From the NCBI GenBank assembly GCA_021732415.1, contig JAKFVC010000028.1, positions 9,187 through 42,888 on the forward strand: DNA of 33,702 nt, given 5' to 3'. The notes under the pieces are model-generated. The model did not search any database. It was given only the letters and a program-made list of their open reading frames with translations, and was not told where the DNA came from. The DNA is from Planctomycetaceae bacterium. GTDB taxonomy: Bacteria; Planctomycetota; Planctomycetia; Planctomycetales; Planctomycetaceae. Below, piece by piece: positions 1 through 33,702 of this stretch. Position numbers and translations under genes: made by a program. The stretch's first letter is position 1. Each line of letters starts with the position of its first letter.

Positions 1-173
1 CGCTGTTGAGCCCCCGCCGGATCTCTCAAAATGGTAACTTCCCAGTCGCTTGGCCCCTCGGCTCAGCCGGGCCGACAACAGGTTACGGACTGCCCTTCAA
101 TTGCGATTGGAACGTCGATCCGAACAACGCAGCGTACTTGCGCGAAAACCAGGCCCAGTGGCAAGAGAAATAA
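1..173 (+). CDS. DUF1559 domain protein, C-terminal fragment
   Basis: Only the last 56 residues are in the window; the gene starts upstream of base 1. The tail ends [10 protein letters not shown], then VDPNN, then ENQAQWQEK before a TAA stop. It is nearly identical to the tail of the complete DUF1559 gene at 573-1667, so the two are tandem paralogues. DUF1559 proteins are abundant in Planctomycetes and have a type IV pilin-like N-terminus; their role is not established. A strong hairpin (313-343) follows 140 bases downstream. The family call rests on similarity to the neighbour and is secure; function is unknown. Confidence 0.85.
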   Translation, partial: LLSPRRISQNGNFPVAWPLGSAGPTTGYGLPFNCDWNVDPNNAAYLRENQAQWQEK

Positions 174-572
174 TTCAGCTCTCAGGCTGATGAAATCGTA
201 AGTAACTGGTTTTTAATCAGAGAATTCTGGACGTCATTCCAGCCGATAGTGCTTCAGGCAATTGAGGCCAGTTCTGCAACGGAATGAAGTACACGCTGAG
301 TCGACTTAAGTGGCACCCCGCCGAGTGTTTTCGTGCGGGGTGCTGCTATTTGATGGCGTCACGACAGGCGTTTCGACCGCGAGTCGCTTATAGGATTCTG
401 AGATTGTTATATCTTGTATTGATATCTCGTAATTGCCATATGATGATTAACTTGATGCCGTGCTTGCTTTGTCCTCCCACGCAACGTCGGTTGACGTCGT
501 CGTCTTTTTCCTGGCCCGCAAATCTTGTCGGGCTATTTCTTAATTCGTCGGGAGTTTTTCTGGAGTATTGCC
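174..572. other. Intergenic region between the two DUF1559 genes
   Basis: No credible coding sequence is seen in these 399 bases. The region holds the hairpin at 313-343. An AT-richer stretch around 395-460 is the likeliest place for a promoter of the downstream DUF1559 gene, but no good -35/-10 pair stands out. A TTGACG hexamer at about 493 has no acceptable -10 partner. A GGAG at 562-565 is the ribosome binding site of the next gene. Confidence 0.5.
313..343 (+). terminator. Hairpin downstream of the first DUF1559 gene
   Basis: GCACCCCGC at 313-321 pairs perfectly with GCGGGGTGC at 335-343 around a 13-base loop. No T-run follows, so intrinsic termination is uncertain. The hairpin after the second DUF1559 gene has a related stem (CACC...GGGGTG), which suggests a conserved 3' element for the family. 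Confidence 0.55.
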
Positions 573-1667
573 ATGTACACATCAAAAGAATCGAGGCAGC
601 GGGTCGAGCATCGGTCGGGCTTCACTCTGATCGAATTGCTGGTGGTCATTGCGATCATCGCGATTCTGGTCGCCTTGTTGTTGCCCGCTGTGCAACAAGC
701 CCGCGAAGCAGCTCGCAAGTCGCAGTGCAAAAACAACCTCAAGCAAATCGGCGTGGCGTTGCACACGTTCTACGACACGTACAACCATTTCCCGGTAGGC
801 ACCGCAGCGGGCTGGGACTTCACCGGTAACGTCGCCCAAACACAAAATGCCCACTATCAAACTCCTTGCTGGATGACCTACATCTTGGCGTGGATGGATA
901 ACCCCACCTTGGCCGAAGACCTGTTGCCGTGGACTTACGTGGGCGACAAGCGCATGGACGGTGGGACAGAAGTGCAGATCGCCAAGGTGATCGCCTCGGC
1001 CGGGGGCGTACTCGATCCGAACATTGTCAACTATGCCAAGAAGATCATTCCGTCTTACAAGTGCCCCTCGGCCTTGAACACGGATCTATCAAGTTGGGGG
1101 ACCGGGACGGCTTCATATGCAGGAAATCAAGGCCCGAACGGAAATGATGGGATCTTCCACTTCAACGGCTCTATTTCTCGGATCGGAGATTGCACCGACG
1201 GGCTGACGTACACAGTCGCGGTCATGGAAGCGGGCGCGAGTGGGGGTTCCCCGGTGACTGGCTGGAGCTCAAATCACACCTACCAGCCCGCTTGGATTGG
1301 TTCTGCCAGCGGTTCGGATATGAACTCACATTGCCTGCGGTATGGCGGTCGGCAGGAATGGTGGAGTCGAATTAACGCACCTCACGTGTATGCCCCCGCA
1401 AGCGGCCACCCGGTCGGCATGCATGCACTGGCCGCCGATGGGGCCGTGCATTGGGTCACCAATACGATGAGCCATGCGATCTGGACTTCGCTGTGCAGTT
1501 CCAAGCGGATCTCGACGGCCACTGGCAATTATTATTCGCCTAACTGGCCGTTGGGTTCAGGCGCAAATAATACAGGTTACGGCCTCCCCTTCAATTGCGA
1601 TTGGAGCGTCGATCCGAATAACACGTCGTATTTGAAAGAGAATCAGGCTCAATGGCAAGAAAAGTAA
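573..1667 (+). CDS. DUF1559 domain protein with prepilin-type N-terminus
   Basis: A 364-residue protein. Residues about 17-40 carry a prepilin-type cleavage and methylation signal ([18 protein letters not shown]) followed by a hydrophobic helix. Next comes the DUF1559 signature [18 protein letters not shown] and [11 protein letters not shown]. Near the C-terminus the [12 protein letters not shown] segment matches the family's usual DGSVRF-like motif. I start at ATG 573 rather than an in-frame GTG/ATG about 48 bases upstream, because GGAG lies at 562-565 with 7-base spacing and because the prepilin leader is then of normal length. These proteins are expected at the inner membrane or cell surface, possibly as pseudopilin-like assemblies, but no function is established. 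It is a tandem duplicate of the gene ending at 173, and a good terminator follows at 1706. Confidence 0.93.
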
Positions 1668-1705
1668 GCTGGCGATCGTTGGTAAAAATTCAACGTGATC
1701 TTTCG

Positions 1706-1744
1706 CACCTCGTCGGCCAATGTCCGGCGGGGTGTTTTGTTTTT
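1706..1744 (+). terminator. Rho-independent terminator of the DUF1559 gene
   Basis: CACCTCGTCGG at 1706-1716 pairs with CCGGCGGGGTG at 1724-1734, an 11-bp stem with two G-T pairs and a 7-base loop. It is followed directly by TTTTGTTTTT. The geometry is that of a classical intrinsic terminator, 38 bases after the stop codon. Confidence 0.85.
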
Positions 1745-1794
1745 AGCGGGCATCCCCGAAGATGGTACGGTAGGTTTCAGGTGGATCGCTCGAA

Positions 1795-2220
1795 TTGATT
1801 TGGCGGATACAACGTAGCCGCGACATCCAGGTAGCGGCATTCGCCAGAATGCGGCCACTGAAATCGCTGACGGCGTTGCCATCAGTGCTGAAATATCAAT
1901 TGAGAATGGAGACTTCCGTGCGCAGTACGTTGATTTATGGCCTGGTGGTGTGCGGTCAGGATCAGAAAGTCTTAGCGTCGGTCATTCGCGGAATCGTCAA
2001 GCTGGAAGTGACAACGGAGCAATTGAAGGCCAACAAGATCCCCGTCCTGGTGATCTATGGAGATCGCGAGGGCGAGGCTCAGGAACGCATCGGCCGGGTC
2101 ATCCCGGTACTCGCCGAGGCCGAAGTTCAGGTGATCGCAGGTGGCGACCATATGACAACCTTTGCGCGCCCTGAATTCCGCGCGGCCCTCCACAAGTTTC
2201 TGAACTCGCGGCAGAATTGA
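1795..2220 (+). pseudogene. Alpha/beta-hydrolase C-terminal remnant
   Basis: From about base 1950 the reading frame encodes a recognisable C-terminal third of an alpha/beta hydrolase. IPVLVIYGDREG is the strand and loop that usually carry the catalytic acid. AGGDHMTTF carries the catalytic histidine, and FRAALHKFL is the terminal helix. Upstream of about 1950 the frame is not hydrolase-like, and the N-terminal half with the GxSxG nucleophile is absent from all frames between 1745 and 1950. I therefore call it a decayed or truncated gene rather than a small functional one. It lies between the terminator at 1706-1744 and the kinase. No promoter or ribosome binding site was recognised. The remnant could still be translated from an internal ATG such as 1908, but it would lack the nucleophile. 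Confidence 0.65.
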
Positions 2221-2359
2221 TTGGCAGTGGATCGACGCGGTATTGTGGCGACCGTCGCGGCTCTTCAAGATCGGGATATTCTCGATCGGTGAATTCATTT
2301 ATCCTGCCTTTCTGGATCGGCAATACGCATCCCCTCGGTTAGCACACTCTGAACCACCC

Positions 2360-5300
2360 ATGCACGAAAAGCACTTGATCCTGGCAGTCCTGGCGTTTGA
2401 ATCCAAGCTCATCAATCTCGCGCAGCTTACGGAGGCGTGCGAATCTTGGACGTCCGACAATTCGGCCTGCTTGACCGACATCCTGCAGCAACGGGGCTGG
2501 GTGGATGGGGCGAGTCTCGCAGTGTTGGAGGAACAGTTCCAATCCCGGCTCGTTCCAAGTCAGACGGGCTCCCTGGGAACGTTGAACGGCCTGGTTGAAG
2601 TTGACTTCGGATTGGCCGCGAGTGCCTTGCAGGACACCGGTGGTAATCAGTCGGTCGGCACGCTCCCGCGTGGAATTCCGGAATTGCTGGAATCGCTCAG
2701 CAACGAAATGGGAAATTCCTCGTCTCCCCCGGAGCGCTATACCTGGGTCAGCCAGGTGGGCAAGGGGGGCCTGGGTCAGGTCTGGCTGGCGCGGGACAAC
2801 GACTTGGTCCGCGAAGTGGCGCTGAAGGAGATCAAGGCCGAGGCAATGTCGAGCGAGGCCGTGAAGCGGCTCATCAAAGAAGCCCAGATTACGGGTCAGC
2901 TACAGCATCCCAACATCGTACCGGTGTATGAAGTGCGCCGTGGCGAACGGCCGTTTTACACGATGAAATTGGTCCGTGGTAAAACGCTCGCTGCGACCAT
3001 CAAGGAACATCACGAAAAACGACGCGCGGGACACGAAGATCCGCTCGCCATGACCCTGCTGATGAGCGTCTTCGTCAACATCTGCGACGCCCTGGCTTAT
3101 GCCCATTCACGCGGCATCATTCATCGTGATCTAAAGCCGCAGAATATCGTGCTGGGAGATTTCGGTGAGGCCATCGTCCTCGACTGGGGACTGGCTCGAA
3201 GACTGCATGGCGATCAGGACGATGACGCCGAGCGTGACCACACTCAGGTCTCGCCGGTGGCGCTGTCGGACGATGCCCATACTGATGCCACCCAAACGGG
3301 TGCCGCACTGGGTACGCCGGCCTACATGTCCCCCGAGCAGGCCGCCGGCCGGGTTGATCTGATGGATCCCCGGACTGATATCTACGGTCTCGGGGCCATC
3401 CTGTTCGAGATTCTGACCGGGCATCCGCCGCATCGCAAACCGGAGCAGATTGATCCTCACAGTTCCCACTTCCATCCACCCCAGCATGCTCCTTCGACCA
3501 ATAAAACATTTCCCGTGAATGGGTTATTCGCGCTGCTGGCCCAGATCAGCACGGGGCCCACGCCTCACATTCGCGAGCTCAATCCCGGTACACCCATCGA
3601 GCTGGATGCCATCTGCGCACGAGCGATGGCCCGGGAACGCGACAATCGCTTTCAGACGGCCAAGGACTTCAAAGAGGCCCTGCTGGAATATCACATTCAC
3701 AAAAGAAGCATTGAATTGGCGGCCGATGCCAGCACCCAATTGGAGTCTGCCAAAAAAACCCGCCTGTATATTGAATTTAACCGTGCATTGTTCGGATTCG
3801 AGGAAGCAGCGCGGCAGTGGCCCGAGAATGTGCGGGCCGCGGATGGCAAGCGGGAAGCACAGATCGCGTTTGCCCAGGCCGCTTTTGCCCGTGGCGACTT
3901 TGATCTGGCCGAGTCTCTGCTCGACGTGGAAATTCCCGAACAAAAGGCGCTGCGAGTCACCATTCATCAAGCGGCTGAGGAGCGGGAGAATCGTCACCAC
4001 CGCATCCGGTTTCTGCGTCGGTTCAGCCTGGCAACCAGTCTGTCGGTGGCCATTGTCGCCAGCACCGCGGCCATCTGGGTGAACAACGAACGTCTCCGGG
4101 CATTGCTCGCCCGCGAGGATGCGAAAGTTGCTCAAACCCAGGAGGCCCAACAGCGGCGGGTCGCCGAGCGTGAGCAACTGGTCGCGGTCGAGCAAACCAA
4201 AGCCGCCCAGCGCGAACGCCAGATTGCCGACGAACAAACGCGCGTGGCCATCCGGGAACGCCAGATCGCCGATGAGCAAACCAAAGTCGCGATCCGGGAG
4301 CGACAGAAAGCCGCCGAACAACTCGAACGGGCCGATCGCACCGCCGAGGAGGCGCGCTGGGGAAGATACATCGCCAGCCTGCGACTGGCCGCAATCCAGT
4401 TGGATAATCGATCCATTGCGTTCTGCAATCAAACCCTGCAAACCGGACGTCCGCGCGGCATGGAGTCGGATTTGCGCGGTTGGGAATGGAACTATCTGTG
4501 GAATCAAACGCACTCCGATCTCCTGACCATCCAGAGTCACACAGCCGCGGTGCAAAGTGTGAGTTTCAGCCAGGACAGTAGACGTCTCGTCAGCGGAAGT
4601 TGGGACCATACCATCAAGCTGTGGGACGCACTCACCGGCGAGAAACTCCACACTCTCGAGGGGCACACCGGTTGGGTCCGGAGTGTCGGTTTCAGTCACG
4701 ATGGCTCGAGAATCGTCAGCAGCAGCGACGACTTGACGGTGAAGATCTGGGATGCCCGAACAGGCCAGGAAATACGTACTTTGAAAGGACATGACGGCAC
4801 GGTCCAGTGCGCGGCATTCAGTCCGGACGGTTCGCACATCGTCAGCAGCAGCAATGATCAAACCTTGAAGGTCTGGAATGCCAAAACCGGTGAGCTCCAA
4901 CAGACGTTGACCGGGCACAAGGCCTCCGTATTGACTGTCGCGTTCAGCCCTGACGGGAAGTTGGTCGTCAGCGGTAGCGATGATCACACCGCCAAGATCT
5001 GGGATGTTCAAACGGGAAAAGTGACCCAAGACTTTGCCGAGCATTCCGCCCCCGTTCAGAGCGCGAGTTTCAGCCCCGATGGCCTGCGAATCGTCAGCGG
5101 CAGCAGGGAAGGACTGGTACTCGTCTGGAATCCCAACACGGTGTCCATCGAACAAACCTTTGTGGGACATACGGGATGGATCCGGAGCGTCGTTTTCACT
5201 CCCTCAGGCCAACGCATCGTGAGTGCCAGCGACGACAAAACGATCAAGGTCTGGGATCTCCTGACTGGTGAAGAGAAATTCACTCTGCAGGGACACACTG

Positions 5301-6472
5301 ATGGCGTGGCCTGCGTCCACGTCAGTCCCGATGACAAACGGATCGTCAGTGGCAGTTATGACAAGTCGATCAAGATCTGGGATGCGCAGACGGGCCAGGA
5401 AGGTTTGACCCTGAGCGGCCATCAGGGGAGCGTGCAAAGCGTGGCGTTTGGCCCCGACAATCGTCATGTCGCCAGTGCCAGCAGCGACAAGACAATCAAA
5501 GTCTGGGACATCCAAGCCGGCGCGGTAAGCATGACACTGACCGGGCACACCGGCTGGGTCGAGTGCGTGGACTACAGCCCGGATGGACTGCTGCTGGCGA
5601 GTGCCGGAGGGGTCCGCGGTCAACCGGGCGAACTCAAGTTGTGGAATGCTCAAACTGGTGAAATGATCCGCGCGTATGACGGACATGCCGACGTCGTCAA
5701 CTGCGTGCGTTTCAGTCCGGATGGCAAACAACTGGTCAGTGGCAGTACCGACAAGACGCTCAAAGTTTGGGATGTCGCGACGGGTGAGTTAATCCGCACC
5801 GCGCAGGGGCACACGGCGGCCGTCACGTGTGTCAGCTTTGGTCCGCTGGGGAGGCGATTTGTCAGTGGCAGCGTCGACAAGACGTTGAAGGTCTGGAACG
5901 CTGACACCGGGAAGGAGACTCACACCATGCGAGGGCATTCCGAGATGGTGCGCTCGGTCAGTTTCAGTCCGAACATGTTGCGCGTCGTCAGCGGCGCCGG
6001 TACGAGCGGCGAACCGGGAGAGCTGAAAATCTGGGACATCCTGACGGGACAAGAGACCTTCTCGCTGCAGGGACATCAAGACGCCGTGCAAAGCGTGAGT
6101 TTCAGCATGGACGGCAAACGCATTTTAAGCGCGAGCCAGGAAGGCCGGATCAAAATCTGGGACACCGCGTCCGGCCAAGAGTTACTCGCACTCCAGGGAC
6201 ACTCCGGCGGCATCACGAGTTCCACGTTCTGTCGCAGCGACCTGCACATCCTCAGCGGTAATCAGGATGGCACACTCAAGATCTGGGACGGCAGCCCGGA
6301 ATCTCAAACTGCCGGACGTGCCATCGATCGCGAGGCCCGCACGGCGTTGATGCTGCTGCGTCCGAAGTTCCCCGATCGCGAGAAGCTGATGGCCGCCCTC
6401 CGCGACGACCCGACGCTGACGCCCGCGGCGAGGGAGAAGGCGCTTGGTTGGATCGCGGCGCTGCAGAAGTGA
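2360..6472 (+). CDS. Ser/Thr protein kinase with transmembrane helix, coiled coil and 14 WD40 repeats
   Basis: 1370 residues. Residues 1-60 form a helical N-terminal module seen in planctomycete kinases. The kinase domain (about 127-430) has the glycine loop GKGGLGQVW, VALK with K156, HRDLKPQN with catalytic D257, DWG (D275) replacing DFG, and GTPAYMSPEQA after an acidic activation-loop insert. A helical TPR-like stretch follows, then one transmembrane helix near 556-574 and a charged coiled coil rich in RQIADEQT-type repeats (about 580-660). Residues about 718-1310 are 14 WD40 repeats, enough for two seven-bladed propellers. A short helical tail ends the protein. The kinase is predicted to be cytoplasmic, with the propellers across the membrane as a sensor or scaffold. 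ATG 2360 is chosen because the N-terminal module begins there; no clear Shine-Dalgarno is visible. Substrate unknown. Confidence 0.93.
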   Translation: MHEKHLILAVLAFESKLINLAQLTEACESWTSDNSACLTDILQQRGWVDGASLAVLEEQFQSRLVPSQTGSLGTLNGLVEVDFGLAASALQDTGGNQSVGTLPRGIPELLESLSNEMGNSSSPPERYTWVSQVGKGGLGQVWLARDNDLVREVALKEIKAEAMSSEAVKRLIKEAQITGQLQHPNIVPVYEVRRGERPFYTMKLVRGKTLAATIKEHHEKRRAGHEDPLAMTLLMSVFVNICDALAYAHSRGIIHRDLKPQNIVLGDFGEAIVLDWGLARRLHGDQDDDAERDHTQVSPVALSDDAHTDATQTGAALGTPAYMSPEQAAGRVDLMDPRTDIYGLGAILFEILTGHPPHRKPEQIDPHSSHFHPPQHAPSTNKTFPVNGLFALLAQISTGPTPHIRELNPGTPIELDAICARAMARERDNRFQTAKDFKEALLEYHIHKRSIELAADASTQLESAKKTRLYIEFNRALFGFEEAARQWPENVRAADGKREAQIAFAQAAFARGDFDLAESLLDVEIPEQKALRVTIHQAAEERENRHHRIRFLRRFSLATSLSVAIVASTAAIWVNNERLRALLAREDAKVAQTQEAQQRRVAEREQLVAVEQTKAAQRERQIADEQTRVAIRERQIADEQTKVAIRERQKAAEQLERADRTAEEARWGRYIASLRLAAIQLDNRSIAFCNQTLQTGRPRGMESDLRGWEWNYLWNQTHSDLLTIQSHTAAVQSVSFSQDSRRLVSGSWDHTIKLWDALTGEKLHTLEGHTGWVRSVGFSHDGSRIVSSSDDLTVKIWDARTGQEIRTLKGHDGTVQCAAFSPDGSHIVSSSNDQTLKVWNAKTGELQQTLTGHKASVLTVAFSPDGKLVVSGSDDHTAKIWDVQTGKVTQDFAEHSAPVQSASFSPDGLRIVSGSREGLVLVWNPNTVSIEQTFVGHTGWIRSVVFTPSGQRIVSASDDKTIKVWDLLTGEEKFTLQGHTDGVACVHVSPDDKRIVSGSYDKSIKIWDAQTGQEGLTLSGHQGSVQSVAFGPDNRHVASASSDKTIKVWDIQAGAVSMTLTGHTGWVECVDYSPDGLLLASAGGVRGQPGELKLWNAQTGEMIRAYDGHADVVNCVRFSPDGKQLVSGSTDKTLKVWDVATGELIRTAQGHTAAVTCVSFGPLGRRFVSGSVDKTLKVWNADTGKETHTMRGHSEMVRSVSFSPNMLRVVSGAGTSGEPGELKIWDILTGQETFSLQGHQDAVQSVSFSMDGKRILSASQEGRIKIWDTASGQELLALQGHSGGITSSTFCRSDLHILSGNQDGTLKIWDGSPESQTAGRAIDREARTALMLLRPKFPDREKLMAALRDDPTLTPAAREKALGWIAALQK

Positions 6473-6504
6473 TGTCCTTCGACGCGGGGTAGATTCCGCG
6501 ATTT

Positions 6505-6533
6505 TTGGAAATTGGCTCGAAGTACGTTACTAT
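6505..6533 (+). promoter_or_regulatory. Candidate sigma70-type promoter for the DUF1501 gene
   Basis: TTGGAA at 6505-6510 and TACTAT at 6528-6533 are separated by 17 bases in the 201-base gap after the kinase gene. The spacing is ideal but the match is moderate, and the leader to ATG 6674 would be about 135 bases. This is inference only. Confidence 0.3.
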
Positions 6534-6673
6534 CATAGCCAGACTGACTCCGATCCAATTTCGAAAAATCGTAGACCCGACCCCTGACGGATTACCCAGC
6601 CGTCGAGATCGGTCGATATAATCAGATAATGTTTTCGTCGCGCAGATGTCGTGATTTCTGAGGATTTTTCTAG

Positions 6674-7999
6674 ATGTTACAATTCAATGGGCCTCAGTTT
6701 CCGTACTGTGATGGGATCAGCCGCCGCTCTTTTCTGCAAATTGGCGGATTGGCCGTCGGTGGTCTGACGTTGCCGCAACTGCTGCGAGCAGAACAACATG
6801 CGGGTACGCCATCCAATAAATCCGTGATCATGGTCTACTTGTCCGGGGGAATTTCCCACCAGGATACGTTTGACCTGAAAATGGACGCACCCGCTGAAAT
6901 CCGCGGCGAATTCAATCCCATCAGTACCAATCTGCCGGGAGCTCAAATTTGTGAGCTACTCCCGAAGATGGCTCAGGTGATGGACAAAACGATCACCATT
7001 CGTTCGATCGTCGGCCTGCGGGACGAGCACACGAGTTTCCAAAATCTGACCGGTTATTCTATGGGCGAGGCCCAGCGCGACGGGCGGCCGACATTGGGTG
7101 CGGTGATCTCCAAAGTGGCGGGGCAGACCGACCCAGTCACCCCCGCGTTCGTGGACCTGTTCCCCACGATGCAGCATAAACCGTACAACAGCCCGACGGC
7201 CGGTTATCTGGGACACAGCTACAGTTCAGTTCGTGCCGATGGCGAAGACCTCGCCAGCATGAAATTGCGATATGTGAATCCCGGCCAGTTCGACGAACGC
7301 CGCAAGCTGCGAGCCCAGATCGATGACTTCAAAAAGTCGGTCGATAAATCGAGCGGCGGTGGCATGGATACGATCTATCAGCGAGCCTTCGACGTGCTGA
7401 CCTCCAGCAAACTGGTCACTGCGCTGGACGTCGAGAAGGAGGACCCGAAAGTTCGCGAACGGTACGGCAAGGGCTCACCGAAACATCTGGGGGACGGTGC
7501 CCCGATGTGGAACGACCAACTGTTGACCGCCCGCCGCCTGGTCGAGGCCGGCGTCCGGTGCGTCACCGTGGCCTATGGTTTCTGGGACACGCACGGCGGC
7601 AACTTCCGGCACATGAAGCAACACCTGCCGCTGTTTGACACCGGAATTTCAGCCCTGATCGAAGACATCTACGCCCGTGGGCTCGATAAAGATGTCACGG
7701 TAGTCGTCTGGGGTGAATTCGGCCGGACTCCAAAGATCAACAAAGACGCCGGCCGCGATCACTGGGCCCGAGTCAGCAACTGTTTGCTGGCAGGCGGTGG
7801 CATGAAGGTTGGTCAGGTCATTGGTTCAACCGACAAGATCGGCGACTCAGCGGCGACGCGACCTGTCCATTATCTCGATGTGCTGGCCACGGTTTACCAC
7901 AACCTGGGGATCGATCCGCACGAGTTCGTCCGCGACATTTCCGAACGACCGGTGCCAATTCTACCCGAGGCAGCACGGGTGATCGCGGAAGCCGTTTAG
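6674..7999 (+). CDS. DUF1501 protein with Tat signal
   Basis: A 441-residue protein of the DUF1501 family, which belongs to the alkaline phosphatase/sulfatase-like fold group and is very abundant in Planctomycetes. The N-terminus has a twin-arginine signal, SRRSFLQIGGLAVGGLTLP, so export in folded form is expected. Family motifs include MVYLSGGISHQDTFDLK near residue 55 and a C-terminal VVWGEFGRTPKINKDAGRDHW block with likely metal-binding D and H residues. The gene starts at ATG 6674, with AGGA about ten bases upstream. DUF1501 genes usually sit beside a PSD1 (DUF1549/DUF1553) gene, as at 28611-33378. This one has no PSD1 neighbour and follows the kinase after about 200 bases, so it may be transcribed alone. 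Substrate unknown. Confidence 0.92.
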   Translation: MLQFNGPQFPYCDGISRRSFLQIGGLAVGGLTLPQLLRAEQHAGTPSNKSVIMVYLSGGISHQDTFDLKMDAPAEIRGEFNPISTNLPGAQICELLPKMAQVMDKTITIRSIVGLRDEHTSFQNLTGYSMGEAQRDGRPTLGAVISKVAGQTDPVTPAFVDLFPTMQHKPYNSPTAGYLGHSYSSVRADGEDLASMKLRYVNPGQFDERRKLRAQIDDFKKSVDKSSGGGMDTIYQRAFDVLTSSKLVTALDVEKEDPKVRERYGKGSPKHLGDGAPMWNDQLLTARRLVEAGVRCVTVAYGFWDTHGGNFRHMKQHLPLFDTGISALIEDIYARGLDKDVTVVVWGEFGRTPKINKDAGRDHWARVSNCLLAGGGMKVGQVIGSTDKIGDSAATRPVHYLDVLATVYHNLGIDPHEFVRDISERPVPILPEAARVIAEAV

Positions 8000-8020
8000 T
8001 GGCGTGTATCGTGGGACGTT

Positions 8021-8247
8021 GTCGTAGGACGGGTCTCCAGGCCCGTCCAAGCCTGTAACATTGGACGCGATAAAAGTTCGTCCCTCGCGATCTTCGCGCA
8101 GCGCACGACTTGCATACAGAAACCCCTCTCGAATTCTCCACTGTCTCATCCCCAGCACACCGTGCGCTGCGCGAGGCTCGGGTGAGATGAATTTGTTTCA
8201 TTTCGAGAGTTACAGGCTCGGACGGGCCTGGAGACCCGTCCTACGAC
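8021..8247. repeat. Inverted pair of GTAG-foot REP-like hairpins with concentric palindromes
   Basis: A 39-bp arm at 8021-8059 matches the reverse complement of 8209-8247 with one mismatch. Each arm contains a GTAG foot and its own stem, GGACGGG...CCCGTCC (8024-8048 plus, 8220-8244 minus). Inside, 8088-8107 pairs with 8161-8180 with two or three mismatches about the same centre near 8134, where a GAATTC sits. The whole 227-bp unit lies between the convergent DUF1501 and UvrC genes. GTAG-footed palindromes are the known signature of REP elements moved by RAYT transposases; membership here is inferred. Confidence 0.85.
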
Positions 8248-8260
8248 GCCCCACGAGCCG

Positions 8261-9604
8261 CTACTCATCGAACGTCGATTTTCGACGCAGAATATGGTGA
8301 TAGTGCTGAGCAAACCGATGCGCCTCATCACGCACGTATTGCAGGAGTCGTAAGGAATACGAATGGCGGCTGAGTCGCCGTGGTTCGGATTCGCCGGGAA
8401 CGTAAAGTTCCTCTTCCTGCTTCGCAAGGGCGACCGTGAACGGCGGCTTGATGTTCATCACCCGCAAGCCTTCCAAAGCCGCATTCAACTGGCCTTTGCC
8501 GCCGTCAATTAACAATAGATCGGGAAAGGCTTCACCCTCGGCGCTCAGACGTGAGAGCCGGCGAGAGACAACTTCGCGGATCGAGGCGAAGTCATCCACC
8601 CCTTCCACTGTCTTGATCTTGAACCGCTTATAACCGTGTTTGAATGGCAGGCCGTCAATAAACTGGACCAGACTCGCGACTGTTTCGCCTCCCTGAAGAT
8701 GAGCGATATCGACCCCTTCAATGCGACGTGGCAAGGCCGGCAACTGGAAGATCTTTTGCAGTCCTTTCAGCCCTCGCTGAGGATCCACATAAAAGACTTC
8801 CGGTTGCGCATTGGCATCCAGGTCACCACGCAGACTGAGGTTTTCCAAGGCCTTCAGCTCGTCACGGATCCGCGCGGCAGTCTCGAATTTCAATTCGGCA
8901 GCGGCCTGGTCCATATTGGCGCGTAGCTCGTCCAGCAGCGTGTCCTTCTTGCCATCCAGGAAGAGAATCAGCCGGCGAATATCTTCGCGGTACTCCTCTT
9001 TAGATATCCGCAAATTGCACGGGGCCGTGCATTGCTTGATGCTGTGCAGCAGGCAGGGGCGAAACCATCGCCAGCGCTCGTCGCCCGCGGTGATATCGAG
9101 CGAACAGGTACGAAACTGGAAGATCTTCTGCAGGACACTGATCGTCGCGCGCAGCTTCTTGGCGCTCGTGAACGGCCCGTACAGCTTAGTCCCGCGAGTG
9201 GAGGGCGTGCGGGTGAACTCGACAGTCGGGAAATCCTCGCGAATGGCGATTTCCAGGTACGGAAAGGTCTTGTCGTCCTTCAATTCCGAATTGAAGGGAG
9301 GCTGAATGTCCTTCACCAGCCGCGCTTCCAACAACAGCGCATCGACCTCGGTATCGGTGCAGATGTAGTCGATATCGCGAATCTGCTTCACGAGATCCGC
9401 AGTCCGATGCTCGATTTCAGCAGCCTTGGTGAAATAGCTGCCGGCGCGGCTTCGCAGGTTGACCGCTTTGCCGATGTAGATGACGCGACCTTTGTCATCC
9501 TTCATCAGGTAGACGCCCGGCGTCGTGGGGAAATGCCGGCGGACCTTGGTGTAAGGGTCGGACGTATCGAATTCGGGTTCGGGAGTGCTATCGTTCATGA
9601 TCAT
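8261..9604 (-). CDS. uvrC: UvrC-like excinuclease subunit, short form
   Basis: A 447-residue UvrC homologue, the dual-incision nuclease of nucleotide excision repair. The GIY-YIG domain is at about residues 29-60 (PGVYLMKDDKG, VIYIGKAVNLRSR). A UVR motif (AAAELKFETAARIRDELKALE), which in UvrC contacts UvrB, is near 255. The RNase H-like endonuclease domain keeps GVDIAH, LIDGGKGQL and RDEAHRFA with the expected acidic and histidine residues. The protein is much shorter than the roughly 610 residues of E. coli UvrC. The segment between UVR and RNase H is strongly shortened, and the C-terminal tandem helix-hairpin-helix domain is absent, since the protein ends just after the HHILRRK block. ATG 9604 is chosen; ATG 9598 or a TTG at 9637 are alternatives, with no clear ribosome binding site for any. 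It converges on the DUF1501 gene across the REP pair. Confidence 0.88.
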   Translation of the reverse strand: MIMNDSTPEPEFDTSDPYTKVRRHFPTTPGVYLMKDDKGRVIYIGKAVNLRSRAGSYFTKAAEIEHRTADLVKQIRDIDYICTDTEVDALLLEARLVKDIQPPFNSELKDDKTFPYLEIAIREDFPTVEFTRTPSTRGTKLYGPFTSAKKLRATISVLQKIFQFRTCSLDITAGDERWRWFRPCLLHSIKQCTAPCNLRISKEEYREDIRRLILFLDGKKDTLLDELRANMDQAAAELKFETAARIRDELKALENLSLRGDLDANAQPEVFYVDPQRGLKGLQKIFQLPALPRRIEGVDIAHLQGGETVASLVQFIDGLPFKHGYKRFKIKTVEGVDDFASIREVVSRRLSRLSAEGEAFPDLLLIDGGKGQLNAALEGLRVMNIKPPFTVALAKQEEELYVPGESEPRRLSRHSYSLRLLQYVRDEAHRFAQHYHHILRRKSTFDE

Positions 9605-9679
9605 CGATGATCTTAGCACTCTGATCACAGACGCCAAGCGGAATTCTTTTCAGTAGTCCCGCGACTAGCATTTCATAAG

Positions 9680-9753
9680 TCCCATCAGTCCCATAAGTGC
9701 CATGAATTTCGATGGGACAAATAGGACGGATGGGACTTATGGGACCGATGGGA
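9680..9753. repeat. Hairpin with arms of tandem 9-bp GTCCCAT units
   Basis: TCCCATCAGTCCCATAAGT at 9680-9698 matches the reverse complement of 9735-9753 with one mismatch. Each arm is a run of imperfect 9-10 bp units (AGTCCCATC, AGTCCCATA, AGTGCCATG on the left; GATGGGAC-type on the right). The element lies between the uvrC start and the end of the OPT transporter, in the gap upstream of uvrC. It belongs to the same structural class as 11821-11890, 13537-13625 and 30143-30316. Confidence 0.8.
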
Positions 9754-9785
9754 GACTAATCGACTACATCGGGTGCCCGCGCACC

Positions 9786-11675
9786 TTATTTTCCGCTGCC
9801 AAGCAACGTCATAATTAAGCCCGGCCCCTGGGTGAGCAAAATGATCGCGACACCGATCAACGACTCACCAGCGATCAATCCCGACGAGAACGGAATCGTA
9901 TATTTTTCATCGATGTCTTTGCGGAATTTTGCAATCAGCCAGGCAATCAAAGCCCCGGCAAACATCGAAATCGAATTGAAGGCGGGAATGACGCCGGCGA
10001 TACTCAAGCCCGTCGAGGAGGGGATCCACTTCTTGTATTCCTTGGGCAGGAATTCTTCACACAGAGTGAGAATAATCCCCAGCAGGCCCCCGATGATCAT
10101 GGCCGTCACTGTGCCTTCCGGAAGATTGGCAACTCCCTTCGACAACAGATTGGCCACACCTTCCCAGACCTTGGCAGAAGGAGCCGGAAGCTCTTTCGAG
10201 CCGAGTTTCGCGGGATCAACCACGACCATGTAAACGGGTACGCAAACCAGCGTTCCCGCCAGCACGCCGAACAATTGGGAGATTGTCTGCTTCCGCGGAT
10301 TTCCCCCCAGCAAGTAACCAGTTTTCAGATCTGTCAGCAAATCTGCCGAATGTGATGCCGCCCCCGAAGTGATGGACGCCGTCATCAGGTTCGTGGTGAT
10401 ATTGGAAGGAGCCAGCCAGCCGTACAACAACTGGGTGATCTTTCCCATGGCACCGATCGGAGTCACGTCGGTTTCGCCCGTCGCCCGTGCTGCCACAATC
10501 GAGAGCAGGAATGTCACGAGGACCGCGATAATCCCCATCCACCAAGTGATTTCAAATAAGAAGTGCCCCAGTAGTACGCAGGCCAGCCCCGTCAGAAATG
10601 TCCCTGCCACGAACCAGGACGTCGGAACTTCAATGTCGTCCATCGGGTCGTGTTTGCGAGGTCCCGCAGAGGGACTGAATACCGTCAGCAATCCGCTCAG
10701 CGCCCGAACGATCGTCCGCCATTTCAATCCGAAAGACAGCAATCCCGACGTCACCATCATGGCGGTCGCCGGCCACAGAGTCCACGTGACGATGCCCCGG
10801 TATCCGGGTTTGGCCAATCCATTTTCAATTAGCCACGGCCCCAGAATTCCGTAATAAATCAAGGCTCCCGCCAATAGCGAGATGCCCACTCGCAAGCCCA
10901 TGATGGCGCCTGCCGCAACCATGATCAACGAGCCTTCGATGCCGATCGTGTATTCTTCCAACCACTTCTTCCCCGTGGCCCCCCCGACCAGCGGAAATTC
11001 AGCGGGAAACGCGTATTTGCCTAGAGACTCGGCACTCGATTTCGGCAACAGACTAGGAAAATCCTTCCAGAAAGCCAACAGTCCACCGATCAACGAGGCG
11101 CCAAACAACGATCGAGCCTTTGAGAGGGCCTGTTCACCTTCGGTATGCATCGACTTCAAAGTTTCTGCCGTCGCGATTCCCGAAGGAAACGGCAGTTGTT
11201 CGATATTGATGAGCTGGCGTTTCAGGGGAATCGCCATGAAAACGCCGAGGGCCGAAACGGCGCCGATCCAAGTCATCAACTCCCACCACAACAATTGCCT
11301 GCCAGTGGTCAAATAAAGTGCTGGAATTGCGGACACCAAACCCGCGGACGACATATATCCCGCGGCACTGGCGGCGCTCGACATCGTGTAGTTTTCCAGA
11401 ATCGTAAAGGGATTCTTGCGATAGGCCGGGACGATCCGCTCTAAGGCCTGGAACACGGCGTAAGCAATAATGCTGGCGGTAATCGTCACCCCCAGTCCCC
11501 AGCCGGTCTTCAAACCCACATACAGATTCGAGACCGACATGACCCCGCCGATCAGCATGCCGGTGACAATCGACCGGACGCTCAGTTGGCGAACGTGATC
11601 GCCCTGGTAGACGTTGCGAAACCATTCGTGAGCGGGATCGGATTCGGGAGGCGGGGTCGTCGAACCGTCAGACAT
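9786..11675 (-). CDS. OPT family oligopeptide transporter
   Basis: A 629-residue polytopic membrane protein of the OPT family (oligopeptide or metal-chelate uptake). Roughly fifteen hydrophobic segments are visible. Characteristic blocks include NLYVGLKTGWGLGV near the first helices, QLPFPSGIATAETLKSM, ATGETDVTPIGAMGKITQL, and SGAASHSADLLTDLKTGYLL followed by GGNPRKQTISQLFGVLAG, all typical of bacterial OPT proteins. I start at ATG 11675, preceded by GGAG with 6-base spacing. An in-frame ATG at 11795 would add 40 residues but has no ribosome binding site. The cytoplasmic N-terminus is short and proline rich. Substrate cannot be told from sequence; bacterial members include peptide and siderophore-like transporters. 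It stands alone on its strand downstream of the dprA-side repeat. Confidence 0.92.
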   Translation of the reverse strand: MSDGSTTPPPESDPAHEWFRNVYQGDHVRQLSVRSIVTGMLIGGVMSVSNLYVGLKTGWGLGVTITASIIAYAVFQALERIVPAYRKNPFTILENYTMSSAASAAGYMSSAGLVSAIPALYLTTGRQLLWWELMTWIGAVSALGVFMAIPLKRQLINIEQLPFPSGIATAETLKSMHTEGEQALSKARSLFGASLIGGLLAFWKDFPSLLPKSSAESLGKYAFPAEFPLVGGATGKKWLEEYTIGIEGSLIMVAAGAIMGLRVGISLLAGALIYYGILGPWLIENGLAKPGYRGIVTWTLWPATAMMVTSGLLSFGLKWRTIVRALSGLLTVFSPSAGPRKHDPMDDIEVPTSWFVAGTFLTGLACVLLGHFLFEITWWMGIIAVLVTFLLSIVAARATGETDVTPIGAMGKITQLLYGWLAPSNITTNLMTASITSGAASHSADLLTDLKTGYLLGGNPRKQTISQLFGVLAGTLVCVPVYMVVVDPAKLGSKELPAPSAKVWEGVANLLSKGVANLPEGTVTAMIIGGLLGIILTLCEEFLPKEYKKWIPSSTGLSIAGVIPAFNSISMFAGALIAWLIAKFRKDIDEKYTIPFSSGLIAGESLIGVAIILLTQGPGLIMTLLGSGK

Positions 11676-11820
11676 GCGAGTCTCCAGCGTCAGCCAGGGT
11701 TTTTCTCGGGGCAGGACCTTCAGCGGTCGTGGATTGTAGTAACGGACCACTGAGAACGGCCAGTCCAATTGGTCCTCTGTAAGTCGGGGACGCATTGTCT
11801 AAGAATCAGAAAGACAAGAC

Positions 11821-11890
11821 CTCACGCAAAGGCGCCAAGGCGCAAAGAATTCATTTCTCCGTTCTTTGCGTCTGGGCGCCTTTGCGTGAG
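11821..11890. repeat. Hairpin with arms of tandem CGCAAAGG units
   Basis: Bases 11821-11849 match the reverse complement of 11862-11890 with two mismatches in 29, leaving a 12-base loop. Each arm consists of three imperfect 8-bp units (ACGCAAAG, GCGCCAAG, GCGCAAAG). The loop begins TTCATTT, as does the element at 13537-13625. It lies in the 357-base gap between the divergent OPT and dprA genes; nothing else is recognised in that gap apart from the possible 40-codon upstream extension of the OPT gene. No T-run follows, so it is a repeat rather than a terminator. Confidence 0.85.
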
Positions 11891-12032
11891 ATCATTCTTC
11901 TTGAAATCTGGCGACACTCTATCTTTCAGAAACGTCGCAGATCACTTCGCGTGCGTTTTTGGCTAGCTCTGGATATTCTAAACACGCTTCCGCGATGCAG
12001 ATGTCACCCCGTTTGCCCCAACTGAATGATTC

Positions 12033-13151
12033 ATGGCCGAAACTCCTTCCACTCCCGATTTGCTGCCCCTGTTGCGGCTGCACTTGGTCAATGGAGTCGG
12101 GCCGCGTACGTGGGTCCAGTTGATGGAACGTTTCGGCAGTCCGGCAGCCGTGCTGTCGGCGACCGCTACTCAGTTGCAGGAAGTACCGGGGATTGGCCCG
12201 AAATTGGCCTCGGCGATCATGGCGGCGCGACTTAGCCCGGCCGCCGAACGCGAATTGGCAAAGTGCCGCGAACTGCATGTGCAATTGCTGTCGCAAGGGG
12301 CCGCCGGGTATCCCGACTGGTTGTCGACGATCCCCGATCCGCCCCCCGTGCTGTATGCCAAGGGTGACTTCGCGGCACGCGATAAAGTCGCGGTGGCCAT
12401 CGTCGGATCAAGACGTTGCACGCTGTACGGCCAGCAGCAGGCCGAAAAGCTGGCCTCGCAGTTGGCTCGGGCCGGTGTCACGATCATCAGCGGGCTGGCT
12501 CGAGGAATCGATGGCGTGGCACATCGCGCGGCGTTGCAGGCGGGTGGCCGGACTATCGCCGTGTTGGCGACTGGGGTCGTCGAAATCTATCCGCCGGAAC
12601 ACGAAGATCTGGCTCGCGAGATCGCGTCGCATGGTGTCGTCGTCAGTGAATCCCCGATCGGTCAGGCGCCGACTCCCGGAATGTTCCCCCAGCGCAATCG
12701 CATTATCAGCGGGTTGTCTCTGGGAGTGATTGTCGTCGAAGCGGCTCGCAACAGTGGTGCCCTGCACACGGCCCGCCATGCGATGGAACAAAACCGCGAA
12801 GTTTTCGCGGTTCCGGGGCGAATCGACAGCCTGGCCAGCGAAGCCTGCCATGATTTGATCCGCGACGGAGCGACGCTGGTTCGCAATATCGACGATATTC
12901 TGCCGTCCTTGGGGCATCTATCGAGCCCGGCGAAAGTCTCACCGACCGAAGAAATCCACCAGCCGCGAGAACTGTTGCTCAATGAGCAGGAGAAGCTGAT
13001 TCTCAACACGGTAACCACGGAACCCCAACACATTGACGAAATCCTGCGGGCCGTCAATCAAGAGCCTTCACGCGTCCTGCAGACACTGACTATCCTGGAA
13101 ATGAAGCGTCTGGTAAGACGATTGCCAGGCGGACATCTTTGCCGCCCGTAA
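12033..13151 (+). CDS. dprA: DNA-processing protein DprA
   Basis: A 372-residue DprA/Smf protein, which loads RecA onto incoming single-stranded DNA during natural transformation. The N-terminus (about 1-75) has helix-hairpin-helix-like sequence including LQEVPGIGPKLASAI. The Rossmann-like DprA core (about 100-300) shows VAIVGSRRCTLYGQ, ISGLARGIDGVAHRAAL, LATGVVEIYPPEH, PQRNRIISGLS and FAVPGRI, all diagnostic. Residues about 315-372 look like the C-terminal winged helix (DEILRAVNQEPSRVLQTLTI), ending RLVRRLPGGHLCRP. ATG 12033 is preceded by no strong Shine-Dalgarno. The monooxygenase-like gene follows 16 bases after the stop and is probably co-transcribed. The gene is intact, which fits, but does not prove, competence. 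Confidence 0.96.
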   Translation: MAETPSTPDLLPLLRLHLVNGVGPRTWVQLMERFGSPAAVLSATATQLQEVPGIGPKLASAIMAARLSPAAERELAKCRELHVQLLSQGAAGYPDWLSTIPDPPPVLYAKGDFAARDKVAVAIVGSRRCTLYGQQQAEKLASQLARAGVTIISGLARGIDGVAHRAALQAGGRTIAVLATGVVEIYPPEHEDLAREIASHGVVVSESPIGQAPTPGMFPQRNRIISGLSLGVIVVEAARNSGALHTARHAMEQNREVFAVPGRIDSLASEACHDLIRDGATLVRNIDDILPSLGHLSSPAKVSPTEEIHQPRELLLNEQEKLILNTVTTEPQHIDEILRAVNQEPSRVLQTLTILEMKRLVRRLPGGHLCRP

Positions 13152-13167
13152 AGTGAGAACTGTCGCC

Positions 13168-13455
13168 ATGATCTACTTAAACGTGTTACTAAAAGTGAAA
13201 GATCCCGCCGACGTGAGCCGCGTTCGCGAGTTGCTCGTTCAACAGCGGCAACACTCGCTCAAAGAACCTGGCTGTGCGCGGTTTGAGGTTTATCATTCCA
13301 ATACCGATCCCACGCGCTTCGTACTCAATGAACGTTGGGAAACGCAGGCCGATCTGGATCAACACCGGTTGGCTCACGCCTATACCCAGATCTATCAACC
13401 ATTAGTCTTGCCCCTCGTCGATCGCGAAGGGCATCCCTGCCAGTTGGTGGAGTAG
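13168..13455 (+). CDS. ABM-type putative quinol monooxygenase
   Basis: A 95-residue protein of the antibiotic biosynthesis monooxygenase (ABM, dimeric ferredoxin-like fold) group. The pattern is typical: MIYLNVLLKVKDPADVSRVREL as strand and helix, then EPGCARFEVYHSN, then FVLNERWETQADLDQHRLAHAY and a short final strand. Its length matches the single-domain members, such as YgiN-like quinol monooxygenases and the autoinducer-processing LsrG. I use ATG 13168; a GTG at 13153 would add five residues. It starts 16 bases after dprA and is likely in the same transcript. Substrate unknown; the fold assignment is firm, the activity is not. Confidence 0.8.
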   Translation: MIYLNVLLKVKDPADVSRVRELLVQQRQHSLKEPGCARFEVYHSNTDPTRFVLNERWETQADLDQHRLAHAYTQIYQPLVLPLVDREGHPCQLVE

Positions 13456-13463
13456 GATTACCA

Positions 13464-13704
13464 GGCGAGCGTCCGGCGTGAGCCGGATGGTTGTTAGCGA
13501 CCCGCCGACCATATCAACCGCAACAAGTTCAAATTGTTAGCCACAGAAGGACACAGAAAAGCACAGAAAGAAGAATTCATTTTTCTGCTCTTATTCTGTG
13601 CTTTTCTGTGTCCTTCTGTGGCTAATACTCCTCTCAATTCATGGAAGTGCTGAGAGGTCGTTTCAAGTCGCTAACAACCATCCGGCTCACGCCGGACGCT
13701 CGCC
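13464..13704. repeat. 38-bp perfect inverted repeat, 241-bp palindromic unit
   Basis: Bases 13464-13501 are an exact reverse complement of 13667-13704. Each arm contains its own small hairpin, TCCGGC-gtga-GCCGGA. The right arm is followed at once by TTTTTT (13705-13710), 16 bases before the murJ ATG. A second, unrelated palindrome (13537-13625) sits in the loop with nearly the same centre. The unit fills most of the 270-base gap between the monooxygenase-like gene and murJ; no gene is seen there. Confidence 0.9.
13537..13625. repeat. Inner hairpin with arms of tandem CACAGAAAAG units
   Basis: Bases 13537-13568 are an exact reverse complement of 13594-13625 (32 bp). Each arm holds three imperfect 10-bp units (CACAGAAGGA, CACAGAAAAG, CACAGAAAGA). 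The loop contains GAATTCATTT, also found in the 11821-11890 element. It lies within the loop of the 13464-13704 palindrome. Confidence 0.9.
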
Positions 13705-13725
13705 TTTTTTCCCGTGGCTCTGTCT

Positions 13726-15264
13726 ATGTCTATTGCCGATCAGCCACCGGAATCGCCTCCCCGGCCGCGAAGTTCCCTCCGAGCCATCAGCCTGCTGAGC
13801 GGCAGCATGTTCGCGCAGTTTGCCCTGCTGTTTGCCTACCAACTTGCACTCGCCAAGTGGTACGGCGCCGGGATTGAGATGGATGCCTTTCAAGCGGCGC
13901 AAGCCATTCCCATGGTGGTGGCCACCATCCTTGTCGGCACGTTGCAATATGCATTCGTGCCAATCTTCATCCAGCGTCGAGAACAACACGGACCCGATGC
14001 CGCATGGGAACTAGCCGGAACCACCGGATTGATGCTGATCCCCGGTATCGCTCTGCTGTCGCTGGCGGGATGCCTGGCCGCCGATCCCATCATTCGCCTG
14101 CTGTTCCCGGGATACTCGGCGGCGCAAATCGAACTGACCGTCAGTTTGTTTCGCGTCATGGTCTGGCTGACTTGGACCATCAGCGTGACGGCATTCTTTC
14201 AAACCGTCTTGCAGTCCGCTCAGATCTACGGCCCCGCGGCGGTCGGCCCGTTCCTCGGGACGCTGGTCACGTTTGTGGCGAGTTGGCTGACCTATAGTTC
14301 GTGGGGGATTCACGGGATTGCATGGTCGACCGTCGGTGGGGCTCTTGTCAGCCTGGTATGGCAGGCACCTCTGTATTGTCGCAACGCACGGCATCGCTGG
14401 CGAATTGATGACGGGACACGGCAAATGTGGTTGATGCTGTTACCGTTGATGTTGGGCGCCGCCGTCTACAAGCTCGATCCGCTGCTCGACCGCTATCTGG
14501 CGTCTGAACTCGTCGAGGGCAGCGTGTCACGGCTGAGCTATGCCTCACGGTTGATTGCCGCCTTTCTAACGCTAACCACCAACGGCCTGGCAATGGTGGT
14601 GTTCCCGGTGTTGGTCGTGCATGCGGCCGGCGGCAACCGGGAACATTTGAAGTCAGAGGTCGGACACGCCCTGCAGTTCCTCGTCTTTTTGCTGCTGCCG
14701 CTTTGTCTGGCACTGGGCTGGTATCCCATCCCGATTATCCGAGATCTGTTCGAACGGGGTCGCTTCACCCCGGCAGATACGCTGATTGTGGCCGACCTGT
14801 TGCTGCTCTATCTGGGAGTCTTGATTGGCGGCAGTGCAGGGGAAATCCTCAGCAAGACATTCTTCGCTCTGGGAGATTCCCGTACTCCAACCGTGGTTCG
14901 AATTGTGGGGTTTGTGGTCGGAGCCGGTTTGAAGTTGTGGTGGGGCACACGGTACGGGCTGCGGGGGCTGGTCTGGGCCACCTCGTGCTACTACCTGCTT
15001 ATCGCGCTGCTCGACTGGGTGCTGCTCAACCGACGAGTGGGAATGATCCCACTAGGTGAAGTCTGGGATTCGGCAGCAAAATGCGGGGTGGCCGCCTTGG
15101 CCGCTTTAGGAGTTGCAACGTTGGTCTTGTACGGGCAATACCGAGGCGTCAGCGTGCTGGCTGGCGGGTTGGGTGGCATCGTCTATTTGGCGGTAGCAAT
15201 AGCACTGCGCGAGTCGATCGCCTTACGCATCGCCCGGGGAATTTGGCCGCGACGCGGCCTGTAG
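13726..15264 (+). CDS. murJ: MurJ/MviN-type lipid II flippase
   Basis: A 512-residue polytopic protein of the MurJ (MviN) branch of the MOP superfamily, which flips lipid-linked peptidoglycan precursor across the inner membrane. About 14 hydrophobic helices are visible. Family-like stretches include AISLLSGSMFAQFALLF, MDAFQAAQAIPMVVAT followed by TLQYAFVPIF, VKLDPLLD-like YKLDPLLDRYLA, GSVSRLSYASRL, and RDLFERGRFTPADT, the last being the conserved LFERG(x)F block of MviN proteins. ATG 13726 is chosen; a GTG at 13714 would add four residues and lies against the upstream hairpin. No ribosome binding site is obvious. The TAG stop is contributed by the GTAG foot of the REP-like hairpin at 15261. 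A related polysaccharide flippase is the alternative; with the EPS genes 5 kb away that is not excluded. Confidence 0.85.
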   Translation: MSIADQPPESPPRPRSSLRAISLLSGSMFAQFALLFAYQLALAKWYGAGIEMDAFQAAQAIPMVVATILVGTLQYAFVPIFIQRREQHGPDAAWELAGTTGLMLIPGIALLSLAGCLAADPIIRLLFPGYSAAQIELTVSLFRVMVWLTWTISVTAFFQTVLQSAQIYGPAAVGPFLGTLVTFVASWLTYSSWGIHGIAWSTVGGALVSLVWQAPLYCRNARHRWRIDDGTRQMWLMLLPLMLGAAVYKLDPLLDRYLASELVEGSVSRLSYASRLIAAFLTLTTNGLAMVVFPVLVVHAAGGNREHLKSEVGHALQFLVFLLLPLCLALGWYPIPIIRDLFERGRFTPADTLIVADLLLLYLGVLIGGSAGEILSKTFFALGDSRTPTVVRIVGFVVGAGLKLWWGTRYGLRGLVWATSCYYLLIALLDWVLLNRRVGMIPLGEVWDSAAKCGVAALAALGVATLVLYGQYRGVSVLAGGLGGIVYLAVAIALRESIALRIARGIWPRRGL

Positions 15265-15314
15265 CCCGACTCTCCAGAGTCGGGTCCCCCGAGGATGTAC
15301 CCCGACTCGGAGTC
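15261..15314 (+). repeat. REP-like hairpin with GTAG foot, plus a degenerate second copy
   Basis: GTAG at 15261-15264 is followed by CCCGACTCT (15265-15273) pairing with AGAGTCGGG (15276-15284). A degraded copy, GTACCCCGACTCGGAGTC, lies at 15297-15314. The TAG within the foot is the murJ stop codon. The stem matches the elements at 25911-25974 and 28535-28559. Confidence 0.8.
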
Positions 15315-15396
15315 AAGCTTGCAGGAAATCAATCCCCGCCCTCACGGCACGGGGCTCACCTAAGTTATTCTTGCAGGGCGACCTGCTAGTCCCACA

Positions 15397-15882
15397 CTAC
15401 CGCTGACTCTCCGCATGCACTGCGGCTTCATCAAACAGATGGCGCGCGGCGCGGCCGCTGATCGTCGTGTGACGCAGGAGTTCATCCGCGATCTTCTGGA
15501 TCGCCAACCAGATCCCACCCTGTCCCAGGATGTGATCGGCCTTGTCCAGCATGCGACGCTCCAACCGTTCGACCTGCTTCTCCCCCACCGCGCGTCGCTG
15601 GACCAGTTTACGAACCCCTCGCAAATCCTGAGCTGCACCCTGCAAACAGAACTTGCCCGTCACGCGAGCTTCCGCGGCAGGACCGCCAAGGAGAATCAGG
15701 ATTTCCGTCTCGAGCACATCCTTGGAGGGCCGAAAGGTCCCTTTCTGGATCTCGCATTGTCCCAACCGCAAATGGTTCGGCAGGATACTGACCCGCTGGA
15801 CCGGACGGCCCAGGAACAATGCCATAACAGCATGCCCTGCTTCATGATAGGCCGTGGCAACTTGGTCTGCGGTAAATGTCAT
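15397..15882 (-). CDS. Free-standing M41-like zinc peptidase (no AAA domain)
   Basis: A 161-residue protein resembling only the peptidase part of FtsH (M41). HEAGH at residues 13-17 follows AYHEAGHAV, the typical FtsH context. GGPAAEARVTG and the aspartate in GAAQDLRGV (D86) match the helix supplying the third zinc ligand in FtsH. There is no AAA ATPase domain and no transmembrane helix. ATG 15882 is chosen; an in-frame GTG at 15948 would add 22 residues without improving the match. It is divergent from the GntR regulator. Such orphan M41-like proteins are annotated as ATP-dependent zinc protease-like, but without an ATPase they must act alone or with a partner. Substrate unknown. Confidence 0.8.
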   Translation of the reverse strand: MTFTADQVATAYHEAGHAVMALFLGRPVQRVSILPNHLRLGQCEIQKGTFRPSKDVLETEILILLGGPAAEARVTGKFCLQGAAQDLRGVRKLVQRRAVGEKQVERLERRMLDKADHILGQGGIWLAIQKIADELLRHTTISGRAARHLFDEAAVHAESQR

Positions 15883-15953
15883 AGCCGATAGTGTATCGCA
15901 GCCGCGAGGGAAAGTATTGGAAACCGCCAGACGGTCAGATCTTGACACGGCAG

Positions 15954-15965
15954 ATTGTCTACAAC
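15954..15965. promoter_or_regulatory. Candidate GntR/FCD operator ATTGTCTACAAC
   Basis: A TTGT-CT-ACAA near-palindrome lies in the divergent gap between the M41-like peptidase and the GntR regulator. It matches the perfect palindrome at 27123-27134 at 10 of 12 bases. GntR-family FCD regulators often bind TTGT-N-ACAA-type sites. Autoregulation is inferred. Confidence 0.4.
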
Positions 15966-16119
15966 ATTTGGGTGATTGTCACCAATGCCGCCGAGTGCTA
16001 TTATCAAAACAGCGGTCGACATCGCTGGGCAGGTCAACGATGCCGGTCATCGCACCGTCGCCATGCACAGGCCACAGTCTCTGCGATTTGAATCACAACA
16101 AACAGCTAAGACGCGTTTC

Positions 16120-16740
16120 ATGTCCGATGAACTTTCCACTCCGGTGGGCTCCAGTCAGATCGCTTATACGTTACGCGGAGATATCCTGTCGGGTCGCATC
16201 CCGGAAGGCTCGCGCTTAACTGAAGCTCAGTTGACCAAGCGTTTCGGCGTGGGGCGCGGGTTGATCCGCGAAGCTCTCCAACGCCTCTCGCTGCAGGGCC
16301 TGCTGGTGACGCGTCCCAACTGTGGGGCCATGGTCGCCCCGGAAGCTCCCCGTGAAATTCGGGGTCTGATCCTGCCGATTCGCAGGACGATTGAAGTCTA
16401 TGCATTGCGGATGGTGTTCGACGAGTTGAACGATGCGGACTTCAAGGCCTGGGACGAGATCGTCGAGAAGATGAAGGATGCTTGCGAACGAGCAGACCAT
16501 CATCAGATCGCGGAACTCGATATTGAATTCCACCATCTGCTAGTCCAACGAGCTGAGCAACCCGACTTGCTGGTGATCTGGGAAACTCTGGTCGGCCGCA
16601 TCCGGTCCCACTTTCTACGCAACCAACGCCGCTGCCCGAATCCCCTCGAGATTTACGAGGAACACCGTGATATCGTCAACTCATTCCGCACGGGAGACGT
16701 CCGGGCCGCGGTGAAGTTGCTCAAAGACAAGATCGATTAG
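16120..16740 (+). CDS. GntR family regulator, FadR/FCD subfamily
   Basis: A 206-residue transcription factor. Residues about 10-75 form a GntR winged helix (LRGDILSGRIPEGSRLTEAQL, then FGVGRGLIREALQRLSLQGL). Residues about 85-206 form an all-helical FCD ligand-binding domain (RRTIEVYALRM, DIEFHHLLV, EEHRDIVNSFRTGD). In FCD domains a metal is usually held by D and H of DxxFH, the H of EH, and a final H about 22 residues later. Here that last position is lysine (LLKDKID), and the protein ends there. ATG 16120 is chosen because the wHTH begins soon after it; no strong ribosome binding site. FCD regulators commonly control sugar-acid or organic-acid catabolism. The likely operator upstream recurs in the 27123 intergenic region. 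Confidence 0.9.
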   Translation: MSDELSTPVGSSQIAYTLRGDILSGRIPEGSRLTEAQLTKRFGVGRGLIREALQRLSLQGLLVTRPNCGAMVAPEAPREIRGLILPIRRTIEVYALRMVFDELNDADFKAWDEIVEKMKDACERADHHQIAELDIEFHHLLVQRAEQPDLLVIWETLVGRIRSHFLRNQRRCPNPLEIYEEHRDIVNSFRTGDVRAAVKLLKDKID

Positions 16741-16762
16741 ACGGTCCTCACGCGCGTGCAGA

Positions 16763-16910
16763 TGGGAGGGCGAGGCTCCCGCCGAGCCTAAGACGACCGC
16801 AGGTCGGCGTCCGCCGGAGGCCTCGTTTGTTGAGAAATGCCTCCGGCGGACTCCGAGCTAAAGCTCGCTTTAGGCTCGGCGGGGTACCCCCTGGGTCCCT
16901 CGCCCTCCCA
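16763..16910. repeat. 148-bp imperfect palindrome with inner GTCCGCCGGAGGC hairpin
   Basis: The outer left arm starts TGGGAGGGCGAGG and runs to GCCGAGCCTA (16763-16790). It pairs with 16871-16910, the right arm carrying about a 12-base insertion. The inner arms 16809-16821 and 16839-16851 are exact 13-bp complements. It fills the first half of the 301-base gap before the PSD1 gene; the second half (16911-17041) shows no recognised feature. The foot is not GTAG, so this is a different repeat class. Confidence 0.8.
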
Positions 16911-17041
16911 ACTTCATGGTTTCCCGCAAGGATACCGCAATTGTTTGGGCCGCGCCGTCGTGGTACGATTTTAGGTACGCATCAAAAAATGCTTACGAGA
17001 ATCCCGCCCACGCCCTGCATGCCTACCTGATCCGGATCAAA

Positions 17042-20000
17042 ATGGTGCTCCACTTGATACACCGATCGACTCTTGCCTCGACGATACTCTCCGTGATCTG
17101 TCTCGCCAGCGGTCTGTCAGCGACGTCCGCGTTTGCCGATGAAGCTAATGACCGCGTCGCGGCTGCCGCCGGGCAAATCTTGCAGACCCAGTGCGTGGGC
17201 TGCCATAGCGGTCAGTCGCCGCGTGGTGGGTTGAGTCTGCTGACGCGAGAAACACTTCTCAAAGGTGGAGAATCAGGTCCGGTCCTCGATCTGCAGCAAC
17301 CGGCCAAGAGTCGATTGCTGGAACTCGTCACGCATGCCGCCGAACCGGGTATGCCGTTTAAGAAACCGAAGCTTCCCGCCGAACAGCTTGAAATCCTGAC
17401 GGTGTGGGTCAAGGCGGGAGTGCCGTATGCGAAACCATTAGTACGCCCTGCGGATGACCAATGGTGGTCGCTGAAACCGCTCCTCAAACCGGCGATTCCC
17501 GAAGTTGCCGCTGAGTTTCGTGCGTGGCCATTGAACCCGGTCGATCAATTCGTCGCCGCTGCCTGGCCGGCCCGTCAACTCGGTCCGGCGCCGGTGGCTG
17601 ATAAGCGGACCCTCTTGCGTCGAATCTACTTCGATCTGATCGGACTGCCGCCGACTCCGGAAGAGATGAATGCATTCCTCGCGGATCAGGATCCTCTCGC
17701 GTACGAACATGTTGTGGAGCGGCTGCTGGACAATCCGCAGTATGGGGAACGCCGGGCTCGCTTCTGGATGGATCTGGTCCATTATGCAGAAACGCACGGT
17801 CACGATCAGGACCGTCCGCGGCCAAATTCCTGGCCGTACCGTGACTACTTGATTCGGTCGTTCAATCAGGACAAACCGTATGCCCGCTTCGTCCAGGAGC
17901 AAATCGCGGGAGATGCCTTGTGGCCCGATGAACCCGATGGCTATCCCGCAATGGGCATGCTGGCGGCGGGGCCTTGGGATGAGAGCTCTTTGAAGGACAT
18001 CCAGGAAGGAACGCTCGATCGTCAAATCGCCCGTTACCTCGATCGCGATGACATGGTCACGACCGCCATGTCGACGTTCGTCAGTTCGACCGTGCACTGT
18101 GCCCGTTGCCACGAGCACAAGTTTGATCCCATCTCCCAGGAAGAGTACTACCGTCTACAGGCGGTGTTCGCAGGGGTCGACAAGGGCGAGCGTCCTTTCG
18201 ACCCAGATCCCGCGGCCGCCAGGCAGCGGCAGTCTCTACAGGCCCAAGTTGCGGCCTTGCCGATGCAGATCGAGAAGCTCGATCCGAGCCTCTTCACCAC
18301 GGAGCAACAAGCCGCAGTGACTGCGTGGGAGGCACGGATCAAGTCCGCGATTTCCCCGTGGACGATCCTCAGCCCGGAGTCGATGAAATCCGAGCAGGGC
18401 TCTACTCTGACGAAACAGCCTGACGGATCCTATCTGGCATCGGGCTCCCGTCCGGAGAAAGACGTCTACGTACTCACTTCTCCCGTCGATCTGCCCCGCG
18501 TGACGGGGCTACGTCTGGAGCTGTTGCTCGATGACAGTCTGGCCCACAAGGGTCCTGGTCGCCAGGACAACGGGAATCTGCACCTCAGTGAAGTGACCGT
18601 TACCGCGGCACCGCGTAATAATCCCACCGCGACCAAGCCCGTGAAACTGGTTCGCCCACGTGCCGACTTCAATCAACAGGGCTGGTCGATTGAGATGGCT
18701 CTCGACGGCAACCCGGGAACCGCCTGGGGCATCTATCCCGAGGTTAGCAAGTCACACCTCGCCGTCATGGAATTCGCCGAACCGATCACGATCGAAGGGG
18801 GCGCCATTCTGACGGTGCGACTGGAACAAGTCCACGGCGGAGGCCACTTGATCGGCCGACCGCGGATTGCAGTGACGGACCTCTCGACGCCCCTTCCGTT
18901 GACGTCTGAGGTGTTGCCCTCGCAGATCAGCGATATCCTGAAAGTCGATCCGGCTCAACGCACCCCCGCGCAACGTGCGACCCTGACTGGCTTCGTGATC
19001 AATCTGCGTCTGGAGCAGCAACGCGCGGCCTTGCCAGCACAGCAGTTTGTGTATGCAGCCTCGAGTTCCATCCGGCCGGAAGGAGGCTTCGTCCCGACAA
19101 AAATGCCGCGGATGATCCAGGTCCTCAAGCGCGGCGATATCCGCAATCCGCTGAAGGAAGTTACACCGGGGACCATGTCGTGTCTCCCGAATCTGTCGGG
19201 GGAACTGGCCGTCAGCGATCTGACGCGCGAACAACCGCGCCGCATGGCGTTGGCCAAGTGGCTTGCCGATCCGGAGAACGTCCTCACCTGGCGATCGATC
19301 GTCAATCGCATCTGGCAACAGCACTTCGGCCGCGGCCTGGTCGACACACCGAACGATTTCGGACGGATGGGATCTCTCCCCACGCATCCTGAGTTGCTCG
19401 ATTGGCTGGCCGTCACCTTCCGTGATCAAGGTGGTTCATTCAAGGAACTGGACCGGCTGCTCGTCACGAGTGCCACCTATCGCCAGTCGTCCCATTCTCA
19501 ACCAGCCTACGCGGCACTCGACGTCGACGCCCGGTACTTGTGGAGAATGCCCCGCACGCGTTTGGATGCGGAATCGGTGCGTGACGCAGTGTTACAGGTC
19601 ACGGGGAAGCTCGACCCGAAAATGGGAGGCCCATCGGTCAAGCAGTTCATTCAATCACCCGGAATCCATGTTACGCCGATGGTTGACTATCTCGGCTATG
19701 ATGTCGACCATCCGGACAACTATCGGCGGAGCGTGTATCGCTTCATCTTCCGCACGATCCCCGACCCATTCATGGAAGCTCTCGACTGTGCCGACGCGTC
19801 GCAACTGACGCCCATCCGCAACACGTCAATCACCGCGCTGCAAGCTCTTGCCACACTCAACAACCGCCTGATGGTGAGACAATCCGAGCATCTCGCCGAC
19901 CGCCTGACGCGCGAAGCAACGGGCCTGCCCGCCCAAGTCACTCGTCTCTACGAACTGGTCCTCAACCGCCCGCCGACTGAACAAGAACAGCAATCGGTAG

Positions 20001-20080
20001 TCCAACACGCCACACAATTCGGCCTCGCAAACGCCTGCCGCGTGTTGTTGAACTGCAATGAATTCTTATTTGTGAACTAG
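17042..20080 (+). CDS. PSD1 protein: signal peptide, cytochrome-type PSCyt1, DUF1549, DUF1553
   Basis: 1012 residues. The first 33 are a Sec-type signal (LASTILSVICLASGLSATSAFA). A planctomycete cytochrome-type domain follows, with heme-binding motif CVGCH at residues 51-55. DUF1549 (about 160-380) starts NPVDQFVAAAW and includes [11 protein letters not shown] and a second CxxCH, CARCH at 353-357. A middle beta-rich segment (about 440-640) contains DDSLAHKGPGRQDNGNLHLSE. DUF1553 (about 735-985) contains VNRIWQQHFGRGLV and [14 protein letters not shown]. The family is planctomycete-specific and its activity is unproven; export to the periplasm-like compartment and covalent heme are expected from the motifs. 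ATG 17042 begins the signal peptide. An upstream in-frame ATG at 16916 would bury it. No DUF1501 partner is adjacent. It converges with the tyrosine kinase gene, with only 5 bases between stops. Confidence 0.93.
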   Translation: MVLHLIHRSTLASTILSVICLASGLSATSAFADEANDRVAAAAGQILQTQCVGCHSGQSPRGGLSLLTRETLLKGGESGPVLDLQQPAKSRLLELVTHAAEPGMPFKKPKLPAEQLEILTVWVKAGVPYAKPLVRPADDQWWSLKPLLKPAIPEVAAEFRAWPLNPVDQFVAAAWPARQLGPAPVADKRTLLRRIYFDLIGLPPTPEEMNAFLADQDPLAYEHVVERLLDNPQYGERRARFWMDLVHYAETHGHDQDRPRPNSWPYRDYLIRSFNQDKPYARFVQEQIAGDALWPDEPDGYPAMGMLAAGPWDESSLKDIQEGTLDRQIARYLDRDDMVTTAMSTFVSSTVHCARCHEHKFDPISQEEYYRLQAVFAGVDKGERPFDPDPAAARQRQSLQAQVAALPMQIEKLDPSLFTTEQQAAVTAWEARIKSAISPWTILSPESMKSEQGSTLTKQPDGSYLASGSRPEKDVYVLTSPVDLPRVTGLRLELLLDDSLAHKGPGRQDNGNLHLSEVTVTAAPRNNPTATKPVKLVRPRADFNQQGWSIEMALDGNPGTAWGIYPEVSKSHLAVMEFAEPITIEGGAILTVRLEQVHGGGHLIGRPRIAVTDLSTPLPLTSEVLPSQISDILKVDPAQRTPAQRATLTGFVINLRLEQQRAALPAQQFVYAASSSIRPEGGFVPTKMPRMIQVLKRGDIRNPLKEVTPGTMSCLPNLSGELAVSDLTREQPRRMALAKWLADPENVLTWRSIVNRIWQQHFGRGLVDTPNDFGRMGSLPTHPELLDWLAVTFRDQGGSFKELDRLLVTSATYRQSSHSQPAYAALDVDARYLWRMPRTRLDAESVRDAVLQVTGKLDPKMGGPSVKQFIQSPGIHVTPMVDYLGYDVDHPDNYRRSVYRFIFRTIPDPFMEALDCADASQLTPIRNTSITALQALATLNNRLMVRQSEHLADRLTREATGLPAQVTRLYELVLNRPPTEQEQQSVVQHATQFGLANACRVLLNCNEFLFVN

Positions 20081-20085
20081 GGCGT

Positions 20086-22473
20086 CTACTTCCGCATCCA
20101 TGACGCAGCCAGCTGCGGCGCCGGAGTGGTAACCGGGGATACCGTGACCGGGGTGGGTGCTAACTGACCAGACGCGGTGGGTGTCTCGTGGTAGGCGCCA
20201 CCGTACAGTTTCGTATCGGCGTTCGGGACGTCATTGATGACCGTGCCGATGATGTTGACGCCTAATGCGGACAGCGTCTCGCAGCCGTTGCGAATTGTCG
20301 TGATCTTGTTCTTGCCCAACCGTACCACCATCAGCAGCACGTCGACTCGACTGGCGACGACGCTGGGATCGCTGACGGCCATCATGGGAGGCGTGTCGAT
20401 GATGATGTAGTCGTATTCCGAACGCAACTCGTTCACCATTCGTTCGAATGCCATGTTTCCCAGTAGCTCAGCCGGATTCGCGGGGGGCATGCCAGCCGAT
20501 AGGATATGCAGTCCGGCAATCTCGCAGGTCTGCACGGCGTTCTCGAACTGGATTTCTCCCAGCGCCACATCGCTCAGGCCGACCTCGTGGCGCAGATGGA
20601 ACATCTGATGCACCTTGGGGCAGCGCATATCTGCGTCAATCAGCAGCACCTTTTTCCCAGCATGCGCCATGGCCAGGGCCAGGTTCGCCGCCACGGTAGT
20701 CTTGCCATCCTGAGGTTCCGGACTGGTAATCTGAATCACCTTATGACCGGCCCTCTGGCAACGGAAGAACAGGGCCGTACGGATACTCCGATAAGCTTCC
20801 GCTTCGTGTGAGCCGGGTCGCGTAATGTAAAACAGGGTCGGCTCCATATCGGGTCTGGCCCGAGCGGCGGACTGCAGACTGCCGGGTGTGAAGGTGGGGA
20901 CCTGCCCCAGAACCGACAGCCCCAATTGTGTCCGCATGTCGTCGGCTGACTTCAGTCGGTTATCCGACATCGCCAGGAAATAGGACAATCCAAACGCCAG
21001 TGCAAAGCCGAGTGCCCCGCCCAGGCCCAGGCATTGAATCATCCGCTTCTTGGATTTCTCCGTGAAGACCGGAGCGATTTGTTCCAGCTTATAACCTTCG
21101 TCATCGACCACCATGCGTGCTCGATCCAAGCGATTCGTTTCCTCGACGTGCAACAACCGCATGCGGCGGATGTCGTCGTTGAACTGTTGATCGGTCGTCA
21201 AGAAATGGTCGAACTTCTTCGCATCTTTATTTGCGTCTTCGAAGACGGTGGTCAGCTCGATGTCGCGATTCTGGAGTTGCTGGAGATGATAGCGCAGTGA
21301 CAATTGGAATACGGCTATGGCATCGGTGGGAGCAATCACTTCCGGCACCCCGTCGGGCCCCTTGGCAATGGTTTCTTCGGGCAGGATGACTCCCTGCCGG
21401 CGGTAGAATTCCCTCACATTTTTAATGTTCTGTCGAACAGTCATCAATGCGTAGTAACGCGGACCAAATCCGGCACGCACCAGTTTGGCTTCTTCCATCA
21501 TCAGAGGAATCAACGTCGACTGTAAGGCGGAGATCTGACCCCCGTTCTCGCCCCCCAGACCTGCAGCTGCGGCGCCCCCTTCCAACTGCATCATCTTGCG
21601 AGCGAGGATTTCGAGCTTGTCCCGCGGTTCTCCCTTTTGGATGGCTTCGTCCAAGGCTGCGATCTTCGATTTCACTTCGGTGATTTCCGCCCGATTTTTA
21701 CGTCGTTCGGCTTCGTATTCCAGGACTCGTTGCTGATAGACGTTGGTCGTATCTCCCGCCTGACCGTTGGCGCCGGCCGGCGCTTTCCAGATCAGCGGCG
21801 CGACTTGGCGAAAAGCCTGGTATTCTTTTTCTTTGGTCTTGATATCCTTCCACAGACTGTCCGCCGCCGCACGAATCGAATCGACCGAATCTTCACCATG
21901 ACGTTTCCGGGTCGATATGAGATAGTCGTTGTACGAATCGATGATGGCAGTCAGAATCTCCCGGGCGTCGCTTTCGTTGCCCCAGTTAAACGTCAGATCA
22001 AGGACATTCAGGGTCGATTTTTCCTGTCCGCCAATACGACGGACTTTGAGTGCATCGATGATTTCCCGATCTGGTTCGTCTTCGCCACGCAGCGATTTCA
22101 GCTTATCGAGGTGATGCTTCTTGATCGCGGGGCCGACGACCTTGGGACTCATGATGAGATGAATGTGCTCGGCCCGATCACCCATGGCGGAGGCACTGCG
22201 ATCGTCATCGTTAGCAGCCTGCTTGGGGATCTTTTTCTCAACGATGATACGCGCAGACGCATCAAACGTCGGGCCCAGCTTGAGCAAGGCGAGAAAACCC
22301 AGGAGCAACCCGATTCCCGCGCCGCCCAATATCCACCATTTGGCCCCCATGGCCACCGACCAGATATCGGGATGGCTGGAGGCCGTGGCGGCGGGGCTCG
22401 ATCCAAACACCGGCAGAGTGTCCGCGGTGTAATCGGATGCGGGAGAGGGCGTAACAGGGTTTCTCGTACTCAC
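20086..22473 (-). CDS. Wzc-like polysaccharide co-polymerase with BY-kinase domain
   Basis: 795 residues. It combines a Wzz-type chain-length region with a cytoplasmic tyrosine autokinase, as in Wzc, and would control exopolysaccharide polymerisation and export. Transmembrane helices lie near 43-68 and 477-500, flanking a long coiled coil. The kinase has Walker A SPEPQDGKTT (K591), Walker A' LLIDADMR (D613, D615) and Walker B YIIIDTPP (D693). The C-terminal tail has only two clustered tyrosines (KLYGGAYHETP), fewer than most BY-kinases. GTG 22473 is preferred because AGAGGA lies at 22483-22488 with 9-base spacing. The epimerase gene lies upstream on the same strand, separated by a terminator-like hairpin. 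The two form a polysaccharide locus. Confidence 0.9.
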   Translation of the reverse strand: MSTRNPVTPSPASDYTADTLPVFGSSPAATASSHPDIWSVAMGAKWWILGGAGIGLLLGFLALLKLGPTFDASARIIVEKKIPKQAANDDDRSASAMGDRAEHIHLIMSPKVVGPAIKKHHLDKLKSLRGEDEPDREIIDALKVRRIGGQEKSTLNVLDLTFNWGNESDAREILTAIIDSYNDYLISTRKRHGEDSVDSIRAAADSLWKDIKTKEKEYQAFRQVAPLIWKAPAGANGQAGDTTNVYQQRVLEYEAERRKNRAEITEVKSKIAALDEAIQKGEPRDKLEILARKMMQLEGGAAAAGLGGENGGQISALQSTLIPLMMEEAKLVRAGFGPRYYALMTVRQNIKNVREFYRRQGVILPEETIAKGPDGVPEVIAPTDAIAVFQLSLRYHLQQLQNRDIELTTVFEDANKDAKKFDHFLTTDQQFNDDIRRMRLLHVEETNRLDRARMVVDDEGYKLEQIAPVFTEKSKKRMIQCLGLGGALGFALAFGLSYFLAMSDNRLKSADDMRTQLGLSVLGQVPTFTPGSLQSAARARPDMEPTLFYITRPGSHEAEAYRSIRTALFFRCQRAGHKVIQITSPEPQDGKTTVAANLALAMAHAGKKVLLIDADMRCPKVHQMFHLRHEVGLSDVALGEIQFENAVQTCEIAGLHILSAGMPPANPAELLGNMAFERMVNELRSEYDYIIIDTPPMMAVSDPSVVASRVDVLLMVVRLGKNKITTIRNGCETLSALGVNIIGTVINDVPNADTKLYGGAYHETPTASGQLAPTPVTVSPVTTPAPQLAASWMRK

Positions 22474-22482
22474 GGCAACAGA

Positions 22483-22488
22483 TCCTCT
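22483..22488 (-). promoter_or_regulatory. Ribosome binding site that fixes the tyrosine kinase GTG start
   Basis: AGAGGA on the minus strand, 9 bases before GTG 22473. It favours this start over the TTG at 22521. Confidence 0.65.
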
Positions 22489-22575
22489 AACAGGCCGTCC
22501 GTTGGCCGCTGGGCTCCTCAAGCATTATTGGTTTGCGGTAAAGTGAACTTCTTTAAATGGTCCAACTCTCGTTAC

Positions 22576-22621
22576 AAAAAATCTTAGCTCCCCTCGCCCT
22601 GGTACTCCGGGGAGAGGGGAG
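22576..22621 (-). terminator. Terminator-like hairpin after the epimerase gene
   Basis: On the minus strand CTCCCCTC at 22621-22614 pairs with GAGGGGAG at 22595-22588, the stem extending inward with mismatches. It is followed by CTAAG and six Ts (22581-22576). It lies 25 bases after the epimerase stop and before the tyrosine kinase. The stem also resembles a CCCCTCGCCC-type interspersed repeat. Confidence 0.6.
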
Positions 22622-22645
22622 ATGGTTTGGCGTCTAAAACTGTGG

Positions 22646-23617
22646 TCAGGCTCGGCACGTTTCCAGCTTTTTTTGCGAATTGAGATGCTGCTGGACGTAG
22701 TACTCAACGGTCCGTCGCAAGCCCTCTCGCAGATCGATTTCAACCTTGTATCCGAGGTCTTCCTGAGCCCGATGGATATCGGCCCACGAATGTTTCACGT
22801 CCCCAACACGCTCGGGTCCGAAATTCGGAGCGAACGGTTTTCCGAGGAACGTGCAGATCTCTTTCAGCAACTCCAGCAGGGTGATCGAACCGCCACACGC
22901 CACGTTGTAAACCTTCCCCGACACGCCGCTCGCATTGGCCGCCAGCAGATTGGCCGAGACCACATTGGCCACGTAGGTGAAGTCGCGGGATTGTTCGCCG
23001 TCTCCGTAAATCGTCGGCTGACGGTCAGCCAGCAAGGCGGAAATGAACAGCGGAATCACCGCCGAGTACGGGCTGTTCGGATCTTGGCGCGGTCCGAACA
23101 CATTGAAGTAACGAATGCGGACCGTCTCCAGGCTGTAGCAGGCAGCAAACGCTTCCAGATACAGTTCGCCTGCCAGCTTGGCCGCGGCGTAGGGCGACAA
23201 CGGAGCCGGCAGTTGGGTCTCTGTCTTGGGCATGATCGGTGAGTTGCCATAGGCGCTGCTCGACGCGGCATAGACCACGCGTCGGACGCCGGCCTGGCGA
23301 CAGGCATCCAACAACGTGACAGTTCCCGTCACGCAGGCGTGATGTGTGTCCAGCGGATGAGCGATACTACGCGGAACCGAGGCCAGAGCTCCCTGATGGA
23401 AGACGACTTCAATGCCGTCGACGGCTCGGGCCACCCGCTCTGCATCCTGCAAATCTCCTTGGACGAACTCGACGCGGTCACCCAAATGGACCAGATTGTC
23501 GAGCGAACCAGTGCTGAGATTATCCAGCACGCGGACAGTTTCGCCCTGTGCCACCAGTCGTTCGGCAATGTGCGATCCAATAAATCCAGCGCCACCGGTG
23601 ACCAGATACTTCGTCAC
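22646..23617 (-). CDS. NAD-dependent epimerase/dehydratase (UDP-sugar 4-epimerase type)
   Basis: 323 residues, extended short-chain dehydrogenase/reductase. The NAD-binding [10 protein letters not shown] is at residues 7-16. YAASSSAYG and [13 protein letters not shown] supply the catalytic Ser, Tyr and Lys. [21 protein letters not shown] and [12 protein letters not shown] are typical of UDP-GlcNAc/UDP-glucose C4-epimerases such as WbpP or CapI types. GTG 23617 is selected because AAGGAA lies at 23625-23630 with 7-base spacing and the fold begins right there. It is next to the Wzc-like kinase, so it likely supplies an epimerised nucleotide sugar for surface polysaccharide. The exact substrate cannot be read from sequence. 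Confidence 0.9.
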
Positions 23618-24004
23618 GTTCAATTTCCTTCGTTGAGATTTTGGGATGCCAGCCTGCGCATTCTGAGACCTTACCGGAAATGTAGCATTCAAAACGGCAA
23701 CACGAAGATGAGATTCCTCGACACGTTGCCGGAACGCGACACCCGGTCACGCCGAATCGGGCGACAGGCTTGTTGAGAGAATCCGCAACGCACTGATAAA
23801 TAATAACTTGCGACTCTTGCCCAGAGGATTTGAGGGTCCTGCCGCAACATGAGACCGAAACGGAAAAATCCCCGAAATCTGCGTTCTAGATCTATTTACA
23901 TAGACAAATAGAGGGAACTCGCGATTCAATAGGGGCAGAGTTTGCAGCGTGATTCGCACGCCGCAGTGTCTAGAACCCGGTTGAAAAACTCGAAGTCTTG
24001 CGTC
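23618..24004. other. Divergent intergenic region between epimerase and sigma factor genes
   Basis: No gene is seen in these 387 bases. They must hold promoters for both divergent genes. A weak candidate on the plus strand is TTGAGA at 23773-23778 with TAAATA at 23797-23802 (18-base spacing). A small inverted repeat, CTATTT at 23892-23897 with AAATAG at 23906-23911, lies in an AT-rich patch. Neither is convincing alone. Confidence 0.35.
23625..23630 (-). promoter_or_regulatory. Ribosome binding site that fixes the epimerase GTG start
   Basis: AAGGAA on the minus strand, 7 bases before GTG 23617. This supports GTG 23617 over the upstream in-frame start near 23692. Confidence 0.7.
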
Positions 24005-24574
24005 ATGCCAGTCCCTGAGACGACTCTGGCGAAACAGGTGGCCATCTACGCCCTGCAGTTGGGGCGCGGAAATCTTGTGGCTTTGGGGAAGCTGTACGAC
24101 TTGACCGCCGAGCGTTTGATCCGCTACTCGAAGACGCTGACTCGCAATACGTCGGATGCCGAAGACGCTCTGCAGGCGGCCATGTGTCGGGTCTCGCAGT
24201 ATCCCGATCAGCTCGCCAAGTCGGAATTTCCCTGGGCCTACTTTCTGAAGATCGTCCGCAACGAAACGTTGAAGGTGATCCAGCGTCGCCCCGTAGTAAC
24301 TGCCGCAACGGAATCAAACCTCGTCTGGTCGGTCGATGAGCCGGGCTTGGAACGGGAAGAGAATGCCGCGTGTGTCCGCGCCGCCTTGCAGCGATTGCCC
24401 GCCGAACAAGCCGAGGTTGTTGTCTTGAAGATTTGGGAAGCGATGACGTTTGCCGAGATCGCCGTCGTCTTGGGGGAATCCCAGAACACGGTGGCCAGCC
24501 GGTATCGCTACGCCATTGAGAAGTTGACTCGTATCCTGGAGCCCCTGGCTCGCGAGGAGTCTGCTCATGGCTAG
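24005..24574 (+). CDS. ECF-like sigma-70 family RNA polymerase sigma factor
   Basis: 189 residues. Region 2 lies at about 25-95 (LYDLTAERLIRYSKTLTRN, SDAEDALQAAMCRV, FPWAYFLKIVRNETL, VIQRR). Region 4 is at about 125-180 (ALQRLPAEQAEVVVLKIWE, MTFAEIAVVLGESQNTVASRY, then RYAIEKL). No region 1.1 or 3 is present, as in extracytoplasmic-function sigma factors. ATG 24005 is chosen; the frame is open from 23942 but nothing upstream looks like protein. The next gene starts inside this one: its ATG is 8 bases before the end of the TAG stop, which suggests translational coupling. The partner would be expected to act with the sigma factor. ECF group and target promoter are unknown. Confidence 0.88.
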   Translation: MPVPETTLAKQVAIYALQLGRGNLVALGKLYDLTAERLIRYSKTLTRNTSDAEDALQAAMCRVSQYPDQLAKSEFPWAYFLKIVRNETLKVIQRRPVVTAATESNLVWSVDEPGLEREENAACVRAALQRLPAEQAEVVVLKIWEAMTFAEIAVVLGESQNTVASRYRYAIEKLTRILEPLAREESAHG

Positions 24575-24983
24575 CCCCAGTCGCAATGCGATGTCACGCA
24601 CGGAAGAATGGCTGCGGAGCCATGAAGAGTGGCCGGTCCCCAACGACGACCTGCGAGCCAAGATCATCCGCACGGCCAGTTCGGCTCAAGTGCAGGCGCA
24701 GGGGAAGAACCGTTCGCAAACTGTGCTGGTGATGTGCGTCGTGTTCTGTGGTGCCGTTACCTGGATCATGCAGGACATCGCGGGCGGCATGCAGGATCCG
24801 CAGTCGTCCGCCTTGCTGGCAGTCGCCGATGATGGCTGGGCCCGCCCGATTGATCAACAAGTTCAGTTTCTCACGACCAGCCAGCCTCATCGCAGTTACG
24901 ACTGGGCCTTGGTTCAAGCTCATATGGCCTGGCGCCAAGTCGTGTTGCAGCGTCTGACGAATCCGTTCTGGCAATCGCTGTAG
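24567..24983 (+). CDS. Small membrane protein coupled to the sigma factor
   Basis: 138 residues of no family I recognise. The N-terminal 45 residues are hydrophilic (SRTEEWLRSHEEWPVPNDDLRAK fragments around W15 and W22). One hydrophobic helix lies at about 50-72 (TVLVMCVVFCGAVTWIM), and an about 65-residue C-terminal part contains several tryptophans. The single-helix topology, the position after an ECF-like sigma factor and the 8-base overlap are what an anti-sigma factor would show. But the zinc motif HxxxCxxC of ZAS-type anti-sigmas is absent, so that role is a guess from context. The TAG stop at 24981 lies in the GTAG foot of the REP-like hairpin at 24980. Confidence 0.7.
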   Translation: MASPSRNAMSRTEEWLRSHEEWPVPNDDLRAKIIRTASSAQVQAQGKNRSQTVLVMCVVFCGAVTWIMQDIAGGMQDPQSSALLAVADDGWARPIDQQVQFLTTSQPHRSYDWALVQAHMAWRQVVLQRLTNPFWQSL

Positions 24984-25049
24984 CCGAAGTCGCCAAGACT
25001 TCGGGGGCGTGTCCTTAACGCTGCCAGAACTCTTGGCGAGTTCTGCTAC
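24980..25049. repeat. Head-to-head pair of GTAG REP-like hairpins forming both stop codons
   Basis: Plus strand, from 24980: GTAGC, then CGAAGTC-gccaa-GACTTCG. Minus strand, from 25049: GTAGC, then AGAACTC-gccaa-GAGTTCT. The two stems differ at two positions and are compensated in both partners. TAG of the left foot ends the 24567 gene, and TAG of the right foot (25048-25046) ends the amidohydrolase on the minus strand. Confidence 0.9.
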
Positions 25050-25891
25050 AGTAGATTCAGCAGTTCGCGGCTGTCGCGGTAAATCAACCGCTCGATGGCA
25101 TCGCGATTCAGCCGCGGTAGAGCGCTCCCCTCGAGCATCTCGTTCAGTTTTCTCAAGCCCGCAACGGTCGCATTGACGGTCGTGAACGGGTAATCGGTTC
25201 CGAACAGGACCTTATCCCACACGCCATATTCCTGAACCAGCATCAGGCTGTGATAGCATTGAAATGGACGGTAATGCAGCGCGCTCAAATCGCAGTAAAC
25301 ATTGCGATGCTTCCGCGCGACGACGATGGCTTCCCCCTCATAAGGATGTCCCAAATGAGCCATGATGATCCGCACTTCGGGAAACCGCGTTGCTACCGGA
25401 TCGAGATGTCGCGGCAACGTGCACTCCAGCGGGGCCTGCGCAACGAAGGTCGTTCCCGTGTGCAGCAAGACGGGCAATTGGTGACGCGTGGCGTACTCCC
25501 ACAGGTAATCCAGTTCGGCATCTTGCGGATGAAAGCCCGCATACATCGGCAGCAGCTTGATGCCACGTAAGCCGTACTCGCGATGTCCTTGTACCAGTTC
25601 ATCCTGCCAGCCGGGTTGAGTGGGATCGACCGACAGAAAGCCGATCAAGGTGTCAGGATGTGCCGCGACGTAATCAGCGACGTACCGGTCATCCACCCAC
25701 AGGCCACTCAGTCGAGCCTTCCCACCAAACACGACGGTAACGGTATCGTCGGGCGCCGATTTGCGGTATTCGTCATAATGGACAGTCAGGTCGAGTTCGG
25801 TGCCGGCTTTTGCTCCACGCGCTTGCTGGCGGAAGTCGTCGCTGAAGTGGAGTGGATACTTCCAGGCGTGACTATGAACGTCGAAGATCAT
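25046..25891 (-). CDS. Amidohydrolase family protein (amidohydrolase 2, TIM barrel)
   Basis: 281 residues of the amidohydrolase superfamily branch that holds metal-dependent hydrolases and decarboxylases. DVHSHAW at residues 4-10 is the HxH metal motif at strand 1. GLRGIKLLPMY follows, then PVLLHTGTTF and IIMAHLGHP with the histidines of strands 5 and 6. LFGTDYPFT contributes the aspartate of strand 8. It starts at ATG 25891, with no strong ribosome binding site. It is a monomer-length enzyme without signal peptide, presumably cytoplasmic. It lies next to the enolase-superfamily enzyme across the REP pair at 25911, suggesting a shared catabolic task. Substrate unknown; lactone hydrolysis or decarboxylation are possibilities from family membership only. 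Confidence 0.88.
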   Translation of the reverse strand: MIFDVHSHAWKYPLHFSDDFRQQARGAKAGTELDLTVHYDEYRKSAPDDTVTVVFGGKARLSGLWVDDRYVADYVAAHPDTLIGFLSVDPTQPGWQDELVQGHREYGLRGIKLLPMYAGFHPQDAELDYLWEYATRHQLPVLLHTGTTFVAQAPLECTLPRHLDPVATRFPEVRIIMAHLGHPYEGEAIVVARKHRNVYCDLSALHYRPFQCYHSLMLVQEYGVWDKVLFGTDYPFTTVNATVAGLRKLNEMLEGSALPRLNRDAIERLIYRDSRELLNLL

Positions 25892-25910
25892 GATGGACTC
25901 GCCGAATGTC

Positions 25911-25974
25911 GTAGCCCGACTCTCTGAGTCGGGTGCGTTTTACGAAGAATACCCGACTCAGAGAGTCGGGCTAC
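25911..25974. repeat. Perfect inverted pair of GTAG REP-like hairpins
   Basis: Bases 25911-25934 and 25951-25974 are exact 24-bp reverse complements around a 16-base spacer. Each arm begins with GTAG and folds itself as CCCGACTC-tct-GAGTCGGG. This is the cleanest REP-type pair in the window. It lies in the 93-base gap between the amidohydrolase start and the end of the enolase-superfamily gene. Confidence 0.92.
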
Positions 25975-25984
25975 AAGCAGGCGA

Positions 25985-27100
25985 TTACATCGCATGCTCG
26001 CGAACGACCGCCCAATCCACATCCACGCCCAATCCCGGGCGATCGGTGATCGTAACTCGAGGCCCATCGATCGCGATCGGATTGGTGACGATACGAGCCG
26101 CGTGATATTCCGGGCCCAACATGTCTCCGGGGAATTTCTCTACCTGCATATTGGGGCACGCCACCACGACGTGGGCCATCGCCGCAGTGCCGATGTCCCA
26201 TTCCAGGTTGGATCCGATGCTGCAACCCACTCCGTGCTGAGCTGCGAAGTCAACAATCGCTTTCGACTTGCTGATGCCGCCGTTCTTGCCGGGATAAATG
26301 CTGATCAAGTCGCACGCATTATTTAGCACTAGTTCCCGCGCGTGATGCATGTCGAAGCACATATCATCGGCCATCACGGGGGGCTTCGTTTCTCGTCGCA
26401 CGCGGGCCAGCCCGTGATAGTCGCCGTCGGGCGTGGGCTGTTCGTTGAGCGAGATATTGCAGTCGGCGAGTTCGTTGACGCAATGTATGGCCGTGTCGAC
26501 ATCCCAGCCGCAATTGGCATCGATCGTCAACTTACGATGCGGACCAATTGCCTCGCGGACCGTTCGCACTCGTTCAATATCGGCCGCAGCCGGGCCACCC
26601 ACTTTCACCTTGATCGTTTGAAACCCTTCGCTGACGAGTTCGAGAGCCCGTGCCCGCGCATGATCCGGAGCATAAGCGCCCATCGAGAAGCGACACTCGA
26701 CCGTCAACGGCCGCACGGCGCCTCCCAGCAGTTCATAGACCGGTTTGTTGGCGGCCTTCCCGGCGATATCCCAGCAGGCCATCTCAATGGCCGCCTTCGA
26801 AAACCAGTTGTGCCGCGAGGTCCGGTCCATGCGCCGGTTGATGTCTTCGATGTTGGTCGGGTCGGCCCCCATGATCGCGGGGCCGAAGGTATTATCGAGA
26901 ATCGCCTTGGCTCCCCAGACCGTCTCACCACTCCACAGCGGCATGACAGTTGCTTCCCCGACTCCTTCGATCCCGGCGTCCGTTCCGATACGCACCAGGA
27001 TGTATTTGGATTCAATATGCCAACCGAGCGACGTCACCATATGACGGGCGGGTTTCAGCGGGATCCGGACGGCGGTCGTTTCGAGATGCGTGATCTGCAT
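25985..27100 (-). CDS. Enolase superfamily enzyme, mandelate racemase/muconate lactonizing type
   Basis: 371 residues. The N-terminal capping domain (1-115) leads into a TIM barrel. Barrel residues visible are the KxK pair K164/K166 (FQTIKVKVGG), metal ligands D194 (TIDANCGWD), E220 (SLNEQPTPDGD) and D245/D246 (MADDMCFD), and K272 (YPGKNGG). The KxK plus lysine arrangement points to the muconate cycloisomerase-like subgroup rather than the glucarate dehydratase one. ATG 27100 is used; an ATG at 27145 is possible but would run through the candidate operator at 27123. It is divergent from an MFS transporter and followed by an amidohydrolase on the same strand. The natural reaction (cycloisomerisation, racemisation, epimerisation or dehydration) is undetermined. 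Confidence 0.92.
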   Translation of the reverse strand: MQITHLETTAVRIPLKPARHMVTSLGWHIESKYILVRIGTDAGIEGVGEATVMPLWSGETVWGAKAILDNTFGPAIMGADPTNIEDINRRMDRTSRHNWFSKAAIEMACWDIAGKAANKPVYELLGGAVRPLTVECRFSMGAYAPDHARARALELVSEGFQTIKVKVGGPAAADIERVRTVREAIGPHRKLTIDANCGWDVDTAIHCVNELADCNISLNEQPTPDGDYHGLARVRRETKPPVMADDMCFDMHHARELVLNNACDLISIYPGKNGGISKSKAIVDFAAQHGVGCSIGSNLEWDIGTAAMAHVVVACPNMQVEKFPGDMLGPEYHAARIVTNPIAIDGPRVTITDRPGLGVDVDWAVVREHAM

Positions 27101-27122
27101 TGAGGGATAGCCCTTGTAGTGG

Positions 27123-27134
27123 ATTGTCGACAAT
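27123..27134. promoter_or_regulatory. Candidate operator ATTGTCGACAAT
   Basis: A perfect 12-bp palindrome in the divergent gap between the enolase-superfamily gene and the MFS gene. It matches 10 of 12 bases with the site upstream of the GntR/FCD regulator (15954-15965), so it is a candidate target of that regulator. Confidence 0.45.
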
Positions 27135-27221
27135 CGGAGCGTCATTCCATAGCGAGCGGTCGGCTTTCAGTATATAGTCGCTACGTCAAACCTGACACCA
27201 AAACCACGCGAGGTGCAACTG

Positions 27222-28565
27222 GTGAGCCAATCCCCCGATTTTCCTGGCGAACGACCGAGTAACGCCCGGTACACCGTTCTGGCGTTTATGTGCTCACTGG
27301 CCTTCGTGCTCTATCTGGATCGTATCTGCATCGGTCAGGCAGCCACCGCCATCATGCGGGACCTGAACCTGACGAAAACCGAATTCGGTTATGTCGCGGC
27401 GGCATTTACTCTAGCCTACGCACTCTTCGAAGTCCCGATCGGCTGGTGGGGTGATAAATACGGCTCCCGCGGTGTGCTGGCCCGCATTGTCGTAGGTTGG
27501 TCTTTTTTCACCGCCCTGACTGGCGCGGCGACGGGCCTGATGTCACTGATCGTCATTCGGTTCTTGTTTGGAATGGGGGAAGCCGGAGCGTTCCCCAATA
27601 CGGCGCGGATCCTGTCGCGATGGTTCCCGACCGAACGCCGAGGCATGGCGCAGGGGCTCGTGAATTCTGTCTCGCTGATCGGTGGTGCCATCGCGCCGCT
27701 GCTGACTTCGGAACTGATCCAACGTATTGGCTGGCGTTGGACGTTCGTGCTCTTCAGCATACCCGGCGTCGTCTGGGCCGCGGCCTTTTATTGGTGGTAT
27801 CGCGATGATCCCCAGACACATGCCGCAACCAACACTTCCGAACGGCAACTGATTGCCGCGGGGACGTCGTCTCACCAGGGGGCAGCACATCCACCGATCC
27901 CTTGGGCCATCGTCCTCAGCAGTCCGCAAATCTGGCTGATGGGATGCATCTTGATGTGTACAGCCTTCAATTCGTACTTCTACTTTACCTGGTATCCCAC
28001 CTACTTGAAGGAAGGTCGCCAGGTCTCCGAATCCCTTGCGGGACGCATGGCGTTTATCGTCCTGTTGGGGGGGGCCATAGGCTGCATCCGCGGCGGGTTT
28101 ATTATCGATAAGCTCGTTCGCAAATTCAGCAATCGGCACCTGTGCCGGAGGCTCTATTCGAGTTCGGTGCTGGCATTGGCGGCCGTCTGCCTGGTGGCGG
28201 GACGGCACTGTGATTCACCGTACTGGGCCTCCATCTGGACGGCCGGCTCAGTGTTGTTCACGATGTCGACACTACCTGCCTGGTGGGGCGCGGTCACCGA
28301 TCTGAGCGGACGTCACATTGGCGCGTTATTCGGATTGATGAATTCTCTCGGCGGTCTGGGAGCCATCTCATCCCAGCTGTTTGTGGGGCGTTATGCGGAC
28401 TACATGAAATCGCACGGCCACGAAGGCCGCGCCCAATGGGATTCGATCTTTTATATCTATGCCGGCATTCTGGTACTCGGGGCGCTCGGCTGGTTAATGG
28501 TCAATTCCAGCCAATCGGTCGATCGGGAAGAAGCGCAGCCCGACTCTTCAGAGTCGGGGCATTAA
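27222..28565 (+). CDS. MFS transporter, ACS (anion:cation symporter) family
   Basis: 447 residues with about 12 transmembrane helices. LYLDRICIGQA in helix 1, GWWGDKYGSRG after helix 2, and RFLFGMGEAGAFPNTARI followed by SRWFPTERRGMAQG are typical of the ACS family of sugar-acid and organic-anion symporters such as hexuronate or glucarate carriers. GTG 27222 is selected because GAGG lies at 27210-27213 with 8-base spacing; a GTG at 27213 is the alternative. It is divergent from the enolase-superfamily enzyme and probably imports that enzyme's substrate or a precursor. The last residues (QPDSSESGH) are encoded by a REP-like hairpin, where a CAG codon occupies the position of the usual TAG foot. 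Confidence 0.92.
   Translation: MSQSPDFPGERPSNARYTVLAFMCSLAFVLYLDRICIGQAATAIMRDLNLTKTEFGYVAAAFTLAYALFEVPIGWWGDKYGSRGVLARIVVGWSFFTALTGAATGLMSLIVIRFLFGMGEAGAFPNTARILSRWFPTERRGMAQGLVNSVSLIGGAIAPLLTSELIQRIGWRWTFVLFSIPGVVWAAAFYWWYRDDPQTHAATNTSERQLIAAGTSSHQGAAHPPIPWAIVLSSPQIWLMGCILMCTAFNSYFYFTWYPTYLKEGRQVSESLAGRMAFIVLLGGAIGCIRGGFIIDKLVRKFSNRHLCRRLYSSSVLALAAVCLVAGRHCDSPYWASIWTAGSVLFTMSTLPAWWGAVTDLSGRHIGALFGLMNSLGGLGAISSQLFVGRYADYMKSHGHEGRAQWDSIFYIYAGILVLGALGWLMVNSSQSVDREEAQPDSSESGH
28535..28559 (+). repeat. REP-like hairpin inside the MFS gene 3' end (GCAG foot)
   Basis: GCAG followed by CCCGACTCT-tc-AGAGTCGGG, the same stem as at 15261 and almost the same as at 25911. It lies in frame within the MFS coding region. 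Its CAG at 28536-28538 sits where the TAG stop sits in murJ. Confidence 0.85.
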
Positions 28566-28602
28566 ATTTGGACTCCGGTAGTGAATCACCGCAGTCCAAA
28601 TT
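28565..28602. terminator. Bidirectional terminator-like hairpin between convergent genes
   Basis: AATTTGGACT at 28565-28574 pairs perfectly with AGTCCAAATT at 28593-28602. The stem continues, after a C/C mismatch, as CGGT with ACCG. It starts at the last base of the MFS stop codon and ends 8 bases before the stop of the DUF1501 gene on the other strand. The flanking A/T ends of the stem could act as T-runs in either direction. Confidence 0.55.
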
Positions 28603-28610
28603 GAGGGCGA

Positions 28611-30086
28611 CTACGCCAGGATATCTTTAATCACCTTGCCATGCACATCGGTCAAACGATATTGCCGGCCTTGAAACTTGAACGTCAGTCGTTCGTGGTC
28701 GATGCCTAATTGATTCAGAATCGTTGCCTGGAAATTGTGCACATCGACTCGGTTTTCCACCGCATTGAAACCAAAATCGTCGCTCTTGCCATAGGTGATT
28801 CCGGGCTTGATGCCACCACCCGCCATCCATGTGGTAAAGGCATACGGATGATGATCGCGACCCCATTGCGTGCGTTCGTTGATATTGCCCTGGATGAATG
28901 GCGTACGACCGAACTCGCCGCCCCAAACGACCAGCGTATCCTCCAACAGCCCGCGCTGTTTGAGATCCTTCACCAGTGCGGCAGCCGGTTGATCGGTATC
29001 GCGACATTGAATCTCAAACTGCGTCGACAGGTTGCGGTGATGGTCCCAGCCGGCGTGGAATAATTGAACGAACCGCACGCCTCGTTCAACCAGCCGCCGA
29101 GCCATCAAACAGTTGTGCGCGAACGACCCTTGCCGCTCCACATCAGGCCCATACATCTCCAGCCCAGCCTTCGTCTCTGTCGAGAAATCGGTCAGATCCG
29201 GGACGCTGGCCTGCATGCGATAGGCCATCTCATATTGAGCGATCCGCGTGTTGATTTCCGGGTCGCCGAATTCGGCAAAGTGCTCCGCGTTGAACTCGGC
29301 CAAGTCATCTAGCAGTCCACGTCGCACCTCGCGACTCATGCCGTCAGGATTGGATAAATACAGGACCGGATCGCCCGCACCACGAAACTTAACCCCCTGA
29401 AACTTGGAGGGCAGAAAGCCGCTGCTCCAGTAGAAGTCATAAAAGATTTGCCCGCACGTGGCCTCTTTATCGCGCGACGTCATCACGACAAAGCCCGGCA
29501 GGTCCTGGGTCTCGGAGCCCAGGCCATATGTCATCCAGGCCCCCATGCTCGGCCGCCCGGGCATTTCCGATCCGGTCAGAAAGAACGTAATACCAGGTGC
29601 ATGATTGACGGCATTCGTGTGCATCGATTTGATGAAACACAAGTCGTCCACGATCGAGGCCGTGTGCGGCAGGAAATCACAAGCCCAGGCTCCCGACTTG
29701 CCATACTGTTTAAATCCGGTGAATGCCGGAAACGCGAGCTTTTTTGCCCCCTGCGTCATCGTCGAAACGCGCTGATTCTGATGCACGCTTTCGGGAATTT
29801 CCTGCCCGCGCCATTTCTCGAGTTCTGGCTTATAGTCGAACATATCGACATGCGGCGGTGCCCCATTCATCAACAGATAAATGACATGCTTGGCCTTGGG
29901 GGCATGATGCGGCAAGGCTGGCAAGCCACCGAATCGCTGTTGCGGTTCCGCACCATTCAGATCGGGTGCCATCATTGACGCGAGCGCTGCTGAACCCAGT
30001 CCCATAGCAGAACCGGCAAACAACTGCCGACGCGTCATCTGAGCGGCGTGATTCAGGAAGTCGGGCGGTATGGCATTCGGTTGCAT
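28611..30086 (-). CDS. DUF1501 protein with Tat signal, PSD1 partner
   Basis: 491 residues. The Tat signal MTRRQLFAGSAMGLGSAALA begins at residue 17, after a short N-terminal extension. The DUF1501 body includes HVIYLLMNGAPPHVDMFDYK near residue 67, MHTNAVNHAPGITFFLTG, and VVWGGEFGRTPF followed by GRDHHPYAFTTWMAGGG with the probable metal ligands. It is larger than the 441-residue paralogue at 6674-7999 and only distantly similar. It follows the PSD1 gene (30331-33378) on the same strand, the standard planctomycete PSD1-DUF1501 arrangement, but the two are separated by 244 bases holding a long inverted repeat. ATG 30086 has AGG about 6 bases upstream, a weak ribosome binding site. Export in folded form is predicted; the substrate is unknown. 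Confidence 0.93.
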   Translation of the reverse strand: MQPNAIPPDFLNHAAQMTRRQLFAGSAMGLGSAALASMMAPDLNGAEPQQRFGGLPALPHHAPKAKHVIYLLMNGAPPHVDMFDYKPELEKWRGQEIPESVHQNQRVSTMTQGAKKLAFPAFTGFKQYGKSGAWACDFLPHTASIVDDLCFIKSMHTNAVNHAPGITFFLTGSEMPGRPSMGAWMTYGLGSETQDLPGFVVMTSRDKEATCGQIFYDFYWSSGFLPSKFQGVKFRGAGDPVLYLSNPDGMSREVRRGLLDDLAEFNAEHFAEFGDPEINTRIAQYEMAYRMQASVPDLTDFSTETKAGLEMYGPDVERQGSFAHNCLMARRLVERGVRFVQLFHAGWDHHRNLSTQFEIQCRDTDQPAAALVKDLKQRGLLEDTLVVWGGEFGRTPFIQGNINERTQWGRDHHPYAFTTWMAGGGIKPGITYGKSDDFGFNAVENRVDVHNFQATILNQLGIDHERLTFKFQGRQYRLTDVHGKVIKDILA

Positions 30087-30142
30087 GACGAGCCTGTTGG
30101 GCGAGATTTGATACGTTATGGAGTTCTAATCAATTCATTTAG

Positions 30143-30316
30143 GAGTTTTTTTGCCACGGATTGACACAGATTAAACACGGATAAAGTCAGCCTGAAAGTC
30201 TGTCTGTCCGGTACTCAAATCGAGACTTAGATCATCGGGCCTCGTTGGAAATTAGAGTCCCGAATACGATGACCCAATCCGTGTTTAATCTGTGTGAATC
30301 CGTGGCTAAAAAACTC
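30143..30316. repeat. Inverted repeat with arms of tandem CACGGATTAA units
   Basis: Bases 30143-30182 match the reverse complement of 30277-30316 at 38 of 40 positions around a 94-base spacer. Each arm holds three roughly 10-bp units (CACGGATTGA, CACAGATTAA, ACACGGATAA) and a T7/A6 run at its outer side. It occupies the gap inside the PSD1-DUF1501 gene pair; no gene is seen in the spacer. Confidence 0.88.
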
Positions 30317-30330
30317 TTCTTAATTCGTAC

Positions 30331-33300
30331 TTACTCTTTCGTAATCGCTTCGTCCAAATTCAGCATCAGATTGGCCAAGCCAGTCCAGGCCGCTAACTCG
30401 GCGGGGTTGAGCTGTGGATCCGGCTTGGATTCTCCCACTGCTAATAACTTCTGCGTGGCATCGGTGTTTTGTCCGTATGTCGTGCGTAATACTGCGAGAC
30501 GTTTTCCTAGTCGATCCGCCTCTTTTGCGGTGGGCTGGCGGCACGTGCAACGGCGGAACATCTCGCTGATTCGGGATGGTTCATCTTTCGATGCGGATGA
30601 CAGCAATGTTCGCTGAGCCAGCCCGCGGGCCGCTTCGATGTAGGTCACATCATTCAGCGTGACGAGGGCATGCAGCGGGGTATTTGTTCGATCATTCTTC
30701 ACCGAGCAATTCTGTCGATTGGCGATGTCGAAGAAGACCGTGGGAGCCGCAATACGTCGCCAGAAGGTATAGAGACTGCGGCGATACAATGCTTCGCCAT
30801 GATCCTGAGCGTACTGAATTCTGCCGAAGGTCGCGTCTTCCCACACTCCGGAAGGCTGATAGCCTTTGACCGGTGCTCCACCCGAGCGATCAATCAACAG
30901 ACCGCTCACGGCCAGTGCCTGGTCACGAATCATCCAGCTCGGCAAACGGAACCGCGGGCCGCGGGCGAGCAAGCGATTTTCGGGATCTCGTTCGGCCATA
31001 CCCGGTGCGATTTTTGATGACTGACGATAGGCGGCACTGGTGACGATCAGCTTTACCAGTCGCTTGACGTTCCAGCCACTTTCACGGAACTCGACGGCCA
31101 GCCAGTCTAAGAGTTCTGGATGGCTGGGGCGGTCTCCCTGGATGCCGAAGTCTTCCGTGCTCTTCACCAGCCCCGTGCCGAAGAACTGTTGCCAGAAGCG
31201 ATTGACGGTGACGCGCGCGGTCAGCGGATGAGTGGGTGAAACCAGCCACTGAGCGAGCGCGAGTCGGCTCTTCGGGGCATCTGCGGGGATGGGCAGAATC
31301 TCAGTCAACACACCATGCTCGACCTTATCGCTGGGGACGTTATAGGCACCTTTGACGAGGATAAACGTCTCGCGCGGCTGAGCCCGTTCTCGCATGACCA
31401 TCGTGCGCGGCAGTGATCGTTCGAAGCCATCGCGATTCTTGCGGGCGTCCTCGGCCACCTTCTTGGCTGCGACTAATGACGGCTCATTGTTGACATAGTA
31501 CTCGCTGATTTCCTTGCGTTGTGCGTCATCGCGTTTATCGGAGGCGACAGCAAGGGCTTCGCGAACCTTGTCCGGGATACTGCGGAAAGTGGCGGTCGGA
31601 GCATTCGTGACCGACAGGCGGAACCGGCCCAGAACATGACTGACATGTGGAGAGCGGAACTCGAGACGACAGAGGATCTTTCCATCTCCCGCCGCAGCCG
31701 GTGCCGACCGAACTTCGTAGAGACCCGTATGCGGCCGGCCGAATTCTGACGCGACGGCCCAACCGGTCTCGGGTTTGCCATCAAGTGTGGCACTCAAGGG
31801 AAAGCTGCCTTGTTCGAAGTCGGCTCGGATTGCCGCGAGTTCAAGGGGTTGTCCGTTCAATTGCAGTTTCAGCTCTGAGAGCACGAAATTGCCGTTGTCC
31901 GCTCGACCCGGTCCCTTGTTGACGAGCGAATCATCTGGCAAAGCTTCCAGTCGAATGCCCGTGAAGCTGGCCAGCGACGATTTGAAGGTGATGGCAAAAC
32001 TGTCCTGCGACGGATTCGTACCGCTCGCTAACAGGCTGCCATCTTCTAACACCTTGAGAGTCGCGCCGGTCTCGGACTTGGTGTCGACTACGGACAATAC
32101 GGTCCATTCCGGGCCGCCCGATTTCGCGAGAAGCTGAGAGAATTCCTGTTCCCAAGTGGCCTGAGCCGCTCGCACTTTTTTATCGAGCTCATCGCGGGTT
32201 TTGTTGGCGTCAGTTTCGACGACGCGCAGTTCGTCAAGTTTCTTCTGCTGTTCTGGCAACGCGAAGCTCAACAGCGGATTGGCCAGGCCGCCGGCGTCGT
32301 TCGCTCCACTTTCGTCGATCGAATTGAAGTACGCGGCGAGTTGATAGTATTCCTTCTGCGAGAAGGGATCGTACTTGTGATCGTGGCAGCGGCAGCACGT
32401 CAGCGTCAATCCCATCCAGACGGTGCCAGTCGTTTCGACGCGGTCCTGCACGTATTCGACGCGCGATTCCTCGGCGATACGGCCCCCCTCGCCGTTGATC
32501 ATGTGGTTACGATGAAAGCCGGTCGCAATCAGTTGCTCCCGCGTCGGGTTCGGCAGCAAGTCCCCCGCGAGTTGCTCGATCGTAAACTGATCGAAGGGCA
32601 TGTTCTTGTTGAAAGCTTCAATGGCCCAGTCTCGCCAATACCACATCGCTCGCGTGGGATCGCCCTGATAGCCGTTGGTATCGGCATAGCGTGCAGCATC
32701 GAGCCACTCCCAGACCATCCGTTCGCCATAACGTCGTGATTCCAACAACCGGTCGACCGCCTTTTCGTATGAGTCTGCCGACGTATCCGCGAGAAACGCG
32801 TCGAGTTCCTCAGGCGTCGGGGGCAAACCGGTCAGGTCGAGCGTCACGCGGCGCAACAGCTTGACGCGGTCCGCTTCGGCCGCCTGCGACAGGTTTTCAG
32901 TCGCCAATCGCGCTACGATGAAGGCATCTATCGGATTCTGAATCCGAGCCGTCGCCGGAACCATCGGTACGGCAGGCCGCACGGGGGCAATGAAGGACCA
33001 GTGTTTCGTGTATTGCCCACCCTCATCGATCCACCGCTTCAGCAACTGTTTTTGCACATCAGTCAGCTTGAGGTTCGACTTGGGCGGCGGCATGACCTCG
33101 CCGGGATCAGCGCTCAAAATGCGCAGGATGAGTTCGCTCTCCGCACTCTTGCCCGGCTTCACGGCCCCCGTAGCAGTTGCTCCAGCGAAGGAATCGAGTC
33201 GCAGGTCCGCCTCGCGATGTTTGGCATCGGGTCCGTGACAGTGAAAGCAGTTCTCCGACAGGATCGGCTGGATGTCGCGCCCGAAATTCACCGGGGGCTC

Positions 33301-33378
33301 AGCCGCGGCAGCCGTCATCACGCTCAGTAAAGGCAGCCAGAACCCGCATAGAACTCCGCATGCAAACCGTAATGTCAT
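30331..33378 (-). CDS. PSD1 protein: signal peptide, PSCyt1, DUF1549, DUF1553
   Basis: 1015 residues. It has a Sec-type signal ([22 protein letters not shown]), then a PSCyt1 domain with CFHCH at about residues 44-48 and [24 protein letters not shown]1549 follows ([31 protein letters not shown], then [12 protein letters not shown] with a second CxxCH). A coiled-coil stretch and a beta-rich segment with [17 protein letters not shown] come next. DUF1553 ends the protein ([34 protein letters not shown], and [13 protein letters not shown]). It is the classical partner of the DUF1501 gene downstream. ATG 33378 is chosen because it opens the signal peptide and has GAGG 9 bases upstream; ATGs at 33402 and 33417 are alternatives. 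It is only moderately similar to the PSD1 protein at 17042-20080. Confidence 0.93.
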
Positions 33379-33557
33379 CTCGCGCGGCCTCGTCAGGGAC
33401 ATTTTCAATGAGGTCAATCAGGTTTCACCTTGGTAGTTTTTGATTCGTTCTGTTTAAGATACCCGCCGAGGCGACTTCAAGCTACCGCGAATCGGTCGGA
33501 GGTTAGCGGTCATACCGGAACTCAGCGGTTCTGGAAGGCGTGCATTTTCAAGGGCCG
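33379..33557. other. Region upstream of the PSD1 gene
   Basis: No gene is seen. A small hairpin, CCGGAAC at 33515-33521 with GTTCTGG at 33528-33534 (one G-T pair), is the only structure. The promoter of the minus-strand PSD1 gene must lie here, but no convincing hexamers are visible. Confidence 0.4.
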
Positions 33558-33702
33558 ACTTCTTTGATCCCTTCGAACTTCTTTGATCCCTTCGAACTTC
33601 TTTGACCCCTTCGACTTCTTTGACCCCTTCGACTTCTTTGATCCCTTCGACTTCTTTGATCCCTTCGACTTCTTTGATCCCTTCGAACTTCTTCGACCCC
33701 TT
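33558..33702. repeat. Tandem repeat, 18/19-bp unit, at least 8 copies
   Basis: Units of ACTTCTTTGATCCCTTCG, with an optional extra A, begin at 33558, 33577, 33596, 33614, 33632, 33650 and 33668; the eighth, from 33687, runs off the window. Copies vary mainly T/C in GATCCC versus GACCCC. The mixture of 18- and 19-bp units breaks any reading frame, so it is not a coding repeat. The true copy number is unknown. Confidence 0.95.

Follow-up and report, generated by a model that had tools for sequence, protein, structure and literature searches.

A head-to-head GTAG REP heterodimer at the 3′ ends of two convergent planctomycete genes, with a different occupant between the same feet in a sister genome

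The closest described counterparts of the element reported here are the GTAG-tagged REPs, a superfamily whose account in PMC3733652 (BMC Genomics 2013;14:522), in the sections drawn on here, combines a GTAG foot, a short stem–loop and high copy number with a position mostly between genes, near the 3′ ends that REPs mostly adjoin, and with head-to-head dimers of conserved spacing, including heterodimers with different stems. The same sections place Planctomycetes among the hosts of GTAG REPs and report that their termini often supply a TAG stop codon (termed ‘opal’ there; TAG is amber). REPINs, in the excerpted part of PMC3116915 (PLoS Genet. 2011;7:e1002132), are paired inverted REPs that are repeated as one unit. 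The BIMEs of E. coli, in the portion of PMC2817692 used here, are non-identical inverted pairs of Y and Z2 units, which flank a rayt gene. Passages of PMC8266576 describe TnpA-REP enzymes that bind the single-stranded GTAG hairpin and cut at CT (in one case also at CA), with GTAG helping to choose the cut site; they also describe a bulge in the E. coli REP. Orthologous RAYT genes are surrounded by differing REPs according to the excerpt of PMC3686654 considered here, in which we met no replacement of REPs at sites other than RAYT genes.

We compared these systems with a hairpin pair from a Planctomycetaceae bacterium (G000; a 9.87 Mb draft genome, 98% complete), in a stretch of 33,702 nucleotides that we call the window. 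Comparison of the amidohydrolase gene beside the pair places the nearest named relatives of G000 among Planctomycetota metagenome-assembled genomes, with ‘Planctomycetaceae bacterium’ (RYN_439) at the top (98% identity). The pair fills the gap between two convergent genes. The left one (24567-24983, + strand, 138 amino acids) lies downstream of an ECF sigma factor, had no match in a Pfam search and has orthologues in 2 of the 58 relatives searched (91% identity in G003, about 60% in G001); the right one (25046-25891, − strand, 281 amino acids) encodes the amidohydrolase (Pfam Amidohydro_2). The TAG of the left gene (24981-24983, + strand) lies inside the foot of one hairpin and that of the amidohydrolase (25046-25048, − strand; CTA on the + strand) inside the foot of the other, so that sequence and open reading frames confirm the statement of the initial annotation that GTAG hairpins at 24980-25049 end both genes. 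An arrangement in which both feet of one dimer end two convergent genes was not met in the sections of PMC3733652 cited above. A second REP pair, of another family that we call B (GTAGCCCGACTCTCTGAGTCGGG and its inverse), lies at 25911-25974, is also present at the same place in the sister genome and has no stop-codon role in the window.

Each hairpin consists of a GTAG foot and an 8-bp stem with the loop GCCAA. A unit of type alpha (24980-25004, + strand) and a unit of type beta (25025-25049, − strand) of family A are separated by a spacer (25005-25024), and the whole dimer measures 70 nt. On the + strand it reads CTGTAGC-CGAAGTC-GCCAA-GACTTCG-G ... C-AGAACTC-TTGGC-GAGTTCT-GCTACAG; set side by side, alpha on the + strand is CT-GTAGC-CGAAGTC-GCCAA-GACTTCG-G and beta on the − strand CT-GTAGC-AGAACTC-GCCAA-GAGTTCT-G, with the dinucleotide CT upstream of both feet. 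As noted earlier, two pairs distinguish the stems, each of them compensated (C-G/A-T and G-C/C-G), and the loop is the same; the 7-bp hairpins first described are real, with a stem of 8 bp because the C after GTAG also pairs. An inverted-repeat search returned arms of 28 nt (24978-25005 and 25024-25051) that are 86% complementary. Folded singly as DNA, the units form a hairpin that leaves GTAG unpaired (−8.5 and −7.3 kcal/mol, z −5.0 and −5.3; 0 of 200 shuffles equally good). The 91-nt region containing the pair folds with z −7.6, and the 70 nt folded together favour a single long hairpin that is mismatched where alpha and beta differ. No T-run follows the hairpins at 24980-25049 on either strand, so they fail as intrinsic terminators; 24500-26100 holds one terminator-like site, in the B pair, against 1.1 expected. 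An Rfam search of 24500-26500 at E up to 1 gave three matches, all below the gathering score and none on the A pair. These (MIR6297, PK-repBA and mir-7961, at 25909-26023) lie on or beside the B palindrome, and a known RNA family was rejected, the sub-threshold matches being taken as chance.

The pair belongs to a family repeated well beyond chance in G000. Its 17-base core, at up to two mismatches, occurs 81 times (22 exact, 24 with one mismatch and 35 with two) against 11 times for the reversed control, which bears out the earlier assignment to inverted GTAG palindromes of the REP/BIME type. A 25-base pattern at the same tolerance has 38 matches in G000 and 182 in the sister G003 (control 0); among the 119 genomes searched, five others have one match each and 112 have none. 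The 40 loci that we fetched cover all 46 places with at most one mismatch and 11 of the 35 with two (five of the loci were two-mismatch loci), leaving 24 two-mismatch places unfetched. They contain 57 units at up to two mismatches, or 60 once three-mismatch partners are added; the GTAG foot is exact in 29 of the 57, and by a simple codon-score caller only one of the 57 lies wholly within a gene.

Head-to-head dimers number 17 in these loci, and 14 of them span 65-74 nt. Typing of the units rests on the inner variable pair; each of the 12 dimers that could be fully typed joins alpha to beta, and the remaining 5 of 17 have at least one untypable unit. The fetched sister loci, some of them orthologous to the first set, give alpha plus beta in 6 of 6 fully typed dimers, and the 25-base search gives it in 7 of 8 among the matches listed. 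Across the 60 units, pair 5-23 is AT in 25 and CG in 20, and pair 9-19 is CG in 28 and GC in 23. Because all 12 typed dimers are alpha plus beta, the two compensated differences in the window correspond to the two ends of a single composite element, and since both stem types occur across the family, local compensatory evolution of the window hairpins is rejected. Family-wide compensation of the stems implies that hairpins are maintained in the family; it did not originate at the window locus and does not show selection there. The covariation that the initial annotation attributed to selection on folding is thus kept at the level of the family and given up for the locus, where it reflects two family-wide unit types.

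With an unpaired GTAG beside a palindrome, many copies, a mostly extragenic position and regularly spaced inverted pairs, family A matches the superfamily of PMC3733652 in each of the features cited at the outset, and the window element is a head-to-head REP heterodimer of this family, REPIN/BIME-like in form. The sequence of family A was not met in the text of that paper as drawn on here, where the family tables are figures. Like the REPINs of the cited part of PMC3116915, the window pair consists of inverted REPs repeated as one unit, but its ends are consistently of different sub-types, and a cognate RAYT was not found in four draft genomes. Alpha and beta are comparable to the Y and Z2 units of E. 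coli BIMEs as given in the portion of PMC2817692 cited above; in contrast to these, the consensus stems of family A are perfect 8-bp palindromes, and a rayt link was not found for A.

Family B is more abundant, with 491 matches to GTAGCCCGACTCTCTGAGTCGGG in G000 (control 0); its sample comprises 40 sites from the first exact matches among those listed, not every B site. Two pyrimidines lie upstream of the foot in 17 of 29 A units and 65 of 79 B units, which is compatible with the CT/CA cutting reported in the passages of PMC8266576 used here; the exact dinucleotide CT is in the minority (4 of 29 and 17 of 79). Intactness of the foot was dropped as a measure of age, because the B pattern includes the foot and its loci were chosen among exact matches, while the foot is unconstrained in the A pattern. 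Several loci hold more than one palindrome. The palindrome GTAGCGGAATCTCGTAAGAGTTCCGC is nested within an A pair at L059 (1998-2136), an A pair at L067 (1490-1575) sits between the apparent leftover feet of an E-type element that occurs alone in L241, and a D palindrome is nested in a B remnant at L275. At two B sites (L205/L292 and L199/L271), the sister has a longer inverted-repeat element that starts TTTTAGCCACGGAT.

We then asked how often a foot serves as a stop codon, calling genes in the fetched loci with our own codon-score caller rather than taking them from annotation. The 80 A and B loci hold 148 units, 113 of them with GTAG, and 61 have a same-strand gene ending within 300 nt. The TAG of the foot is the stop in 8 of the 61, the commonest single distance (6 of 59 without the window), and genes read through past the foot in 2 of 61. 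A uniform model on the 41 units at 0-30 nt gives p of about 4e-5; leaving out the two units of the window raises it to 0.0015. Both values are only rough, because insertion within a gene end turns the foot into a stop from many positions. There is a modest excess of feet acting as stops across the sampled A and B units; the earlier suggestion that reuse of the foot reflects insertion at, or preference for, gene ends was overstated. Outside the window, the foot-stops of family A are only two low-scoring open reading frames (59 and 158 codons), so that supplying stops is no habit of this family and the window is its only well-scored case. Among the 80 loci, it is also the only one in which both feet stop well-scored genes. 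TAG is the commonest stop in the REP loci (49 of 114 called genes), with a similar share near and far from the elements (19/43 vs 30/71). By gene orientation, A sites are convergent in 4 cases, unidirectional in 19, divergent in 7, at a locus edge in 12 and inside a gene in 1; for B sites the counts are 6 convergent, 27 unidirectional, 6 divergent and 5 at a locus edge. A preference for convergent gene ends is rejected, as neither set of sites is concentrated there.

The part of this locus most worth keeping is that sister genomes have different occupants between matching feet. G000 and G003 are about 88% identical at the window locus. In G003 (L165/L250) and in L084 (RYN_439), which may represent a single genome or species, the gap between these two genes holds a REP pair, GTAGCCTGACTCTCCAGAGTCGGG and, inverted, GTAGCCTGACTCTTCAGAGTCGGG, that is a variant of family B. 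The feet of this B-like pair align with those of the A pair (left, CG[C/T]TGTAGCC; right, CTACAG[T/C]A[G/A]ATTCAGCA). The sister amidohydrolase ends at the same TAG, there on the foot of the B-like pair; the left gene ends at another TAG, two codons earlier (FWQ* vs FWQSL*), with a 4-nt length difference. The GTAG stop of the right gene is therefore shared with the sister, and that of the left gene is local. The initial annotation had named relatives with the same stops and no hairpin as evidence against it; that combination was not seen as worded, and the sister’s right-gene stop instead lies on another hairpin family. In the sections of PMC3733652 drawn on here, we met no case of sister species in which the same feet enclose different REP families.

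More distant relatives vary further. In G001 (L167; L086), the amidohydrolase is one codon longer and stops at the foot of GTAGGACAGGTTTTCAACCTGTCC, which has 186 matches in G001 and 0 in the three remaining genomes of the genus that were searched, and in L085 (92%; G002 counterpart L166) it stops at TGA without a REP foot. Among 80 amidohydrolase orthologues, 19 have a TAG stop, 10 of these in GTAG, and by eye a palindrome starts at the foot-stop only in L084, L086 and L098; an automatic palindrome test, which accepts neither T-G pairs nor long loops, for that reason counted L086 alone. With a palindrome on the stop in 3 of 80, wide conservation of a REP stop at the end of this gene is rejected. 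L098 is a distant relative (79% identity) in which the amidohydrolase TAG is the foot of a long GTAG...CTAC palindrome.

To see how the window compares with other sites, we set 77 sites against the sister genome. A sister locus was fetched for 58 (one sister-locus search returned 30 loci, and more places matched), and 31 with tight flanks were classed by simple rules, leaving out 10 without a flank or not collinear and 17 with a flank gap of more than 60 nt. The same family is present at 17 of the 31 (A, 6/10; B, 11/21, with B variants counted as B); of the rest, 9 have another palindrome and 5 have none. Among the 14 changed sites, another palindrome is thus present in 9, compared with 7 of 23 control intergenic gaps (Fisher p 0.086, with the window, known beforehand, counted among the 9), so that replacement at shared sites is not shown to rise above background, and the sequence comparison is suggestive of an exchange of occupants. 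We found no clean empty allele of the window element. At the two sister sites that look empty (L048/L256 and L212/L284), the junction lacks GTAG and is in neither case clean.

As a mover of family A, the initial annotation had pointed to a RAYT transposase. Candidate genes are present, with 13 Pfam Y1_Tnp matches in G000 and 24 in three congeners, but in these four draft genomes, in which some loci are cut by contig ends, none of the 37 matches has GTAG-footed A units on both sides. Two Y1_Tnp genes are surrounded by family B, at G000:C21:11914-12875 (L042) and, in G003, at L315; the Y1_Tnp loci L031 and L296 are flanked by family C, and several other Y1_Tnp genes sit inside inverted repeats of their own; none were found around those at L037, L038 and L300. 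A single three-mismatch family A match lies near L313. At L039, one side of the gene has an A unit with GTAG and three mismatches, and the other a three-mismatch match without a foot, taken as chance; this gene was rejected as the motor of family A because its own palindrome (‘H’) is repeated several times around it. It encodes a Y1-transposase of 312 amino acids (925-1863, − strand), which towards its C-terminus resembles the DNA-binding domain of DnaA (PF08299 just below the cut-off, TIGR00362 far below its own). Many different Y1_Tnp genes coexist in the genus (loci L031-L043 and L294-L317), and as several lie in their own inverted repeats, many REP-like systems may coexist per genome.

Why both genes stop on the element can be explained in several ways. 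It is quite conceivable, at close to even chances, that GTAG palindromes are simply abundant near gene ends and that one pair happened to fall in frame twice. Family B alone has 491 matches, TAG is the commonest stop in the REP loci (49/114), and the double well-scored foot-stop occurs only at the window among 80 loci. What such a coincidence accounts for less readily is that foot-as-stop, at 8/61, exceeds the neighbouring distances (by the rough p values given above) and that two congeners also end the amidohydrolase on a REP foot. That excess, together with the amidohydrolase TAG common to G000 and its sister despite different REP families and the rarity of read-through (2/61), could also be produced by an enzyme that prefers an existing GTAG or TAG stop, the stop coming first and the foot later. 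We consider such targeting very unlikely: both empty-looking sister sites are without GTAG, stop usage is alike near and far from the elements (TAG 19/43 and 30/71), the sister stop at L211/L285 is a TGA 7 nt before the foot, and the foot-stop in G001, one codon further on, is not the same TAG as in G000.

Selection at this gene pair for a bidirectional terminator or a protector of mRNA 3′ ends, by which each species would keep a hairpin here, appears unlikely. Hairpins of three families lie at the end of the same gene in three of four congeners, the region folds strongly (z −7.6), and effects of REPs on termination and on mRNA stability have been reported (PMC3733652, in the sections cited). 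Against this, the A hairpins lack a T-run and the sole terminator-like site, in the B pair, is the one expected by chance (1 vs 1.1), G002 ends the amidohydrolase with TGA and no REP foot, and copies also lie between co-directional and divergent genes. An effect of the element on mRNA ends is possible.

We consider it very probable that the locus is occupied by a GTAG REP heterodimer (REPIN) of 70 bp, head-to-head in form, from a family at the level of the genus, placed at the 3′ ends of convergent genes. Its family, dimer form and stops, and the different occupant in the sister, are seen directly; a nest-and-collapse history is proposed. A small non-autonomous palindrome would have been moved by a Y1/HUH RAYT (TnpA-REP) enzyme through single-stranded DNA and would have settled where two convergent genes meet at their 3′ ends, a position that tolerates extra DNA. 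On touching a gene end, it would provide a clean stop in one frame of three, because GTAG contains TAG and the other two frames of the alpha hairpin, read directly from its sequence, are open. In the window both feet would have come to act as stops in this way, on the left with the 4-nt length difference from the sister. One REP would have nested in another, and a deletion between matching feet (GTAGC) may then have removed the older one; units of A, B and D all begin with GTAGC, so that deletion from outer to inner foot would leave exactly the state of the window.

More doubtfully, we hypothesize that the gene end serves as an exchange port, at which REP families swap between the same GTAG/CTAC feet, a species-specific 186-copy REP independently ends the same gene in a third congener, and the stop is handed from one selfish element to another. 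Exchange could proceed by foot-to-foot deletion after nesting, or by cutting and rejoining at the foot. The window case itself is mostly ordinary, a known kind of element with a known side effect. What it adds is a heterodimeric GTAG REP family in a planctomycete genus, and a set of alignable sister genomes with several REP families in which REP loss, nesting and change of occupant can be watched at gene ends. These genomes allow a test of whether stops are borrowed from mobile elements by accident or through site preference and, if the exchange port is real, the gene-end sites would be a common resource for which REP populations compete.
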